Positions 1 through 64,000 of a stretch of DNA of 64,000 nt are shown in pieces. How positions within the stretch are numbered: position 1 is the stretch's first letter; each line of letters begins with the position of its first letter. Source of the stretch: Thiocapsa bogorovii. GTDB taxonomy: Bacteria > Pseudomonadota > Gammaproteobacteria > Chromatiales > Chromatiaceae. Both the position numbers and the translations under genes were made by a program. The stretch covers positions 1,116,001 through 1,180,000 of the forward strand of contig NZ_CP089309.1 in the NCBI RefSeq assembly GCF_021228795.1. The letters run 5' to 3'. Below the pieces are notes generated by a model, which saw nothing but the letters and a program-made list of their open reading frames with translations, did no database searches and was not told the DNA's origin.

Positions 1-1
1 G

Positions 2-484
2 AATCGGCGGGCCATGCTGGAGCAGTTGGACATCCATGCCACTCGCTTTCAGCACAGCAACACGCCGTGCAGCATCCTGCTGGCCGACATCGATCGCTTC
101 AAGAGCATCAACGATACCTTCGGACACGATGCAGGGGATCAGGCCCTGAGTCAGACCGCGAAGGAATTGACCCAAGGTTTGCGGCCCCGAGATCTGGTCG
201 CCCGCTGGGGCGGCGAAGAGTTCCTGTTCCTGCTCCCGGACAGCGATTCGACAGCGGCGTTGGTCGTCGCCGAACGGGTTCGGAGTATGGTTGCCGCCAA
301 ACCAATCCGGTTCGGAGACAAGATTCTCCATTTGACCTTGAGTGTAGGCGTCGCAAGCTTCCGCCCCGACGAATCCATACACCACTGCATCAAGGCGGCC
401 GACAAGGCGCTCTACCGGGCAAAGCGCGCCGGACGTGACCGCGTCGTTGTCACCGAGGCGTCCAGCGAAAACGACGAACACTGA
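2..484 (+). CDS. GGDEF-domain diguanylate cyclase, C-terminal part (5' end outside window)
   Basis: This is the catalytic end of a protein that would make cyclic-di-GMP from two GTP. The frame is already open at base 2 and reads NRRAM, the usual opening of a GGDEF domain, so the true start lies upstream and the ATG at 14 is probably internal. The active-site loop GGEEF is intact around 210-225, with the upstream metal and GTP residues in DIDRFKSINDTFGHDAGD. The C-terminal ALYRAKRAGRDRV helix is also typical. No EAL domain follows, so it should be a cyclase only. The sensory N-terminus cannot be seen. Bases 485-660 downstream contain no gene that I can support. Confidence 0.93.
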   Translation, partial: NRRAMLEQLDIHATRFQHSNTPCSILLADIDRFKSINDTFGHDAGDQALSQTAKELTQGLRPRDLVARWGGEEFLFLLPDSDSTAALVVAERVRSMVAAKPIRFGDKILHLTLSVGVASFRPDESIHHCIKAADKALYRAKRAGRDRVVVTEASSENDEH

Positions 485-660
485 GAGACATCCGATAGGT
501 ATGGATCGACCTGCCAATGTCCGCCTAAGTGCTCGGACAAGCGCGCCCATCTCAACGTCGGACATCGACCGGGACCTGGCCGACGTGCTCGCCGAGGGTG
601 CCGCAACGGCGGATCATGCGAACCTCAAGGGACCTCGAAGCAGGGCATGCGGCACGAGGT

Positions 661-2850
661 TCAGCGCGGAGCATCCGTCTCGCGCGGCAGCAGCGACTCG
701 GCGTACATGGGCGAGATATCGGAATATTGCCGTGCCGTGTAATGCGCCGTAACGACGGCGAGCATCAGCGGCAGGACGATCTCGTAGTCCATCGTCATCT
801 CGAAGACCATCAGGATCGCCATCAAGGGGGCGTGAGTCGTCCCGGCTAGCATGGCCCCCATGCCGACGACCGCGTAGGCACTCGGCGGCGCGGTCCCGAC
901 CGGCAAGACCGCGTGAACAAGGGTTCCGAACAGCACACCGAGCAGCGCGCCGACGAAGAGGGTCGGGGTGAAGGCGCCGCCCACGGCACCGGAGCCGTGG
1001 GTCGCCGCGGTCGCAAGCATCTTCAGCACCATCACGGTCAGGAGTGCCTGCCAGACCCAGGGCTCGTTCAACACGGTGTTGACCACGCTGTAACCATTGC
1101 CCCAGACCGCGGGCTCGTAGACCGAGATGGCACCGACGATCAGCCCCCCGATGGCCATACGCGCGGCCAGCGGCAAGGGCATCCGAGCGAACGCGCGATG
1201 CGAACGCCCGAGCAGACTCAGGAAGACCGGCGCCAGGTGTCCCGCCGTGATGCCGAGCAGAAGGTAGAGCCCCAGCTCCCAGTCGCTGACCAACTGGAAT
1301 TCGGGAATCTCGTAGACCGGCGCGTACCCCATGATGTCGTGGACGGTCACGCTGGAGATGACCGCGGCGACGATCAGCGGGCCGATGAACTCCAAGGCGA
1401 TGGAGCCGAGCACGATCTCGGCGACGAAGATGGTCGCCGCAATCGGTGCATTGTAGGCCGCAGCGAGCCCCGCCGCCGCCCCCGCCGCAACCAGAAGCCG
1501 CATGCGATCGCGCGGAAACCGGGCGACCCGACCGACGACCGAGGCGACCATCGCGGCCAACTGCACCATCGCCCCCTCGCGCCCGATGGACCCGCCGGTC
1601 GCCACCGTCACCAAGGACGAGGCCGATTTGACCAGGCTGTGGCGGACGCTGATCCACCCATCGCCGATTGCGACCGCCTCCATATAGTCGGTGGTCTTGC
1701 GCCCGCGCAGCCGTCCCCCGATCTGCGCCAGGATCAACCCGGCCACCAGACCACCCGCAGCGGGGGCCAGCAGGCGCTGCCACGCCGGCAGCGACTCCGC
1801 CATCACGACCAAGCTGCCGCTCTGACCCGCGAGCACCCGCTCCAAGGCGTGGATGCCCTCGCGAAACAGTACGGTAACCAGGGCGCCGAGCAACCCGCTG
1901 AGGGCGGCCAGCAGAAGCAAGACCAAATCGCCGCGACGCCAGGCGAGCAGCAGCGCGACGCGCCGAGGCGGCGCCGTCGCGACATCCACCCCGGCGTCCC
2001 CTTCCGACCCGGACGCCGACCCGGACGCCGTCGCGGCCGCGGCTCGACGCTCGCGGCGAATCAGCGCAGCGGCGAACACAGCGAAGGTGAGTGCGACCAA
2101 CAGCCAAGCCGGCGCGATCGGCCCCTCCGGCAGCGGAGGCGCTGCGCCCTCGTCCGCCCCTTCCGCCGGCAACGTGACAGGTGGCCGCTCGCTCGGCGAC
2201 GCCCCGCCCGCTGCCTCCGCCGGACAGGGGCATGTGGACTCCGCAACCGGTCGCTCCGTGCCGACGCCGGAGAGCGATGCCTCCGGCTCGACCCGAACTG
2301 CTGCCGGTGGCGGCTCTGAAGGACTCGGGAAGACCTCGGCGGATAGCGGCGACAGCGTCGACACAGGCTCGGCGGGCGGCGTCGCGGCTGACTCCGGTCT
2401 CGGCTCCGCGATCGGCTCGGCGATCACCTCCGGGGCTGCCGTCGGCGGTGACTCCGGCAGGCCCCGATCGGCCGGCGGACACACCAGGGGCCGCCCCGTG
2501 CGGCGATGCTCCGCCCACTCACGCACTTGACGCGCGATGCTCAGCCGAGCCGTCTCCGCATCCAGCGCGCCAATGCGCTCTGCCGACGGCACCCGCAAAA
2601 CCGCACCCACACGCAAGACCCCGTTGACATTGCACGCCGGCGAGAAGGCCTCCGGATTCGCCTCCAACAGGGCCAGCATCACCTGATCGCGACTGAACCC
2701 CGCCTCGGGCGCGATCCGATCCGCGATCTTCCAGAGACTATCGCCCGCTCGGACCGGAACGACATCTTGTTCCGCCCGCACCGGCAAGGTCGAGACGGCC
2801 AACCAGAAGATCAGAACCACGACCGACAGACAACGGACCCTATCGGTCAT
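661..2850 (-). CDS. LysM/FimV-like domain fused to a ClC chloride channel/transporter
   Basis: A 729-residue membrane protein. Residues 1-26 look like a signal peptide ending VRA. About 28-90 is a LysM/FimV-like peptidoglycan-binding segment (GDSLWKIADRI, then a NPEAF helix). About 100-250 is Pro/Glu/Ala-rich linker, followed by a membrane segment near 255-275. The rest is a ClC core with GSIGREGAMVQ (the GREGx gating-glutamate motif) and GAVGGAFTP (GxFxP). No CBS domains follow. ClC proteins move chloride or other anions, often exchanging protons. I chose the start at 2850 because its ATG overlaps the stop of the acetyltransferase gene in an ATGA, and the signal peptide follows at once; an ATG at 2892 would add 14 residues. 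Which anion it moves cannot be read from sequence. Confidence 0.9.
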   Translation of the reverse strand: MTDRVRCLSVVVLIFWLAVSTLPVRAEQDVVPVRAGDSLWKIADRIAPEAGFSRDQVMLALLEANPEAFSPACNVNGVLRVGAVLRVPSAERIGALDAETARLSIARQVREWAEHRRTGRPLVCPPADRGLPESPPTAAPEVIAEPIAEPRPESAATPPAEPVSTLSPLSAEVFPSPSEPPPAAVRVEPEASLSGVGTERPVAESTCPCPAEAAGGASPSERPPVTLPAEGADEGAAPPLPEGPIAPAWLLVALTFAVFAAALIRRERRAAAATASGSASGSEGDAGVDVATAPPRRVALLLAWRRGDLVLLLLAALSGLLGALVTVLFREGIHALERVLAGQSGSLVVMAESLPAWQRLLAPAAGGLVAGLILAQIGGRLRGRKTTDYMEAVAIGDGWISVRHSLVKSASSLVTVATGGSIGREGAMVQLAAMVASVVGRVARFPRDRMRLLVAAGAAAGLAAAYNAPIAATIFVAEIVLGSIALEFIGPLIVAAVISSVTVHDIMGYAPVYEIPEFQLVSDWELGLYLLLGITAGHLAPVFLSLLGRSHRAFARMPLPLAARMAIGGLIVGAISVYEPAVWGNGYSVVNTVLNEPWVWQALLTVMVLKMLATAATHGSGAVGGAFTPTLFVGALLGVLFGTLVHAVLPVGTAPPSAYAVVGMGAMLAGTTHAPLMAILMVFEMTMDYEIVLPLMLAVVTAHYTARQYSDISPMYAESLLPRETDAPR

Positions 2851-3443
2851 TGCGAGTGCCCGACGGCATCCGGAACCATCGAAAATATCCACGCCGGAAC
2901 CGAGACACCGCCGACGACCAACCGGTTGCGTGCCAACCCCTCATAGAACGCGCCTGCCTTGCGCGCGACGCCGGCACTCGACAGATTCCCCTCCGCAACA
3001 ACGATCTCGATCCGCATCAGCCCCAGCTCCGCAAAGCCGAAACGTGCCATCGCTCGCACGGCGCGTGCTGCAACCCCCTCCCGCTGCCGTGATGCGCGCA
3101 CCCAATATCCCAGATTGCAGAGCTTGTGCTCGGCGATGAGATGATTCAGACCGATGCCCCCGAGGACCTCGCTCCCGTCCGCCGCAAAGATCCCCAGCTC
3201 CACGGCCGTGCCGGTAGCAAGCTCCGCCGCGCAGATCGCAAACCAGGCGCGTGCCTCAGCGACACTGAAACCTTCATGACACCAGGACATCCAGCGCCCC
3301 ACCGCGCGCGCAGACTCGCGCGCCGCGCAGGCGAATGCCTCGGCGTCCGCGGGGACAAACGGCCTCAGACAGACCCCCTCGCCTCTCGGCGGCTCCGGCA
3401 ACACTACGAGCATCGATGCCTCCCCGGACGGGTGAACAATCAC
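2847..3443 (-). CDS. GNAT-family N-acetyltransferase (RimJ/RimL type)
   Basis: A 198-residue acetyltransferase that would move an acetyl group from acetyl-CoA to an amine. The fold is recognisable from LRPFVPADAEAFA at the N-terminus, GGIGLNHL and GYWVRASRQREGVAARAVRAMARFGF (acetyl-CoA-binding loop with the variant RQREGVA) and the LMRIEIVVAEGNLSSAGVARKAGA stretch typical of RimJ/RimL-like enzymes. Substrate is unknown; in this family it may be a ribosomal protein N-terminus or a small molecule. It shares an ATGA stop/start overlap with the LysM-ClC gene, so the two are probably translated together. An internal Met at residue 11 is an alternative start. Confidence 0.9.
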   Translation of the reverse strand: MIVHPSGEASMLVVLPEPPRGEGVCLRPFVPADAEAFACAARESARAVGRWMSWCHEGFSVAEARAWFAICAAELATGTAVELGIFAADGSEVLGGIGLNHLIAEHKLCNLGYWVRASRQREGVAARAVRAMARFGFAELGLMRIEIVVAEGNLSSAGVARKAGAFYEGLARNRLVVGGVSVPAWIFSMVPDAVGHSQ

Positions 3444-3531
3444 GCTCGCAAGTCTACCCGGCGAAGCGCAACGCAGGCATTGCGGGTATCGTTCACATCT
3501 GGAATTGATTCACATCGTCCGCGAGTTTCTG

Positions 3532-3870
3532 CTAGCGCTTTAGGCCCTTACGCCAGTCGCCGGCGAAGGTGGCGCGGGACTTGATCTCGACGGCCTGGAG
3601 TCGGCCGGCGACCTCGAACAGCAGGTCGTTTCGTTGCCCGTGTCCTTGCGCCAGAAATACGATTCGGCCGGTCGCCCCACTTTAAAGCACTGCTTCGCCA
3701 ACTCCGATTCCACCTGGGTTTCGAAGAGGGCGCCGCGCTGTGCGTGGATCGACAAGGCGTCGGCTTCGCCAATGCCCAACCAGGCCAGCGCCAACCCCTT
3801 GTCGAGAATGAAGAGTTCGGGGGTCTTGATCAGTCGTTTACCGAAGTGTTGACCGAAGCCATCCACCAGC
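3532..3870 (-). pseudogene. Frameshifted C-terminal remnant of an AAA_14/DUF4143 ATPase
   Basis: Only the tail of the family remains. One frame reads GKRLIKTPELFILDKGLALAWLGI, then RGALFETQVESELAKQ and SYFWRKDTGNE. At about 3640 it slips, and the adjacent frame continues DLLFEVAGRLQAVEIKSRATF and ends GLKR-stop at 3532. Together these are the DUF4143 C-terminal pattern (KSPK, RG-FEN, GNEVDL, EIK). The Walker A domain is absent and no intact start exists, so I call it a dead fragment. The upstream limit near 3870 is approximate. Confidence 0.75.
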
Positions 3871-4095
3871 CGAACAAAAGTCGACACAACAAAGCGTGGG
3901 CCATGACGTACCACAGCCCGAACTCCCGGCCGACTCACCAATGACCATTGCGAATCCTTGCCCTGGACTGAAGTCGACCTCCATCCGCAGGAATCGCATT
4001 CACACGTCAAGCACGATCGGCCCACCGGCGGGCTCACGAAATGAGCCACCGCATGCTGTAGGATGGGACCGTCGAACACAAAAGGACCATCGCTC
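3871..4095. other. Intergenic region before the cas operon
   Basis: About 225 bases with no supported gene. It should contain the promoter of the cas operon, but I could not identify a convincing -35/-10 pair. An AGGA about 9 bases before the ATG at 4096 is the likely ribosome binding site for cas3. Confidence 0.5.
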
Positions 4096-6801
4096 ATGGA
4101 CACAGCGCAGGAAACGCCTCGACCGCACCCCTCCGATTTCACGGGGCTTTCTGCCGCTGCCCGAACCCTCTGGGCCAAGAGCGGCGACGAGACCGGACAC
4201 AGCCTGCTCGCCCACATGCTGGATGTGGCCGCGGTCGCCGAGGCCATCCTAGCCCGTGAATCATCGCGTTCACTGGACTGGGCGTCGCGGGCTTTCGCGT
4301 TGCCCTCCGACCTGACCGTACGCTGGATCGCCGCGATGGTCGGACTGCACGACTTCGGCAAGGCGATTCCGGGCTTTCAATTCAAATGGCCGGGCGGACA
4401 GGCGGCCGACGAAGCAGCAGGGCTTGCGTTCAGGGCAGTCACCCTTGCCGTCCACCGTCACGATCTGGCAGGTGCCGCACTGCTCCGGCGGCTTTTCGCA
4501 TCAAGGACACCCGATGCCGGCTGGACGCTTGCCGTCTCGCAAGCCTTGAGCGCCCATCACGGCTACATGCCGCGCTCCGACGAAATCAGAGATGCGATGC
4601 CGCGATTTGAAGGGCCCGAATGGGCAGCGGCCAGGTCCGAGATCCTCGATGCTTATCTCCAAACCATGGCACCCGGCGATGGTCCCGAATCGGATGACAT
4701 CCCGCTTCCGGCGGTCGCCTGGCTCGCCGGTCTGACGAGTGTCGCAGACTGGATCGGTTCAAACCCCGACTGGTTTCCGCAGGGGGAGCGAGGAGAAACC
4801 CTCTGCGAACATTACGCCAACGCCCACGACCTGGCAGACGCAGCACTCGACGCGATCGGCTGGCCCAAGTTTCGGCCGCTTCTCGACACGGCATCCGATA
4901 CCGATACGCTGATTCGACGGATTCTGGGCCAGTCAGACGCGGCAATCGAAGCCCGACCGCTGCAACTGGCGGCAGATCGACTGCTCTGTCGGATAACGAG
5001 CCCCGTTCTGATGATCGTCGAGGCCCCGATGGGCGAGGGCAAGACCGAGCTCGCACTCCTCGCCCATGTGCGGCTGCAGGCCATAAACGGACACCGGGGG
5101 CTCTACCTCGCGCTGCCGACACAGGCGACGGGCAACGCCATGTTCGATCGCACGCTTTCTTTCTTGCAGAGCTTCCTCTCCGATGCGCCGATGGACATCC
5201 AGTTGGCGCATGGCGGGGCGATGCTGGACGAGCGCATTCAACGGCTGCGAGGGGTTGATCACTCCCCGGCGGAATCGATCGCATCCTCGGTTTGGTTCTC
5301 GCAACGCAAACGCCCTCTGCTGTCGCCCTATGGCGTCGGGACCGTTGATCAGGCCCTGTTCGCCACCCTCAACGTCAAGCACCACTTCGTGCGACTTTGG
5401 GGTTTGAGCAACCGTGTCGTGGTTCTCGATGAGATCCATGCCTACGACACCTACACCAGCGGTCTGATCGAGGCCCTCTTGCGTTGGCTCAAGGCACTCG
5501 GCTGCTCGGTGGTGTTGATGAGCGCCACCCTCCCCGCCCGGCGCCGAGCGGCTCTGCTCGACGCCTGGGGCGCGGCGGATCGGCCGGACATTCCATACCC
5601 GCGCATTTTGATGGCTCGAGACGGCGAGACCTTCGGAGAAACCGTTGCCTGTCGACAGCTGGCGCCGATCCGGATCTCGGGAATCGCCGAGGACATCGAA
5701 ACCCTCGCGAGCAAAGCCCTGGCCGATCTCGCGAGTGACGGCTGCGGTCTTGTCGTGGTCAACACGGTTCAGCGCGCTCAGGATCTCTATCGGCTGTTGC
5801 GTCAGAGGATCAGGGATCCAAACGAGATCCTTTTGTTCCATGCGCGCTTCCCCGCAGACGAGCGTAGTGAGCATGAGCTTGCGGTGCTTCGCCGTTTCGG
5901 GAGGGTACCGGAATCCCAGCGACCGAAGCGCTGTCTCCTCATCGCCACCCAAGTGGCGGAGCAAAGTCTGGATCTGGATTTCGACTTCATGCTTTCCGAC
6001 CTGGCGCCGATGGATCTGCTCCTGCAGCGGGCAGGCCGACTGCATCGGCATGAGCGAGCGCGACCCTCTGCGCACGACGAGCCGCATCTGCGGATCGCCG
6101 GCCTCCTCCCGGAACGGCCTCCGGAGCTAACCGACACCGCCTGGGGCTTTGTCTACGACCCCTACATCCTCTATTCCACTTGGGCCGTCGTGCTCCGCGA
6201 GCCGTTGTGGCAACTACCCACCGATATCGATCGATTGGTGCAGGCCGTTTACTCGCAAGATCCCTTCGAAGAAGAGGGCAGACCCGAGCTTTTGGCGACC
6301 CTCGACAAGGCATTGGGAGAGCACTACGGCGTGCTACAGACGCAGCGGCAACAGGCGGCCAATGTCGCCATCGACGCCGAGGACGAGCCGCAAACGGCTT
6401 ATCAGGGGAAACCTCGCGCGAGCGAGGAGCAAGGCGAGGGCGGCATACCCGTCATCACGCGCCTGGGAGAGCAGAGTCTGGTGGCCGTGCCGGTCCTGGT
6501 CTCGGACGAAGGCTGGCGTCTGCTCCCGGGCGACCAACCCTTCGACCCGGACGTGGTCCCGGACGATTCCTTGGCCAGGCGCATCTTCACCCGTCAGATA
6601 AGGATCAGCCGGAAGGGCGTTCTTCATGCGCTCATTGCCGAGCGGTTGCCGAAGGGATTCGACGAACATCCGTTGCTCCGTCACCTTCGTCCCCTACCAC
6701 TCTGCGATGGCGTCGCCGAGATCGGCGGCGTACGCCTACTCCTCGATCCCGAGCTTGGACTCGTTTATGAGCCTCTGACAACGCTTTCGGAGTCAGCATG
6801 A
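4096..6801 (+). CDS. cas3: Type I-E CRISPR nuclease-helicase Cas3
   Basis: A 901-residue Cas3 that is recruited by Cascade to nick, unwind and degrade target DNA. The HD nuclease comes first: GHSLLAH (His35, His40), GLHDFGKA (His85-Asp86) and SAHHGY. The SF2 helicase follows with Walker A APMGEGKT near 312-320, DEIH near 445, SATLP and a motif VI ending QRAGRLHRH. All key residues are present, so it should be active. I start it at 4096 because an AGGA lies at suitable spacing, while the in-frame ATG at 4063 has its AGG directly against it. Its last bases overlap cse1 in an ATGA. Confidence 0.97.
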   Translation: MDTAQETPRPHPSDFTGLSAAARTLWAKSGDETGHSLLAHMLDVAAVAEAILARESSRSLDWASRAFALPSDLTVRWIAAMVGLHDFGKAIPGFQFKWPGGQAADEAAGLAFRAVTLAVHRHDLAGAALLRRLFASRTPDAGWTLAVSQALSAHHGYMPRSDEIRDAMPRFEGPEWAAARSEILDAYLQTMAPGDGPESDDIPLPAVAWLAGLTSVADWIGSNPDWFPQGERGETLCEHYANAHDLADAALDAIGWPKFRPLLDTASDTDTLIRRILGQSDAAIEARPLQLAADRLLCRITSPVLMIVEAPMGEGKTELALLAHVRLQAINGHRGLYLALPTQATGNAMFDRTLSFLQSFLSDAPMDIQLAHGGAMLDERIQRLRGVDHSPAESIASSVWFSQRKRPLLSPYGVGTVDQALFATLNVKHHFVRLWGLSNRVVVLDEIHAYDTYTSGLIEALLRWLKALGCSVVLMSATLPARRRAALLDAWGAADRPDIPYPRILMARDGETFGETVACRQLAPIRISGIAEDIETLASKALADLASDGCGLVVVNTVQRAQDLYRLLRQRIRDPNEILLFHARFPADERSEHELAVLRRFGRVPESQRPKRCLLIATQVAEQSLDLDFDFMLSDLAPMDLLLQRAGRLHRHERARPSAHDEPHLRIAGLLPERPPELTDTAWGFVYDPYILYSTWAVVLREPLWQLPTDIDRLVQAVYSQDPFEEEGRPELLATLDKALGEHYGVLQTQRQQAANVAIDAEDEPQTAYQGKPRASEEQGEGGIPVITRLGEQSLVAVPVLVSDEGWRLLPGDQPFDPDVVPDDSLARRIFTRQIRISRKGVLHALIAERLPKGFDEHPLLRHLRPLPLCDGVAEIGGVRLLLDPELGLVYEPLTTLSESA

Positions 6802-8369
6802 CCGATCAGACCCAACCGACCTTCAACCTCTTGGACGAGCCCTGGATACCGGTGCGATTCCCGGACGGAGAGGTTCGCGACGTCAGCCTGACACAGGCAC
6901 TCGTCGAAGCGAACCGGATCAGCTCACTCGCCGAGACATCGCCACCGAACCTGATCGCCCTGTATCGCGTTCTGCTCGCGCTCCTGCATCGCGCCCTGAC
7001 CACGCAACACGGACCCTGGAAGGATGCGGACCGGGCGCGCTGGTACCGGGAGGGTGTACCCGAGGCACCGATTCGGGCCTATCTCGATCAGTGGCGCGAG
7101 CGGTTCTGGCTGTTTCATCAAGAGGCGCCCTTCATGCAAGTCAAAGCACTGACTGAAGCGCCCGAGACACGAGAAAAACTGAAGCCATGGACGCAGGTCT
7201 GCCTGGCTGGCGGGAGCGGAAATACCCCTGTGGTGTTCGATCACGCCATGGATGAAACGCCGTCCTCGATTAGCGCGGCACTCGCCTGTCGGCATCTTTT
7301 GGGCTTTCTGCAGTTTACGCCTGGCGGACTGGTCAAGACCATCCGTGACTCCGACAAGGCAGGGCCGCTATCCAATACTGCAGCCGTCATGTCACTCGGT
7401 GATCACCTCGACGAATCGTTGCTGCTCAACCTCCATCCGTACAGCGTAAGAGTTGCCGATGATCTGCCGGCCTGGGAGCAACTTCAGCCCGGCATCGCCG
7501 CACTCCGTGCAGCACCAAGGCTCGCAACCGGCCCGAACGACCGCTACACACGGATCAGTCGTGCCGTTCTGCTGGTTCCGGAGAGTAACCCGCGATTCGT
7601 TCGACACGTCCGTTTCGCCGCCGGCCTCGCCTTGGAAGAAGATGTCAAAAGCCCTGATCCGATGGCCTGTTACCGGATCGCAAAGGATGGAAAGGCGGTT
7701 CGCATGTCGTTCTACGAAGGCCGGGCCGTTTGGCGAGAGCTACCCGCCCTGGTTCCGGACCCGAGCGGCAAATTCAATCAGCCGGCGGCCGTTCTTGCAT
7801 GGGCGACGAATCTTCGCAATCGAACAGGGCAATTCGACGCCCCCGTTCCCGTGCTCGTCGCCGGGTTGGCAAGCGATCAGGCTAAGCTGCTGCGCTGGCG
7901 CGTCGAGCGTGTCGATCTGCCGCTGCCGCTTTTGGCCGATCCAGATGCCGCGGCCGAAGTTCGGGCCCGGATTCGCGAGGGCGAAGATCTCTATTTCCGC
8001 CTACGCACGCTCTGCGCCGAGATGATCGCAAGCGCGATGCCGGATCCCGACCACAAAGACACCAGGGCGCGCGCAAGAACCGTCCTGGACAACGGACCGA
8101 CCGCCTCCGCTTTCTTCTCCAGCGTCGAACGTGCGCTGCCGGAGTTGATGCAGCGGATCGCTGCCGGAGACGTCGATGCGGCATATGGGCACTGGGCAAG
8201 TGCGCTGAAGCGCGCCACGCAAGACGCTTGGGATGCAACACGCGGCGCGGTCGGCGACTCGCCTGCGGCACTTCGCGCACAAGCGCGCGCAATCCCGAAG
8301 ATTCAGCGCTTGCTGCGCTCGCTCGATCAGCCAGAGACCGAAACCACCCGAGAAGAGGTCAATTCATGA
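6798..8369 (+). CDS. cse1: Cascade large subunit Cse1 (CasA, Cas8e)
   Basis: A 523-residue large subunit of the type I-E Cascade complex, which reads the PAM and recruits Cas3. Typical features are the opening FNLLDEPWIPVRFPDG, the motif region HQEAPFMQV and a C-terminal helical bundle (about residues 370-520). Length matches the family, about 500 residues. The gene is coupled to cas3 and cse2 by ATGA overlaps at both ends, so the three should be translated in step. No frameshift or odd composition seen. Confidence 0.96.
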   Translation: MTDQTQPTFNLLDEPWIPVRFPDGEVRDVSLTQALVEANRISSLAETSPPNLIALYRVLLALLHRALTTQHGPWKDADRARWYREGVPEAPIRAYLDQWRERFWLFHQEAPFMQVKALTEAPETREKLKPWTQVCLAGGSGNTPVVFDHAMDETPSSISAALACRHLLGFLQFTPGGLVKTIRDSDKAGPLSNTAAVMSLGDHLDESLLLNLHPYSVRVADDLPAWEQLQPGIAALRAAPRLATGPNDRYTRISRAVLLVPESNPRFVRHVRFAAGLALEEDVKSPDPMACYRIAKDGKAVRMSFYEGRAVWRELPALVPDPSGKFNQPAAVLAWATNLRNRTGQFDAPVPVLVAGLASDQAKLLRWRVERVDLPLPLLADPDAAAEVRARIREGEDLYFRLRTLCAEMIASAMPDPDHKDTRARARTVLDNGPTASAFFSSVERALPELMQRIAAGDVDAAYGHWASALKRATQDAWDATRGAVGDSPAALRAQARAIPKIQRLLRSLDQPETETTREEVNS

Positions 8370-8929
8370 GCGAGCATGCTCAATCCTTCATCGCCCACCT
8401 GACGGGTCTCGCCGATCATGATCGCGGCGCCTTGGCACACTTGCGGCGCAGCCTGGGATTCGATCCCGGAGCCTTCCCCCGCGCCTATCCCTATGTCGAA
8501 CGCTTCGTCGGACCCGAGCGACATGCGGAGGATCCTTGGCGCAAGGCGCTCTATCTCGGCGCCGGGCTGTTTGCCCTCCATCCGGAGCACCGGCAAGGCG
8601 AGACCCTCGCATCAGCGTTGGGGCATCTCGCCCATGTCCGTGAAAGCACGAGCATCGAGCGGCGTTTCATCGCGCTCCTTAGCGCCGAACCGGAGGGCTT
8701 GCCCGACCTGTTGCGCCAAGTCGTTTCACTCTTGGCCGCCGACGATTGCGCCGTCGACTATGTTCGCCTACTCGATGACCTCGGCATCTGGCTGCGTCCT
8801 TTCGGGGGGGATGGACGGGATCGCATACGTCAGCGTTGGGCGCGCGATTTTTACTGTGCCTACGACGCAGCAACGGCTCGGACCGAATCTACCCCATCAA
8901 CCCCCGACCCTCTGCAACGATCTGCCTGA
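8366..8929 (+). CDS. cse2: Cascade small subunit Cse2 (CasB, Cas11)
   Basis: A 187-residue helical protein, present as a dimer along the belly of Cascade, where it stabilises the R-loop. Recognition rests on position, size and family-like blocks: RGALAHLRRSLGFDPGAFPRAYPYVE and a C-terminal RQRWARDFY. The ATG at 8366 overlaps the cse1 stop, and GAAGAGG lies upstream as a ribosome binding site; an open frame further 5' is inside cse1 and is not used. The next gene begins 13 bases after the stop. Confidence 0.94.
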   Translation: MSEHAQSFIAHLTGLADHDRGALAHLRRSLGFDPGAFPRAYPYVERFVGPERHAEDPWRKALYLGAGLFALHPEHRQGETLASALGHLAHVRESTSIERRFIALLSAEPEGLPDLLRQVVSLLAADDCAVDYVRLLDDLGIWLRPFGGDGRDRIRQRWARDFYCAYDAATARTESTPSTPDPLQRSA

Positions 8930-8942
8930 CAAGGAGAGCACC

Positions 8943-10085
8943 ATGAGTCTGTTCGTCGAATTCCACCTGATCCAGAGCTTCGCCCCCTCAAATCTCAACC
9001 GGGACGACACCGGCGCTCCCAAGGACGCCATCTTCGGCGGCCAGCGGCGGGCTCGGGTGAGCAGCCAGTGTTTCAAACGCGCCATCCGACTCAAGTCCGC
9101 CGAGCTGGGCGTGATCCCGTCCGAATTCGGATCGGTCCGGACCAAGAAACTTAAGGAACTGCTGAACGAGCGCCTCGCCGAGCGCGGACGCCCCGACGCC
9201 GGTCTCCAGATCGAAACCGCCTTGGCCGCTGCCGGCCTGAAGCTGAAAGACGACGGCAAGACCGAGTACCTGCTATTCCTGGGGCAAGGCGAGATCGAGC
9301 GATTTGCCGAGCTGATTCATACACACTGGGACGCACTCAGCACGGCGCCCACTGGGGAGGCGAAGAAAACCAAGAAAGAGGCGAAGGCCAGCGCTCCGCC
9401 CGAGGTCGTGAAGGAAGCGAAGGCGTTGCTGGACGGCCAGAAAGCCGTCGACGTCGCCATGTTCGGCCGGATGTTGGCAGATCTCCCGGGAGTCAACCAA
9501 TACGCGGCCTGTCAGGTCGCCCATGCCATAAGCACGCACAAGGTCGAAAGGGAATTCGACTATTTCACTGCGGTGGACGACAAGGGCGACATCGACGAGA
9601 CCGGTGCCGGCATGATCGGGCAGATCGAGTTCAACTCCGCCACACTCTATCGGTATGCCGTCATCGACGCGCACAAACTGGTTTCAAACCTAAAATCGGA
9701 TCAGGAGCTTGCCCTGAAGGGAATCGGCGCCTTTACCCGGGCCATGGCCCGCGCCATCCCGACCGGCAAGCAAAACACCTTCGCGGCACACAATCCGCCA
9801 AGCTTTGTCGGCGTAGTCCTGCGCCATGCGAGCCCATTCAACCTGGCCAACGCCTTCGAAAAACCCATCTGGCCGCGGCAGGACCGCGAACTGACCGCTC
9901 TTTCGGTCGAGAGACTCGCCGAGCACGAAGCAAAGGTGTCTGGCGCCTACGGCGACGGCAAAGATAAGTGGGCCTATCTCGACATTACCGACACTTGGCC
10001 GACGACCCGAGGAGAACCCCAAGCGACGCTGGACGATCTAGCCGATTGGGTCGTCGCTCAAACGTGCGCCGCGTTGGAGAGCTGA
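8943..10085 (+). CDS. cas7e: Cascade backbone subunit Cas7e (Cse4, CasC)
   Basis: A 380-residue Cas7 protein; six copies would line the crRNA spacer. The start MSLFVEFHLIQSFAPSNLNRDD and the block SSQCFKRAIR are hallmark Cas7e sequences. Downstream, DVAMFGRMLADLPGVNQYAACQVAHAIS is also characteristic. AAGGAG sits 7 bases before the ATG at 8943, which fixes the start; the frame is open much further upstream but lies inside cse2 there. cas5e follows after 2 bases. A Lys/Glu/Ala-rich loop (about residues 138-158) is slightly longer than usual. Confidence 0.97.
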   Translation: MSLFVEFHLIQSFAPSNLNRDDTGAPKDAIFGGQRRARVSSQCFKRAIRLKSAELGVIPSEFGSVRTKKLKELLNERLAERGRPDAGLQIETALAAAGLKLKDDGKTEYLLFLGQGEIERFAELIHTHWDALSTAPTGEAKKTKKEAKASAPPEVVKEAKALLDGQKAVDVAMFGRMLADLPGVNQYAACQVAHAISTHKVEREFDYFTAVDDKGDIDETGAGMIGQIEFNSATLYRYAVIDAHKLVSNLKSDQELALKGIGAFTRAMARAIPTGKQNTFAAHNPPSFVGVVLRHASPFNLANAFEKPIWPRQDRELTALSVERLAEHEAKVSGAYGDGKDKWAYLDITDTWPTTRGEPQATLDDLADWVVAQTCAALES

Positions 10086-10087
10086 TC

Positions 10088-10738
10088 ATGCCGACACTAC
10101 TGCTGCGGCTCGCGGGCCCGATGCAGTCCTGGGGCACGACCAGCCGCTTCGACGAACGGGATAGCCAGCTTGAGCCATCCAAGTCGGGTGTGCTGGGTCT
10201 TGTCTGCGCCGCCCTTGGGCGTGATCGGACCGCGCCGATCGAGGACCTCGCCCAGCTGCGCATGGGCGTGCGCGTCGATCGGGAGGGGCTGTTGATGCGC
10301 GACTATCAGACCGCAACCGGCGTGATGACTGCCGCCGGCAAGGTCGAACTTGGCCGAACTGTCGTCAGCCCTCGCTATTACTTGGCGGATGCCGCCTTCT
10401 TGGTTGGCTTGGAGGGACATGACCAAAACCTCTTGGCGCAGATCCAGTCCGCCCTCCGCGCCCCGGTTTGGCCATTGGCGCTTGGTCGCAAGGCGTTCCC
10501 GCCAGGCGCTCCGGTCTGGTTGCCCGACGGCGCCTTCGAGACTGATCTACGCGCTACCCTGCTCGGTGCCCCTCGCATCGCCGAGCCTCGCTTCGAGCAT
10601 CGAGACGCGCCGCTGCGGCTGATCCTCGAGCATGCCGGTCATGGGGCCGTGCGGCTCGATCAACCGATCGCGCCATTCGCCGAGCGCCGCTTCGGACCGC
10701 GTCACGTGGCTGCGGAGGTGGTCCATGTACCTGTCTAA
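10088..10738 (+). CDS. cas5e: Cascade subunit Cas5e (CasD)
   Basis: A 216-residue Cas5 protein that caps the 5' handle of the crRNA. It opens TLLLRLAGPMQSWGTTSRFDERDS, a near-textbook Cas5e start, followed by PSKSGVLGLVCAALGRDR and the thumb region RDYQTATGV. The start is 2 bases after the cas7e stop, so translational coupling is likely. Its last 14 bases overlap cas6e. Confidence 0.97.
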   Translation: MPTLLLRLAGPMQSWGTTSRFDERDSQLEPSKSGVLGLVCAALGRDRTAPIEDLAQLRMGVRVDREGLLMRDYQTATGVMTAAGKVELGRTVVSPRYYLADAAFLVGLEGHDQNLLAQIQSALRAPVWPLALGRKAFPPGAPVWLPDGAFETDLRATLLGAPRIAEPRFEHRDAPLRLILEHAGHGAVRLDQPIAPFAERRFGPRHVAAEVVHVPV

Positions 10739-11351
10739 GCTGACCCTGGATCCCATGCATCCGCAGGCTCGCCGAGATCTCGGCAGCCCCTACGAGATGC
10801 ACCGGACGCTCGCTCGCGTCTATGCGCCCGATACACATACCCAACCCCAGCCCTTTCTGTGGCGACTGGAACCGGGCCGCGACCCTGCTCATTCCGCCAC
10901 GCTTCTTGTCCAATCCGACGTTGTCGGAAACTGGCCCGTTCTCGACCAGATGCCGGGATACGCGGTGGAAGTCCTGGGCGACAAGCCGGTAAACCTGGAA
11001 CGTCTGATCATGACGGCTGGAGACCGCTTCAGATTTCGTATCTTGGCCAATCCAACCGTAACGCGTGAAGGGAAGCGCCATGGCCTGACCAGAGAAGAGG
11101 AACAGCTGGATTGGTTGGGCCGCCAGGGTGGAAAACATGGATTCTCGCTGGACTCCTGTTTAAGGTTGGGCAATGAGCGTATCCAGACCCGTCAAGGCAA
11201 GGTGGGGCGTCGTATCACGCTGCGAACGGTTCTGTTCGAGGGCATCTTGGAAGCGTCGGAGGTTGCCCGTCTTCAATTCGCTGTGCGGTTCGGTCTCGGA
11301 CACGGGAAAGCAATGGGCCTGGGGTTGCTTTCCCTAGCACGGATCACGTAA
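10725..11351 (+). CDS. cas6e: CRISPR RNA endoribonuclease Cas6e (CasE)
   Basis: A 208-residue Cas6e that cuts the repeat hairpin in pre-crRNA and stays bound to the 3' handle. It begins MYLSKLTLDPMHPQARRDL and has the family block GSPYEMHRTLARVY, whose His is the expected general base. The C-terminal glycine-rich loop FGLGHGKAMGLGLL is intact. The start at 10725 lies inside the end of cas5e, with GGAGGT just upstream. After its stop at 11351 the operon is interrupted by hic sequences before cas1. Confidence 0.97.
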   Translation: MYLSKLTLDPMHPQARRDLGSPYEMHRTLARVYAPDTHTQPQPFLWRLEPGRDPAHSATLLVQSDVVGNWPVLDQMPGYAVEVLGDKPVNLERLIMTAGDRFRFRILANPTVTREGKRHGLTREEEQLDWLGRQGGKHGFSLDSCLRLGNERIQTRQGKVGRRITLRTVLFEGILEASEVARLQFAVRFGLGHGKAMGLGLLSLARIT

Positions 11352-11428
11352 GGCACCGATGTTCAAAGACCCGGCGGGCGATACTTTGTCTTTAGCCGAC
11401 GCCGGGAGGAGATAGCGTCGAGGCGAGC

Positions 11429-11508
11429 GCTACAACTCCGGGAAACCTGAGTGATGATCTCGCCCCCGCACGTTGAACTGCATCCTCAAGCAAAACGGCT
11501 CGAAATGA
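11429..11508 (+). pseudogene. hicA: Frameshifted C-terminal remnant of a HicA toxin gene
   Basis: Bases 11429-11467 read ATTPGNLSDDLAP, and after a single missing base at about 11468 the next frame reads TLNCILKQNGSK and stops at 11508. Joined as DDLAPGTLNCILKQ..K this is the conserved HicA C-terminus (NDDLAPGTLxSILKQAGL). The change is simply explained by loss of one G from a GGC glycine codon. No N-terminal half is visible between the cas6e stop (11351) and here, so the RNase toxin is dead. The stop lies 9 bases before hicB, the spacing expected of a hicAB pair. Confidence 0.72.
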
Positions 11509-11517
11509 GGACAAGCC

Positions 11518-11730
11518 ATGCGTTACGCCGTCGTGATCGAACGGGCGGGAAATAACTATTCCGCTTACGTTCCGGATCTGCCGGGATGCGTTGCCACGGG
11601 CCGCACCCTCGAAGAAACCGAGTTGGAGATTCGGGAGGCGATCGAGTTCCACTTGGCAGGGCTACGTGAAGACGGCCTGCCAGTACCAGTCCCGGAAAGT
11701 CGTGTGGACTACATCGAAGTCGCCGCCTAA
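11518..11730 (+). CDS. hicB: HicB-family antitoxin, orphan, inside the cas operon
   Basis: A 70-residue HicB-like protein: MRYAVVIERAGNNYSAYVPDLPGCVATGRTLEE and EAIEFHLAGLREDGLPVPVP are the conserved partial RNase-H-fold core of HicB antitoxins. It has no C-terminal DNA-binding domain. HicB normally binds and silences the mRNA interferase HicA; here only a frameshifted hicA scrap precedes it, so it is an antitoxin without a partner. GAGGAC lies just upstream of the ATG. cas1 begins 23 bases after its stop and all genes point the same way, so it is probably transcribed with the cas operon. Confidence 0.92.
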   Translation: MRYAVVIERAGNNYSAYVPDLPGCVATGRTLEETELEIREAIEFHLAGLREDGLPVPVPESRVDYIEVAA

Positions 11731-11753
11731 ATCAACCGAACAAGGACGTTGCC

Positions 11754-12945
<1,192 letters not shown>

Positions 12946-13038
12946 CAATTTATATCTGTCCCTGTCGAAACGCCGGGATTTTTCGGTGGATTTTTGGGTG
13001 TCCAATTTTCGGAATTGAATCAGCAGGATGCTGGAAGT
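12946..13038 (+). promoter_or_regulatory. CRISPR leader
   Basis: A 93-base stretch between the cas2 stop and the first repeat, clearly richer in A/T than its surroundings (runs such as ATTTTTCGG and CCAATTTTCGGAATT). Its side of the array is the leader side because the repeats here are perfect, while those at the far end are degenerate, and because repeat orientation relative to cas2 matches other type I-E loci. It should hold the crRNA promoter and the integration site. I did not find a convincing IHF site. Confidence 0.7.
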
Positions 13039-16000
13039 GTGTTCCCCGCGCCCGCGGGGATGAACCGGCCAACTAATGGAGCGGAGCGCAGCGCAGCGTG
13101 TGTTCCCCGCGCCCGCGGGGATGAACCGTCTCATGGGTGAGACTTTTCAGCATAAATGCGGTGTTCCCCGCGCCCGCGGGGATGAACCGTCTCTGTAGAA
13201 ATCCATGATTAGCTCCGAGCGGTGTTCCCCGCGCCCGCGGGGATGAACCGGCGTCCTGCCCGGCATAGCTTACGCCAATATCGTGTTCCCCGCGCCCGCG
13301 GGGATGAACCGACGCTGCTCTCGGCTCCGGACGGCACGCTGCTGTGTTCCCCGCGCCCGCGGGGATGAACCGTCGACGACGAACCGAGATATTCGTGAAC
13401 GAGAGTGTTCCCCGCGCCCGCGGGGATGAACCGTGAATACATACGGAGGACTTGCTGAGTTAACCGTGTTCCCCGCGCCCGCGGGGATGAACCGCTGGCG
13501 CCCGCGGTAGAGCGCTTCGATGAGTTGTGTTCCCCGCGCCCGCGGGGATGAACCGGTTTAAGCATTAAGGCCGGAAGGGCGATCCAAGTGTTCCCCGCGC
13601 CCGCGGGGATGAACCGGTGCCCGATGATGCACGTCGAACCTTCAGGGAGTGTTCCCCGCGCCCGCGGGGATGAACCGCATCCGCAATCGCGTGAAGGCGC
13701 CGGTAGCCCGTGTTCCCCGCGCCCGCGGGGATGAACCGGCGCCCGTCAGCATCGATCGCTGTTGATTCAAGTGTTCCCCGCGCCCGCGGGGATGAACCGA
13801 CTTGAATGCGGGATAACAACTTCGCTTTCTCGTGTTCCCCGCGCCCGCGGGGATGAACCGGCTATAACTATGAAAGTCAATGTAAAAGGCATGTGTTCCC
13901 CGCGCCCGCGGGGATGAACCGGCAACCGGCAGCAGGACAGACACCTGCCGCGTCGTGTTCCCCGCGCCCGCGGGGATGAACCGGCATCTGTCCGTAGCCC
14001 CGATATCGGCAAGCCGTGTTCCCCGCGCCCGCGGGGATGAACCGACCTCGCATTCCTGTTGCGAAAACGCGCTGTAGTGTTCCCCGCGCCCGCGGGGATG
14101 AACCGTAGGTCTCGACGAGCCCGGCGCGGTTGGCGGGGTGTTCCCCGCGCCCGCGGGGATGAACCGACCGTTACAGCCAACGCGCCGACACCGGACACGT
14201 GTTCCCCGCGCCCGCGGGGATGAACCGGTCTTCGTCTGCTCGACCCCGACCATCAAGTCGTGTTCCCCGCGCCCGCGGGGATGAACCGCCGGAGCAAATG
14301 ATGGCTATTTCGCTTAGCAGGTGTTCCCCGCGCCCGCGGGGATGAACCGCCGAGACCGTGTTGAGTCAGGCGCGCGTCGATGTGTTCCCCGCGCCCGCGG
14401 GGATGAACCGGATCTCGACCGACCGACCGCCTGGTCTGTTGGGTGTTCCCCGCGCCCGCGGGGATGAACCGCATGCGACGGATTTTGAGACTGCAGGAGG
14501 CGAGTGTTCCCCGCGCCCGCGGGGATGAACCGTCCCCGAAGGGTCTGCTGTGGTCTTGGGTGCGGTGTTCCCCGCGCCCGCGGGGATGAACCGGCAATGA
14601 GACCAATCGATTCGGCATACGACACGTGTTCCCCGCGCCCGCGGGGATGAACCGTCGTGCTCATCATGGTCCTCGTCGTGCATGCCGTGTTCCCCGCGCC
14701 CGCGGGGATGAACCGCGATCTTGCTTGCGCTTGAGCCTGATTACACGGTGTTCCCCGCGCCCGCGGGGATGAACCGCGTCAGGTTTATGCCTCGCGTGCT
14801 GATTGTCAGTGTTCCCCGCGCCCGCGGGGATGAACCGCGTCAGGTTTATGCCTCGCGTGCTGATTGTCAGTGTTCCCCGCGCCCGCGGGGATGAACCGTG
14901 CACTACGTTCAATTGCTGCTCCCGGCGCCGGTGTTCCCCGCGCCCGCGGGGATGAACCGATGGCTAAGCAATACGAAATCAAGCTCCGGGTGTGTTCCCC
15001 GCGCCCGCGGGGATGAACCGATGAAGGTTTGCGCCAGCGGATCGCCGCGCCAGTGTTCCCCGCGCCCGCGGGGATGAACCGATATACGTAACGTAGTTGT
15101 TGGAGAAATTGTCGTGTTCCCCGCGCCCGCGGGGATGAACCGTGGTTCCCTGGGCATTACTGGCAGGTGTCCGGGTGTTCCCCGCGCCCGCGGGGATGAA
15201 CCGCCGCGGCGGTGCGTATGGACCGCATCAATTCAGTGTTCCCCGCGCCCGCGGGGATGAACCGCCGCGGCGGTGCGTATGGACCGCATCAATTCAGTGT
15301 TCCCCGCGCCCGCGGGGATGAACCTGGTTGTCCTTCCTGGCCGCGTTTCGGTGCGGCGTGTTCCCCGCGCCCGCGGGGATGAACCGCATTATTCAGACAC
15401 AGCCACATGGCGTCCCCCGTGTTCCCCGCGCCCGCGGGGATGAACCGGCTGGATCGAGGCGTCTGTCCGCACGATCGGTAGTGTTCCCCGCGCCCGCGGG
15501 GATGAACCGCTCTTCGCGCAGCCCGATCACGATCTGGCGCGGTGTTCCCCGCGCCCGCGGGGATGAACCGCTCGCGCTCATGCCGGATAACTGCACCGGG
15601 ATGTGTTCCCCGCGCCCGCGGGGATGAACCGGTGTCGCCGGCTACGGACTTGAACGTCAGTAGGTGTTCCCCGCGCCCGCGGGGATGAACCGAGCACTGG
15701 CCCGAGATCACTCGGCGTGTCGTGGTGTTCCCCGCGCCCGCGGGGATGAACCGACGATCGAGTTTGCGGATCCGCCGGCACCGCCGTGTTCCCCGCGCCC
15801 GCGGGGATGAACCGCAATGCGAGAAAGCGGGGTTGCTGTTTCATGCGTGTTCCCCGCGCCCGCGGGGATGAACCGCGGATCGGCTCACTCATGCGGCGCG
15901 CTCGGATGTGTTCCCCGCGCCCGCGGGGATGAACCGGCTTGCATTAGAAATCCCCCACGCGCTGCTGGGTGTTCCCCGCGCCCGCGGGGATGAACCGATC

Positions 16001-16180
16001 CGCGCCGAGGTCCGCGCCGGGCATCGGATGTGTTCCCCGCGCCCGCGGGAATGAACCGTGGACCGACCAATCGGGTCAGGATCGCTACACGTGTTCCCCG
16101 CGCCCGCGGGGATGAGCCGACCCTCGGCTTCCGATGCGTTCGTGGATCTCAGTGTTCCCCACCCATTCCGGGATGAACCA
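13039..16180 (+). CRISPR. Type I-E CRISPR array: 52 repeats, 51 spacers
   Basis: I stepped through the array at 61-base period. The 29-base repeat begins GTGTTCCCCGCG and ends GGGGATGAACCG, and CCCCGCGCCCGCGGGG forms the Cas6e hairpin. Repeats start at 13039, 13100, 13161 and so on to 16152. Spacers are 32 bases except number 15 (13922-13954) and number 40 (15448-15480), which are 33. Spacers 29 and 30 (from 14777 and 14838) are identical to each other, and so are 36 and 37 (from 15204 and 15265). Repeat 38 (15297) ends in T instead of G. Repeat 50 (16030) and 51 (16091) each carry one change and repeat 52 (16152) has lost the hairpin, marking the old, distal end. Confidence 0.99.
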
Positions 16181-16276
16181 TATCCGTCCGCGCTAAGTGA
16201 GCGACCTTCGGTACCGGGGTGGACGACAGCCGCCATGCCGTGGTCCTGAGACGAAGGTCAGGCCCGCAGACCGCGA

Positions 16277-16594
16277 TCACTTCCACCACTTTTCGCCGGA
16301 GTCCGCCGGTGATTGCTCCCCGAGATCCCATCCCCCTGCAAGGTCGCGGGATTCGCTCTCGACCGAATCGAGTTCTCCGGCGATCCGGATTGCCTCTTTG
16401 CGCAGTATCGGGTTGGAATATCCCGCCGTCGCCTCCGCAACATATTCGGCAATGAATCGTTCGCGATCACGCCGTGCGACCCAGTGCGCGATGGCGTCGC
16501 GGACGACATCCGAACGTGACCGCCCGGTAAAACGAGCCTCCAGATCAAGCTTTCGTTCCAGATTATCGGGCAACTGCACGTGGATGACGGCCAT
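16277..16594 (-). CDS. Ribbon-helix-helix antitoxin-like protein, no visible toxin
   Basis: A 105-residue protein. The start MAVIHVQLPDNLERKLDLEARFTGRS followed by SDVVRDAIAHWVARRDRERF is a ribbon-helix-helix DNA-binding domain of the kind found in CopG/MazE-type antitoxins. The rest, ending DSGEKWWK, resembles antitoxin toxin-binding tails. I chose the Met at 16594; an in-frame Met at 16660 adds 22 unconvincing residues. A partner would normally start at the stop (16277), but only 96 bases separate it from the last CRISPR repeat and I see no MazF/PemK sequence in them. It therefore looks orphaned. Confidence 0.75.
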   Translation of the reverse strand: MAVIHVQLPDNLERKLDLEARFTGRSRSDVVRDAIAHWVARRDRERFIAEYVAEATAGYSNPILRKEAIRIAGELDSVESESRDLAGGWDLGEQSPADSGEKWWK

Positions 16595-16700
16595 GGTACT
16601 GAGCTCCGACAACACAGGGTTTATCGAACGACTGTCCGTGTCGTCCCCAGAGGGAGCCATCGATCAGCAACCCAAAGAGGCCGGGGTAGACCCCGCGCGC

Positions 16701-18821
16701 TCAGGGCTCCAACGCAGCCTCGAACGGCACGAACTCAAACGCTCGAATAGCGAGATCGACCGCTGCCGGCTCCCCGTCGCTGCGGAAGGTCAGGGAAACC
16801 TCCGAGATCCCGTGCAGGGCCGGCGTCGCCGGGAGGACGACCTCGATCCTGCCGTCTTCGGTCTTCGGGAAGCGTGCGAAGATCTCGATGGGGATCGCAG
16901 GCGGTGGAAGGGGATCGCCCTGCGCGCGCTTGAAGGCGACGACGGCATCCTCGATCGCGGTCTCGGAGCGAAACCGGATGGACAGTTTGCCGTTCGACAG
17001 ACTTTTAGCGTGGCCCTCGGGGAGCACGAACGCGAGCCCTCCGCTGCCGCTGATATTCGACGCGAAACGCGACGCCACCTCGTCCCGGGAGAAGGCGATC
17101 GGATCCTCATGCGCGGTCCAGGGGATGACCCGATTCTCGGCGGCCAGAAGGTCGATCCGCTGTCCCGGCGCGTATAAGGCCTCGAGCTGGCCGGTGAGGT
17201 TCATCGCGTCGAGATAGCGCCGCATGTTGTCGTGGGCGGTGTTGATTCCGCCGAGAATGAGAGACAGGGTATGGACCGTCGTCTGGTAGGGGATGACCTT
17301 GTCGGTGGCCATATTCCAACCTTCCCAGGGACCGTGTTCGGTGAACAGGCTCGAGACGCGCGCCCACGCGGCCCGCAGAAACTCATCCACCTGCTCGGGC
17401 GCGATCCCGTAGGCAACACCGAGGCTGTAGAGCGACGGGGCCTGCGTGTCGAGCGGATAGTCGGTCACCGCGATGTCGCCGATCCCGATCAGACCGGTGT
17501 ACTCGGTCCCTTTGCCGCTGTAGGCCTCCGATAGGAGTCCCGGCAACTTGTGCCGGGTCGAGAAATCGAGCTCGATGTCGACGAGTGTCTTCAAAGCGCG
17601 CCGCCAAGCCGGGTTGCGGGACTCCTGCATGAACAGCGACAGCCCGAGCAACTGGAAGGCGGACCCATCCCAGGCAGCCAGGGCATAGGTGTCGCTGCCG
17701 TCGGCCTGTCGGTAGGGCTTGATCTTGAATCCGGCGTTGCGGATCGCCGCGACCGGCAGTCCGTAGCGCAGCACGGTGAATATCAGCGGTCCGCGGAACT
17801 CGTTGATGAAGTAATTCATCTGCCCGGTCACCCAGTTCCCCCGATCATCGCTCCAGCCGACGAACCGATCCGCCGTGGCGTCCCAGCCGAACACGAAGGT
17901 GCCGGTCTTCGGATCGAACAGATGGGCATAGCCTTCCTTTTGGGCCTCGATGAAGCGCTCCATCGCGTCCCGGAGCGCGACGGCTTGCGGCGCGTCGCGG
18001 ATCTCGGGTTGCAGGAGTGCGCCGATCGCCCTCGCCAGAGCGGCCGTCAGGTTGGCGTTATCGCCGAAGATGATGGTGACGACACGCTGGTCGAGAAGCC
18101 CCATGATGGCGGCCTGCCGCGACGGATCGGCATAAGGCGCAAGCGCCCCGTCGAAATGGAGCGCCCCGTAGCCTTCGCGACGGAGAATCCTGCCTTTTCG
18201 GCCATTGTCTTCCTCCTGGAGCCACCCCTTATCGAGGAGGGCCCGCCAGATGGCCTGCCCGTCGGGCTCGCCGAAGGTCTCGATAAAGCGGCTGCGCTCG
18301 ATGGATTCCAACAATGGCCCGCAGCGCTCTCCGCCGTCGAACCCTATGAAATTCGAGAGCAACCCCTTTGCGGCGAGGTTCGGATCGCGCTGATCGGCAC
18401 CGAGTGTCGCCACCGCGAGCGCGAGTCCGTCCAAGGCGGCGCCTCGGGAGAGATAGGGATTGTCCGATTGGCCTGCGGCGATATTGGCCAGCAGCTCGAT
18501 CCAGGCGCCGATCGCCGTGAGTTGCGTGAAGGAGCGAAGAAAGAGCCCGTTGGCCGGCTCCTGATTCCAGCCCTCGGCCGGATAACCGGACACCGGATCG
18601 ATAATCCTGTGTACCGGATCGACGTAGCTGAAGGCGTTGTTCAACAGTCGCCGCATGTGGCGATGGTGGCGAGGCACCGTGGGATATTCGAAGGCGCTGC
18701 GCTCGCCGAGATGCGCCTCTTCGGGTCCGGCGGACGTCGATGCCCCGGTGGCTGCGGAGGCGCACAGGATCAGCGCGACAAGCAGCGAATACAACGCGCA
18801 ACTCTTCTCGACGTTCGACAT
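16701..18821 (-). CDS. Exported helical-barrel protein, possibly glycoside-hydrolase-like
   Basis: A 706-residue protein with a signal peptide (about 1-26, ending ATGAST). It contains repeated Trp- and Gly-rich helical-hairpin stretches (GWNQEPANGLFLRSFTQLTAIGAWIELLANI, WDATADRFVGWSDDRGNWVTGQMNYFINEF, YALAAWDGSAFQLLGLSLFMQ) that suggest an alpha/alpha-barrel fold as in six-hairpin glycosidases, and a C-terminal beta-rich domain from about residue 580. A role in polysaccharide turnover in the periplasm is inference; I cannot name the family or a catalytic pair. It stands alone, with a GGA ribosome binding site before its ATG. Confidence 0.6.
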   Translation of the reverse strand: MSNVEKSCALYSLLVALILCASAATGASTSAGPEEAHLGERSAFEYPTVPRHHRHMRRLLNNAFSYVDPVHRIIDPVSGYPAEGWNQEPANGLFLRSFTQLTAIGAWIELLANIAAGQSDNPYLSRGAALDGLALAVATLGADQRDPNLAAKGLLSNFIGFDGGERCGPLLESIERSRFIETFGEPDGQAIWRALLDKGWLQEEDNGRKGRILRREGYGALHFDGALAPYADPSRQAAIMGLLDQRVVTIIFGDNANLTAALARAIGALLQPEIRDAPQAVALRDAMERFIEAQKEGYAHLFDPKTGTFVFGWDATADRFVGWSDDRGNWVTGQMNYFINEFRGPLIFTVLRYGLPVAAIRNAGFKIKPYRQADGSDTYALAAWDGSAFQLLGLSLFMQESRNPAWRRALKTLVDIELDFSTRHKLPGLLSEAYSGKGTEYTGLIGIGDIAVTDYPLDTQAPSLYSLGVAYGIAPEQVDEFLRAAWARVSSLFTEHGPWEGWNMATDKVIPYQTTVHTLSLILGGINTAHDNMRRYLDAMNLTGQLEALYAPGQRIDLLAAENRVIPWTAHEDPIAFSRDEVASRFASNISGSGGLAFVLPEGHAKSLSNGKLSIRFRSETAIEDAVVAFKRAQGDPLPPPAIPIEIFARFPKTEDGRIEVVLPATPALHGISEVSLTFRSDGEPAAVDLAIRAFEFVPFEAALEP

Positions 18822-19118
18822 AGGGCTTCCACTCTCGCCAAAAAAATCCCGCGGCGTCGGGATCGCTTGTATTCCTTCGGGACGCGACGACGAACGCGCG
18901 GCGACGCCCCCTCCGGTGGTCGCACGGCTCCGCCGCGGCGGCGGCGGACATCGCGTCTACGCCGAGCGCGCGTGTGCTTTTCGGAAAGCAGAGTGCTTCC
19001 GGCGCGCGGCCTGACTTAGGCGGAACGCCGGCCCGGCTTGCGCGAGGCATGCAATGCCGCGAAAAACACAGGCGCGCTCGGTATAGAATGCGCCGAGCCA
19101 TTCGACGGAGACAACACC

Positions 19119-19679
19119 ATGCCGGTCTACGAGTTTTACTGCCCCGACTGCCATGCCATCTTCAACTTCTTCTCGCGTCGGGTCGATACCCAGACGCGTC
19201 CCGCATGTCCGCGCTGCGGGCGGCCGGAGCTTGGTCGGCAGGCGAGCCTGTTCGCGATCAGCCGCCAGCGGGGACAAGGCGACGAGGACGCGGGGGGCGA
19301 CGATCTGCCCGCAGGTCTGGACGAGGCGAAGTTGATGAACGCCTTCGCCTCGATGGCCGGCGAGCTGGAGAATCTCGATCAGGACGACCCGAAGCAGGCG
19401 GCGCAGACCATGCGCAAGCTGTTTGAGGCGACGGGTCTGAAGCTCGGCGACGGGATGGCGGAGGCAATCCGTCGCATGGAAGCGGGCGAGGATCCGGATC
19501 AGATCGACGCGGAGCTCGGCGACGTGCTCGATTCCGAGGACCCCTTTGGCGCAGGCGGGCCCGCGCGGACCTCGGAGGCCCTAAAGCAGCTGAGACGCGA
19601 TCTGCTGCCGGCCGCGCGCGACGACACCTGGTATCCCCTGCAGGGACCGGATGAGTCGCGAAGGGGGTCGCCTTCCTGA
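19119..19679 (+). CDS. FmdB-type zinc-ribbon protein
   Basis: A 186-residue protein. The N-terminal 45 residues form a zinc ribbon: MPVYEFYCPDCHAIFNFF then CPRCG, giving two CxxC knuckles, the arrangement of the FmdB/putative-regulator family. The rest is acidic and helical with no recognised domain. Its function is unknown; family members are often called regulators without proof. The ATG at 19119 has a GGAG about 9 bases upstream, which beats an in-frame ATG 81 bases earlier. A TATAGAAT near 19082 could be a -10 element. A hairpin follows the gene at 19718. Confidence 0.85.
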   Translation: MPVYEFYCPDCHAIFNFFSRRVDTQTRPACPRCGRPELGRQASLFAISRQRGQGDEDAGGDDLPAGLDEAKLMNAFASMAGELENLDQDDPKQAAQTMRKLFEATGLKLGDGMAEAIRRMEAGEDPDQIDAELGDVLDSEDPFGAGGPARTSEALKQLRRDLLPAARDDTWYPLQGPDESRRGSPS

Positions 19680-19717
19680 CGACCCGGGCGCGCCCCGATT
19701 CTCCTTCAAAGCCGCAG

Positions 19718-19740
19718 CCCGAGCGATCGGCTCGCTCGGG
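19718..19740 (+). terminator. Hairpin after the zinc-ribbon gene
   Basis: CCCGAGCGA and TCGCTCGGG form a perfect 9-bp stem round the loop TCGGC. There is no T run after it, so termination by this hairpin alone is uncertain. Confidence 0.5.
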
Positions 19741-19921
19741 GTCGAGCATCTCGCGTTCGCACAACGCGTCGGAGTGGCCGACATCGCGGACAGGATCTCG
19801 GGCTCGGTTGCAGTCAGGCCCGAGAACCGCGCCGGCGCGGCCCAGCCTGCCCTATGCAGGTGTCCGATGGCCCATGCTACACTCCGAGCGGTACCTGTAA
19901 CCCGCGAACATCGGCAAGGAT

Positions 19922-20461
19922 ATGACCAAGCAGAAGACCTACCTCGTGATCTCGGCACTCGGCGAAGACCACCCGGGTATCGTCAACCAGATTTCCAAAA
20001 CCGTGCTCGAGCACGGTTGCAATATCGAAGACAGCCGGATGACGGTCCTCGGCGGCGAGTTTGCGGCGATCCTCCTGGTCGAGGGCAAATGGAATACGCT
20101 GGCCAAGATCGAGAATGCCCTCCCGGAGCTCGAGCGTCAGCTCGGAATGACGATCATCTCCAAGCGCACCGGCGAGCGCGCCACGGGCCGAAATCTGCTT
20201 CCTTACGCGGTCGACGTGATTTCGATGGACCATCCCGGGATCGTCAACAACCTCGCCGGCTTCTTCTCCGAGCGCAAGATCAACATCGAGGACATGTCGA
20301 CCTCCACCTACGCCGCCGCCCACACCGGCACCACCATGTTCGCGGTGCACATGACGGTCGGGATCCCCTCCGACATGCATATCGCCGGTCTGCGTGAGGA
20401 GTTCATGGATTACTGCGACGGGCTGAACCTCGACGCGGTGCTCGAGCCGATCAAGGGCTGA
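19922..20461 (+). CDS. gcvR: GcvR-like protein with two ACT domains
   Basis: A 179-residue cytoplasmic protein made of two ACT domains: LVISALGEDHPGIVNQISKTVLEHGCNIEDSRM at residues 8-40 and VDVISMDHPGIVNNLAGFFSERKINIEDMST at about 98-128. This arrangement is that of GcvR, the accessory repressor that senses glycine and acts through GcvA on the glycine cleavage operon. No gcv genes are in the window, so the regulatory target here is inferred from the family. The ATG follows CAAGGAT. The gene is separate from its neighbours, with 291 bases before the next one. Confidence 0.88.
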   Translation: MTKQKTYLVISALGEDHPGIVNQISKTVLEHGCNIEDSRMTVLGGEFAAILLVEGKWNTLAKIENALPELERQLGMTIISKRTGERATGRNLLPYAVDVISMDHPGIVNNLAGFFSERKINIEDMSTSTYAAAHTGTTMFAVHMTVGIPSDMHIAGLREEFMDYCDGLNLDAVLEPIKG

Positions 20462-20576
20462 GCCCGACCGGCTGCACAGGTGCGCCCGACGACACGAAGG
20501 GCTGTGCGCATCACGCCGGCCACATCGATGCCTGTGCGCGAGGGTGAACGAGCACTGTAAGGACAAGCGCCGAGGG

Positions 20577-20651
20577 GGTGGACAAGCGCAGCGCAGTCCA
20601 CCAGCGCCGGCGCAGAGTTCGGTGGACTTCGCTCTCGCTCGTCCACCCTAC
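20577..20651. repeat. Two copies of a dispersed GGTGGAC...GTCCACC palindrome
   Basis: Bases 20577-20602 (GGTGGACAAGCG... GTCCACC) and 20621-20651 (GGTGGACTTCGCTCTCGCTC then GTCCACCCTAC) are imperfect palindromes. A third copy of the second form lies at 41547-41577. They look like a REP-type intergenic repeat. No gene is supported between 20462 and 20752. Confidence 0.75.
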
Positions 20652-20752
20652 CGATTACCGGTTGGCTCCCTGACCAAGGCTGGTGTGAAACGCCGCCGGC
20701 CGCCACAAGATCCAACGCACACCAACATCACCCGAGAGTGGAGGTACCCAGC

Positions 20753-21226
20753 ATGAGCGTCGCGATCGGCGAAACTATCCCGGATATCGAGCTGCCCGCC
20801 ACGGGCGAGAGGAGCGTCAAGCTCTCCGACTACCGCGGCAAAAACCTCGTCCTCTATTTCTACCCCAAGGCGAGCACGCCCGGCTGCACGCAGGAAGGCC
20901 AGGACTTTCGCGATGCGGCGGATGCCTTCGCGGCGGCCGACACGCAGATCCTCGGCGCCTCGCGCGACGGCATCAAGGCTCAGGAGAACTTCAAGGCCAA
21001 GCAATCCTTCCCCTTCGATCTGCTGTCGGACAAGGACGAGGCGCTCTGCAAGGCATTCGATGTCATCAAGATGAAAAAGATGTACGGCAAAGAGAGTCTC
21101 GGGGTCGAGCGCAGTACCTTCCTGATCGACGCCGAGGGCGTGCTGCGCGAGGAATGGCGCGGGGTCAAGGTGAAGGACCACGTCGCCGCCGTGCTCGCCG
21201 CGGCGCAGCGGCTCAACGCCGGCTAG
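20753..21226 (+). CDS. bcp: Thioredoxin-dependent peroxiredoxin, BCP/PrxQ family
   Basis: A 157-residue peroxiredoxin that reduces hydrogen and organic peroxides in the cytoplasm. LVLYFYPKASTPGCTQEGQDFRD holds the peroxidatic Cys with the conserved Thr and Pro before it. The position five residues later, where BCP enzymes with an intrahelix resolving Cys carry a second Cys, is Gln here. It must therefore rely on another Cys (one is present in ALCKAFDV) or on an external thiol. STFLIDAEGVLREEWRGVK is the usual C-terminal block. GGAGG precedes the ATG at 20753; the in-frame ATG at 20738 is too close to it. Confidence 0.93.
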   Translation: MSVAIGETIPDIELPATGERSVKLSDYRGKNLVLYFYPKASTPGCTQEGQDFRDAADAFAAADTQILGASRDGIKAQENFKAKQSFPFDLLSDKDEALCKAFDVIKMKKMYGKESLGVERSTFLIDAEGVLREEWRGVKVKDHVAAVLAAAQRLNAG

Positions 21227-21425
21227 GTCGAGACTCGCGGTGCCTCGGCCACCCGCGCGTCGACCGCGGCACCCCGGATCGACACCCTCTCGGCGCCGAC
21301 TCACGCGTCGTCCCGCGGCCCCGACCGATGCCGGGCACCCCTGCCGAGAGACGCCAAGCCCCTCCCCCACCCGATCGATCGCTGCTGCCGAATGCTTCGG
21401 CGCGGCGCTCCGGTAGCCGATACCC

Positions 21426-22841
21426 ATGATCAAACGCGAAAACGACAAGACCTGCCTCTTCGTTCTCGACACCAACGTGCTGATGCACGACCCCACGGCC
21501 ATCTTTCGCTTCCAAGAGCACGACATCTTCCTGCCCATGATCGTTCTCGAAGAGCTCGATCACGGGAAGAAGGGCTTGTCCGAGGTGGCGCGCAACGTCC
21601 GCCAGGTCAGTCGGTTTCTCGATCAGCTGATGTCCGACGCGGACAAGGAGGAGATCGACGCGGGCCTGCTGATCGGCCCGGTCTCGGCCGGTGGCGGCAT
21701 CGCGCACCCGGCCACCGGACGCCTTTTCTTCCAGACCGAATTGCTCGACCTGAAGTTGCCGGCCTCGCTGCCGGGCAACGGTGCGGACAACAACATCCTG
21801 GGCACCGCCCAGGCGCTGAGCAAGCTACGGACCGATCGACAGGTCATCATCGTTTCGAAAGACATCAACCTTCGCATCAAGGCGGCGGTCCTCGGCATCC
21901 CGGCGGAGGACTATTCCAACGATCAGGTCCTCGACGACGTCAACCTGCTCTACACGGGCATGGAGGGGCTCCCCGAGGATTTCTGGGAGCACCACGAGAA
22001 GTCGCTCGATGCCTGGAAGGAGGAGGGCCGCACGCTCTATCGCGTCTCGGGTCCGGACATCGCGGACTGGTATCCCGCCGAATGTCTCTACCTGGGCGAG
22101 GACCCTGCCTTCGAGGCCATCGTCCGTGAGAAGCGCACCGAGACCGAGGCCGTTATCGAGCTGGTCGACGACTATCGCGTGCCCCGCCGAGGCGTCTGGG
22201 GTATCACCGCACGCAACCGCGAGCAGAACTTCGCGCTCAACATGCTGTTGGATCCGGACCTGGATTTCGTCACCCTGCTCGGGGCCGCGGGAACCGGCAA
22301 GACGCTCCTTGCGCTGGCGGCGGGTCTCGCCCAGGTGCTGGACCGCAACCTCTATCGCGAGATCATCATGACCCGGGTGACGGTCCCGGTCGGCGAGGAC
22401 ATCGGCTTCCTGCCCGGCACGGAGGAAGAGAAGATGACGCCCTGGATGGGCGCGCTCATGGACAACCTCGAGGTGCTCACCAAACCCGAGGGCGGGGAAT
22501 GGGGTCGCGCGGCGACCAATGACCTGATCCGCAACCGGATCCGCATCTCCTCGCTCAACTTCATGCGCGGGCGCACCTTCCTGAACAAATACATCATCCT
22601 GGACGAGGCCCAGAACCTCACCGCAAAGCAGATGAAGACACTCATCACCCGCTCCGGTCCAGGCACCAAGTTCGTCTGTCTCGGCAACATCAGCCAGATC
22701 GATACGCCGTACTTGACCGAGACCACGTCCGGCCTGACGTATGTGGTGGACCGGTTCAAGCAATGGCCGCACAGCGGGCACATCACGCTGTTGCGTGGCG
22801 AGCGCTCGCGATTGGCGGATTTTGCGTCGCAGGAGCTCTAA
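21426..22841 (+). CDS. PhoH-family ATPase with N-terminal PIN domain
   Basis: A 471-residue PIN-PhoH protein (the PhoH2/YlaK type), expected to be an RNA helicase-nuclease. The PIN domain covers about residues 8-150, with FVLDTNVLMHDP giving its first acidic residue and EELD and later Asp residues completing the site. The PhoH ATPase begins near 235 (WGITARNREQNFAL) and has Walker A GAAGTGKT near 286-293 and Walker B YIILDEAQN near 400. All motifs are intact. Bases 21227-21425 before it show no gene. Whether it is co-transcribed with bcp is unclear. Confidence 0.94.
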   Translation: MIKRENDKTCLFVLDTNVLMHDPTAIFRFQEHDIFLPMIVLEELDHGKKGLSEVARNVRQVSRFLDQLMSDADKEEIDAGLLIGPVSAGGGIAHPATGRLFFQTELLDLKLPASLPGNGADNNILGTAQALSKLRTDRQVIIVSKDINLRIKAAVLGIPAEDYSNDQVLDDVNLLYTGMEGLPEDFWEHHEKSLDAWKEEGRTLYRVSGPDIADWYPAECLYLGEDPAFEAIVREKRTETEAVIELVDDYRVPRRGVWGITARNREQNFALNMLLDPDLDFVTLLGAAGTGKTLLALAAGLAQVLDRNLYREIIMTRVTVPVGEDIGFLPGTEEEKMTPWMGALMDNLEVLTKPEGGEWGRAATNDLIRNRIRISSLNFMRGRTFLNKYIILDEAQNLTAKQMKTLITRSGPGTKFVCLGNISQIDTPYLTETTSGLTYVVDRFKQWPHSGHITLLRGERSRLADFASQEL

Positions 22842-23040
22842 AGCTCGATCGCGTCTCGGGGTGTGCTTTACGGTTGAGTGGATAAGCGGACGCTTCGAGA
22901 TCTCTGAGGAGACGGCGTTGACGCGATCGAGGTGAACAGGAGAAAAAGGAAAGACGACTTGGCCCTGATCGAGTGGTGACGTGAAAAAAGAGAGACTTGG
23001 CCGTCACGACTCATATAACGATGATACAGAGGAGGATTAC

Positions 23041-23466
23041 ATGATGAAGACTTTCCGGATTGTTGCCTTGCTGGTTGCATTGATCGGCATCTCGTCTGCT
23101 GCTGTTGCGGCGGACAAGCTCAATGTCGTCTACCACCTCTCGGAGCCGGATCGCGCGGCTTTCGTGCTCAACAACATGCAGAATCATATCGACGGGGTCG
23201 GCGGACCGGAGAACATCAACATGGTTCTGGTCGTGCATGGGCCGGCGATCAACGCGTTGAACGAGATCGAGGCGACCGAAAGGGTGAGCTCCAGCGTAGC
23301 GTCGCTACAGGAGCAGGGCGTCGCCTTTGAGATGTGCGGCAACACGCTGAAAGGGTTCAATATGGAGCTCGACGAACTGCTGCCCGGATTCGTCGAGGTG
23401 AGTCAGGGAGGGGTGACGCGTATCGGGGAGCTGCAATCCCAGGGCTATGTCTACCTCCGTCCCTGA
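23041..23466 (+). CDS. Exported DsrE/DsrF-like protein
   Basis: About 141 residues with a clear signal peptide (MMKTFRIVALLVALIGISSAAVAA). The mature part, NVVYHLSEPDRAAFVLNNMQNHIDG to VNMVLVVHGPAINAL style blocks, and FEMCGNTLKGFNM match DsrE/F-like proteins, which bind or carry sulfur on a Cys; one Cys sits in the expected FxxCxNT position. Cytoplasmic DsrEFH moves sulfur in sulfur oxidisers, but the exported single-gene relatives have no settled role. AGGAGG lies 7-10 bases before the ATG pair. Its 3' end overlaps the next gene by 20 bases. Confidence 0.88.
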   Translation: MMKTFRIVALLVALIGISSAAVAADKLNVVYHLSEPDRAAFVLNNMQNHIDGVGGPENINMVLVVHGPAINALNEIEATERVSSSVASLQEQGVAFEMCGNTLKGFNMELDELLPGFVEVSQGGVTRIGELQSQGYVYLRP

Positions 23467-23875
23467 TGGCCCGGGTCCGGCTAGTGCGGAGCTCGAGCGA
23501 TTCGTTCGCGAGACGCTCGGGTGCACTTGCCCGGACGCGGTCTTCGAGCGGGTCGAAATGCGAGAGGGTCCGCCGCTACCGTGCGGAGGTAGGGTTCGGC
23601 GGATCGCGATCGGCGGGCGACTGCTGATCTCTCTGGTCGACGGGGTGTCGGTCGACGACGTGAATCGCAACATCCACACCTGGACCCTCTCGGGACGGAT
23701 CGACCGCGATGACGCACGCATGAATCGGTTCAGGCTGGTGATCGGCTTGGATGGACTCTCCACCAATGATGCAGGCGGGATCGGAGATGCCTTTGCCGCC
23801 GCATGTGACCAAGACGACGATCGGATGCATCTGCACATCGTCGATTCTGACGCGCTCCGAGCACTACATCTTTGA
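23447..23875 (+). CDS. Unknown protein with LGCTCP motif, coupled to the DsrE-like gene
   Basis: A 142-residue protein, no signal peptide. Near its start it reads ELERFVRETLGCTCPDAVFERVE, a two-Cys motif (CxC) that I have seen in small uncharacterised proteins, and later Cys occurs in PLPCGG and AACDQ. The rest is a mixed alpha/beta sequence (LISLVDGVSVDDVNRNIHTW, FRLVIGLDGL, RMHLHIVDSDALR). The ATG lies inside the last 20 bases of the DsrE-like gene, so the two are probably translated together. A thiol or metal role is inferred only from the Cys residues. Confidence 0.7.
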   Translation: MSTSVPDGPGPASAELERFVRETLGCTCPDAVFERVEMREGPPLPCGGRVRRIAIGGRLLISLVDGVSVDDVNRNIHTWTLSGRIDRDDARMNRFRLVIGLDGLSTNDAGGIGDAFAAACDQDDDRMHLHIVDSDALRALHL

Positions 23876-23961
23876 CCCACGCGGGCTACGCGGGTTGGCC
23901 GGGATTGAAAGCCTCCGGGTGTTGAGCGCGATGCTCGGCAACACCGAATAACCATCGCGCC

Positions 23962-24583
23962 TCACGCCGCGTCAAGCATTGCCAGCTCTTGCGCCAATTG
24001 CCGTAACCCGATCGCCTCGATTCCGCCACCTTTCGGGTAGCATTCATCACCGGAGTAGACCAGAAAGGCACGGTCGGGTTTAAGGTCGTCGAGCGCGGTT
24101 AGGTGCCCGCCTCGGTCTTGGGCGCGAGGCCGCGTTTGATCTCGATGGCCCATAGGCGGTTGCCCAGCAGCTCGAGCACCAGGTCCATTTCAACACCCGT
24201 CGCGGTTCGGTAGAAGCTCGCTCGGGTGCGGCCCTCAACAGGGTTTCGACGACGAACCCCTTCCAGCTCATGCCGGCGACCGGGTGTCCGAGCAGGTCGT
24301 CGAGCGTGTCCAATCGCAACAACGTGTGGACGAGCCCGCTGTCGCGCACGTACACCTTCGGCGATTTGACGAGGCGCTTCTTGGCGTTCGCGAGATAGGG
24401 GGGAAGGCGGCGCACCAAGAGGAGATCGGCCGGATTCTCCAGATCCAGATAGAGTGCATCGTCGGCCGCACGGCACGACACCGCCAGGGTCGTCTTCCCG
24501 ACCTGGCGAGGACCAAGCAAGGCGACAGCCGGGAACTGGCGGAGTCGGTGATTGAGAGGTGTCGCAAGACGGCGCGGGATCAT
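23962..24583 (-). pseudogene. Decayed AAA_14/DUF4143 ATPase, internally deleted and frameshifted
   Basis: From 24583 leftwards the frame starts MIPRRLATPLNHRLRQFPAV and reads LLGPRQVGKTTLA (Walker A) and YLDLENPADL. It then jumps straight to RRLPPYLANAKKRLVKSPKVYVRDSGLVHTLL, so roughly 150-170 residues of the ATPase are missing in frame. After GFVVETLL the frame shifts twice: RASFYRTATGVEMDLVLELL and AIEIKRG lie in a second frame, and HLTALDDLKPDRAFLVYSGDE to the stop at 23962 in a third. This is a dead gene. A second, shorter relic of the same family lies at 3532-3870. Confidence 0.82.
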
Positions 24584-24644
24584 TCTCGCAATTGTGGACT
24601 GGCGTGTCAGATTTGCAACCCTCCCGACCAACCGAGCGTCCGCT

Positions 24645-26672
24645 ATGACCAAACCCTCAGCCGACCTGAGCCTCGCCGAGCGCCACGAATGGTGGATGGC
24701 CAACGGCCGCGGCGGCTATGCCGCGGGCGCGGTCGCCGGCAGCCTGACCCGCGGCTACCATGGACTCCTGACCGCAACGATCGATCCGCCGCTCGGGCGT
24801 CGCCTGCAGGTCGCCAAGCTGGACGCGACCCTGATCGACGGGGAGCAACACTGGCCGCTCTTCACGAACCGCTGGGCCGACGGTTGCATCGATCCGGCCG
24901 GGCATGGGCTGATCGATTCCTTCCGGCTCGACGGGCGCATGCCGGTGTGGCACTGGGCCTGCGGTGATCTCTCAGTCGAGCAGCGCATCTGGATGCCGCC
25001 GGGCGAGGACAGCGCCTGGTCGGTCTATCGGCTCCTGAGTTCTCGCCCAGGCGCCGTGCCGAGTCTGCGCGTCGCCCTGCTGCTCGCCGATCACGACCAT
25101 CATCAGGTCGGGCACAAGGGCGACTTCGAGCCGATCGTGACCCTCGACGGCGACGCGCACTTGACGGCGCGATGCACCGACGGACACGACATCGCCCTGA
25201 TCGCCGTCGGCGGAAGCCTGCGGATCGACCGCGCATGGATCGAACGCTTCGCCTTGCCGATCGAGCGCGAACGCGGGCTACCGGATCAGCAAGACCTGTT
25301 GCGCGTCGGTTTCGCCGAGCTGTCCCTGAGCACGATCGGGTGGTGCGGTGTGTTCGCGACGGTCGCGCCCGAAGCCAAGAGCGACGCCGTGCCGGATCCC
25401 GAGCAGGCATTGGAGCGTTTCAGGCAGCGGGATCGCGTGCTCGTTCGGACCGCGCGGACCCATCACAAGGAGATCCCGGACATCCCCGCCTGGATCGAGC
25501 AGCTCATCCTCGCCGCCGACAGCTTCCTGATCGAGCGGCCGATCGGCGCCCTGCCCGCTCGGCAACCGCAGACCAAAGGCATGTCCGTGATCGCCGGCTA
25601 CCCCTGGTTCGGCGACTGGGGTCGCGACTCCATGATCGCCCTGCCCGGACTCACCCTCGCGACCGGTCGAACCGAGATCGCCAAACGCATCCTGGAGACC
25701 TTCGCCGGATTCGTCGACCGCGGCATGCTGCCGAACCGCTTCCCCGGTGCCGGAGAAACGCCTGTGTACAACACCGTCGATGCCGCACTCTGGTACATCG
25801 ACGCCTGGCGCGCCTACATCGAGGCATCGGATGATCTGGATGCGCTCGCAGGCGCCTTCCCGATCCTGGAGTCGATCGTCGCGCACTACCGCGACGGGAC
25901 CCGCTACGGAATCAGCATGGACCCGGCGGATGGCCTGATCCGCGCAGGCGAGCCGGGTGTGCAGCTTACCTGGATGGATGCGAAGGTCGGGGATTGGGTG
26001 GTGACCCCGCGGATCGGCAAACCGGTGGAGATCAATGCACTCTGGTATCACGGACTGCGGGTGTTGGCAGACTTTGCCGAGCGTCTGGGGCGCGATCCGC
26101 TGCGCTACCGCAGCGCTGCGGATCGAACGCGGGCGGGTTTTGCCCGTTTCGTGCGCCCGGACGGCGCGGGTCTCTATGATCTCCTCGACGGTCCGGACAG
26201 CCCCGATGGCGAGGGCGCGCGGATTCGCCCGAATCAAATCTTCGCGGTCAGCCTGTCACACTCGCCGCTCGACGCGCCCGCCCAAGCCTCTGTGGTCGAG
26301 GTCTGCGCGCGTCATCTCCTCTGCCCCCTCGGCCTGCGCACATTGGCGCGAGAAGACCCCGATTATCGGGGTCGTTATGAAGGGGATGTCCGGAGTCGCG
26401 ATGGGGCTTACCATCAGGGCACGGTCTGGGCCTGGCTGCTGGGGCACTATGCCCTCGCGGAATACCGGGTGACCGGTGATGCCGCGGCGGCGCAAGCACG
26501 GCTCGCCCCGATCGCCGATCACCTTCGAGAGGCCGGACTCGGCACCGTCAGCGAGATCTTCGACGGTGACGCGCCGCACCACCCGCGCGGCTGTCCGGCG
26601 CAAGCCTGGTCGGTCGCCTGTATCCTGGATGCCTGGACACGGCTGGAACGCATGCGCCTCGGCCCGGCGTGA
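24645..26672 (+). CDS. Glycogen debranching enzyme, amylo-alpha-1,6-glucosidase type
   Basis: A 675-residue cytoplasmic enzyme expected to remove alpha-1,6 branch residues from glycogen. The N-terminal domain has NGRGGYAAGAVAGSLTRGYHGLLTAT, the classic opening of bacterial debranching enzymes. The catalytic helical barrel starts near residue 280, with GYPWFGDWGRDSMIALPGLTL, NTVDAALWYIDA and QLTWMDAKVGDWVVTPRIGKPVEINALWYHGL, which contain the conserved acids. I use the ATG at 24645 because the GRGG block follows at normal distance; no strong ribosome binding site is visible. The next gene starts 22 bases after the stop, so they form an operon. Confidence 0.94.
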   Translation: MTKPSADLSLAERHEWWMANGRGGYAAGAVAGSLTRGYHGLLTATIDPPLGRRLQVAKLDATLIDGEQHWPLFTNRWADGCIDPAGHGLIDSFRLDGRMPVWHWACGDLSVEQRIWMPPGEDSAWSVYRLLSSRPGAVPSLRVALLLADHDHHQVGHKGDFEPIVTLDGDAHLTARCTDGHDIALIAVGGSLRIDRAWIERFALPIERERGLPDQQDLLRVGFAELSLSTIGWCGVFATVAPEAKSDAVPDPEQALERFRQRDRVLVRTARTHHKEIPDIPAWIEQLILAADSFLIERPIGALPARQPQTKGMSVIAGYPWFGDWGRDSMIALPGLTLATGRTEIAKRILETFAGFVDRGMLPNRFPGAGETPVYNTVDAALWYIDAWRAYIEASDDLDALAGAFPILESIVAHYRDGTRYGISMDPADGLIRAGEPGVQLTWMDAKVGDWVVTPRIGKPVEINALWYHGLRVLADFAERLGRDPLRYRSAADRTRAGFARFVRPDGAGLYDLLDGPDSPDGEGARIRPNQIFAVSLSHSPLDAPAQASVVEVCARHLLCPLGLRTLAREDPDYRGRYEGDVRSRDGAYHQGTVWAWLLGHYALAEYRVTGDAAAAQARLAPIADHLREAGLGTVSEIFDGDAPHHPRGCPAQAWSVACILDAWTRLERMRLGPA

Positions 26673-26694
26673 ACCGCAACCGCAGGAGATCCAC

Positions 26695-29412
26695 GTGAGC
26701 GAAGCGCCGAACAACGCCGAACGCGAACGCTTGGAAGCCGCGCGCAGCAGAAGCGCCGACTGGCGCCTCTGGGGGCCATATCTCGCCGAGCGCGCTTGGG
26801 GTACAGTCCGCGAGGACTATAGCCCGGACGGCACCGCCTGGGAGTATTTCACCCACGACCAGGCCCGCTCGCGCGCCTATCGTTGGAGCGAGGACGGGCT
26901 CGGCGGCATCTGCGACCGCGAGCAGCGACTCTGCTTCGCCTTGGCACTCTGGAACGGACGCGATCCAAACCTGAAGGAACGCGCCTTCGGGCTGACCGGA
27001 CACCAGGGTAATCGCGGCGAGGACGTGAAGGAGTGCTATTTCTATCTCGACGCACTGCCCACCGCGAGCTACCTGCGCTATCTCTACAAATACCCGCAGG
27101 CGCCTTTCCCCTACGGTGCACTGGTCGAGGAGAACGCCCGACGCTCGCGCGAGGATCCGCCCTTCCAACTCACCGACACCGGCTGCTTCGACGCACAGCG
27201 CTATTGGGACGTCGATGTCTTCTATTCCAAGGCCGGGCCGCGCGAGATCCATATCCGCATCTACCTGAAGAACCGCGGTCCGGACGCCGCCGAAATCCAT
27301 CTCTTGCCGACCCTGTGGTTCCGCAACATCTGGTCGTGGGGCGACGATGTGCAGCCTCCTGTGCTTCAGGCGACAACCGCCCCGGACGGCGCCGCCTGGA
27401 CGGTCGAGGCGCAGCACCCGACGCTCGGCACCTATCACCTCTACGGCAGCCATCCCGCGGAGCTGCTCTTCACCGAGAACGACTCCAACGCCGCGCTGCT
27501 CTGGGGCACCCCCAACCCCTCGCCCTACGTCAAGGATGCCTTCCACCGTCGCGTGGTCCAGGGCGAGAAGGCAGCCGTCAATCCGGCGTTGACAGGCACC
27601 AAGTGCGCGGCCTGGAGCCATTGGACCGTCGGTCCGGACCAGCACGCCATGGTCGATCTGGTGCTCAGCGCCGAGCCGCTCGACGCCCCCTTCGCGCGCA
27701 GCGAGCGCACGCTCTCCGTCCGCCAGTCGGAGACCACCGTCTTCTACGACGACCTCTTGCCCGAGGCCGGCGCGACGGACCACCGCATCCTCCGCCAGGC
27801 CCTCGCCGGCATGGTCTGGACCCAGCAGTTCTATCACTACGACGTCGAGCGCTGGCTCGACGGCGATCAGCTCCCGCCGCCGGAATCCCGCCGGCAGGGC
27901 CGCAACCGCCATTGGCGCCATCTCAAGGCGCACGACATCATCTCTATGCCCGACGCCTGGGAGTACCCCTGGTTCGCGGCCTGGGATCTCGCCTATCACT
28001 GCCCGGCGTTGGCCCTGCTGGATGTCGATTTCGCCAAGCATCAGATCGAGTTGATGCTCTCGGATCGCTATCTGCACCCGAACGGCCAGATCCCGGCGTA
28101 CGAGTGGGGTTTCGACGACGCCAATCCGCCGGTCCATGCCCAAGGCGCGCTCAAGGTGTTCCGCGCCGAGCGGGTCCAGCGCGGCACGGGCGATCTGGAC
28201 TTTCTGCAACGCGTCTTCCACAAACTGCTGCTCAATCTGGCCTGGTGGATCAACCGCAAGGACGCCGACGGGCACAACCTCTTCGAAGGTGGCTTCCTCG
28301 GGCTCGACAATATCTCCGTCTACGACCGCTCGCACCCGCTCCCGCCCGGTCACAGTCTCAAACAGGCCGATGCGACCGGCTGGATGGCCATGTTCAGTCT
28401 GGACATGACCGTCATCGCGCTCGAGCTCTGCGCCAAGGACCGCAACTACGAGGCGATGGCGATCCACTGCTACAAACAATTCCTCGCCATCGGCGAGGCA
28501 ATCGCCGGCAACCCGGAGACCGGGATGCCCTCGCTCTGGGACGAGGAGAAAGGCTTCTTCATGGATCTTCTGGTGACCCCCGACGGGGTCGGTCACCGCA
28601 TCGAGGTCTATTCCTGGGTCGGCCTCATCCCGCTCTTCGCCACCGAGATCGTCGACCGGCGCCTCCTCGCCAACGCCCCCCGCTTCGCCGACCTACTGAG
28701 CGCCCACAAAGGCGGACTCTTCCGGGGCAGCACCGTCTGTCTCTGCCCGGACTGGGAGAACGACCGAGGAGAGCACCTGCTCGCTTTGGTCGATCACACC
28801 ATGCTGCCGCGGATCCTGGAGCGCCTGCTCGACGAGGAGCAGTTCCTCTCGCCCTTCGGAATCCGCAGCGTCAGCCGGATCCACGCGACCCAGACCCACC
28901 TGGGGCGCATCCCCGGCATCGGCGAGGCGCTGATGGAATACGTCCCCGGCGAGTCCAACTCGCCCCTCTTCGGCGGCAACTCCAACTGGCGCGGCCCGAT
29001 CTGGCTGCCGACCAACTACTCGCTCGTGCATGCGCTGGAGAAGTACCACCGCTTTCTCGGGCCCGACTTTCAGGTCCCGGTTGCCTGCAAGCAAGGCCAA
29101 CGGCTCAACCTTGCAGAGATCGCCACCTTGATCGCCGAGCGCTTGGTCGATCTCTACCGCCCGCCGAACGGCACTCCGCCCCCGGCCCTGGTGCGCGAGG
29201 GACACCTCCACGACGACGTCCACTGGCGCGATCTGCTGAGCTTCTACGAGTATTTCCACGGCGAAACCGGCGAGGGTCTCGGTGCCGCGCACCAAACCGG
29301 CTGGACGGGCTTGATTGCGAATCTGGTGATGCGCCGCTATCGCAAGGACGTCACGCCCTGGAGCGGTTTGGATCAGGGAACCGAGGCCGCGCCGATCGAC
29401 GAGATTGCGTGA
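26695..29412 (+). CDS. Large glucosidase, GH63/MGH1-like helical-barrel family
   Basis: A 905-residue enzyme. Blocks such as LTGHQGNRGEDVKECYFYLDALPTASYLRYLYKYPQ at the N-terminus and DAWEYPWFAAWDLAYHCPAL, EWGFDDANPPVHAQ, FLGLDNISVYDRS and SNWRGPIWLPTNY in the C-terminal half are those of the large bacterial glucosidases related to GH63 (MGH1-like domain). The W.FAAWD and NW.GP.W stretches hold the expected catalytic acids. I choose the GTG at 26695 since AGGAG lies 8 bases upstream; the open frame further 5' is inside the debranching gene. Working next to that enzyme, it probably acts on glycogen or a related alpha-glucan, but the exact substrate is not visible. Confidence 0.88.
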   Translation: MSEAPNNAERERLEAARSRSADWRLWGPYLAERAWGTVREDYSPDGTAWEYFTHDQARSRAYRWSEDGLGGICDREQRLCFALALWNGRDPNLKERAFGLTGHQGNRGEDVKECYFYLDALPTASYLRYLYKYPQAPFPYGALVEENARRSREDPPFQLTDTGCFDAQRYWDVDVFYSKAGPREIHIRIYLKNRGPDAAEIHLLPTLWFRNIWSWGDDVQPPVLQATTAPDGAAWTVEAQHPTLGTYHLYGSHPAELLFTENDSNAALLWGTPNPSPYVKDAFHRRVVQGEKAAVNPALTGTKCAAWSHWTVGPDQHAMVDLVLSAEPLDAPFARSERTLSVRQSETTVFYDDLLPEAGATDHRILRQALAGMVWTQQFYHYDVERWLDGDQLPPPESRRQGRNRHWRHLKAHDIISMPDAWEYPWFAAWDLAYHCPALALLDVDFAKHQIELMLSDRYLHPNGQIPAYEWGFDDANPPVHAQGALKVFRAERVQRGTGDLDFLQRVFHKLLLNLAWWINRKDADGHNLFEGGFLGLDNISVYDRSHPLPPGHSLKQADATGWMAMFSLDMTVIALELCAKDRNYEAMAIHCYKQFLAIGEAIAGNPETGMPSLWDEEKGFFMDLLVTPDGVGHRIEVYSWVGLIPLFATEIVDRRLLANAPRFADLLSAHKGGLFRGSTVCLCPDWENDRGEHLLALVDHTMLPRILERLLDEEQFLSPFGIRSVSRIHATQTHLGRIPGIGEALMEYVPGESNSPLFGGNSNWRGPIWLPTNYSLVHALEKYHRFLGPDFQVPVACKQGQRLNLAEIATLIAERLVDLYRPPNGTPPPALVREGHLHDDVHWRDLLSFYEYFHGETGEGLGAAHQTGWTGLIANLVMRRYRKDVTPWSGLDQGTEAAPIDEIA

Positions 29413-29526
29413 CCCTGGATCCGGCAGTTGACCGCGTCGTGCCCCACGCGCGAGTGTGAAGCGGTTGACGATCTTGGGCATCTGAGACGGCCTCACCCGC
29501 CGCGTGACGGCCGCTACGACCCCTGG
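29412..29526. repeat. Direct repeat, copy A, flanking the serine-hydrolase island
   Basis: About 115 bases starting ACCCTGGATCCGGCAGTTGACC and including TTGACGATCTTGGGCATCTGA and GTGACGGCCGCTACGACCCC. A diverged copy in the same direction lies at 31481-31587. It looks like the end of an insertion element: on the minus strand an open frame stops (QGS-stop at 29514) at its edge, as also in copy B. Confidence 0.7.
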
Positions 29527-29660
29527 CGCACATCCCAGGGCATCATTCGGGCCAGTTTCACGATCTGCTTGAGAACGGCCGGCACCTCGGAAAAGCGGGC
29601 CTCGAGAATACGTTTCATCGGATCCGGCAGGAGCCGGGGTTCGGAGTTGCTCACACCAAC
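29514..29660 (-). pseudogene. Possible transposase C-terminal scrap
   Basis: On the minus strand, about 48 residues read PRLLPDPMKRILEARFSEVPAVLKQIVKLARMMPWDVRQGS and stop at the edge of repeat copy A. It looks like the end of a real protein, and its position inside an IS-like end suggests a transposase, but I cannot name the family. No start or N-terminal part remains. Confidence 0.3.
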
Positions 29661-29746
29661 CTGCGCGGGCCGCCCTTGCCCTTCCCGCCAATCGGCATGC
29701 CTCGAGCCAAACGCCAGGGATTTACCACGTGATGGGGAAAGCAAAG

Positions 29747-30880
29747 ATGCGAAACGACAGATTGCTGTTATGTCTTGGCCTGGTATCGGCACTTATTCTT
29801 TCCGATTACGGTGACGTCTCGCGCGCGAGGGCGCAAGGCGATTCGATACCAACCATTGACGCCAACTCCTTTGAGCGGGCTGTCCAGAGACTGAGAAAGG
29901 AAACTGATGCTCACGCTGTGATCGCAGGCATCTGGATAGGGGACCGCAACATAAGTCAAGTCGCATTGGGTGAATCTATGGCAGGTGTGCCGGCCACCAC
30001 GGAGATGACGGTAAGGATCGGTGGTGTTTCCCAACTCTTCTTCGGAACCATGTTGATGAGAGTGGTGGAACGGGAAGAGATCGCTTTGGACGATAAGATC
30101 TCAACGTGGCTCCCCGATCTATTGGCAGCAGACAAAGTGACTGTCGGGATGCTCGCCAACAATACGGCAGGATACAAAGACTTTGTTCGAGACGAGGGCT
30201 TTCAAAAGCAGGTGACCGAGGCCCCTTTTCGAACCTTCACTCGAGAAGAGCTCATCGCGATTTCGGTGGGCGGAAACGAGCTCAACTTTGAGCCAGGGAC
30301 AGCTCAAGCTTACTCGCATACGGAGTTTATTCTCCTTCGAGAGGTTCTCGAGAAGGCCACGGGCCGGTCAATTGAGGAACTGTATCAAACCGAGGTGCTA
30401 GACCCATTAGGTCTGACTCGGACGGGCTACCAGACAACTCCGGAATTGCCCGCCCCGGTTTTGCATGCGTTTAGCTCGGACCGAGCGGTCTATGAGGACT
30501 CGACGTTTTGGAACCCATCGTGGGCAAGCGACTCAGGTCCCCTTTACTCCACGTTGGGCGACCAGGGAAAGTGGGGACCGGCCTTTGGACAGGGACGTTT
30601 GCTGACTCCAGCAGCCTTTGTGCAACTGACCAAGCGACCCGACGGGGCTCCTCCTACAGGCCCCTATTTCGCCACCGGTTTTGTAGTCTCCAACGGTTGG
30701 TACTTTCATAATCCGAACTTTAACGGCTATACCGGCGCCTTGGGTTACAACTCCGACTTGGATATGACCATCGTCGTCTATGCAACCCAGCCGGAAGATC
30801 CGAAGGTGGTTCACCCCGGCTTCGAGGTGTTCAAAGGGCTCGTCGAAGAATTCGCTCCGAACCATCCTTTGGGAATCTAG
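29747..30880 (+). CDS. Exported serine-hydrolase (beta-lactamase-like) protein lacking catalytic residues
   Basis: About 377 residues with a signal peptide (MRNDRLLLCLGLVSALILS, cut probably after RAQ). The fold is that of class C beta-lactamase/DD-peptidase relatives: LFFGTMLMRVVEREEIALDDKISTWLPDL, VTVGMLANNTAGYKDF, and LGLTRTGYQTTPEL. Yet the SxxK nucleophile motif, normally in RIGSVTK, reads RIGGVSQ (Ser to Gly93, Lys to Gln96) and the YxN motif is YSH. It is thus probably not an active serine hydrolase. Codon use is visibly less GC-rich than the neighbours and repeats flank it, suggesting transfer. Start codons at 29729 (GTG) and 29732 are alternatives; I picked the ATG directly before the signal peptide. 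Confidence 0.8.
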   Translation: MRNDRLLLCLGLVSALILSDYGDVSRARAQGDSIPTIDANSFERAVQRLRKETDAHAVIAGIWIGDRNISQVALGESMAGVPATTEMTVRIGGVSQLFFGTMLMRVVEREEIALDDKISTWLPDLLAADKVTVGMLANNTAGYKDFVRDEGFQKQVTEAPFRTFTREELIAISVGGNELNFEPGTAQAYSHTEFILLREVLEKATGRSIEELYQTEVLDPLGLTRTGYQTTPELPAPVLHAFSSDRAVYEDSTFWNPSWASDSGPLYSTLGDQGKWGPAFGQGRLLTPAAFVQLTKRPDGAPPTGPYFATGFVVSNGWYFHNPNFNGYTGALGYNSDLDMTIVVYATQPEDPKVVHPGFEVFKGLVEEFAPNHPLGI

Positions 30881-31140
30881 ACTGCCGCGACAGTTGGGTC
30901 TTGGACGAACCGCGACGATGCCGCTCGTTGTCAATGCAATGCGGCCTGCGCGGCATCGCGGCAGTCTCTTCCCGACTTAGAACTGCCGTTGACTCTCCGA
31001 ATGGCAATGGCGGATATGTGACCATCGCCGGACACTGAGCCGAGCATTGCGTTGATCATCTATGGCGCTCCGGCTGTATGGACTCCGAACCACATCAGTG
31101 AGCCGCCATGTCCGGCTTCATTCGGACCTGTAACGCACAC

Positions 31141-31168
31141 AAGAACAGCGACCGAAATCGCTGTTCTT
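31141..31168 (+). terminator. Strong hairpin downstream of the serine-hydrolase-like gene
   Basis: AAGAACAGCGA and TCGCTGTTCTT form a perfect 11-bp stem with a CCGAAA loop. It could end transcription from either side, but no long T run follows. The rest of 30881-31235 holds no supported gene. Confidence 0.55.
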
Positions 31169-31235
31169 GACGACACTGATTTAGCGATATGCCGCAGTCC
31201 AGTGTTTACGCGGGACTGGAGCACGACGCTTTGTA

Positions 31236-31418
31236 TCAATCCCAGTAGTAGGTATCGGCATAAATTCCGGTGTACTTGTGCTTATTCTTCAACTTGGTTT
31301 CATAGGAAAGTTTCTGGTGATAGCGCCAGCCGTTTTTATCTTCGTCCGTAAGCTCGCCGTCATGGTTCAGATCAACAGGGCCGCGCTGTTGCCCGCGCAC
31401 CAGTTTTATCATCGGCAC
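31236..31418 (-). CDS. Small hypothetical protein or fragment with an EF-hand-like loop
   Basis: A 60-residue frame, MPMIKLVRGQQRGPVDLNHDGELTDEDKNGW then a basic, Tyr-rich tail ending YADTYYWD. DLNHDGELTDED is a good calcium-binding-loop pattern of the EF-hand/dockerin type, which is unlikely by chance. It may be the C-terminal end of a lost larger protein. No ribosome binding site is evident and the region is part of the low-GC island, so I am unsure it is expressed. Confidence 0.35.
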   Translation of the reverse strand: MPMIKLVRGQQRGPVDLNHDGELTDEDKNGWRYHQKLSYETKLKNKHKYTGIYADTYYWD

Positions 31419-31480
31419 TTAGGCACGCATCCCGGTTGAAGGAACGCCCAGTCATCCCGATTTCCGGACCTCAGGTGATA

Positions 31481-31587
31481 ACCCTAGATGCGGCAGTTGA
31501 CCGGTGGCCCATACTCGGGTCTGAAGAAGTGACGATCTTGGAGATCTGACGCCCCACCCGCGGGGTGACGGCTGCTACGAACCCTGT
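31481..31587. repeat. Direct repeat, copy B
   Basis: Starts ACCCTAGATGCGGCAGTTGACC and shares TGACGATCTTGG, the ATCTGA block, CCCACCCG and GTGACGGCTGCTACGA with copy A at 29412-29526, same direction. A minus-strand frame also ends QGS-stop at its edge. Bases 31588-31779 hold no clear gene. Confidence 0.68.
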
Positions 31588-31779
31588 AGCACGCCCCGCG
31601 CGGCGCCAGACTGCGTTGCAGCGCGTTGTTGTAGAACCACGATGCCGCCTTGCCGGACACCGCGCGGGACGCAATCCAAGGGCCGATCAAATGCCGAATT
31701 TAGGATAATGCTGCATCCCAACGGGCTGCAGACACTGCATTTTTCGTCCATTTTATCCAGCAGGTGATCCCTCTTGTCG

Positions 31780-32508
31780 ATGAAACCCCTTGTGATCGCG
31801 AACGATGTCATCTCCGACCTCGCGTTGGATGTCACGCAGGCGGTGCTCGCCCGGACCGAGGAAGCCCAGTCGATCATGGAGGACCAATCCGGTCCGATCG
31901 ATCTGGCGCGGGCCCTGGCGGACTTCTTCCCGATCGCCGGGGCCTTGGAAAGCGGAGCGGCGCATCTCGAACAGGAACAACTGCAGGAATTCTGTGCCTA
32001 CGGATTGGATTTGCTTGACCGTCTCGCCTTCCTGGTGCGGAAGGTTGAGATCATGGACAGGAGAGAGACGGTCGCGCGCATGTTTGCCTCGATGGGGGTA
32101 TGGGTCGCCCGCCGCGGCGCGACCATCGACAATTTGGAGGGGACCGCCGACGGCTTCGGCATCATCGTGAACGCCACGAGCGCGCCCGACGATCTTCGAT
32201 CCTTGTGCGGCCTTATGGAGGAGGTCATCGATGCAGCATCGATGAGATTACAACTGGACGAGAACCGTGGTGACGCCTGGCGTCCTTGGCGCGTGATCAA
32301 CCTCAACACCGGCATTGCCGCAACCCGCTCGCTCGACCCAGAGCTCATGGAGCGAACCTTCGAGAAAATGAGCCGGCGGCTGCCTTACGACATGCCGGGT
32401 TTCCTTGCCGACGGCATGCGGCAAGCGGCCTTCCAAAACGTACCGGATGCGGTCAAGGATGTGATGCGCAGACACATGGAAAGGTGGCCGGCCAACGCAC
32501 TCCACTAG
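31780..32508 (+). CDS. Unknown helical protein
   Basis: A 242-residue soluble protein, mostly helical, with no signal peptide or membrane segment. Blocks such as LALDVTQAVLARTEEAQSIMED, FPIAGALESGAAHLEQEQLQEFCAYGLDLLDRLAFL and MGVWVARRGATIDNLEGTADGFGIIVNATSAPDDL look like a real conserved protein, but I do not recognise the family. I use the ATG at 31780; a TTG two codons earlier is possible. It is separated from its neighbours, and a hairpin follows at 32555. Confidence 0.72.
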   Translation: MKPLVIANDVISDLALDVTQAVLARTEEAQSIMEDQSGPIDLARALADFFPIAGALESGAAHLEQEQLQEFCAYGLDLLDRLAFLVRKVEIMDRRETVARMFASMGVWVARRGATIDNLEGTADGFGIIVNATSAPDDLRSLCGLMEEVIDAASMRLQLDENRGDAWRPWRVINLNTGIAATRSLDPELMERTFEKMSRRLPYDMPGFLADGMRQAAFQNVPDAVKDVMRRHMERWPANALH

Positions 32509-32554
32509 TCGCAAGTAAAGGACCGGGGTCACCGGTCCCCGCGGCACTTAGGCG

Positions 32555-32570
32555 GACGACGCAAGTCGTC
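32555..32570. terminator. Small hairpin between converging genes
   Basis: GACGAC-GCAA-GTCGTC, a 6-bp stem with a tetraloop, lies between the unknown gene ending at 32508 and the sbtB-like gene ending at 32692. It may serve both as a weak bidirectional terminator. No T run. Confidence 0.35.
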
Positions 32571-32691
32571 GGCTTCGCGGAATCACTCGGGGTTCGATTT
32601 GAGAGAGACTGCGATCAGCCAAACGTCAAGATCGGTCCAAGGGTTGGGAGGCGTCCTTGCCTCCGCCGACGTGCGCGCCGAGACGCGGTGA

Positions 32692-33006
32692 TTAGAGCTT
32701 GTGTGCGTAGAGGACCTCGATCTCGTCGAGATACGCGATGCCGGAGAAGTTATCGAAGTATTTCTCGGCGATCTTGGCGGCGATCTCGCGCGCGACCCCT
32801 TCGTTCGCGGTGATGATCTCGAGCTTGACGTTGGAGAAGGTGTCGGAGACGGCCGGTTGACCGGAAGATCGCGTGTTGCGGCTGCCCTTGCCGCCGGCAG
32901 CCATGACCGTGTAGCCGGTCGCGGCGCTCGCCTCGAGAATCTTAGAAATGTCTCTCAGGAGCACCTTTTCGGTGATAACCACGAGCTTGGTCGCTTGCTG
33001 TGCCAT
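32692..33006 (-). CDS. sbtB: SbtB-like PII-family regulator of bicarbonate uptake
   Basis: A 104-residue PII-like protein. KLVVITEKVLLRDISKILEASAATGYTVMAAGGKGSRNT gives the PII fold with a T-loop region (about 40-58), and FSNVKLEIITANEGVAREIAAKI is the second half-repeat. SbtB proteins bind adenine nucleotides including cAMP and c-di-AMP, and gate SbtA. The pairing with sbtA 122 bases upstream in the same direction makes this assignment firm. There is no Cys-containing redox extension at the C-terminus, which ends EVLYAHKL. Confidence 0.92.
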   Translation of the reverse strand: MAQQATKLVVITEKVLLRDISKILEASAATGYTVMAAGGKGSRNTRSSGQPAVSDTFSNVKLEIITANEGVAREIAAKIAEKYFDNFSGIAYLDEIEVLYAHKL

Positions 33007-33128
33007 GACGGATGACCTCTAGTCGCTTTTTGGCGTTGGTTCAGGGGATGACAGCTCGTGCAGCATCACGGCGGCACGAACTGCTTAGCGCTTGATGGCC
33101 CACCGCCGGCGGGCCTGCGCCGGGACGT

Positions 33129-34133
33129 TTAGATTCCGAATACCGCCTGGGCGAGACCGATGTAAAGCGGTATCCCGATGGCGATGGCAACCGGCGTGCC
33201 GATACTCGTCGAGGCGCCGACGTAGGCAGACGGGTTCGCCGTCGGGATGCCGGCCCTCAAGGTCGGCGGCCCCGAGATGTCCGAGCTGGAGCCGGCGATC
33301 ACGGCCAGCAGCACCACGCCGCCGGGACTGAACCCTGTCAAGATATGGGCGATGTAGCCAAGCCCGAACGCGATCAGGCCATGCACCAGCGGCGCGATCA
33401 AGGCATAGACCGCATACCAGTGTGCGACACGGCGCAGCTCATTGAGCCGGGTATAGGCTTCCATGCCCATCACCAGCATCAGCACCGAGAGCAGACCCTT
33501 GAACAAGGGATCGTAGAAGCCTTCAAAGACCTTCTCGGGTTGGGTAAAGAGGCCGATAGCGATACCGAGCAACAGTGCGGACAGCGCCGAGCCCTGCAGG
33601 CTCTCTTTGACGATCGGCCAGATCCTCACCTTCTCCGAGGTTCCGTCTCTGTGCCGCAAGTAGAGGTTCGCGAGCACGATTGCCATCACCAGTGCGGGGA
33701 TATCCATAAAGGGATACAGCGCTGGCGCCCAATGCTCATAGGAGATGCCCTCGCTCTCCATCACGACGATGGCCGCTGCCAGGGTCGAGCCGCTCACGGC
33801 TCCGAACAGGCCCGCTGTGGCGATGCCGTCTTCGGTCCGGACGCTCGGCAGGAGCGCCAGGGTGAAGCGGCCGATCAGGACGATGACGATGCCGATCAGG
33901 ATCGCAAAAAAGGCCGGCAGCAACATGTCGGCGAGGTTTGCCTCGCGGATCGACATACCGCCGTCGAGCCCGACGCGCATCAGCAGCATGAAGACCACGA
34001 ACTTGTAGATGGCATCCGGGATTTCGAGCTTCGTGCCAAGCGCGGCGATCAAAATGCCGCCGATCAGGAACGCCAGGGTTGGCGATTGAAATTGCGTCAA
34101 GAATCGGGTGAAGAATTCCAGCAATGCTTCCAA
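33129..34133 (-). CDS. sbtA: Sodium-dependent bicarbonate transporter SbtA
   Basis: A 334-residue membrane protein with about ten hydrophobic segments. PTLAFLIGGILIAALGTKLEIPDAIYKFVVFMLLMRVGLDGG and LFGAVSGSTLAAAIVVMESEGI are typical of the SbtA family, and the second repeat has AVIAGSSSDISGPPTLRAGIPTANPSAY with the substrate/sodium site. It would bring bicarbonate into the cell for carbon fixation, as expected in an autotroph. A GC-rich hairpin (33097-33115) lies in the gap to sbtB and may set their relative expression. The two genes form an operon. Confidence 0.95.
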   Translation of the reverse strand: MEALLEFFTRFLTQFQSPTLAFLIGGILIAALGTKLEIPDAIYKFVVFMLLMRVGLDGGMSIREANLADMLLPAFFAILIGIVIVLIGRFTLALLPSVRTEDGIATAGLFGAVSGSTLAAAIVVMESEGISYEHWAPALYPFMDIPALVMAIVLANLYLRHRDGTSEKVRIWPIVKESLQGSALSALLLGIAIGLFTQPEKVFEGFYDPLFKGLLSVLMLVMGMEAYTRLNELRRVAHWYAVYALIAPLVHGLIAFGLGYIAHILTGFSPGGVVLLAVIAGSSSDISGPPTLRAGIPTANPSAYVGASTSIGTPVAIAIGIPLYIGLAQAVFGI

Positions 34134-34400
34134 GGTTTCGGTCCTCTGTCGTGTATCGGGAAATCGCCGAGCGGCTCAGATAGAGCGTATGGGCATTTAC
34201 TCCCGACCTTATATTGTTTTTTCTCGTGCAAACCATAGGCGAGCAGTCATTGATTCGGAAATGACGACGGCAGTCGCAGTAAAAAGCGAGCTTGAATCGA
34301 GCGCGACGGCCCCGCAACCTTCTCGGTTGTGCGAGGCGATGCGGTCTCCTAAACCATTCGCATCGTCGTCGGCGGTGTATTCGGAACCGAGGACTCGATC

Positions 34401-34718
34401 ATGAAGCGATTGCAATCGATGAACCCAGTATTACGAGTGGGACTCCGCACCGCCCTGGCGGTGCCGCTGCTCGCCGCGTCCCCATTGCTGGTTGCCTGGG
34501 GGCCGAGCACGTTCTATCCGACCCCGATGGACCCGGCGATGCCGGGTCCGGAGCGGGCTCAAGAGTTGCGCGGTGAGGTGCCCGGGGTGTTGAGGACCTT
34601 GCCTCATGCCCATCGGCAGTCCACGCGATTCGGTTGGAGCGGTGTCTCGGTGCGAGCGGGGGACGATCCGCCCGACTCGGGGGCGTCCGGGTACAGGCCG
34701 CCTAGCTCGGCGCGCTGA
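34401..34718 (+). CDS. Possible small exported protein
   Basis: A 105-residue frame with a fair signal peptide (MKRLQSMNPVLRVGLRTALAVPLLAASPLLVAWG) followed by a Pro-rich, low-complexity tail (FYPTPMDPAMPGPERAQELR). No family is recognised and no strong ribosome binding site is present. It could be real, since such short secreted peptides occur in this kind of genome, but composition alone may explain the frame. Confidence 0.35.
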   Translation: MKRLQSMNPVLRVGLRTALAVPLLAASPLLVAWGPSTFYPTPMDPAMPGPERAQELRGEVPGVLRTLPHAHRQSTRFGWSGVSVRAGDDPPDSGASGYRPPSSAR

Positions 34719-35100
34719 GTCGGCAAAGAGGATTTACGGGGACCATCGAATCAGGGCCTGAGGATGGCTCGAGACAAGACCGTAGCGACGTCGCGATGAG
34801 CCTGGATCCCGCATTAGAGCGGCCCCTGCCGTGCGTCCTGCGCGATGTCCGGCAAGGCACATCGGGGCGTCGTAGAGGTTCAACGGCACCAAGTTACAAC
34901 GCATCCGGGCGCGGCGCGGGGCGTGTTCCAGGACGCCTAGCGGCCGTCACCCGGCGCCGTTAGGGAGCCGCCATCCGCTGGCCTTCTTGCGGGCCTCGTC
35001 GGCCCCTCAGGCCCGATGCACGGCATCCGACTCGTCGGAACGAGCGCCATGGTGCCTTTCGGCTATTGCCCGATGGCGCCAATCGTCTCGCTGCCGGGAG
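34719..35100. other. Gene-free region between the small ORF and the SulP gene
   Basis: About 380 bases in which I see no supported gene, RNA or repeat. Frames here are short and of biased composition. Confidence 0.4.
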
Positions 35101-37203
35101 TCACTTGCTTTGCGGTTCCGAGGGGTTCTCATATCTCTCGAGCAAGACCTTCAGCGCATGCTCCTTGTTCGGGAAGAAGTGATCCCGTCCGACCCCCTCG
35201 ACAATGCCGGTTTTCTCGAAGACCGACATCACCTGATGCTTCAGCCCGCTGAAGTAGAGCCCGATACCGGCGTCCCGCAGCTGTTTTGCAACTTCGTTGA
35301 CCTTTTCCTCTCCCGACGCGTCGATCTCGTTGATTCCGCTGCCGATGATCAGGATCACCTTGGTCTTCGGAAACTCGGCAATGGCCTCCAGTACGATGTC
35401 CTCGAAATAAGCGACGGTGGAGAAGGTCAGCGAGCCGTCGAAGCGGACCGGCACCACCGTTTCGCTGACCGGCGCGAGATTGTGCGCCTTGATGCCCCCG
35501 AGCGTTCCATCGGGTTTGCGCGCGACGATCTCGGCGCGCGGACGCATACTCTTGATCAGATAGAGCAGCACGGTCAGAACGATGCCGAGGAGAATCCCGT
35601 TGGCGATCGCCGGGGCCATTGCAAGGGTCGCCAGAAAGGTGACGATCCCGACGATCGCGCCGCCACGGTCGACCTTCCAGGCGTGAACCAGCGGCGCGAC
35701 TCGAATGAGACCGAAGACGGCCATCATCACGATGACCGCCAACACCGACTGCGGCAGGCTGTAGAGGTAGGATGTGAAGAAGAGCAGGACGACCATCACA
35801 GCCAGCGCGCTGATCACGGCGAAGAGGCCGGTCTTGGCGCCCGTCTTGGCCGCGACGGCGGATCGCGAGAAGGATCCGCTGACCGTGTAGGAGCTGAAGA
35901 AGCTACCGACGATGTTGGCCAGCCCCTGTCCGACAAGCTCCTTGCTGGCGTTGATCCGCTCGCCTGTCGTGGTGGCGATGGCCTTGGAGATCGAGGTTGC
36001 CTCCATGAAACCGATCAGGGCCATCACGATCGCCGCCGGAAGCAGCGCGAGGACCAGATCCCAGTGCACCTCGGGCACGGCGAACTGCGGCAGCCCTTCG
36101 GGGATCGCCCCGACCACGGCCCCGCCCGAGGAGAGCGTCACCTCCGCGTCGTGGGTCTCGACGAAATGCCAGATCCGACCGTCGCGCGCCAATCCCTCGG
36201 GGACTTGGCCTTTGGCGAAGAGGAGCATCGGCCCGTCCGGAATCGGCGAGCCTTCCAAGCGGATCGCGTGCAGGGCGATGCGACGCGCGTTGTTGTGTGA
36301 CCGCGCCTGATCCAGCTCGTAATGGAAGAGACGGACCGACGCCGACAACTCCGCGGCGCGCTTGATGGCGTCCATCCCGCCCTCCTCCTCGAGGCGAGCG
36401 GCCTCGCGGCTGCGCTCCGCGATCAAAGCGGTGAGCGCTTTGATCCGCAACTCGGTCTGGCTGTAAGCCTCGATCGTCTCCACCGTCCGCACGTCTTGGA
36501 TCTGCTCGATCCCGACGGTCGACTTGTGCTCGAAGCCGATCAGCGCAGACACGGCGGTCGTTGCGAGCACCGCGATCAAGACGCCGGGGAGGCGAGGAGA
36601 GACCCGTTTGAGTGCGGTAATCAGAACAAAGGCCGCAAGTGCGAACATCAATGTCGGCCAGTGCGTCTCCCCGATCTGCTCCACGACGCGCCAGAGATCC
36701 GCGAGATAGAAATCCGAGCGAGGAAACGGCACGCCGATGACCTTGCTCAGCTGCGAGAGCCCGATGATCAGCGCCGCCGCGTTCGTGAACCCCACCACCA
36801 CGGGGCTCGACAGCAGGTTGACGATGGCTCCCAGCTTGAACAGGCCGAGTGCGAGTCGCAGCACGCCGACCATCAAGGCCAGCATGATCGAGAGCTCGAT
36901 GAAGCTCGCGCTCCCCGGCGTCGCGAAAGGGATGATCGCCGCTGCGGACATCAGCGAGAGCATCGCGACGGGGCCGGTGTGCAATTGACTCGACGAGCCC
37001 CACATCGACGCGATGATGACGGGAACAAAGGAGGCATAGAGTCCGTACACGACGGGCAACCCCGCCAGCTGTGCATAGGCCATCGATTGCGGCAGCAGCA
37101 CCAGAGCAACCGTGATGCCGGCGATCAAGTCGTCCCGCAGGCTCGACCGAGTCATGGGGAACCAGCGCAAAAACGGCAAGACAGGATACAAGCGTTCCAT
37201 CAT
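35101..37203 (-). CDS. SulP-family anion transporter with STAS domain and internal insertion
   Basis: A 700-residue transporter. The membrane domain opens DDLIAGITVALVLLPQSMAYAQLAGLPVVYGLYASFVP, the SulP signature, and continues with VVVGFTNAAALIIGLSQL. About residues 230-370 form a long hydrophilic insertion (from EHKSTVGIEQIQDV to VEVHWD), rich in charged helices, before NAs typical transport helices resume with FMEATSISKAIA. A STAS domain occupies about 590-695 (VRFDGSLTFSTVAYFED, IIGSGINEIDASGEEKV). The substrate may be sulfate or bicarbonate (BicA is a SulP); the sbtAB neighbours favour bicarbonate only weakly. The start is the Met pair at 37200-37203. Confidence 0.9.
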   Translation of the reverse strand: MMERLYPVLPFLRWFPMTRSSLRDDLIAGITVALVLLPQSMAYAQLAGLPVVYGLYASFVPVIIASMWGSSSQLHTGPVAMLSLMSAAAIIPFATPGSASFIELSIMLALMVGVLRLALGLFKLGAIVNLLSSPVVVGFTNAAALIIGLSQLSKVIGVPFPRSDFYLADLWRVVEQIGETHWPTLMFALAAFVLITALKRVSPRLPGVLIAVLATTAVSALIGFEHKSTVGIEQIQDVRTVETIEAYSQTELRIKALTALIAERSREAARLEEEGGMDAIKRAAELSASVRLFHYELDQARSHNNARRIALHAIRLEGSPIPDGPMLLFAKGQVPEGLARDGRIWHFVETHDAEVTLSSGGAVVGAIPEGLPQFAVPEVHWDLVLALLPAAIVMALIGFMEATSISKAIATTTGERINASKELVGQGLANIVGSFFSSYTVSGSFSRSAVAAKTGAKTGLFAVISALAVMVVLLFFTSYLYSLPQSVLAVIVMMAVFGLIRVAPLVHAWKVDRGGAIVGIVTFLATLAMAPAIANGILLGIVLTVLLYLIKSMRPRAEIVARKPDGTLGGIKAHNLAPVSETVVPVRFDGSLTFSTVAYFEDIVLEAIAEFPKTKVILIIGSGINEIDASGEEKVNEVAKQLRDAGIGLYFSGLKHQVMSVFEKTGIVEGVGRDHFFPNKEHALKVLLERYENPSEPQSK

Positions 37204-37419
37204 GACAACTCGTCCGGCTGATAGAAGAACACACACACGCTCGGCTGGCATGCGCGAAGGGTCAGCGACACTCTAGGGTAACCAGGTGTCGGCGGTCGGA
37301 CCAATCGATGATAGACGTCCCTGGCATAGCTGATTATCAATGGGTACCTCGTGGACAGGCCAGGGTGACCTGCTCTCCGTGGTCCCTGCGAGACAACGAC
37401 GGATCGCCAAGGCAGCGAT

Positions 37420-37574
37420 GTAGGGTGTGGTGAGGAACGAACCGCACCGAGACACGGTCCGGTCGGGTGCCGCCGTGCAAACGAGTCAATGTAGGGTGTG
37501 GTGGTGAGGTACGAACCGCACCGATGCACGGTCCGGTCGTGGCAAGGTGCGGTTCGTTCCTCACCACACCCTAC
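37420..37574. repeat. Cluster of three TAGGGTGTGGTGAGG...AACCGCACC repeats
   Basis: Two direct copies (37420-37464 and 37491-37539), each reading GTAGGGTGTGGTG, then ACGAACCGCACCGA and CACGGTCCGGTCG, followed by an inverted copy at 37546-37574 (GGTGCGGTTCGTTCC then TCACCACACCCTAC). The second and third can pair into a long hairpin. This is a dispersed intergenic repeat of unknown role. It ends 10 bases before the IS relic. Confidence 0.85.
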
Positions 37575-37584
37575 GCGATTGAGC

Positions 37585-38370
37585 GATCAGAGATCGAGCA
37601 GTTAAAACTTGCCTCGAGTGATCCAAGCGGCTGAAATATCGGCGCAAGGAGGTCCCGATGAGCAATCCGATCCCTCACCCGCAGGGTGAACCCGAAACCA
37701 CCGCGCTGGTGCCGCATGCCGGCCCGGTGGCGGTGGACACCTTTGGCGGCCGCGTCCACGTCGAGTGGGATGCGCAGGCGGCGGTCACCCCGCTGGGGCA
37801 GCTGCCGTTCTTCACCGAGTTTTTGCGCCTGGGCGGGCGCTTCGATGCCTGGGTCGAGAGCTGCCCGCTGAAGCTGACCAGCCCGAACGCCCCGAGCACG
37901 CGCGACGTTCTGGGTACCGCCATCCTGGCGGTGCTGTCCGGGCATCAGCGCTATGCCCACATCAGTGCCCTGCGCGGCGACACCATCAACGCCGCCCTGC
38001 TGGGCATGGAGGCGGTGGTGAGCGAGGACTCGGTGCGCCGCAACCTCGTGTGCATTCGCGGCGACCGCGACTGGGGCACCCAAGCCAACATGGCGCGGGC
38101 CGAGCAGGAGGGGATCCCCTATCTGTTCAAGCTGCGCATGACCTCCAAGGTCAAGCAGACCGTCGAGCGCCTGATGCGCGATGCCGAGTGGTGCGATGCC
38201 GGTCAAGGCTGGCAAGGGGACGAGACGACCCTGCGTCTGTCGGGCTGGAGCCGCGCACGGCGCGCCGTCGTGCTGCCGGCCCCGGCGTAACCGCCGAATC
38301 ACCCGCCTTGTGTACCCTCCCGTGGGCCGGAAACTGCCCGCGACGAGCGTCAACTGCTCTCTTTCGGATC
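37585..38370 (+). mobile_element. Internally deleted IS1380-family element
   Basis: This relic shares its ends and most of its surviving sequence with the full element at 56174-57861. The left end carries GAGCAGTTAAAACTTGCC and the right end the inverted CAACTGCTCTC. Both ends are worn, so I cannot give a clean target duplication; GATC occurs at both outer limits. About 900 bases are missing in two internal blocks. Confidence 0.75.
37658..38290 (+). pseudogene. Deleted IS1380-family transposase
   Basis: A 210-residue frame. The first 130 residues match the N-terminus of the transposase at 56250-57791 with one visible change (HQRYAH for HQRDAH). After SVRRNL about 100 residues, including the first catalytic Asp (in ILDTDVTVKPL), are missing. 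The frame resumes at CIRGDRDWGTQ. After ARRAVVL the C-terminal part with the catalytic Glu is also gone, leaving LPAPA. Both deletions keep the frame, but the product cannot transpose. Confidence 0.9.
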
Positions 38371-38413
38371 AATCGGTTCAGGTGCATCGGGCTGCCGCGA
38401 CATGAATCCCCCG

Positions 38414-39108
38414 TTAAGCCAAGGCGTGCGAATCGGACCCGCGAGGACGCGTCACCAGGACCCGAAACCCGGCACCCTGCGGACGCTGAGGGATGTACTC
38501 CATGCTGCTGCCGAGCGACTCTACGGCGCTTCGACTCGCCCAGAGCCCCAAGCCCCATCCGGGGATGTGGGCGTGCTGCGGCTCGCGCCAGAACTGCTCG
38601 AAGATGCGCTCGGCATCCGACGGCGCGATGCCCTGCCCCTGGTCCACGACCTCCAGCTCCAGCCGCTCGGGCGTGCTCGACAGGCCCAGGCGCACGCGCC
38701 CCGGACCGCCGTATTTGATGGCATTGCCGAGTTGGCGACATTCAGGCTCAGGATCGGCCCCGACGAGGCAAGCTGCGGGACGAGGTCGCGGCCGAGCGGC
38801 GCCGCGACGAACCAGCGGGCGCGTGGCTGATGACCGAGATGAATGTCGACGCGGGCCGGCGGCAGATCATCGCTCCCGATGAAGGCAGCAGCCGCCTCCC
38901 AGCTTTGTACATGCTCGGGCAGGACGCTGAACGCGATCGGTACCGCTGATACGACCAATACCGTCGAGGGACCCGAGGGCAGCAGCAAGACCGCGAACCG
39001 GATTCCGATCCAGCGATACCGGTCCTGCCCGAGCCTCGACATCCGACGGGTTCGCGACTGGATGGATGGCGAAGTCAAAGGGGGCATCTTCTGCTCGAAC
39101 TCGCTCAT
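38414..39108 (-). pseudogene. Broken sensor histidine kinase, ATPase end only
   Basis: On the minus strand one frame opens MSEFEQKMPPLTS and reads to RDLVPQLASSGPILSLNVAN. The adjacent frame then continues LGNAIKYGGPGRVRLGLSS, LELEVVDQGQGIAPSDAERIFEQFWRE and GWGLGLWASRSAVES. These are the N, G1 and G2 boxes of a HATPase domain. The frameshift lies near 38735. The phosphoacceptor His helix is missing and no response-regulator gene is adjacent, so I regard it as a remnant. The 5' limit is uncertain. Confidence 0.75.
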
Positions 39109-39264
39109 GCCGGCATTGCGGGTAAGACCGGCCATGCAAACCTTCCCTCCCGACAGGCCCTCCCAACCTCCGATACCGGGCAGGTGAGCGAAGCGTTGCC
39201 CGCTCGTCGGCCTTTCGGCAGCCTGGACCGCACCCTCAGGTGAACCGGAATCCGTCGCTCGCGA

Positions 39265-40155
39265 TCACCCGAGCGACCGAAGCGCCTCTGCGCCGCGCGC
39301 ATCGGGGATCACCTCGGTCACGGCCGCATCCCGACACAGCATCTCCTTGCGGTGAACCCAGACCACGAGGACCGCAACCGCAAGGAGGAAGACCGTGTCG
39401 TAGGGTTGCGCTTCCGGCCAAACGGGGTTGATCAGTTGGAAGTGAAACACGGCCGGCAGGAGGATGCTGCCGGCCGATGCATTGAACATCGGCGTCACGA
39501 TGACGCTGATGGCCACCGCCCCCAAGAAGAAGGGTGCGAACGACCAGTCCCCTTGCGGTGTGCCGCTCAAGAGGAACGCCGGCAGGTGCCACAACCCCCA
39601 AATCACCCCGAGGATCAGCGCGGCCCAGAGCGGGGCGAGCTTGCGCTGCAGGAGCGGCAGCGCCAACCCCCGCCAGCCGAATTCCTCGACCGGCCCCTTC
39701 ACGGCCATGAGCAAGATCGCCGTGGAGAGTGCGCCCGGCGAATCGAACGACAAGGCGCCCGTCAAGGGCCTACCCTGCACGGCGGCACCGGCATAGAAGA
39801 CCAGCGGAATGCCGACTAGAAGGAAACCGTACCAGCCAAAGGATGTGCGCCACAGCAGAAAACGGGCGAGAAAACGCTTCAGTCCCGCAAGGCCACCCTT
39901 ACGCGTGACGAGGATAAAGGCTGCGATCGCCGGGGCATAAACCGCCAGGAAGAACAGCGGGTGCTGGCCGGTCAGCGCCCCGAAGATCGTCGTCATGGGC
40001 TGCGGCAGGAAGATGAACAGTGCCAGAATCCCCCACGACAGCCCGAAGGTGATGAGGAAAAACGGGACCAACGCCATCACCGAGAGGGACGGATTGCGGG
40101 GATCGGATGCTCCTGAGACCACGGGTTTTCCTTCTGTTCGGTCGATGCGAGGCAC
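39265..40155 (-). CDS. CPBP-family intramembrane protease
   Basis: A 296-residue protein with about eight membrane segments. The CPBP (CAAX/Abi) motifs are all present: EEFGWRG (EExxxR), IWGLWHLPAF (FxxxH type) and the third-motif region FNASAGSILLPAVFHFQ. Eukaryotic relatives cut prenylated proteins; bacterial ones act in peptide maturation or immunity to self-made bacteriocins, and here the target is unknown. No bacteriocin genes are adjacent. An alternative start is the Met at residue 27, just before the first membrane helix. Confidence 0.9.
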   Translation of the reverse strand: MPRIDRTEGKPVVSGASDPRNPSLSVMALVPFFLITFGLSWGILALFIFLPQPMTTIFGALTGQHPLFFLAVYAPAIAAFILVTRKGGLAGLKRFLARFLLWRTSFGWYGFLLVGIPLVFYAGAAVQGRPLTGALSFDSPGALSTAILLMAVKGPVEEFGWRGLALPLLQRKLAPLWAALILGVIWGLWHLPAFLLSGTPQGDWSFAPFFLGAVAISVIVTPMFNASAGSILLPAVFHFQLINPVWPEAQPYDTVFLLAVAVLVVWVHRKEMLCRDAAVTEVIPDARGAEALRSLG

Positions 40156-40346
40156 CGTTATACGCCAATCGAAGCGTGGTCACGCTCGAAAGCATCTCGT
40201 GCGGCACGCATGAATCAACCGAGACCCTCGGACAACGCACCGGTGCCGGCGCGAGGCATTCGAATGGCCGCGGTTGGCACATCGCGCACACCCTCGGGCG
40301 CTGTAGGCCGATTATTTGCCGGAGATGGCCAAGCATCAATGTGTAG

Positions 40347-41003
40347 CGGGTTCATCGGGCACTAAAGTTTAGCCAAGTCGACGACAGCGCCCCGGAATCA
40401 GTCGATCTAATCTTCCTCTCACATCCGCATTGGGACCATATGGGCGGTCTGGACTCCGTCTTGGAGATGAATCCGCAGGCGACCGTCGTCGTCCACGAGG
40501 GTTTCTCGAAGCATCTGCTCAAGGATCTTCATGGCCTCTGCGGCGAGTTGGTTGTCGTCGGGGCGGATCCTGCGGAGCTTGCGCCCAGCGTCTTTTCAAC
40601 CGGCATACTCGACAGCGACCCTCCCGAGCACGCGATGGTCATCGAGGACGATGGGGTCACGGCAGCTATCAGCGGCTGTGCGCATCCCGGAATGGAGCGG
40701 ATCGTCGAGCAGGCCTCGCGCCTTTTGGGGAAGAAGATCAATTGGGCCATCGGCGGGTTTCACCTGATGTACTCGGACGCCTCGGGGATCGACCGGGCGA
40801 TTCGCGCGCTGCAGGCCTTCGACGTCGCCTACGTGGTACCGACCCACTGCACGGGAGACGCCGCGGGGGACGCGGTCCGTCATGCGTTCGGCGCGCGCTG
40901 CATCGATGGCGGCGTTGGCCGGGAGATCGGCCTTGTCGGACGGGTGAACCCGCTCGGGTCGCCGACAGGCGTCCATTTCGGCATGATGATCAAGACTCGC
41001 TAG
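40347..41003 (+). pseudogene. 5'-truncated metallo-beta-lactamase-fold protein
   Basis: The frame, open since a stop at 40344, reads FSQVDDSAPESVDLIFLSHPHWDHMGGLDSVLE. HPHWDH is the metal-binding HxHxDH motif, and later GCAHPGMERI and VPTHCTGD supply further His ligands; the end, GSPTGVHFGMMIK, is intact. The pattern resembles the MBL enzymes that act on small molecules such as 7,8-dihydropterin synthase-like proteins. No start codon precedes the motif, and an ATG at 40440 would remove it, so the gene has lost its beginning. It could still be expressed by an unseen start, but I doubt it. Confidence 0.75.
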
Positions 41004-41005
41004 AG

Positions 41006-41188
41006 ATGTCAGATCGAATGATGGACCTGCTCGGTGACTTGAGCGACGAGGTGATCGGAACGGTCCCCTACGTCACGGACCTGGTGAAGTCGGCCCTCTC
41101 CGGCCACCCGATCGATGAGCAACTGGCCGCGAAGCACGTCGACCCGATCGTACAGCGCCTGGAAGCCATCGCGTCGCAACGTGCTTGA
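41006..41188 (+). CDS. Small hypothetical protein
   Basis: Sixty residues: MSDRMMDLLGDLSDEVIGTVPYVTDLVKSALSGHP and a tail EQLAAKHVDPIVQRLEAIASQRA. It is acidic, helical and begins 2 bases after the stop of the truncated MBL gene, which suggests it was co-translated with it. No family is recognised. Bases 41189-41546 downstream hold no supported gene. Confidence 0.45.
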   Translation: MSDRMMDLLGDLSDEVIGTVPYVTDLVKSALSGHPIDEQLAAKHVDPIVQRLEAIASQRA

Positions 41189-41546
41189 CGATCCTCGGTG
41201 TGGAATCGCTGGAGTCAGAAGCCTGTGCTGCCTGGCCACGACGTCCGACGGCCGCATCGCGACCGACCCCGGCATCGCGTTGGGATCTGTCCGGTGCGGC
41301 TCGTTTACCCAACCGCGGCAAGTGGCCGTCGGACGGACGATCCGCAAGCGTATCCTCAGGGCGTTGGACGGGGCGATCGGCCTTGCTCTTGAGTCCGGCC
41401 ACCCAGACCTCGAGGGGCTCGTGACATCCGCTCCGCGGTGTCACGCATGCCCCGTGGCGCTCTGCGCCGCGTGCCACCATGGCCGCAATGGCGAACGAGA
41501 ACCCTGGAGCACTTGCTCATAAACCCGGCCAGGTCGCGGTCTGTTC

Positions 41547-41577
41547 GGTGGACTTCGCTATCGCTCGTCCACCCTAC
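41547..41577. repeat. Copy of the GGTGGAC...GTCCACCC palindrome
   Basis: CGGTGGACTTCGCTATCGC and CGTCCACCCTAC match the copy at 20621-20651 with a single change in the loop. It lies just after the end of the alpha-2-macroglobulin gene. Confidence 0.75.
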
Positions 41578-41611
41578 GGGCCGGCGTGTTGCTCAAAGGC
41601 GCCTCTCCCAC

Positions 41612-44600
41612 TCAGCGCACCGGCAGCATAACCTCTACCCTTCCCGTGTCCGTCCAAGCCCGCCGTTGCGGGCGGTACATATCCTCGACCGTCGCGGCGG
41701 GGTGGGCGAATACGCCCGGCGAGACGGCGCGCAGCCGGTAGGCGAGCTGGAAGCGGGTCGGGGCCTTCGGGCCTCGGTCGACGGCGGCGACGAAGCGGTC
41801 GGCGCGGAACTCGAGATGCTCGGCGGTTTCTTCGAGGCCCAGCCAGGCGATGTCGGCGATGTCGCCGGCCTTGATGAGACTGGGGTTGTCGATCTCGAAG
41901 CCTGCGGGGAGCGGGTCGTCGACGATGAGTCGGGCTTGGCGCTGCTCGTCTGCGCTGACGGTGATGACGGCGACCATGCGATCGCCTTGGGTGACGGCGG
42001 AGGGGTCGATGCGGCGGCCGTCCAGGTCGTAGTAGGCACGCTCGATCCGATAGCCGTCGCCGCCGGCGGGCTCGGGTGTCAGAGGGATGCCGCCGATGCT
42101 GACCAGGGCCTGCAGCGGACGTTGGCCCGCGTTGCCGACGATCAGGGGCAACGCGACTGCAGTGTCGGCCCCGAGTCGGCTGAACCAGGGACCGCTCCAG
42201 GATTCGCCCGCGAGTGTCAGCTGCGGTTTGTCGGCGCCCTGCATGAGGGCGTAGGCGGCGAGCAGCAGCCAGGCGTCGTCCTGGGTGCTGGTGTCGTTCG
42301 CGTTGACCCAGCCCTGCTCCAGCCGTCGGGCGAGGGCCTGTAGGTCGACCGCGCCGGTTGCGCTTTCGGCGGCCAGGGTCAGAACGGCGGCGCCGTCGCG
42401 TAGCTTGGAGCCGAAGTCGGCGCGCCAGGCGCCCTCGTCGTCGCCCTCCTCCAGCATATCGACTGCGGCACGGAAGACCCTGTCGGCACGCGGGCGGTCG
42501 CCCATGAGGGCCAGCCCCGCACCGAGCTGGGCCTTAGCCATGGGTGTGGAGAAGGCGTCGAGCTTGGTCTCGGCGTAATAGCGCAGGTCGCCGATGGCGG
42601 CGCGACCGTTGCGGGCGAGGACGTAGAGGGCGTAGGCGATGTCTTCGCCGCCGCTCGTGAAGTCCGGCACATAGGCCAGTCGGTTGCGCAGGTTGTCCAG
42701 CGCCATGTCGAAGGCGCGATCCGGAACGCTGTAGCCTCGCTCGCGCGCACGGGTCAGGAAGTCCGCGACATAGGCGTCGAGCCAGCCGTCGTCGCCGCCC
42801 GTACCCCAGAGCCCGAAGCTCCCGTTCGACGCCTGGTTGGCCAACACCTCGCCGATCGCCTCGCGAACCCGCTCGCGGATCTCGGCGTGGGTCCCGAGCC
42901 CGATGGTGGTTGCGACCGCGTTGAGATAAAGCATGGGCAATGCGCGGCTGGTGAGCTGCTCGGTGCAGCCGTAGGGGTAGCGATCCAGGCCCGTGACGAG
43001 GCCGGCGACATCCAACGGTCCCGCGCCTGTAATGGAGACCGAGAGCTCTCCGGTGCCGGGCAGCATCTCGGACCAGGCCGAGTCGTGCAGCCGCAGCTCG
43101 CCACCAGGTGCCAGATCCACGACCGAGTTGCGCGAGACGGCCGGGGCGTTGGAGCGGACCGGGATCCCCAGGGTCTTACTCAACGCCTGGCCGTCGGGCG
43201 TGCGCAGGACCAGGCTCAGGGTCTCGTCGCCGACCGAGACCGCCTCGATGGGGATCTGCACGGCAGTGCGTCCGCCCTGCGCCAAGGTCAGGATCCGTTC
43301 GGCCTGGTCGGCGGGAATGCGGACATGCCCGCCTTCGGTCGCAACCGTCAGGGTGACATCGCCCGCCGGTCCATCGACGTGCGTCAGCTCGAGCAAGAGG
43401 CGCGAGCTGTCTTCGGGTGCGAGGAAGCGCGGCAAGCTCGCCATCATCACGACCGGATCGCGCACCAGCAGATCCTCGACTGCATGGCCGACGCCTTGCT
43501 CGGACCAGGCCATCGCCATGACCCGCAGTGTGCCGTTGAAGTCCGGGATGTCGAAGGCGACGTTGGCCCGGCCTTGGGCGTCGAGACGGATGATCTCGGA
43601 TTGGAAGGCGACCAGCTCCTCGGTGGGCGGCGGGCCTTCGAGCCGGATCATGGCGCCGTCGCCGCCGGAGCGGACCACGCCGGCCACGCCCTGCATGCGG
43701 TCGATGAGCTGGCCGTAGAGGTCACGGACCTCCATGCCGAGACGCCGCTGGCCGAAATACCAGCGATCCGGTGCGGGAGATTCATAGCGTGTGAGATTCA
43801 GGATCCCGAGATCGACTGCGGCGAGGGTCACGTAGACCGGCTCGCCGGCCGGAGCGTTGGCGACCTGGATCGGGAACTCGAGCCGTTGGCGCGGGCGGAT
43901 CACGACGGCGGAATCCACGCCGAGTCCCACATCGAGCCGCCGATCCCCCGGATCGACCCCGGCCCAGGTCAGACCGATCGCGCGACCTGGCATGCGCCGG
44001 GCCTCCAGATCCATCGACCGATACAGCGTGGCGGTGACATAGGCGCCCGGCCCCCAGGCGCGCGTGACGGGGAGTTCCACTATCGCACCTTCTTCGGGGA
44101 CCTCCACAGTGCGCATCTCGATCAGCCGGTCGTCGATGACCATCACCAGGGCCACACCGGGGAAGCGCGGCTCGATGCGCGCCTTGAGCGTCTCGCCGAC
44201 CCGATACTCGGCCCGATCGAGCGAGACCTTGAGCAGATCCGGGGTGTCGACGGCGCGCGGGGCGACATACCAGCCGGCCTCGAATTCCAGATCCACGGGC
44301 AGAGCCGTTCCGTCCGGACCTTCGACACTCAGACGATAGCCACCCCACTCCACCCGAGCCTCGATGCGCGCGGCACCGGTCGCGGCGTCGATCTGACCCG
44401 ACTCCAGGGTGCCGGAGGCGACGCGTTGGGTCGAGACGATTGGCTCGTATTTCCAGCTCCCGTCGGACTCGTACCATTGAAAGTCGGTGGTCAGGCGCGA
44501 GAGTGTCCAGCGTAACCCTTCGGTCGGTTGGCGCTGGCCGTTCGGATCGTTGGCAGAATCGATCAGGATGATCTCGAAACCGGCGTTGCCGCCCTCCTCC

Positions 44601-47155
44601 ACCGCGTCCTCGAACAGGGGCTTCACACCGATGCGGGGCGCGCGGGTCACGATCGGCAGGGTCAGGCTGCGCTCGACCGGGCGCCCGCTGCCTTCGATGA
44701 GACGCACGTGCAGATCCGCTTCGAGCGGTCGGCTGGTCGGCGGCAGATCGGGCAGTTGCAGTGCGATCTCGGCCTTGCCTTGGTCGTCGGTGCGGGTGGT
44801 GGCGAGAGGTTGGCCGACCGGCTCGACCGGCTCGCTCGCCAGGCCGAATCGGAACCCGGGAAACGCGGCGAGGCCCTGTGCGGGCTTGACCTGCACCTCG
44901 CCCTCGACGGCGACACCCGCGGCGGGTGCACCGAAGAGGAAGCGTGCATCCAGTGCGATCTCGGGCAGGTCCTCGGGATCCAGGGTCTTCACCGGGCTCT
45001 CCAGCTCGAAGGCGAGACGCTCGGGCTCGAAGTCCTCGACCAGGAAGGTCACCTCGGCCAAGGGCGGTGCCTTGGGGTCGCTGTAGGTCGCCGCGCGCCA
45101 GGTGCCGCGCATGGCGGCGCGGCTCAGGTCCAGCGTCGCCCGATAGCCGCCGAGGCCCTGGTCTTGGACGAGGACACGACCATGCTCGACCCCGTCGGGG
45201 CGTTTGAAGATGACGGTAATCGGCAGATCCGGGACGGCGTCGGCCTTGGCATCGCGCACCAGGGCGGTGAGCTCAACGGTCTCGCCGGGGCGGTAGGCGC
45301 CGCGCTCGGTCACCAGATAGACATCGAGCGGCCCGGGCGCGGGACGACCCGTCACGCCCCGATCGCTCAGATCGAAAGGGGTCTGGGTGAGGACGAGAAA
45401 GCCATAGTCGCCGTCGGGACCCTCGGCGACCAAGACGGCGGGCGCATTCCCGCCGGTCCCGCGCAGCAGGCCGGGCTCGAAGCGGGCATGGCCGTCGGCG
45501 TCGGTGGTCGCCTCGCCGAGGATGTCGTCGTTGAGCGCGACCAGGCGCAACTTCGTGCCGGCGACCGCATCGGCGCTCGAGAGCGAGCGCACCAAAGCAT
45601 GCAGACCGTCGTTGCCCGAGAAGCTCGCAAGCCCCAGGTCCGAGACCAGGAACCACTGGGTCGCGAGCGCCTCGGGCTCTTGCGCCGCGTTGTGCGCTTG
45701 GGCGGTCATGGCGTAGACGCCCGGACGCAGGTCCTTGACCAGCTCGCCGACCGGTACCGAGGTGGTCACCTCGCGATTGAGCCTGCTCTCAACCGGGGGT
45801 TTGACCTCGATGTAGCCGCTCCAGATCGCCTCCCCCGAGCGATCGGCGATCCGGTTCGCGTCCCAGGTCGAGAGCTGCTGGCGGAACCGCCCGCTCGCCA
45901 CCGCAGAGCCGAGGGCACGGTCGCCGATGCGGTAGACCGCCGCGTCGATCCGATCCGTGTTCACCGAGACGACCGGGATGGCCGGATCGCCGCCTGCAGG
46001 CAGGACATAGGCGCGCCCGAGGAAGCGGACCATGGGCGCGCGGTCACGCACGAAGATATCGAGATCCGACGCCTTGGCGAGGGTCTCCCCGTCGGATGCC
46101 GGGAGCCCGGCGCGAACCTGGATACGGTAGCGCGCGCCGTGCTCGACACCGTCGATACAGATCTGGCGGGCCTCGACCTCGATCGGCAGATCGGTGCGGT
46201 CGGTCACCCGCACGAAGTCGGCAAGCTGGCCGCGGTCGCGGGCCAGAGGGTCGCTGAATTGGAGACAGATGCGGGGGCTCGCGGCGTCCGAGTCGACCTC
46301 GTGCCCGGTGACGCGGAAACCGTGCTCGCCGATCAGACGGTTGTATTCGGCGCGAACGGAGGCGTCTTCGACCAGCGCGAGCGAGGCGCGTAGGGCGCGG
46401 ATCGCAGGGCGCCAGTCGTCGCGCTCGGCGAGGGTACGCGAGAGGACCACCAGGGCATCGGCACGCTCGGCGACCGCTGCAGATCGCCAGTAGGCGTTGA
46501 CAGCCGCCGCGGTGGCGTCCCGCTTGAAGGTTTGCTTCGCCTGCCAATCGGAGGGCGAGGCCGCCATCGCCGTGCGGGCGAGCTCGAGCCAGAGGACGCG
46601 CTCCTCGGGAGCGAGGCGAAGGGCCGCAGCGTAGAGGTCCGCGGCGCGTTCCGGGTTATTGGCGGCAGCCCGCCGGGCCTCGGCGGCCATAGAGTCGGCT
46701 GTTTGATTGCGGGGTGTCGTCTCGGCAATGCGCGCCGCCAGCGTTCGGGCGGCCTCCGGCTCGCTGCGCGGGAGGAAACGCAGCTCCGCACCGCGGGTCG
46801 CGGCAAGGTCCTCGGGCGGCAGGCTCGCCTGGCCGATCCGGACACGACCTGAAACGGCATCCGGGAAGGGACGCGCGTCGGAGGCGGACTCTTTGAGGAA
46901 ACACCACCCGGCCTTGCTATTGAAGGTGAAGGCACGGCAGCGGGTGTCGTCGAGACAGGCGTCGCGACAGGTTTCCAGATCGACCTCTTTCAGGGTCTCG
47001 TAATCCCCGCCGAAATAGTCCATGCCGGGGGTCAGGAGGATGCTGCGCTCGCCGCCTTCGGCCGCTTCGCTCGCCGTCGGCCAAACCGCCGACAAGCAGG
47101 CGGCGAACAGCCCCGCGACAAAACCCAAGGAGACGCGAGGGTAAAAACCGAGCAT
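41612..47155 (-). CDS. Bacterial alpha-2-macroglobulin with N-terminal PAN/Apple domain
   Basis: A giant periplasmic protein of 1847 residues, expected to trap proteases through a bait region and a reactive thioester. It begins with a signal sequence (MLGFYPRVSLGFVAGLFAACLSA). FAAC could also be a poor lipobox, so membrane anchoring is possible. A PAN/Apple domain follows (about 40-115; CRDACLDDTRCRAFTF and WCFLKE). Macroglobulin domains fill the middle, with VYLVTERGAYRPGETVELTALVRD near 600. The thioester motif PYGCTEQ is intact near residue 1396, and helical TED repeats follow. It ends with a receptor-binding-like domain. I start at 47155 because the signal peptide begins there, not at 47197. 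PbpC, its usual partner gene, is absent next door; an SLT lipoprotein is adjacent instead. Confidence 0.95.
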   Translation of the reverse strand: MLGFYPRVSLGFVAGLFAACLSAVWPTASEAAEGGERSILLTPGMDYFGGDYETLKEVDLETCRDACLDDTRCRAFTFNSKAGWCFLKESASDARPFPDAVSGRVRIGQASLPPEDLAATRGAELRFLPRSEPEAARTLAARIAETTPRNQTADSMAAEARRAAANNPERAADLYAAALRLAPEERVLWLELARTAMAASPSDWQAKQTFKRDATAAAVNAYWRSAAVAERADALVVLSRTLAERDDWRPAIRALRASLALVEDASVRAEYNRLIGEHGFRVTGHEVDSDAASPRICLQFSDPLARDRGQLADFVRVTDRTDLPIEVEARQICIDGVEHGARYRIQVRAGLPASDGETLAKASDLDIFVRDRAPMVRFLGRAYVLPAGGDPAIPVVSVNTDRIDAAVYRIGDRALGSAVASGRFRQQLSTWDANRIADRSGEAIWSGYIEVKPPVESRLNREVTTSVPVGELVKDLRPGVYAMTAQAHNAAQEPEALATQWFLVSDLGLASFSGNDGLHALVRSLSSADAVAGTKLRLVALNDDILGEATTDADGHARFEPGLLRGTGGNAPAVLVAEGPDGDYGFLVLTQTPFDLSDRGVTGRPAPGPLDVYLVTERGAYRPGETVELTALVRDAKADAVPDLPITVIFKRPDGVEHGRVLVQDQGLGGYRATLDLSRAAMRGTWRAATYSDPKAPPLAEVTFLVEDFEPERLAFELESPVKTLDPEDLPEIALDARFLFGAPAAGVAVEGEVQVKPAQGLAAFPGFRFGLASEPVEPVGQPLATTRTDDQGKAEIALQLPDLPPTSRPLEADLHVRLIEGSGRPVERSLTLPIVTRAPRIGVKPLFEDAVEEGGNAGFEIILIDSANDPNGQRQPTEGLRWTLSRLTTDFQWYESDGSWKYEPIVSTQRVASGTLESGQIDAATGAARIEARVEWGGYRLSVEGPDGTALPVDLEFEAGWYVAPRAVDTPDLLKVSLDRAEYRVGETLKARIEPRFPGVALVMVIDDRLIEMRTVEVPEEGAIVELPVTRAWGPGAYVTATLYRSMDLEARRMPGRAIGLTWAGVDPGDRRLDVGLGVDSAVVIRPRQRLEFPIQVANAPAGEPVYVTLAAVDLGILNLTRYESPAPDRWYFGQRRLGMEVRDLYGQLIDRMQGVAGVVRSGGDGAMIRLEGPPPTEELVAFQSEIIRLDAQGRANVAFDIPDFNGTLRVMAMAWSEQGVGHAVEDLLVRDPVVMMASLPRFLAPEDSSRLLLELTHVDGPAGDVTLTVATEGGHVRIPADQAERILTLAQGGRTAVQIPIEAVSVGDETLSLVLRTPDGQALSKTLGIPVRSNAPAVSRNSVVDLAPGGELRLHDSAWSEMLPGTGELSVSITGAGPLDVAGLVTGLDRYPYGCTEQLTSRALPMLYLNAVATTIGLGTHAEIRERVREAIGEVLANQASNGSFGLWGTGGDDGWLDAYVADFLTRARERGYSVPDRAFDMALDNLRNRLAYVPDFTSGGEDIAYALYVLARNGRAAIGDLRYYAETKLDAFSTPMAKAQLGAGLALMGDRPRADRVFRAAVDMLEEGDDEGAWRADFGSKLRDGAAVLTLAAESATGAVDLQALARRLEQGWVNANDTSTQDDAWLLLAAYALMQGADKPQLTLAGESWSGPWFSRLGADTAVALPLIVGNAGQRPLQALVSIGGIPLTPEPAGGDGYRIERAYYDLDGRRIDPSAVTQGDRMVAVITVSADEQRQARLIVDDPLPAGFEIDNPSLIKAGDIADIAWLGLEETAEHLEFRADRFVAAVDRGPKAPTRFQLAYRLRAVSPGVFAHPAATVEDMYRPQRRAWTDTGRVEVMLPVR

Positions 47156-47288
47156 GACGACACTCCTGTGGTCACCGACGGCGGTGGGTCCGAGCAACTC
47201 TAGTGCGCGTTCCGCCCGAGGTAAAGGGAATGCCCTGCCTGGATCGAGGCGCCACTCGCCCCTATCCGCGGAGCCACCGGACGGTGTG

Positions 47289-47354
47289 GTCGGGCTTCAG
47301 CCCGACAAAGCCATCCGGGGAAGACGGCACGGCCTCGTCGGACTCAAGTCCGAC
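47289..47354. repeat. Two REP-like palindromes
   Basis: GTCGGGCTTCAGCCCGAC (47289-47306) and GTCGGACTCAAGTCCGAC (47337-47354) are near-perfect 18-base palindromes with the same layout, 30 bases apart, in the gap between the macroglobulin gene and the SLT gene. They may stabilise or end transcripts. Confidence 0.75.
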
Positions 47355-47361
47355 CCACGGC

Positions 47362-47958
47362 TCAGCGACGACAGGAGCGCAGCTGTGCCCCGTAGGTCTT
47401 GGCCTGCTTGTCGACGCGGCGCGCGACGCGCACCAGCCAATCCTTTTTTCGATAGGTCCCGCGTTGGAAGCCGCGATGACCCTCATGGTAGGCAAGGTAC
47501 TGGCTGTAGCCGTCCCATTTGGAGATGCCGAGGGTGCGGTGGCTGACGTCGGTATACCAACCGACGAAGTCGACCGCGTGGTCGAAATTGGTCCGCTTCG
47601 CGCGCCGATGACCGGTCTGCTCCCGATACCAGTCCCAGGTCCCGTCGATCGCCTGCGAGTAACCGTAAGCGCTGGAGACCCGCCCCGGCGGCCGGGCGTC
47701 GTGCCGGAAGCTCGACTCGGCCTGGATAATGGCCAACTGGACCGGAACCGGGGTTCCCCATTTGCGCTCGGCCTTCTTCGTCGCTTTGTACCAGCTCGGG
47801 CGCTCTTTGAAGATCGCGCAGGCATCCAGCGGCTTCGAAGGCGGAGGCGGGGCGGAGGCACAACCTCCGACGAGCAGAAGGACGAGCCCGAAGAGGCCGA
47901 GAACGCTTGATCGCGCGCGATGGGAGGCAGGCCATCGACCGATGCGAGCCGGGGTCAT
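47362..47958 (-). CDS. SLT-domain lytic transglycosylase lipoprotein
   Basis: A 198-residue protein. The N-terminus SSVLGLFGLVLLLVGGCASAPPPP has a good lipobox (VGGC), so it should be an outer- or inner-membrane lipoprotein. The SLT fold is visible in VPVQLAIIQAESSFRHDARP, where the Glu of ESSF is the catalytic acid, then SSAYGYSQAIDGTWDWYREQTG and a C-terminal YLAYHEGHRGFQRGTY. It would cut peptidoglycan glycan strands. I start it at 47958 where the lipoprotein signal begins; the longer open frame upstream is unlikely. It is oriented like the macroglobulin gene and lies 207 bases before it. Confidence 0.88.
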   Translation of the reverse strand: MTPARIGRWPASHRARSSVLGLFGLVLLLVGGCASAPPPPSKPLDACAIFKERPSWYKATKKAERKWGTPVPVQLAIIQAESSFRHDARPPGRVSSAYGYSQAIDGTWDWYREQTGHRRAKRTNFDHAVDFVGWYTDVSHRTLGISKWDGYSQYLAYHEGHRGFQRGTYRKKDWLVRVARRVDKQAKTYGAQLRSCRR

Positions 47959-48277
47959 CGACAGGACCGGCAGGACCGCAAGGCCGAGCGGAAGGCCCGG
48001 TATGGCTGAGTTTTGCCTTGATCTCTCGGTGCGAGAGCACCGTTGGTCTCGCAGACACATGCGCCTGAACCGAACCCGCCAACCGAGCCCGATCCGACCG
48101 ACAACTGCACTCGGAGAAGACCGAAATCGTCCGGCGCAGTCGGAAAATCCTGCTGAAATTCCCTTAACACTCATCGAAAGTAAGGGTTAATATCCGGTTG
48201 CTTGATCAATTCGACGGACCTCCTGACCCGGGGGATGCGTCGATCACTCGCCCACTGACCCGAAAGGAGGGTTCCCC

Positions 48278-48925
48278 ATGTTCAAATCCAAAGACGCTGC
48301 CTCGACGGAGACAGCGAAAAAAGCGAAAAGTACCGACCAAGGCTCGCTGATGATGGCTCTCTTGCCGTCGGTCATCCTCTATGTGGCCGCGGTCGTTCTC
48401 ATTGCATTGACCCGAGACGATGCGACTGGAACCATACCCTATTGGGAAACCTTCGTCCCGGTTGTCGCCTTCATCTCCTTGCTCTCGGGCTTCGGACAGG
48501 CCTACGTCCGCGATCAATCTTACCTCTTCTACACCTTGAAGCAGGTCCTGCACTGGGGGATCGTGATCGGTCTGCTGTGGCTGCTGCACACTCACGGGGT
48601 GCGCGCCGCGCTCGACGATCAGAAGTACCTGCTTGTGCTGCTCTACCTGCTCGGCCTCGCGACCCTGCTCGCCGGCCTGCACATGGATTGGAAATTCATC
48701 TTCTTCGGTGCCTTCCTGGCGTTCTGCACCTATCTCATGGCCGCCCCGGAGAATGTCGCCATCCTCGCCCCGATCGGGGAGACCTTCGGAATCGCCAATG
48801 CGCAAGACAAACCGATGGCCATGATGATCGGCACCGCCGTGGCCGCCTTCCTGGCCAGCACCCTGGTCCTCATCGGGATGCGCGGGGCCATCCTGTCCAA
48901 GCGCGTCAGTACTGCACGGGCCTGA
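48278..48925 (+). CDS. Unknown membrane protein
   Basis: A 215-residue protein with about six hydrophobic segments (for example MALLPSVILYVAAVVLIAL, YLLVLLYLLGLATLLAGL, GTAVAAFLASTLVLIGM) after a Lys-rich N-terminal 20 residues that should face the cytoplasm. Short soluble loops carry WETFVPVV and GQAYVRDQSYLFYTLKQ. I do not recognise the family. AAAGGAGGG lies 8 bases before the ATG, one of the best ribosome binding sites in the window, so it is surely translated. A strong hairpin follows. Bases 47959-48277 upstream hold no gene and should contain its promoter. Confidence 0.85.
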   Translation: MFKSKDAASTETAKKAKSTDQGSLMMALLPSVILYVAAVVLIALTRDDATGTIPYWETFVPVVAFISLLSGFGQAYVRDQSYLFYTLKQVLHWGIVIGLLWLLHTHGVRAALDDQKYLLVLLYLLGLATLLAGLHMDWKFIFFGAFLAFCTYLMAAPENVAILAPIGETFGIANAQDKPMAMMIGTAVAAFLASTLVLIGMRGAILSKRVSTARA

Positions 48926-48943
48926 GGGGATCGCCTAAACCTG

Positions 48944-48969
48944 CGCCGCGTCGGAAAGCCGACGCGGCG
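48944..48969 (+). terminator. Strong hairpin after the membrane protein gene
   Basis: CGCCGCGTCGG and CCGACGCGGCG form a perfect 11-bp stem with loop AAAG, 18 bases after the stop. No T run, but the stem is very stable. No gene is supported between 48970 and 49156. Confidence 0.7.
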
Positions 48970-49156
48970 TGCCGGTTCGAAGGTCCCGCCAGACGCCCGA
49001 TCGGCACCTTGCCCGACTCGGGCGCGCCATATGAAAGAGCGACCTAGCGGGTCCGGAAAGCCTCCGCTGCTCGACGATACTCGGGGCGACACCGACCCGC
49101 AAGACGCCGGGATCCTCTCGGTCGATACCTCTCGGCGCGAGAACCAGAGTCCGGGA

Positions 49157-50269
49157 TCACACGATCTCCGACGCCGGCACATACCGATAGCCGAGTGCCT
49201 CGGCCACTGCAGCATGCGTCACCTGCCCTTCGCATACATTCAGACCACTGCGAAGATGCGGATCATCCCTTAAGGCTGCACGCCAACCCTCGTCGGCCAA
49301 CGCCAGCACATAGGGGAGTGTCGCGTTGTTCAGGGCGTAGGTGGAGGTGTGAGGCACTGCGCCGGGAATGTTCGCGACGCAATAGTGCAGGATGCCGTCG
49401 ATGACATAGGTCGGCCGCTCATGCGTCGTCGAACGCGACGTCTCGAAACAGCCCCCTTGATCGATCGAAACATCGACCAGCACGGCCCCGCGGCGCATGT
49501 CGCCGAGCATCGCCCGCGTGACCAGGTGCGGCGCCGTCGCTCCCGGGACCAGGACCGCGCCGATCACCAGATCGGCCTCCCGGAGCGCGTCGCCCAGCGT
49601 CGCCCGATTGGAATGCACCACCCGCGCGCGCGACTCGAAGTGTGCCGCCAATCGGTCCAGCACCACCGGATTTCGATCCAGAATGGTCACGTCCGCCTGT
49701 AGGCCCACCGCCATCTGCGCCGCGTTGAAACCGACGACCCCACCGCCCAGGATCAGCACCCGACCGGGCGCAACGCCGGGGACACCGCCGAGCAGCACAC
49801 CGCGCCCGCCGTGCTCAGCCTCCAGAGCCGTCGCGCCCGCCTGGATCGCGAGTCTTCCCGCAACCTGGCTCATCGGCCGCAGGAGCGGCAGGCCGCCGAG
49901 TGCATCGGTGACCGTCTCGTAGGCGATGCAGACCGCCCCGGAGGCGACCAGATCGCGCGTCTGGTCCGGGTCCGGCGCGAGGTGCAGATACGAGAACAAG
50001 ACCTGTCCCGGCCGCAGCCAGGCCCGCTCTTGTGGTTGGGGCTCCTTGACCTTCACCAACAAATCGGCCCGCGCAAAGACCTCCTCGGCCGTCGCACAGA
50101 CCTGCGCACCCGCGGCGCGGTAGGCGTCGTCGGTCGCGCCCATACCGTCCCCCGCGGCGGTCTCGACCAGCACCTGATGGCCCCGATGGACGGCCTCGGC
50201 CACCGCTTCGGGCGTCAGGCCGACACGATGTTCATGGGCTTTGATCTCACGCGTGACTCCGATCAGCAT
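49157..50269 (-). CDS. ald: Alanine dehydrogenase
   Basis: A 370-residue cytoplasmic enzyme that interconverts L-alanine and pyruvate with NAD and ammonia. MLIGVTREIKAHEHRVGLTPE is the classic N-terminus, including the substrate-binding Arg. KVKEPQPQERAWLRPGQVLFSYLHLA has the catalytic Lys and His. GRVLILGGGVVGFNAAQMAVGLQADVTILDRN is the nucleotide-binding fold. VDVSIDQGGCFETSRSTTHERPTY and the ending are also conserved. I prefer the ATG at 50269 because AAGGAG is 7 bases away; the ATG at 50275 is only one base from it. Confidence 0.96.
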   Translation of the reverse strand: MLIGVTREIKAHEHRVGLTPEAVAEAVHRGHQVLVETAAGDGMGATDDAYRAAGAQVCATAEEVFARADLLVKVKEPQPQERAWLRPGQVLFSYLHLAPDPDQTRDLVASGAVCIAYETVTDALGGLPLLRPMSQVAGRLAIQAGATALEAEHGGRGVLLGGVPGVAPGRVLILGGGVVGFNAAQMAVGLQADVTILDRNPVVLDRLAAHFESRARVVHSNRATLGDALREADLVIGAVLVPGATAPHLVTRAMLGDMRRGAVLVDVSIDQGGCFETSRSTTHERPTYVIDGILHYCVANIPGAVPHTSTYALNNATLPYVLALADEGWRAALRDDPHLRSGLNVCEGQVTHAAVAEALGYRYVPASEIV

Positions 50270-50550
50270 GCTCATACTCCTTCGCTCTGCACGTTGCGAT
50301 CATGCAGGCTCCAGTGCGGTTGTTGAACCCTTGGGACACCGTCCGATTGTCCGTAGAAACCATGTTTCGGGTGTCGCAAATGCCCTTGTCGGCGAGTTGC
50401 GCCGACGGATGCGCGGCATCCATGATCCAACACGAGTGTAGCCTCGGAATCCCCTTCCGGCCGACAGGGCAGGGACTCGCGGCCGGTCGCTCGCCTCCGC
50501 GATGGCGATAGCGTACTCTTCGGGCCTTTGTCGATCATGGGAAGGTAAAC

Positions 50551-52224
50551 GTGACCGCCATTCGCAGCCGGCATACCGGACAAGGGGATCAACGCGGATT
50601 CGTCGCCGCAATCGGCCACTGGCTCGACCGCAACATCCTGGAGATGGGGCGCGAGATGCGGCTCTCGTATCTACCCCCCTTGATGATCTATGTTGCCTAC
50701 GGCATCCAGGGGCTGACCGCCATCGTCGGCACCTTCTTCGTCAAGGACTATCTCGGGCTGCCCGCCTCCTTCCTCGCGGCACTGGCCTTCTGGGCCGGCA
50801 TCCCCTGGGTGCTCAAGATGCCCCTGGGGCACCTGGTGGATCTCATCTGGCGCCACAAGGCCGGGTTGGTCTATCTCGGCGCCGCCATGCTTTCGGCGAG
50901 CTTGCTGATCATGATCGGCCTGCTGTCGGAACGCGCGGCGATGGACGCCGTCATGCCCGTAGAAGCCTGGTACGTGCTTGCCGCGCTGCTTGCGCCCACG
51001 GGCTACGTCATTCAGGACGTAGTTGCGGACGCCATGACCGTCGAGGCGGTCCCGCGGGTCGACGCCGATGGCCAGCCGATCGATCGTGCTCGGCTCAAGC
51101 TGATGCACACCACGATGCAGACCCTCGGGCGGATCGCCATCATCGGCGGCGGGGTGCTGGTGTCGCTGGCCAACATCTACCTCTTTGCGGGCGTCGAGGC
51201 CATGTCGGAGGCCGAGAAGGTCGCGACCTATATCCTGATCTACGAGATGGCCTTGGCGATTCCCGTGATCTCGGTGCTCGGCGTCGCCCTGGCGAGCTTC
51301 ATCAAACGCCGTGACCTGCGCCGCCTCGTCGCCAAGGGCTTGGATGAGAACGACGCCCGTCAGCGGCTGGAACGGCCCACCGAGATCACCACACCGAATT
51401 GGTGGATTCTCGGCGGTAGCCTCGCATTCGTCGTCTTTACCCTGGGCATGGGACTCACGGACGTGCCCTTCAACCAGGAGATCATCTTCGTCGGCTCCAT
51501 GTCGATCGTCGTCTTCCTCATGTCCCGCTTGATGCGGGTCCTGGACGCCGAGGCGCGGCTCTATCTGTTGGGTACGGCCATCATCATCTTCGTCTTCCGT
51601 GCCATGCCGGGACCGGGTGCCGGCCAGACCTGGTGGATGATCGACGAGCTGGCCTTCGACCAGCAGTTCCTGTCCGTGCTTTCGCTCATCGGCAGTACGC
51701 TGGCGCTTGCGGGTCTCTTCATCTTCCGGCGCTTCATGGCCGAGCACTCCATCGCCCATGTCGTGGTCTTCCTGACCCTGCTCACGAGCGTCTTCTACCT
51801 GCCCATCGTCGGCATGTATTTCGGGCTGCACCACTGGACCGCGGCCATGACCGGCGGCATCGTCGATGCACGCTTCATCGCCATCGTGGACACCGCGCTG
51901 GAATCCCCTCTGGGTCAGGTCGCCATGGTGCCCATGCTCGCCTGGATCGCCAATTCGGCCCCGGACAACCTCAAGGCCACCTTCTTCGCCGTCATGGCCT
52001 CGTTCAGCAATCTGGCGCTATCGGCGAGCCAGTTGGGGACCAAGTACCTCAACGAGATCTTCCTTGTGACCCGCGAGGTCAAAGATCCCATCAGCGGTGT
52101 GGTCAACGTACCGGCGGATTACAGCGAGTTGGGGCAACTGATGATCACCGCGTTGGTGATCGGCCTTGCGCTGCCCCTCGCCGCTGTCGCATTGGTGAAG
52201 GTGACTCGGCTGCGCAGCGCCTGA
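50551..52224 (+). CDS. MFS transporter, folate-biopterin transporter (FBT)-like
   Basis: A 557-residue membrane protein with 12 or more hydrophobic segments. YVAYGIQGLTAIVGTFFVKDYLGLPASFLAALAFWAGIPWVLKMPLGHLVD and PTGYVIQDVVADAMTVEAVPR are typical of the BT1/FBT branch of the major facilitator superfamily, which carries folates and pterins in cyanobacteria, plants and protists. The bacterial substrate is not proven. ALESPLGQVAMVPMLAWIANSAPDNLKATFFAVMASFSNLALSASQLGTKYLNEIF is the conserved second-half block. GGAAGG lies before a plausible start at 50551 (ATGACC context gives MTAIRSR via an alternative codon). A terminator-like hairpin follows. Confidence 0.88.
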   Translation: MTAIRSRHTGQGDQRGFVAAIGHWLDRNILEMGREMRLSYLPPLMIYVAYGIQGLTAIVGTFFVKDYLGLPASFLAALAFWAGIPWVLKMPLGHLVDLIWRHKAGLVYLGAAMLSASLLIMIGLLSERAAMDAVMPVEAWYVLAALLAPTGYVIQDVVADAMTVEAVPRVDADGQPIDRARLKLMHTTMQTLGRIAIIGGGVLVSLANIYLFAGVEAMSEAEKVATYILIYEMALAIPVISVLGVALASFIKRRDLRRLVAKGLDENDARQRLERPTEITTPNWWILGGSLAFVVFTLGMGLTDVPFNQEIIFVGSMSIVVFLMSRLMRVLDAEARLYLLGTAIIIFVFRAMPGPGAGQTWWMIDELAFDQQFLSVLSLIGSTLALAGLFIFRRFMAEHSIAHVVVFLTLLTSVFYLPIVGMYFGLHHWTAAMTGGIVDARFIAIVDTALESPLGQVAMVPMLAWIANSAPDNLKATFFAVMASFSNLALSASQLGTKYLNEIFLVTREVKDPISGVVNVPADYSELGQLMITALVIGLALPLAAVALVKVTRLRSA

Positions 52225-52249
52225 GGCGTTCATGCACCGGGATACTCGG

Positions 52250-52268
52250 GACCCGCCTTGCGCGGGTC
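52250..52268 (+). terminator. Terminator after the FBT-like gene
   Basis: GACCCGC and GCGGGTC form a 7-bp stem round CTTGC and are followed by TTTC, a plausible Rho-independent terminator 25 bases after the stop. Confidence 0.6.
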
Positions 52269-52332
52269 TTTCGGGGTGACTATGTTCCGAACCAAGACCA
52301 TCCTCGGATACGCAAAAGCGCGAGGTCCCGAC

Positions 52333-52926
52333 ATGATCACGAGCACAACCGAACCCCGCAGGTCATCCTCGCTCGCTCGCCTCTTTCGGGTCTCGGTCGC
52401 GGACTACCATCGCATGGGCGGAACCGGCATCCTCGGACCGGACCTGCGCACCGAATTAATCGACGGAGAGATCGTCGAGATGCCGCCGATAGGGCATCCG
52501 CACGCGGGGACCGTGAAGCTCCTGGCCAACCTGATGAAAGAAACCATCGGTCGAGACGCAATCGTCGCGGTTCAGGATCCTGTGTGGCTGAACGGTCACA
52601 GCGAACCAATGCCCGATATCGCCTTGCTGCGCCCGCGCCCGGACTATTATCGCAATGGTCACCTGGGGCCGGCCGACGTGCTCTTGTTGGTCGAGGTCGC
52701 CGACAGCAGCCTGGCCAATGATCGGGAGATCAAGCTCCCCCGCTATGCACGCGCCGGGATCCCGGAGGTCTGGCTCGTGGATCTCGCGGGCCGCCGGCTC
52801 GCAATCCATCGGCAGCCGGCCGCGAACGGATACTCGGAGATCCGCGCTGTCGACGACCGGTCGGCGATCGCGTTGCCGCTGGGCCCCGATGTCCGTCGGA
52901 CGATCGATCTCACCGCACTCTTCTAG
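52333..52926 (+). CDS. Uma2-family (DUF820) endonuclease-like protein
   Basis: A 197-residue protein of the PD-(D/E)XK superfamily. FRVSVADYHRMGGTGILGPDLRTELIDGEIVEM is the usual opening, followed by HPHAGTVKLLANLM, WLNGHSEPMPDIALLRP with the catalytic Asp, and LLLVEVADSSLANDREIKLPRYARAGIPEVWLVD with the Glu-x-Lys-like pair. Such genes are abundant in cyanobacteria and phototrophs; their role is unclear. I choose the ATG at 52333; an in-frame ATG at 52282 is an alternative. The next gene starts 20 bases after its stop. Confidence 0.93.
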   Translation: MITSTTEPRRSSSLARLFRVSVADYHRMGGTGILGPDLRTELIDGEIVEMPPIGHPHAGTVKLLANLMKETIGRDAIVAVQDPVWLNGHSEPMPDIALLRPRPDYYRNGHLGPADVLLLVEVADSSLANDREIKLPRYARAGIPEVWLVDLAGRRLAIHRQPAANGYSEIRAVDDRSAIALPLGPDVRRTIDLTALF

Positions 52927-52946
52927 CACCCCGGATCTCCCAAACA

Positions 52947-53912
52947 ATGGGGTACATCGTGGCGAGGACAGAGCGCATTGCAATCATCGGCGCCGGCATG
53001 GCAGGACTCACCTGTGCCCGGCGCCTCGCCGATGCAGGCTACGCGCCGGCGGTCTTCGACAAAGGTCGGGGAATCGGCGGGCGGCTGGCTACGCGACGGA
53101 CACCGGACGGCCTGCAGTTCGATCATGGCGCGCAATACGCCACGGCGAGATCCCCAGATTTCGAGGCCCTGCTGAAACAGGCCCGCAACGCCGGTGCGGC
53201 AGCGCTCTGGGCAGACGGGGCAGACCAGGCGCATATCGTGGGCACGCCTGGCATGAGCGGGCTCGGCAAACATCTGGGGCAGGGTCTCGATATCCGCCAG
53301 GGCATAGCCGTCACTGGGCTGAACAGGGTGGATGACGGCTGGGCGGTGACCTTTGCCGGCGGAGCAGAGGTGTTCGACCGCGTTGTCGTCACCGTGCCCG
53401 CACCACAGGTGTCCGACCTACTCGGACTCGAGCACCCGATGTCCCGAGAGGTTGCCGCAGTGCGCCTCGATCCCTGCGTCACCTTGATGGCCGCCTTCGA
53501 CCCGCTCGCCCCGCGCCCCTTCATCACCCGCGCCGATTCCGACGACCCGCTGACATGGATCGCGCAGGACAGCAGCAAACCGGACCGGCAGGCGCCCGCG
53601 TGCTGGGTGGCACAGGCGAGCACGGTCTGGAGCACCGCGCATCTCGAGCTTTCCCCGAACGCTCTCGTCGCGCTCATGCTACCCATGCTGTGCGACCGCC
53701 TCGGCACCGATGTGAGCACACTTCGATATGCCGCCGCCCATCGCTGGCGCTATGCCCGTGTTTCGGTACCGCTCGGTCGCCCGTTCGCCCGCAACCGATC
53801 CGGCACGCTCTACGCCGGCGGAGACTGGTGCCTCGGCCCGCGGATCGAGGCAGCGTGGTCCAGCGGCGAGGCCATCGCACAGCACATCCTCGACGCGTCA
53901 TTCTCCGAATAA
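52947..53912 (+). CDS. FAD-dependent amine-oxidase-type flavoprotein (renalase-like)
   Basis: A 321-residue flavoprotein. RIAIIGAGMAGLTCARRLADAGYAPAVFDKGRGIGGRLATRR gives the dinucleotide-binding fold and the GGRxxTRR motif, and LQFDHGAQYAT is next, both typical of NAD(P)/FAD-dependent oxidoreductases related to renalase and amine oxidases. The C-terminal FAD-contact block is GTLYAGGDWCLGPRIEAAWSSGEAIAQHIL. The substrate is unknown. It may be co-transcribed with the Uma2 gene. Bases 53913-54345 after it contain no gene that I can support. Confidence 0.92.
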   Translation: MGYIVARTERIAIIGAGMAGLTCARRLADAGYAPAVFDKGRGIGGRLATRRTPDGLQFDHGAQYATARSPDFEALLKQARNAGAAALWADGADQAHIVGTPGMSGLGKHLGQGLDIRQGIAVTGLNRVDDGWAVTFAGGAEVFDRVVVTVPAPQVSDLLGLEHPMSREVAAVRLDPCVTLMAAFDPLAPRPFITRADSDDPLTWIAQDSSKPDRQAPACWVAQASTVWSTAHLELSPNALVALMLPMLCDRLGTDVSTLRYAAAHRWRYARVSVPLGRPFARNRSGTLYAGGDWCLGPRIEAAWSSGEAIAQHILDASFSE

Positions 53913-54345
53913 TCCCGAGATTGAATCGCTATTCGGACGTTCCCGGCCGTCGCGATGTGCATGGCGCCATGCCTGCGGCGAAATCGGGTTTGTCGGTGAT
54001 TGCCCTTTCCGATCCGAGATTGAAGGCGAACGGATGCCGGCCAAACCGACAATCCGAAGGCGAGCGACAACTTCCATCCAAACGCTGCCTCCCGACCTAG
54101 GGCCGGCGCGAGGGCTCAGCAAAAAGAAAGACCCGACCCGCCCCCCGGTCACCCCATGATGCGCAGGGTTCTTGACGCATTCGGGTGGCGTCAGCAAGCC
54201 GGCGCACAGCATGCCATGGTGAATTTTTTCCACAAGGCTTGAGGAATATGTACCGCCGCGGCTCGATCTCGTTCATTAATCTAACCCTATGCTCGGCTTT
54301 GTCGTCGGGAGCCGGAATCGATACAAAAGAGCGGGGTGTTAAGTC

Positions 54346-55785
54346 ATGCAGAAGCGCGTGGATGTGGCGGTGATCGGTGCGGGACACGCCGGTCTGAATG
54401 CAATCAAAGAGATCCGCAAGGTCACCGACAACTGGGTCCTCATCAACGGCGGGCCACTCGGCACCACCTGTGCCCGCATTGGCTGTATGCCGTCGAAGGT
54501 TGCCATTCACTTGGCGGATACCTACAAGATGCGCGACAAGCTCAAGCGCTACGGCGTCAGCGGTGGCGAGGCGCTGGCGCTGGACCGCCCGGCGGCACTG
54601 GAGCACGTGCGCGACCTGCGCGACACCTTCGTCGATCTGGTGCTCGCCAACACCACCGACGAGATGGACGACGAGCACCTGATCCAGGACTATGCCGAGC
54701 TGCTGGACGCCAATCGGCTTCGCGTCGGCGAGCGGGAGATCAGCGCCGATGCCATCGTTATCGCCACCGGCGCACGCTCCGTGGTACCGGACGCCTGGCG
54801 CGCCGAATTCGCCGACGGCATCCTCACCGCGGACGACATCTTCGAACAGGAGGAGCTGCCCGCCTCGGTGGCCGTCATCGGCCTTGGGCCCATCGGCCTG
54901 GAGATCGGCCAGGCGCTGCATCGCCTCGGTGTCGCCGTCACCGGCGTCGACCACGGCCGATGCCTGTCCCGCATCCAAGACCCGGCCGTGAACCGCGCCG
55001 CGGTGGACATCTTCGAGCGCGAGTTTCCGCTCTGGTTCGGCGACGAGCCGCGGGTGGAGCGCTGCGACGGCGGTTTCAGGGTGCGCGCCGGCGCGCGCGA
55101 GATCATCGTCGAGAAGCTGTTCCTGGCCCTCGGGCGGCAACCGAATCTGGAGCGGCTTCGGTTGGACCGGCTTGGCGTGGCCATGGGTGACCACGGCATA
55201 CCGAGCCACGATTCCGAGACGCTGCGAGTGGGCAGGACCTCGGTATACATGGCCGGCGATGCCGCCGGCGGCGTCGCCAATCTGCAGCGGGCCGCGGCGC
55301 AGGGGCGCATTGCCGGCTTCAACGCCGTGCATCGCCGCAAGCGTCGCTGGCGGGCACAGACGCCCATGGCCATCGTCTTCAGCGAGCCCAACATCGCCGC
55401 GGTCGGCATGCCGTGGCGTGACTTCGACGAACGGCGCATGGCCACGGCGCAGCAACGCTTCGGCCCGGTCGGTCGAGCGCTGATCATGGGCCAGAACCGC
55501 GGACTGCTCCGGGTCTACGCGGCGCGTCGGTCCGGGCAAATCCTGGGGGCGTCCATGGTGGGGCCGCGCTGCGAACACCTGGCGCACCTTCTCGCCTGGG
55601 CCATCGAGGAGAAGATGACAGTCGAGCGGGCGCTGGAAATGCCTTTCTATCACCCGGTCATCGAGGAGGCGCTACAGGACGCGCTGCTGGAGTTGAAAGC
55701 GGAGCTGAGCAAGGCCCGCCCCGGCTGGGTGAGCGGCTGGCTGAAACCCGCGCACACCCCGGTCAGATCCTCCGTGCCCCGCTGA
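54346..55785 (+). CDS. Dihydrolipoamide dehydrogenase-like flavoprotein disulfide reductase
   Basis: A 479-residue FAD protein of the pyridine nucleotide-disulfide oxidoreductase family. VDVAVIGAGHAGLNAI binds FAD; GTTCARIGCMPSK carries the redox pair Cys42/Cys47; VAVIGLGPIGLEIGQAL binds NAD(P); YMAGDAAGG is the second FAD motif; and PFYHPVIEEAL near 445 holds the catalytic His-Glu pair of dihydrolipoamide dehydrogenases. All are intact. It is not next to any 2-oxoacid dehydrogenase or glycine-cleavage subunit, so its thiol partner is not known; a mycothiol- or lipoate-type substrate is possible. The tail extends about 20 residues beyond the usual end. Its 3' end overlaps the DUF2293 remnant by 23 bases, convergently. 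Confidence 0.92.
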   Translation: MQKRVDVAVIGAGHAGLNAIKEIRKVTDNWVLINGGPLGTTCARIGCMPSKVAIHLADTYKMRDKLKRYGVSGGEALALDRPAALEHVRDLRDTFVDLVLANTTDEMDDEHLIQDYAELLDANRLRVGEREISADAIVIATGARSVVPDAWRAEFADGILTADDIFEQEELPASVAVIGLGPIGLEIGQALHRLGVAVTGVDHGRCLSRIQDPAVNRAAVDIFEREFPLWFGDEPRVERCDGGFRVRAGAREIIVEKLFLALGRQPNLERLRLDRLGVAMGDHGIPSHDSETLRVGRTSVYMAGDAAGGVANLQRAAAQGRIAGFNAVHRRKRRWRAQTPMAIVFSEPNIAAVGMPWRDFDERRMATAQQRFGPVGRALIMGQNRGLLRVYAARRSGQILGASMVGPRCEHLAHLLAWAIEEKMTVERALEMPFYHPVIEEALQDALLELKAELSKARPGWVSGWLKPAHTPVRSSVPR

Positions 55786-56173
55786 GCCGCCGTTCGGCCC
55801 AGGTGCGGAGGACTTCGTCGATCAAATCGCGGACACGTGCGCGGGCGTCGTGTCGATCGTGGCCGCGCAAGAGGAGGTCGTCGTAGGGGGTTTCAGTGTG
55901 GCGGATGTGTGCAATCACCGCGAGATCGATGGCTTCTGGATCGAGTGATTCGGCGCTGCCGCTCCTACCGATGCGACCGCTGTACTTCCGGCAGGCGTGC
56001 TCCGCAATCGCGGTCTCACGGCGGTCTGGGCAGTGCGGGTAAAGCTCACGGACGCGGGCGGCAAAGCGGGTGACGTAGTCCTGGCCCAATTCAGCGCGCC
56101 GAGCGGCTGCGTGGTTGCGTCGCGCGGCGCGGGTGGCGGCGTCCGCATCGCACTCTGTTTCTGCTCGCGTCAA
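55763..56173 (-). pseudogene. DUF2293 gene, C-terminal part, split by an IS element
   Basis: Reading leftward from 56173, the frame gives LTRAETECDADAATRAARR, then VRELYPHCPDRRETAIAEHACRKYSGRIGRS and VAVIAHIRHTETPYDDLL-type blocks of DUF2293 (the printed frame has IDLAVIAHIRHTETPYDDLLL). It ends at 55763. The N-terminal part is at 57862-58151, on the other side of the element. Joining them through a single TTGAC target copy gives EALTRAETECDAD without a frameshift, so the gene was whole until the insertion. Confidence 0.9.
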
Positions 56174-57861
56174 CCTAAAAAGAGCAGTTAGCGCCCGTCG
56201 CGGAGCGTTTTCGGCCCGCGGGCGAGTACACATACCGGCGGTTCGGCGGCTACGCCGGCGCCGGTAACACCGCCGGCGGCTGCAATTGGCGGCCGTTGAG
56301 ATACTTCACCAGCGCCCGCGAGAGGAGCCGGTACCAGCGTTGCAGGGGACTCAACTGCTCCGCAGTTCGGCGCAGCGTGTTGAAGAAGGCCGTGATCTCG
56401 CGGCAGGTCGCCTCCACCCACCCGGCTTCGGCATGGGGATGGCTGATGGTCAGGCGCGTCTGCCCGCCGTGACGGGTCAGTCGTGCCGGTGCGCTGAGCA
56501 GCAGCGGGCGGCTGGTGATCGCCTCGGTGTGCCGAGTCGGGTCGGCCAGGCGCACGAACAGGCTCCACCAGTTGTAGGTCAAGGCGGTGATGCGCGCCAT
56601 GAAGCGGCAGCGCTTGATGTCGCGGGTGGTGAAGCCGCCCCAGCCCCAATGGTTCTTGAGCTCGTCGAAGGGATTCTCCGCGTCGGCGCGATCGCGATAG
56701 AGTTGCGCCACGCTCAGGATCTCATGGGGCAGCGAGGTCACCAGCACGGCGTACTCGTAGACGATCGTCTCGTCGGTGAGCTCGGCGAAGCTCAGGCGCA
56801 GCTGCTCGGGATCACCCTGCTCGACGACGGCCAGGTCGGCCTTGATGCGCCGGCGCAGCACGACGGCGCGCCGGGCACGGCTCCAGCCCGACAGACGCAG
56901 GGTCGTCTCGGCCCCCTGCCAGCCTTGACCGGCATCGCACCACTCGGCATCGCGCATCAGGCGCTCGACGGTCTGCTTGACCTTGGAGGTCATGCGCAGC
57001 TTGAACAGATACGGGATCCCCTCCTGCTCGGCCCGTGCCATGTTGGCTTGGGTGCCCCAATCGCGGTCGCCGCGAATGCACAGCGGCCAGTGCGCCCGCG
57101 GCAGGCGCGCGAGCAACTCCCACAGCCCCGGCGCGCTGTACTTGGACGCGGTTTGGTTGCCGTCCAGCACCTCCACGTCCAGGATCAGACGCAGACCGGC
57201 GACGAAATAGGTGTGGTCGGTGTGCGAAGGGCGCCCCGGCTTGTGCGGGTTGTAGCCCTTGAGCGCACCCTCTTGATGCCCGTAGAGCGGCTTGACCGTC
57301 ACGTCGGTATCGAGAATCCAGGGCACGCCCGGCACCGGCGCCACGCAGGCGTCCAGGTGGTTCTGCAACCAGGCCACCCCGTCGGCTTCATCGAGCTTGC
57401 CGAGGTTGCGGCGCACCGAGTCCTCGCTCACCACCGCCTCCATGCCCAGCAGGGCGGCGTTGATGGTGTCGCCGCGCAGGGCACTGATGTGGGCATCGCG
57501 CTGATGCCCGGACAGCACCGCCAGGATGGCGGTACCGAGAACGTCGCGCGTGCTCGGGGCGTTCGGGCTGGTCAGCTTCAGCGGGCAGCTCTCGACCCAG
57601 GCATCGAAGCGCCCGCCCAGGCGCAAAAACTCGGTGAAGAACGGCAGCTGCCCCAGCGGGGTGACCGCCGCCTGCGCATCCCACTCGACGTGGACGCGGC
57701 CGCCAAAGGTGTCCACCGCAACCGGGCCGGCATGCGGTACCAATGCGGTGGTTTCGGGTTCACCCTGCGGGTGAGGGATCGGGTTGCTCATGGGGACCTC
57801 CTTGCGCCGATATTTCAGCGGCTTGGATCACTCGAGGCAAGGTTTAACTGCTCTTTTTAGG
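56174..57861 (-). mobile_element. IS1380-family insertion sequence, complete, 1688 bp
   Basis: The ends are inverted repeats: CCTAAAAAGAGCAGTTA at 56174-56190 and the same sequence inverted at 57845-57861. Direct 5-base copies of the target (GTCAA on this strand, TTGAC on the gene's strand) flank it at 56169-56173 and 57862-57866. It holds one intact transposase gene. It interrupts a DUF2293 gene. A deleted relative lies at 37585-38370. Confidence 0.93.
56250..57791 (-). CDS. IS1380-family transposase
   Basis: A 513-residue DDE transposase. WILDTDVTVKPLYGHQEGALKGYNPHKPGRPSHT holds the first catalytic Asp and the family's typical YG.QEGA..GYNP motif. IRGDRDWG holds the second Asp, and ENPFDELKNHWGWGGFTT the Glu. 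All three are present, so it may be active. It fills nearly the whole element. AAGGAGG lies just before the start. The gene copy at 37658-38290 is the same with internal deletions. Confidence 0.97.
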   Translation of the reverse strand: MSNPIPHPQGEPETTALVPHAGPVAVDTFGGRVHVEWDAQAAVTPLGQLPFFTEFLRLGGRFDAWVESCPLKLTSPNAPSTRDVLGTAILAVLSGHQRDAHISALRGDTINAALLGMEAVVSEDSVRRNLGKLDEADGVAWLQNHLDACVAPVPGVPWILDTDVTVKPLYGHQEGALKGYNPHKPGRPSHTDHTYFVAGLRLILDVEVLDGNQTASKYSAPGLWELLARLPRAHWPLCIRGDRDWGTQANMARAEQEGIPYLFKLRMTSKVKQTVERLMRDAEWCDAGQGWQGAETTLRLSGWSRARRAVVLRRRIKADLAVVEQGDPEQLRLSFAELTDETIVYEYAVLVTSLPHEILSVAQLYRDRADAENPFDELKNHWGWGGFTTRDIKRCRFMARITALTYNWWSLFVRLADPTRHTEAITSRPLLLSAPARLTRHGGQTRLTISHPHAEAGWVEATCREITAFFNTLRRTAEQLSPLQRWYRLLSRALVKYLNGRQLQPPAVLPAPA

Positions 57862-58151
57862 GTCAAGGCTTCGTCCTCGACAAGGAGACCCTGGCGTTGG
57901 TAGCGCTTGCGCGCACGGCCCCATTTGAGCACCACGGCACTCAGACGAGAGTGCTTGCGGGCGCGGCGCGTGAGGGCGGCATCCCCCGCCGGAAGAAATA
58001 CGAGGTGGTCAAGATCGGCACAGGCGAGGCAGAGGGCGCGGCTGTCGCCCTCTAGCGTTATCCAGGCGTGCCGACCGAGGTACTCCCGGCATTCGTCGCA
58101 GCGAGTGTCGCGGCCGGTGATGAAAACCTTGAGATCGTTGACGGTGGTCAT
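57862..58151 (-). pseudogene. DUF2293 gene, N-terminal part, split by an IS element
   Basis: From the ATG at 58151 the frame reads MTTVNDLKVFITGRDTRCDECREYLGRHAWITLEGDSRALCLACADLDHLVFLPAGDAALTRRARKHS and on to LLVEDEALT, where the element begins. The CxxC pairs (CDEC, CLAC) suggest a zinc ribbon, typical of DUF2293 proteins. With its other part at 55763-56173 the original protein had about 231 residues. Its function is unknown. Confidence 0.92.
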
Positions 58152-58159
58152 CGGAGGGC

Positions 58160-58258
58160 TTACCGATTCAACACCACAGGGGTTTCGCGCAGCATTAGAC
58201 GATGCGAAAGCGCGAGTGGATCAGGTGCGTATTCCAGCTGTTCCTTCAGCGCATCTAG
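58160..58258 (-). pseudogene. PIN toxin gene, C-terminal part, split by an IS element
   Basis: Read leftward across the CTAG target copy, this stretch gives LDALKEQLEYAPDPLALSHRLMLRETPVVLNR and stops at 58160. It continues the PIN frame of 59994-60174 if the element at 58259-59993 is removed. The end is shorter than a normal PIN domain, lacking the final D-containing strand, so the gene may have been damaged before. The DUF2293 start codon is 9 bases further on. Confidence 0.75.
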
Positions 58259-59993
58259 CCCGGATGTTTCATAAACCGACACAGCCGACACTGGCCTCGC
58301 GGATTTGCGCGGCGCTGGGCGTCACCGAGGGCGATGACCGGGACGCCGCGGGGGTTGAATGGTGGAAATACCGAGCGGCAACGGGCTTGATCAACGGGGC
58401 ACGAGTAGTTTTGTCGCCGCGCAGGCGTACGATGCCCTGCCCGAGGTGGGCATAGTCGTCGTGCGCGTGCTGAAATCCCCGTGCGGGGATGTATGTGCGT
58501 CTAGGCGGGCGCCGCCCGGGGCTGCGCGTTGAAGAGCCTCTCGGTGACCTGCTGCAACAGCGTCTTGACCGGACAGCTCGAGGGCAGGTGCAGGCGCACG
58601 CGGTCTTTGTACTGCACCACGCGCACGGCGAGCTTGAACAGTTTGATGATCACGGTGGCAGGCTGGGCGTTGGCCAGTTCCGTGCCGACGAGGACCTCGG
58701 TGCGCAGCGTTTGGTGCAAGACGTAAGCGGCGCAGGAGAAGAACAAGCGCATCTGATTGGCCAAGAAGGTGCTGTCGGAAGTGCGATCGCTGGCCAGATC
58801 GTTCTTGATCATTTTGATGAAGTTCTCGTCCTGGCCGCGCGCGCAGTACAGATCGCGGTAGACGCACTCGGGACTGGGCAAGTCCAAGGAGGTGACGACG
58901 AAGCGGAGGTTGTCGCCGCGCGCCGTCACCTCGACTTTGAGGATGGTCCGACACGCGCCGGGCCAGGAACCGGCACGGTAGTCAACCTCGTGGTAGGTGC
59001 GGGTCCGCTCGGGTACGTCGGCGTCGGCGCGCCGGGCGTTCTCGATGCGCAGCGCATGGAGCTTGCGGGCGTCGGCCAAGAACGGCTCGGCCCGTGGCGT
59101 GAGAGCCCGGTTACCCGCCAGGCCGAAGATGAAATCCGTCAACGGATCGGCCATCGCCAAGGCCATCAACTCGGGGTTGGAGAAGTGTCCGTCGCCGCGC
59201 AGGATGATGCGTGTGCGTGGCCACGCGGCCCGCAGCCGCTTGAGCACGCGCTTGAGGATCATCGCGTTCTCGGCGCCGGTGGGGCGCTTGCCGGGACGCA
59301 GCACCGCGGTGATGAACTTCCCCGAGAGGCCCTCGAAGAGAAACAGCGGCAAGTAGCAATGGTTGCCGTAGTGATGATTGTAGAACGCGAACTCCTGCTG
59401 GCCATGGGTGGCGTCTTCGGAGTGGTCCATATCGAGCACGATCACCTGCGGCGCCTTCGGGTAGCTGGCGATGAAGGCCTCGACGAAGGCCTGCGCCATG
59501 CGGTAGAGGTCGCGCGCGCCGACCCCATTCTCCAAACGCGAGAAGGTCGGCCCGCTGGCCAGGTCCGTCGTCGCATCCAGCGGCTTGCGCTCCAGCCCCA
59601 GCTTGAACAGCGCATCACGGCGCAGCGCATTGGCGTCGTTGCCGTCTTCGTAAGCACAGGCGATCTGGTAGACCCGTTGCGCGATCAGCTCACGCATCGG
59701 ATGGGTGGTGTAGGACGGATGGCGCCAATCATCGATCGCTGCGCTCAACCGCTCGGTCAGGCCGATCTGCCGATCAACCCCGCGCAGAATCATGGGGCCA
59801 AAGTCAGACGACATGGCGCCGCCGTCGAAGTCGCCGCGGACCGTGAAACCGGCGACCGGGGGAAAACGCAGCTGTTCCGGGGTAGACTCGGGCATGGGCG
59901 ACCTCGTTTAGCTTCTTCCGAAGCGTTCTTGGCGGAACAGCCATTTTATCAATGGGTTGAACGAGAGTCGCCCTTTTTTATGAAATATTCGGG
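58259..59993 (-). mobile_element. Second IS1380-family element, 1735 bp
   Basis: Its ends are inverted repeats, CCCGGATGTTTCATAAAC at 58259 and, inverted, CCCGAATATTTCATAAAA at 59993, and it is flanked by CTAG target copies (58255-58258 and 59994-59997). It carries one transposase gene, and a small hairpin (ATCCCCG-TG-CGGGGAT) just past the transposase stop. It is unrelated in end sequence to the element at 56174-57861. It interrupts a PIN toxin gene. Confidence 0.92.
58501..59895 (-). CDS. IS1380-family transposase (second type)
   Basis: A 464-residue transposase of a different subgroup from the one at 56250. VIVLDMDHSEDATHGQQEFAFYNHHYGNHCYLPLFLFEG holds the first catalytic Asp with the D-x-D-H type motif and the HG.QE..FYN..Y block. 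RIILRGDGHFSNPELM holds the second. YCARGQDENFIKMIKNDLASDRTS holds the Glu. All appear intact. The gene spans most of the element; its start is 98 bases from the element's end. Confidence 0.95.
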   Translation of the reverse strand: MPESTPEQLRFPPVAGFTVRGDFDGGAMSSDFGPMILRGVDRQIGLTERLSAAIDDWRHPSYTTHPMRELIAQRVYQIACAYEDGNDANALRRDALFKLGLERKPLDATTDLASGPTFSRLENGVGARDLYRMAQAFVEAFIASYPKAPQVIVLDMDHSEDATHGQQEFAFYNHHYGNHCYLPLFLFEGLSGKFITAVLRPGKRPTGAENAMILKRVLKRLRAAWPRTRIILRGDGHFSNPELMALAMADPLTDFIFGLAGNRALTPRAEPFLADARKLHALRIENARRADADVPERTRTYHEVDYRAGSWPGACRTILKVEVTARGDNLRFVVTSLDLPSPECVYRDLYCARGQDENFIKMIKNDLASDRTSDSTFLANQMRLFFSCAAYVLHQTLRTEVLVGTELANAQPATVIIKLFKLAVRVVQYKDRVRLHLPSSCPVKTLLQQVTERLFNAQPRAAPA

Positions 59994-60174
59994 CTAGTGA
60001 GGGTGCGCGTTGCGGACACTTGAGGGTGATGTTTCGGTAGGCCTCGTCCCAAGCAAGCAAGGAGGTCACTAGGCGGCATCGGCCCGCTGTGGCCAGTTCG
60101 AATAGCAGCAGCGTCGGACTACCGTCCCGGTAGGCCGCGCTGAACAGGATATTGGCGTCGAGGAACAGCCGCAA
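59994..60174 (-). pseudogene. PIN toxin gene, N-terminal part, split by an IS element
   Basis: The frame reads LRLFLDANILFSAAYRDGSPTLLLFELATAGRCRLVTSLLAWDEAYRNITLKCPQRAPSL and then runs into the element. LFLDANILFSA carries the first PIN-domain Asp and WDEAYRN the conserved Glu, so this was an RNase toxin of the VapC type. The likely start is a TTG at 60174 that lies just past the antitoxin's stop; an ATG at 60201 is also in frame. The remainder lies at 58160-58258. Confidence 0.85.
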
Positions 60175-60175
60175 A

Positions 60176-60433
60176 TCAATCGCCCCGCGCCAGCGAAGCA
60201 CGGACGCGCGTCTGAAGAGCGGCGGGGATCGCGTTCTCCCGCTCGAACTCCTCGACGCGCTCCTCGGAATAGATCTCGATTGGGTAGACCACCGCCGGCC
60301 GCAGCAGGATCGCGCCTTCGGGTGTTGTCTCCACCAACAGAGGGGTATTCCCGGTCAGGCCGACCGCGCGCAGAATCGTCCGAGGGATAGTTACTTGGCC
60401 TTTTGTTCCCAGCTTCACCAGTTCTATGCTCAA
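60176..60433 (-). CDS. AbrB/SpoVT-type antitoxin
   Basis: An 85-residue protein starting MSIELVKLGTKGQVTIPRTILRAVGLTGNTPLLVE, a swapped-hairpin AbrB/MazE DNA-binding domain. The C-terminal half, EERVEEFERENAIP, should bind the PIN toxin whose gene follows directly. Because that toxin is broken by an IS element, this antitoxin no longer has an active partner, though it may still repress its own promoter. A truncated RND pump gene ends 33 bases upstream of it. Confidence 0.92.
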   Translation of the reverse strand: MSIELVKLGTKGQVTIPRTILRAVGLTGNTPLLVETTPEGAILLRPAVVYPIEIYSEERVEEFERENAIPAALQTRVRASLARGD

Positions 60434-60465
60434 GACCTCTACAAATCATGATGTTGCCTTGGAGC

Positions 60466-61182
60466 TTACGCCAGAGTCCGGTATTCCGGAATCCGGCCGA
60501 GGTCGAGAGACTCGAGGTCGTAGAGGATGACGTAGACCGCCGGCACCAGGAACAGGGCCGCGACGGTGGCGGTGACCAGCCCGAAGGCGAGGCTCGCGGC
60601 CAGCGGAATCAGGATCTGCGCCTGTCGGCTCTTCTCCAGCAGCAGCGGCAGCAGGCCGGCGATGGTGGTGATGGAGGTGAGGAGGATCGGGCGGAAACGG
60701 GCGCGGCCGGCCTGTTTGGCGGCGTCGATGGTGACCATGCCGCGCCGGCGCTCCTGGCGGATGAAGGTGACCAGAAGAATACTGTCGTTGACGACGACGC
60801 CGAACAGCGAGGCCATGCCGACGATGCTGGGCATGGTGAGGTCCAGCCCCAGGGCCATGTGTCCGAAGACGACGCCGATGAACGCGGTGGGTATCACCAG
60901 CATGACGGTGATGGGCGCCAGATAGCCGCGGAATTGCAGCGCCAGCAGCATATAGACGCCGATCAGGCCGAGCAGGACGTTGCGCCCGATGGATTGGCCG
61001 GTCTTGGCGGATTCCTTGCTCTCGCCCTGCACGTCCAAACGCAGGCCAGGATAGCGCTCCAGCAGACCGGGGATGAACTTGGCGCGCGCCTGAGCAAGCA
61101 GTTCCTGGGCGTTGGCGACAGCCCGATCGACGTCGCCTTGGACCGTGACCGCGCGCTGACCATCGACGCGGTGGATGCGCGC
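60466..61182 (-). pseudogene. C-terminal fragment of an RND-family efflux permease
   Basis: About 238 residues match the last part of AcrB-type pumps: IHRVDGQRAVTVQGDVDRA, LGLIGVYMLLALQFRGYLAPITVMLVIPTAFIGVVFGHMALGLDLTMPSIVGM, GVVVNDSILLVTFIRQERR and SITTIAGLLPLLLE. A complete pump has about 1000-1050 residues, so three quarters are missing. Homology ends sharply at about 61182, with unrelated sequence beyond, so a deletion or insertion removed the front. The ASLFGVVVNDSILLV block is the usual fourth-helix-like motif of the C-terminal repeat. Confidence 0.88.
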
Positions 61183-61411
61183 CCGGGTCCTTCCTCTACT
61201 TTGGCGAAAGAAGAATGCAATCCCTGTCCGCTTGCCTAGCAAAAGGCAAGACAAGCCCCCTCTCTTCCTCCTTCGCGCCCTGAATAGGCGACATGCAGTT
61301 GGTCTGAGCCCAGACGCGCTTCCATAGCAAGCACGCCGGCGTCCGATTGCACTGTTGATGATGGCGCGCTCCGGCAATTTGCCGTACAGTCAGTGACAGG
61401 AGGACAATTCC

Positions 61412-61693
61412 ATGCCATCGCAGACTTCCACCGCTCGCCTCGAGGCCAGAATCAGCACAGAGTTGCACGCCATGCTCAAGCGTGCGGCGGAGCTTCAGGG
61501 CCGCACCATGACTGACTTCGTGGTGTCGGCCGTACAGCAGGCCGCCCAACTCGCCATTGAGCAGGCAGAAATCGTCCGACTCTCGCAGGCCGATTCTCAG
61601 CGCTTTTCGGAGGCACTGTTGTCACCGCCGCGACCGACACCGGCCTTGGAGCGTGCATTTGCGCACCGCCGCAGGCTGGTTGCTCCGGAGTGA
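61412..61693 (+). CDS. tacA: DUF1778 (TacA-like) antitoxin
   Basis: A 93-residue ribbon-helix-helix antitoxin. STARLEARISTELHAMLKRAAELQGRTMTDFVVSAVQQAA is the DUF1778 pattern, and the tail SQADSQRFSEALLSPPRPTPALERAF wraps the toxin. AGGAGGACAATTCC before the ATG at 61412 is a strong ribosome binding site. It overlaps the next gene by 4 bases. Together they form a TacAT-type toxin-antitoxin module, probably self-repressing. Confidence 0.95.
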   Translation: MPSQTSTARLEARISTELHAMLKRAAELQGRTMTDFVVSAVQQAAQLAIEQAEIVRLSQADSQRFSEALLSPPRPTPALERAFAHRRRLVAPE

Positions 61694-62196
61694 GTGACGC
61701 GGCGTTCCGCGTCGTGGCACTCGAGGCCGTCTACGAGCGCACCAGCTTCAACAGCGGCTCGGTGTCGCTGGACCGCTATTTCCGCGACCAGGTCACGCAG
61801 GACATTCGGCGCCGGGTGAGCGCTTGCTTCGTGGCCGTGGCTGCGGAGCAGCGCATCGCCGGCTACTACACCCTAGCATCGTCGAGCATGCTGCTGACCG
61901 AACTTCCTGCCGCCATGGCCAAGAAGTTGCCACGCTACCCCTTGGTACCGGCCGTGCGCATGGGGCGTCTGGCAGTGGACCTGGTATTCCGCGGCCGGGG
62001 TCTTGGCGCTGCGCTGTTGGTCGATGCACTTGACCGTGCCGCGCGATCGGAGATCGCCGCTTTTAGCCTTGTGGTCGATGCAAAGGATGAATCAGCGGTA
62101 GCCTTCTACCGGCATCACGGATTCATCGCCTTGCCGGACTCGCCGCTGACGCTCTTTCTGCCGTTGGCGACGTTACGCCAATCCCCCCATGCCTGA
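61690..62196 (+). CDS. tacT: GNAT toxin (TacT-like)
   Basis: A 168-residue acetyltransferase toxin. GSVSLDRYFRDQVTQDIRRRVSACFVA, AGYYTLASSSMLLTELP and RMGRLAVDLVFRGRGLGAALL are the TacT/DUF1778-partner pattern, the latter being the acetyl-CoA loop (RGRGLG). DAKDESAVAFYRHHGF is the conserved end, holding the catalytic Tyr region. Known relatives acetylate the amino group of charged tRNA and stop translation. It starts with a GTG at 61690, whose first bases overlap the antitoxin stop (GAGTGA). No damage is seen. Confidence 0.94.
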   Translation: MSDAAFRVVALEAVYERTSFNSGSVSLDRYFRDQVTQDIRRRVSACFVAVAAEQRIAGYYTLASSSMLLTELPAAMAKKLPRYPLVPAVRMGRLAVDLVFRGRGLGAALLVDALDRAARSEIAAFSLVVDAKDESAVAFYRHHGFIALPDSPLTLFLPLATLRQSPHA

Positions 62197-62472
62197 CGGA
62201 CGCCTCCTTGTTGGCATCAAGCCAGCTGTGCAACGTCGCAAGTTCCAATTTCGCCTGGTGGCCATCAATGCGAGAGTTCGCCACCATTGGATAGAAAATT
62301 GACGAGGGCAGACAGGATGGCAGCCCCGGCCGCTCGCAGTCTCTCCGCCGAGGAGCACCAAGCCCGTCGCATTCGTGCGGCAGCCCATGGCCGTCAGTGC
62401 CCCTCTCGGCAGAGGGCAACAGAAACCTTTCCCTGACATTGCCGGCCCGGACCGAGGCGTAGAGCGCTCTCG
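62197..62472. other. Gene-free stretch between the TacAT-like module and the thioredoxin gene
   Basis: About 275 bases. Minus-strand frames such as one carrying KLELATLHSWLDANKEASV lack family matches that I know, and I could not support any gene or RNA here. Confidence 0.4.
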
Positions 62473-63507
62473 TCAGGGCTGCATCCGCTCGAGCGCCTTC
62501 GAACGGGCGAACCGCTGATAGGTCCACTGCTTCTCGTAGGCGCGCTCCAGGGTGTACATGAGCGCGTTCGTCATGCGTTGGCTCAGGACCAGGGCATCGG
62601 TCCGCAGGACCTCCCGGCCGTTCTCGTCGAAAAAGAGTAACGCCGGGAGACGCGACATCCCGGTGACCGCATACCAGTCAGCCGACGTGGTCCGCGTGCC
62701 GTCGGGCCCAATGACAGGCGTTTCGGTATCGCGAGCATCGAGACGCACCACCTCGAAGTCCGCCATCAACTTGCGCACCTCGGGCAACGTCAAGACATCG
62801 GTGTGAAAGGAGGCGCAATCAGCACAGCCGTCGGTTTCGAAGATCACCAGTAACGGCCGTTGGGCGGGGATGCGGCTGCGATCCAGTGCAAAGGGAGGCG
62901 CGCTGAAGAGCGGGTCGGTTGCCATACGGTATGGCGCCGCTGCTGGCTCGGACGAAGTCGCTTGAAGGGCAAGGTAGTCGCGAAAGGATTCCTGCCGATA
63001 GCGGCCGCCCATGAGATAGTCCAACAGCTTACTGAACCGCTCGGAATCGTGATAGCCGACTCCGCGATAAAGCAGCTCGCCGCCCTCGCCGAAGAACAGC
63101 AGGGTGGGTGCGAAGCCTGCACCCTCACGCTCGGCGAAGTCCTTGACCCGCAGCTCGGTCCCGTCCGGGGCGATCATCTCCGCGTCGCTGAAGATTTCAA
63201 GACCGACGGCGTCGAAGCCGGATCTCACGGTTTCGGCAATCGCATCGTCTTCCAAGGTCCTCCGGATGAATTCCGCGCAGTAGGAGCAGCCCTCGGTCGT
63301 GAACAGCACCATGAGACCTCGCTTTCCCTCGGCCTGGGCCTCTGCAAGATCTTCGCGCAGATCCAGGAAGCTGTCCTCGAACCAATCCGGATAGTCGATG
63401 TGGCTCAGGACCCTATCTTCGAAGTCCGCTGCAGATCCCGCCGAAAGACCGGCGAGCCAGAGGAGGATGGCCAAGAGGGCGCGGCGGGGCATGGTAACAA
63501 TCATCAT
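62473..63507 (-). CDS. Exported protein with two thioredoxin-like domains (SoxW-like)
   Basis: A 344-residue protein with a signal peptide (MPRRALLAILLWLAGLSAGSAA). The first thioredoxin-like domain has the redox pair in GCSYC (Cys74, Cys77), and the second GCADC (Cys228, Cys231). Each is followed by a cis-Pro-like region (FAPTLLFF and RLPALLFF). It probably works in the periplasm as a disulfide reductant or carrier. Its place after soxZ suggests it keeps the Sox carrier or enzymes reduced, as SoxW does; that is inference. The start lies among Met codons at 63507, 63504 and 63492. Confidence 0.88.
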   Translation of the reverse strand: MMIVTMPRRALLAILLWLAGLSAGSAADFEDRVLSHIDYPDWFEDSFLDLREDLAEAQAEGKRGLMVLFTTEGCSYCAEFIRRTLEDDAIAETVRSGFDAVGLEIFSDAEMIAPDGTELRVKDFAEREGAGFAPTLLFFGEGGELLYRGVGYHDSERFSKLLDYLMGGRYRQESFRDYLALQATSSEPAAAPYRMATDPLFSAPPFALDRSRIPAQRPLLVIFETDGCADCASFHTDVLTLPEVRKLMADFEVVRLDARDTETPVIGPDGTRTTSADWYAVTGMSRLPALLFFDENGREVLRTDALVLSQRMTNALMYTLERAYEKQWTYQRFARSKALERMQP

Positions 63508-63665
63508 TGCTGTCCGAAATCGTTGATTTCCGGTCAGTATAGGCGCCACGCGCTCGGTTTCATCCTGCGTCGGAAAACCGTCGTCGAACCGTCGTATTCC
63601 GGCGTCCCTCGTTTCCGCATCGGTGATGGCCAGGGGATCTAAGCTGTCGGACCGGCCGGTTGCGA

Positions 63666-63983
63666 TCAAGTGACGACGGTCTCGAGCACCCCCGTCATCT
63701 GCTGGTTGTCCGTCCAGCGAACGGTCAAGGTATCGCCCGTCGCCCCCTGTTTGACGACGTAGGACAGGAAGGGATTTGCCGAGATGCCCCAGCCCCAGTC
63801 GAGGGCGAGCACCGGCTTACCGTTGTGCTCACAGACCACCTCGCGGATGAAATGGCGCGGGATGAGCTCGCCGGTGGCGGGATCCTTGCGGCTTCCGGTT
63901 TCCATGGGGTGGTTCAAGATCACCTTGACCAGGATCGCGCCGTCCTTGAGTTTTGCTCGAATCTTGCCGAGATCAGCACTCAT
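63666..63983 (-). CDS. soxZ: Thiosulfate carrier subunit SoxZ
   Basis: A 105-residue protein that pairs with SoxY to carry the sulfur intermediate during thiosulfate oxidation in the periplasm. IRAKLKDGAILVKVILNHPMETGSRKDPATGELIPRHFIREV and NPFLSYVVKQGATGDTLTVRWTDN are distinctive for SoxZ. It has no signal peptide, as expected, because it rides out with SoxY through Tat. SoxY should lie just beyond the right end of the window. A gap of about 160 bases separates it from the SoxW-like gene, in the same direction. Confidence 0.96.
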   Translation of the reverse strand: MSADLGKIRAKLKDGAILVKVILNHPMETGSRKDPATGELIPRHFIREVVCEHNGKPVLALDWGWGISANPFLSYVVKQGATGDTLTVRWTDNQQMTGVLETVVT

Positions 63984-64000
63984 GACTGTCTGCCTCCATC

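Follow-up and report, generated by a model that had tools for sequence, protein, structure and literature searches.

The gene at positions 29,747 to 30,880 of the window (the whole 64,000-nucleotide stretch of Thiocapsa bogorovii DNA analysed here) encodes what is, in our judgement, probably a non-acylating exported protein whose remodelled cleft, in an R61-type DD-peptidase fold, binds a ligand; for the gene, preservation as a non-enzyme is likelier than decay. The S12 family (PF00144) and pseudoenzymes as a kind are already known; the protein belongs to what is apparently a conserved and unnamed clade of catalytically dead S12 proteins, found mostly in mycobacteria and other actinobacteria. 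Among the titles and abstract openings of the open-licence full-text literature we recognised no description of such a clade of S12 or penicillin-binding-protein pseudoenzymes, which is weak evidence of novelty.

All three catalytic motifs are altered in the window protein

The features of the gene are as follows.

29747..30880, plus strand: coding sequence of the dead S12 (PF00144) protein, ATG start, 377 residues, stop-free
29747..29833, plus strand: putative Sec signal peptide, M1-A29, with cleavage between A-R-A and Q, read by eye on the translation
30023..30034, plus strand: former SxxK motif, G93-V94-S95-Q96, aligned to R61 Ser62-Lys65
30311..30319, plus strand: former YxN motif, Y189-S190-H191, with Y and H each present in 70/70 clade members
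30464..30523, plus strand: clade signature loop, H240...R246...Y249-E250-D251-S252-T-F-W255-N-P-S-W259, from alignments
30707..30715, plus strand: former HxG motif, H321-N322-P323, which is HxG in intact relatives

The open frame extends from 29729 to 30880 on the plus strand, where a GTG at 29729 could serve as an alternative start and lengthen the protein by six residues, and the 377 codons from the ATG at 29747 are free of stops, as a preliminary description of the gene had stated. That description also considered the signal peptide intact, and the N-terminus agrees with this by eye, having n-region arginines, a hydrophobic core and the A-R-A/Q junction; a loose lipobox pattern precedes the domain in 48 of the 70 clade members, at least one of these matches being clearly misplaced. 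The PF00144 profile scores 142.1 bits over residues 42-352, where the cut-off is 27. The NCBIfam equivalog cut-offs are reached neither for class C beta-lactamase (29.6 bits vs 415) nor for the AmpH carboxypeptidase/endopeptidase (61.7 bits vs 266), and NCBIfam cut-offs are passed by none of the 25 matches listed, out of 35, for the window protein. RNA families at gathering scores were absent from the window (the lone sub-threshold match, E 0.47, is regarded as chance), and a promoter and terminator scan returned no promoter-like sites and five terminator-like sites against 2.7 expected.

Penicillin-binding proteins and serine beta-lactamases carry an SxxK motif with the nucleophilic serine, a second motif [SY]x[NT] and a third that is [KH][ST]G or HxG (PMC2266909). 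The window protein has none of the three, with GVSQ, YSH and HNP at the respective places. In a phmmer alignment to the R61 DD-peptidase (1cef), on which the R61 residue numbers were counted, Ser62, Lys65, Tyr159 and Asn161, which we take to be the catalytic positions, fall on G93, Q96, Y189 and H191, bearing out the earlier readings of SxxK as GVSQ and of YxN as YSH, while the change of the third motif from HxG to HNP goes beyond the two motifs previously described. Pattern searches over all 377 residues gave zero matches to S..K, Y.N and [KH][ST]G; the looser [KH].G has matches at 275 and 356 alone, both distant from the third motif, and the loose second-motif pattern [SY]x[NT] has matches off place, the motif place itself being occupied by Y189-S-H191. 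As the motif patterns are absent throughout the protein, a shifted motif is excluded, including the displaced true SxxK that the preliminary description had named as contrary to its reading.

A clade of S12 proteins has lost the motif lysine

Among bacterial and archaeal species genomes, the first relatives to be returned were proteins of two Legionella species, L. moravica and L. bononiensis, and of four mycobacteria, and a plasmid search added one further relative, in Streptomyces; over the alignments these relatives have 34-40% identity to the window protein. A profile (A1) built from seven of those eight dead sequences, the window protein included, was run on 369 genomes of the window's class, 210 of its order, 251 of the M. 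shimoidei family, 346 of the M. shimoidei phylum and 93 of the L. moravica family, and removal of 20 duplicates from the 160 rows of the motif table left 140 non-duplicate matches. The dead class was defined as at least 320 bits to A1; the window protein is itself among the rows of A1, and the sharpness of the motif split and the building of the trees with motif columns masked reduce the circularity rather than remove it.

At 320 bits or more, the 70 non-duplicate proteins (window included) have the motif lysine in 0/70 and YxH in 70/70; the serine is kept in six, 64 lack both serine and lysine, and one member, L045, ends at a contig edge ahead of the third motif. Every match between 150 and 320 bits carries S..K (44/44), with YxN (39) or YxD (5) as second motif, and below 150 bits S..K is present in 23 of 26 non-duplicates and missing in three. 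All 15 members added at 320 bits or more from the sample of the M. shimoidei family likewise lack the lysine and have YxH, bringing the total read to 85 of 85 (70 plus 15, window included). The family alignment that had been proposed as a check shows the loss of the lysine and the YxH to be conserved.

Places scoring at least 320 bits occur in at least 51 of the 251 genomes of the M. shimoidei family, in at least two of the 93 of the L. moravica family and in at least 11 of the 346 of the M. shimoidei phylum, three of which are shared with the family's 51; these hand counts include the centre genomes and are lower bounds, part of the candidates having been scored per genome. Within the class sample of 369 genomes the family score was reached in the window's own genome only, and the 209 other genomes of its order gave no comparable match. 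Recognising the clade would correct hydrolase and beta-lactamase annotations, for example in resistome scans: the SxxK lysine is found in 0 of 85 members, whereas the member WP_331747208.1 is annotated 'serine hydrolase domain-containing protein' and Pfam labels the window protein Beta-lactamase. The clade would also offer, in at least 51 of the 251 sampled genomes of one Mycobacterium family, defined fixed residues with a testable new role.

Three distant S12-like proteins outside the clade also have altered first motifs, Q..N in both L053 and L054 (Legionella genomes) and G..Q in L039 (a genome of the window's class), and are perhaps independent losses. On viral contigs, 50 stretches matched a pattern and zero encode a relative.

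The dead proteins group together, with purifying selection in close pairs

In a first tree with motif columns masked (121 rows, 69 of the 70 dead proteins and 52 intact ones) the dead proteins all fall on one side of a branch whose SH-aLRT is 93, and two long intact rows, L007 and L009, lie beside them. A second tree, masked in the same way and comprising 65 rows (35 dead, of which 12 chosen and 23 random, and 30 intact), omits 12 long, odd or partial rows, L007 and L009 among them, and again places the dead proteins on one side of a branch, with support of 100/99. The window protein groups with three Legionellaceae in both trees (97 in the first, 100/97 in the second), its exact place being less sure because its end branch is long (about 1.0).

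Close pairs within the dead clade are under purifying selection, with a median dN/dS of 0.19 (range 0.04-0.37, 57 non-independent pairs), and the median for close pairs of intact relatives is 0.21 (12 pairs); the unfiltered medians, 0.54 (2037 pairs) and 0.56 (596 pairs), are dominated by distant pairs with near-saturated dS. The window gene is without a close relative, the best identity of its product to any relative being about 40%, and selection on this copy can therefore be read only from the residues it has retained: 37 of the 39 columns with at least 95% conservation among the other 69 members, at a median identity of 34.5%, and seven of seven family-specific conserved columns, as scored on a profile in which the window protein is one of seven rows.

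The predicted fold is that of R61-type DD-peptidases

The AlphaFold2 model of the window protein (mean pLDDT 73.8, from an alignment of only 7 sequences) superposes on the alkaline D-peptidase 4y7p with a VIA Z of 31.6 and an rmsd of 3.4 over 316 residues and on R61 (1hvb) with a VIA Z of 30.8, and its top Foldseek match is R61 (1ikg). The model of the Mycobacterium shimoidei member (mean pLDDT 74.8, also from only seven sequences) matches 9s7k with a Z of 33.9 and an rmsd of 2.6 over 322 residues, tied with the rows that follow it. On these predicted models the window protein would have an S12/DD-peptidase fold of the R61 type; the structure prediction suggested earlier, which matches 4y7p and R61, backs the claim that the fold elements are intact.

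By sequence, the closest solved structures are 4y7p and R61 for the window protein and 3wwx, 4y7p and R61 for the family profile. The Streptomyces R61 DD-peptidase (1cef, 1ikg, 3pte) is alike in fold and matches residues 75-295 with an E of 1.2e-24, its Tyr159 and Trp233 have counterparts in Y189 and W259, and it is an exported enzyme, as the window protein putatively is from its N-terminus; unlike R61, the window protein has G93, Q96 and H191 in place of Ser62, Lys65 and Asn161, and HNP at the third motif. The alkaline D-peptidase of Bacillus cereus (4y7p) and the D-stereospecific amidohydrolase (3wwx), which are among its best sequence and fold relatives, carry Ser..Lys as first motif and YSN as second in the alignments, whereas the window protein lacks both. 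The nearest intact proteins by profile, at 218-252 bits, are S12 paralogues of the mycobacterial family (L135-L149), most of which contain WNPSW; their S..K, YxN and HNG are intact, and His191 is found in none of them and Glu250 rarely.

A tblastn search with the window protein also returned 1043 phage records, of which 1036 carry a Mycobacterium or Mycolicibacterium name, and most of the 15 phage matches listed are annotated as minor tail proteins. Two that were read, Renaud18 gp21 and MadMen gp20 of mycobacteriophages, have a similar S12 domain with intact motifs (SATK, YTN and HAG), unlike the changed ones of the window protein, and were rejected as members of the same family.

A new set of residues is fixed around the old cleft

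The places of the former catalytic pair are variable in the 70 members, with A in 41, Q in 17, S in six, G in four and N and F in one each at the old serine, and I in 44, E in 20, F in three and Q, M and Y in one each at the old lysine, so the former nucleophile site has no single, uniform new use. Elsewhere several positions are nearly or fully invariant: Tyr189, His191, Glu250 and Asp145 are each present in 70/70, as is Ser/Thr252, followed by Arg246 (69/70), Pro323 (68/70) and Asn322 (67/70). Among the 44 intact relatives Tyr189 is found in 44, Asn322 in 25, Asp145 in 13, Glu250 in eight and His191 in none. Since W259 aligns with R61 Trp233 by phmmer, the signature loop would run, by homology, into the old cleft. 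H240 was dropped as a novelty of the clade, because R61 has His-Ala there in the phmmer alignment. His191, Arg246 and Glu250 may lie together in one pocket, a candidate arrangement given that the loop (residues 242-260) has a pLDDT below 50 in the window model.

The clade-wide loss in 85 of 85 members, the single clade, the close-pair dN/dS and the family-specific fixed residues together argue that the protein is kept and that it is not a serine acyl-enzyme, in support of the first proposal, a kept protein that is non-catalytic or uses different chemistry. Judged from its motifs, acyl-enzyme formation should be impossible for the window protein. With an enzyme fold, missing catalytic residues and conservation of the clade under selection, it would fit the description of an S12-derived pseudoenzyme, a counterpoint being the six of 70 members that retain the serine. 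By a further step of inference, ligand binding would take place outside the cytoplasm, with the cleft as binding site.

We propose that the motif lysine, the YxN asparagine and HxG, and mostly the serine too, were lost on one branch from an S12 protein of the R61/alkaline D-peptidase lineage, and that His191, Glu250, Arg246, Pro323 and Thr347 became fixed instead; the protein would then have been retained in mycobacteria and other actinobacteria, and horizontal transfer would account for the copies in the window genome and a few Legionellaceae. The binding site would be the former cleft in a form rebuilt around Tyr189/His191 and the 240-259 loop, and its ligand most plausibly a peptide of the type cleaved by the enzyme relatives. 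More tentatively, it is possible that an ancestral S12 DD-peptidase, once without its serine, lysine and asparagine, had its cleft rebuilt from a Tyr-His pair and an Arg/Glu loop to found an exported family of new function, either a cell-wall or D-peptide receptor or a non-serine enzyme, which spread horizontally from actinobacteria to gammaproteobacteria.

Tyr189, His191, Glu250 and Asp145 are conserved beyond what a scaffold would need and could be catalytic. The main rival reading is that the protein may be a retooled enzyme of non-serine chemistry, in which Tyr189 and His191, perhaps with Glu250/Asp145, would serve in acid/base catalysis or metal binding; we consider this rather unlikely. 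Their invariance in the clade, with His191 and Glu250 absent or rare in intact relatives, speaks for it, and the AmpC N152H structures in the PDB (1l0f) indicate that the fold can accommodate a histidine at this place. Against it, the family and structure matches listed include no enzyme of this fold recognised as having such a site, in searches that are blind to chemistry, and the signature loop that would shape the pocket is modelled with low confidence.

Gene neighbourhoods vary between phyla

No neighbour of the clade genes is common to different phyla among the 18 largest clusters from 54 loci, and a conserved operon partner was rejected on these clusters; as neighbourhoods are not conserved across phyla, context names neither ligand nor function. 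Recurring neighbours are acyl-CoA dehydrogenase-like (9 loci) and acyl-CoA ligase-like (7 loci) genes in variable positions, both kinds being common in mycobacteria. Trehalose-phosphatase lies upstream of the clade gene in two mycobacteria, and the neighbours include citrate synthase and gyrase A for the L. moravica member and citrate synthase for that of L. bononiensis.

An intact S12 gene near the dead one, as would be expected if the protein were paired with an active S12 enzyme as its scaffold or regulator (a pseudoenzyme-enzyme pair), was found at L157, L158 and L184. These three neighbours are mutually similar, and those at L157 (5374-7893) and L158 (11594-13606) bear a C-terminal DUF3471. 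Such a partnership is nonetheless improbable for the clade: the three are the only cases in 55 loci (covering about 6-8 kb per side, some ended by contig ends), the A-type dead neighbours there all belong to one branch of the mycobacterial set, and the 6-kb flanks of the window gene itself are without an intact S12. Pairing with an active S12 was rejected as a general rule.

The window copy was probably acquired horizontally

The gene adjoins a repeat that is found on both of its sides.

29412..29536, plus strand: left copy of a roughly 120-bp interspersed repeat, adjoining the low-GC segment
31481..31597, plus strand: right copy of the same roughly 120-bp repeat, in direct orientation, about 2.06 kb from the left copy

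A query spanning 29400-29740 matched 29 places in the genome, counted over both strands and with the left and right copies included. GC3 is 0.61 in the window gene vs 0.80-0.85 in five neighbours, and in 400-base steps the GC content is 52-57% across most of the gene vs 62-70% at 25.0-29.2 kb; 3' of the gene it remains within 52-58% as far as about 31.8 kb, then rises to 59-66% up to 34.2 kb, near which there is a further dip to 54%. The low GC and GC3, the flanking repeats and the isolated occurrence indicate that this copy was probably gained by horizontal transfer.

An acquired segment of low GC that lies between repeats and has broken frames close by is also what one would see were the window copy a pseudogene in the course of being lost. 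This is very improbable, as the copy has 377 stop-free codons and keeps 37 of 39 conserved columns at about 35% identity, and the motif loss is common to the whole clade, for which a pseudogene was rejected on the shared loss, the close-pair dN/dS and the 15 further members. The chance that misalignment hides a true SxxK elsewhere in an ordinary hydrolase is negligible, with S..K absent from the 377 residues and the phmmer and profile alignments agreeing on the motif place.

The genes around the kept S12 protein encode a glycogen-debranching enzyme, a GH63/MGH1-like glycosidase, a P-II protein, an SbtA-type bicarbonate transporter and a SulP transporter. A low-GC intergenic stretch at 31229-31429 on the minus strand is broken by stops in the single frame read, and to call it the remnant of an acquired gene would be a guess; the 244-residue open frame at 31774-32508 is without a Pfam match at E 0.001. 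The P-II protein (32692-33006) and the SbtA-type bicarbonate transporter (33129-34133), both on the minus strand, form an SbtA/SbtB-like pair.
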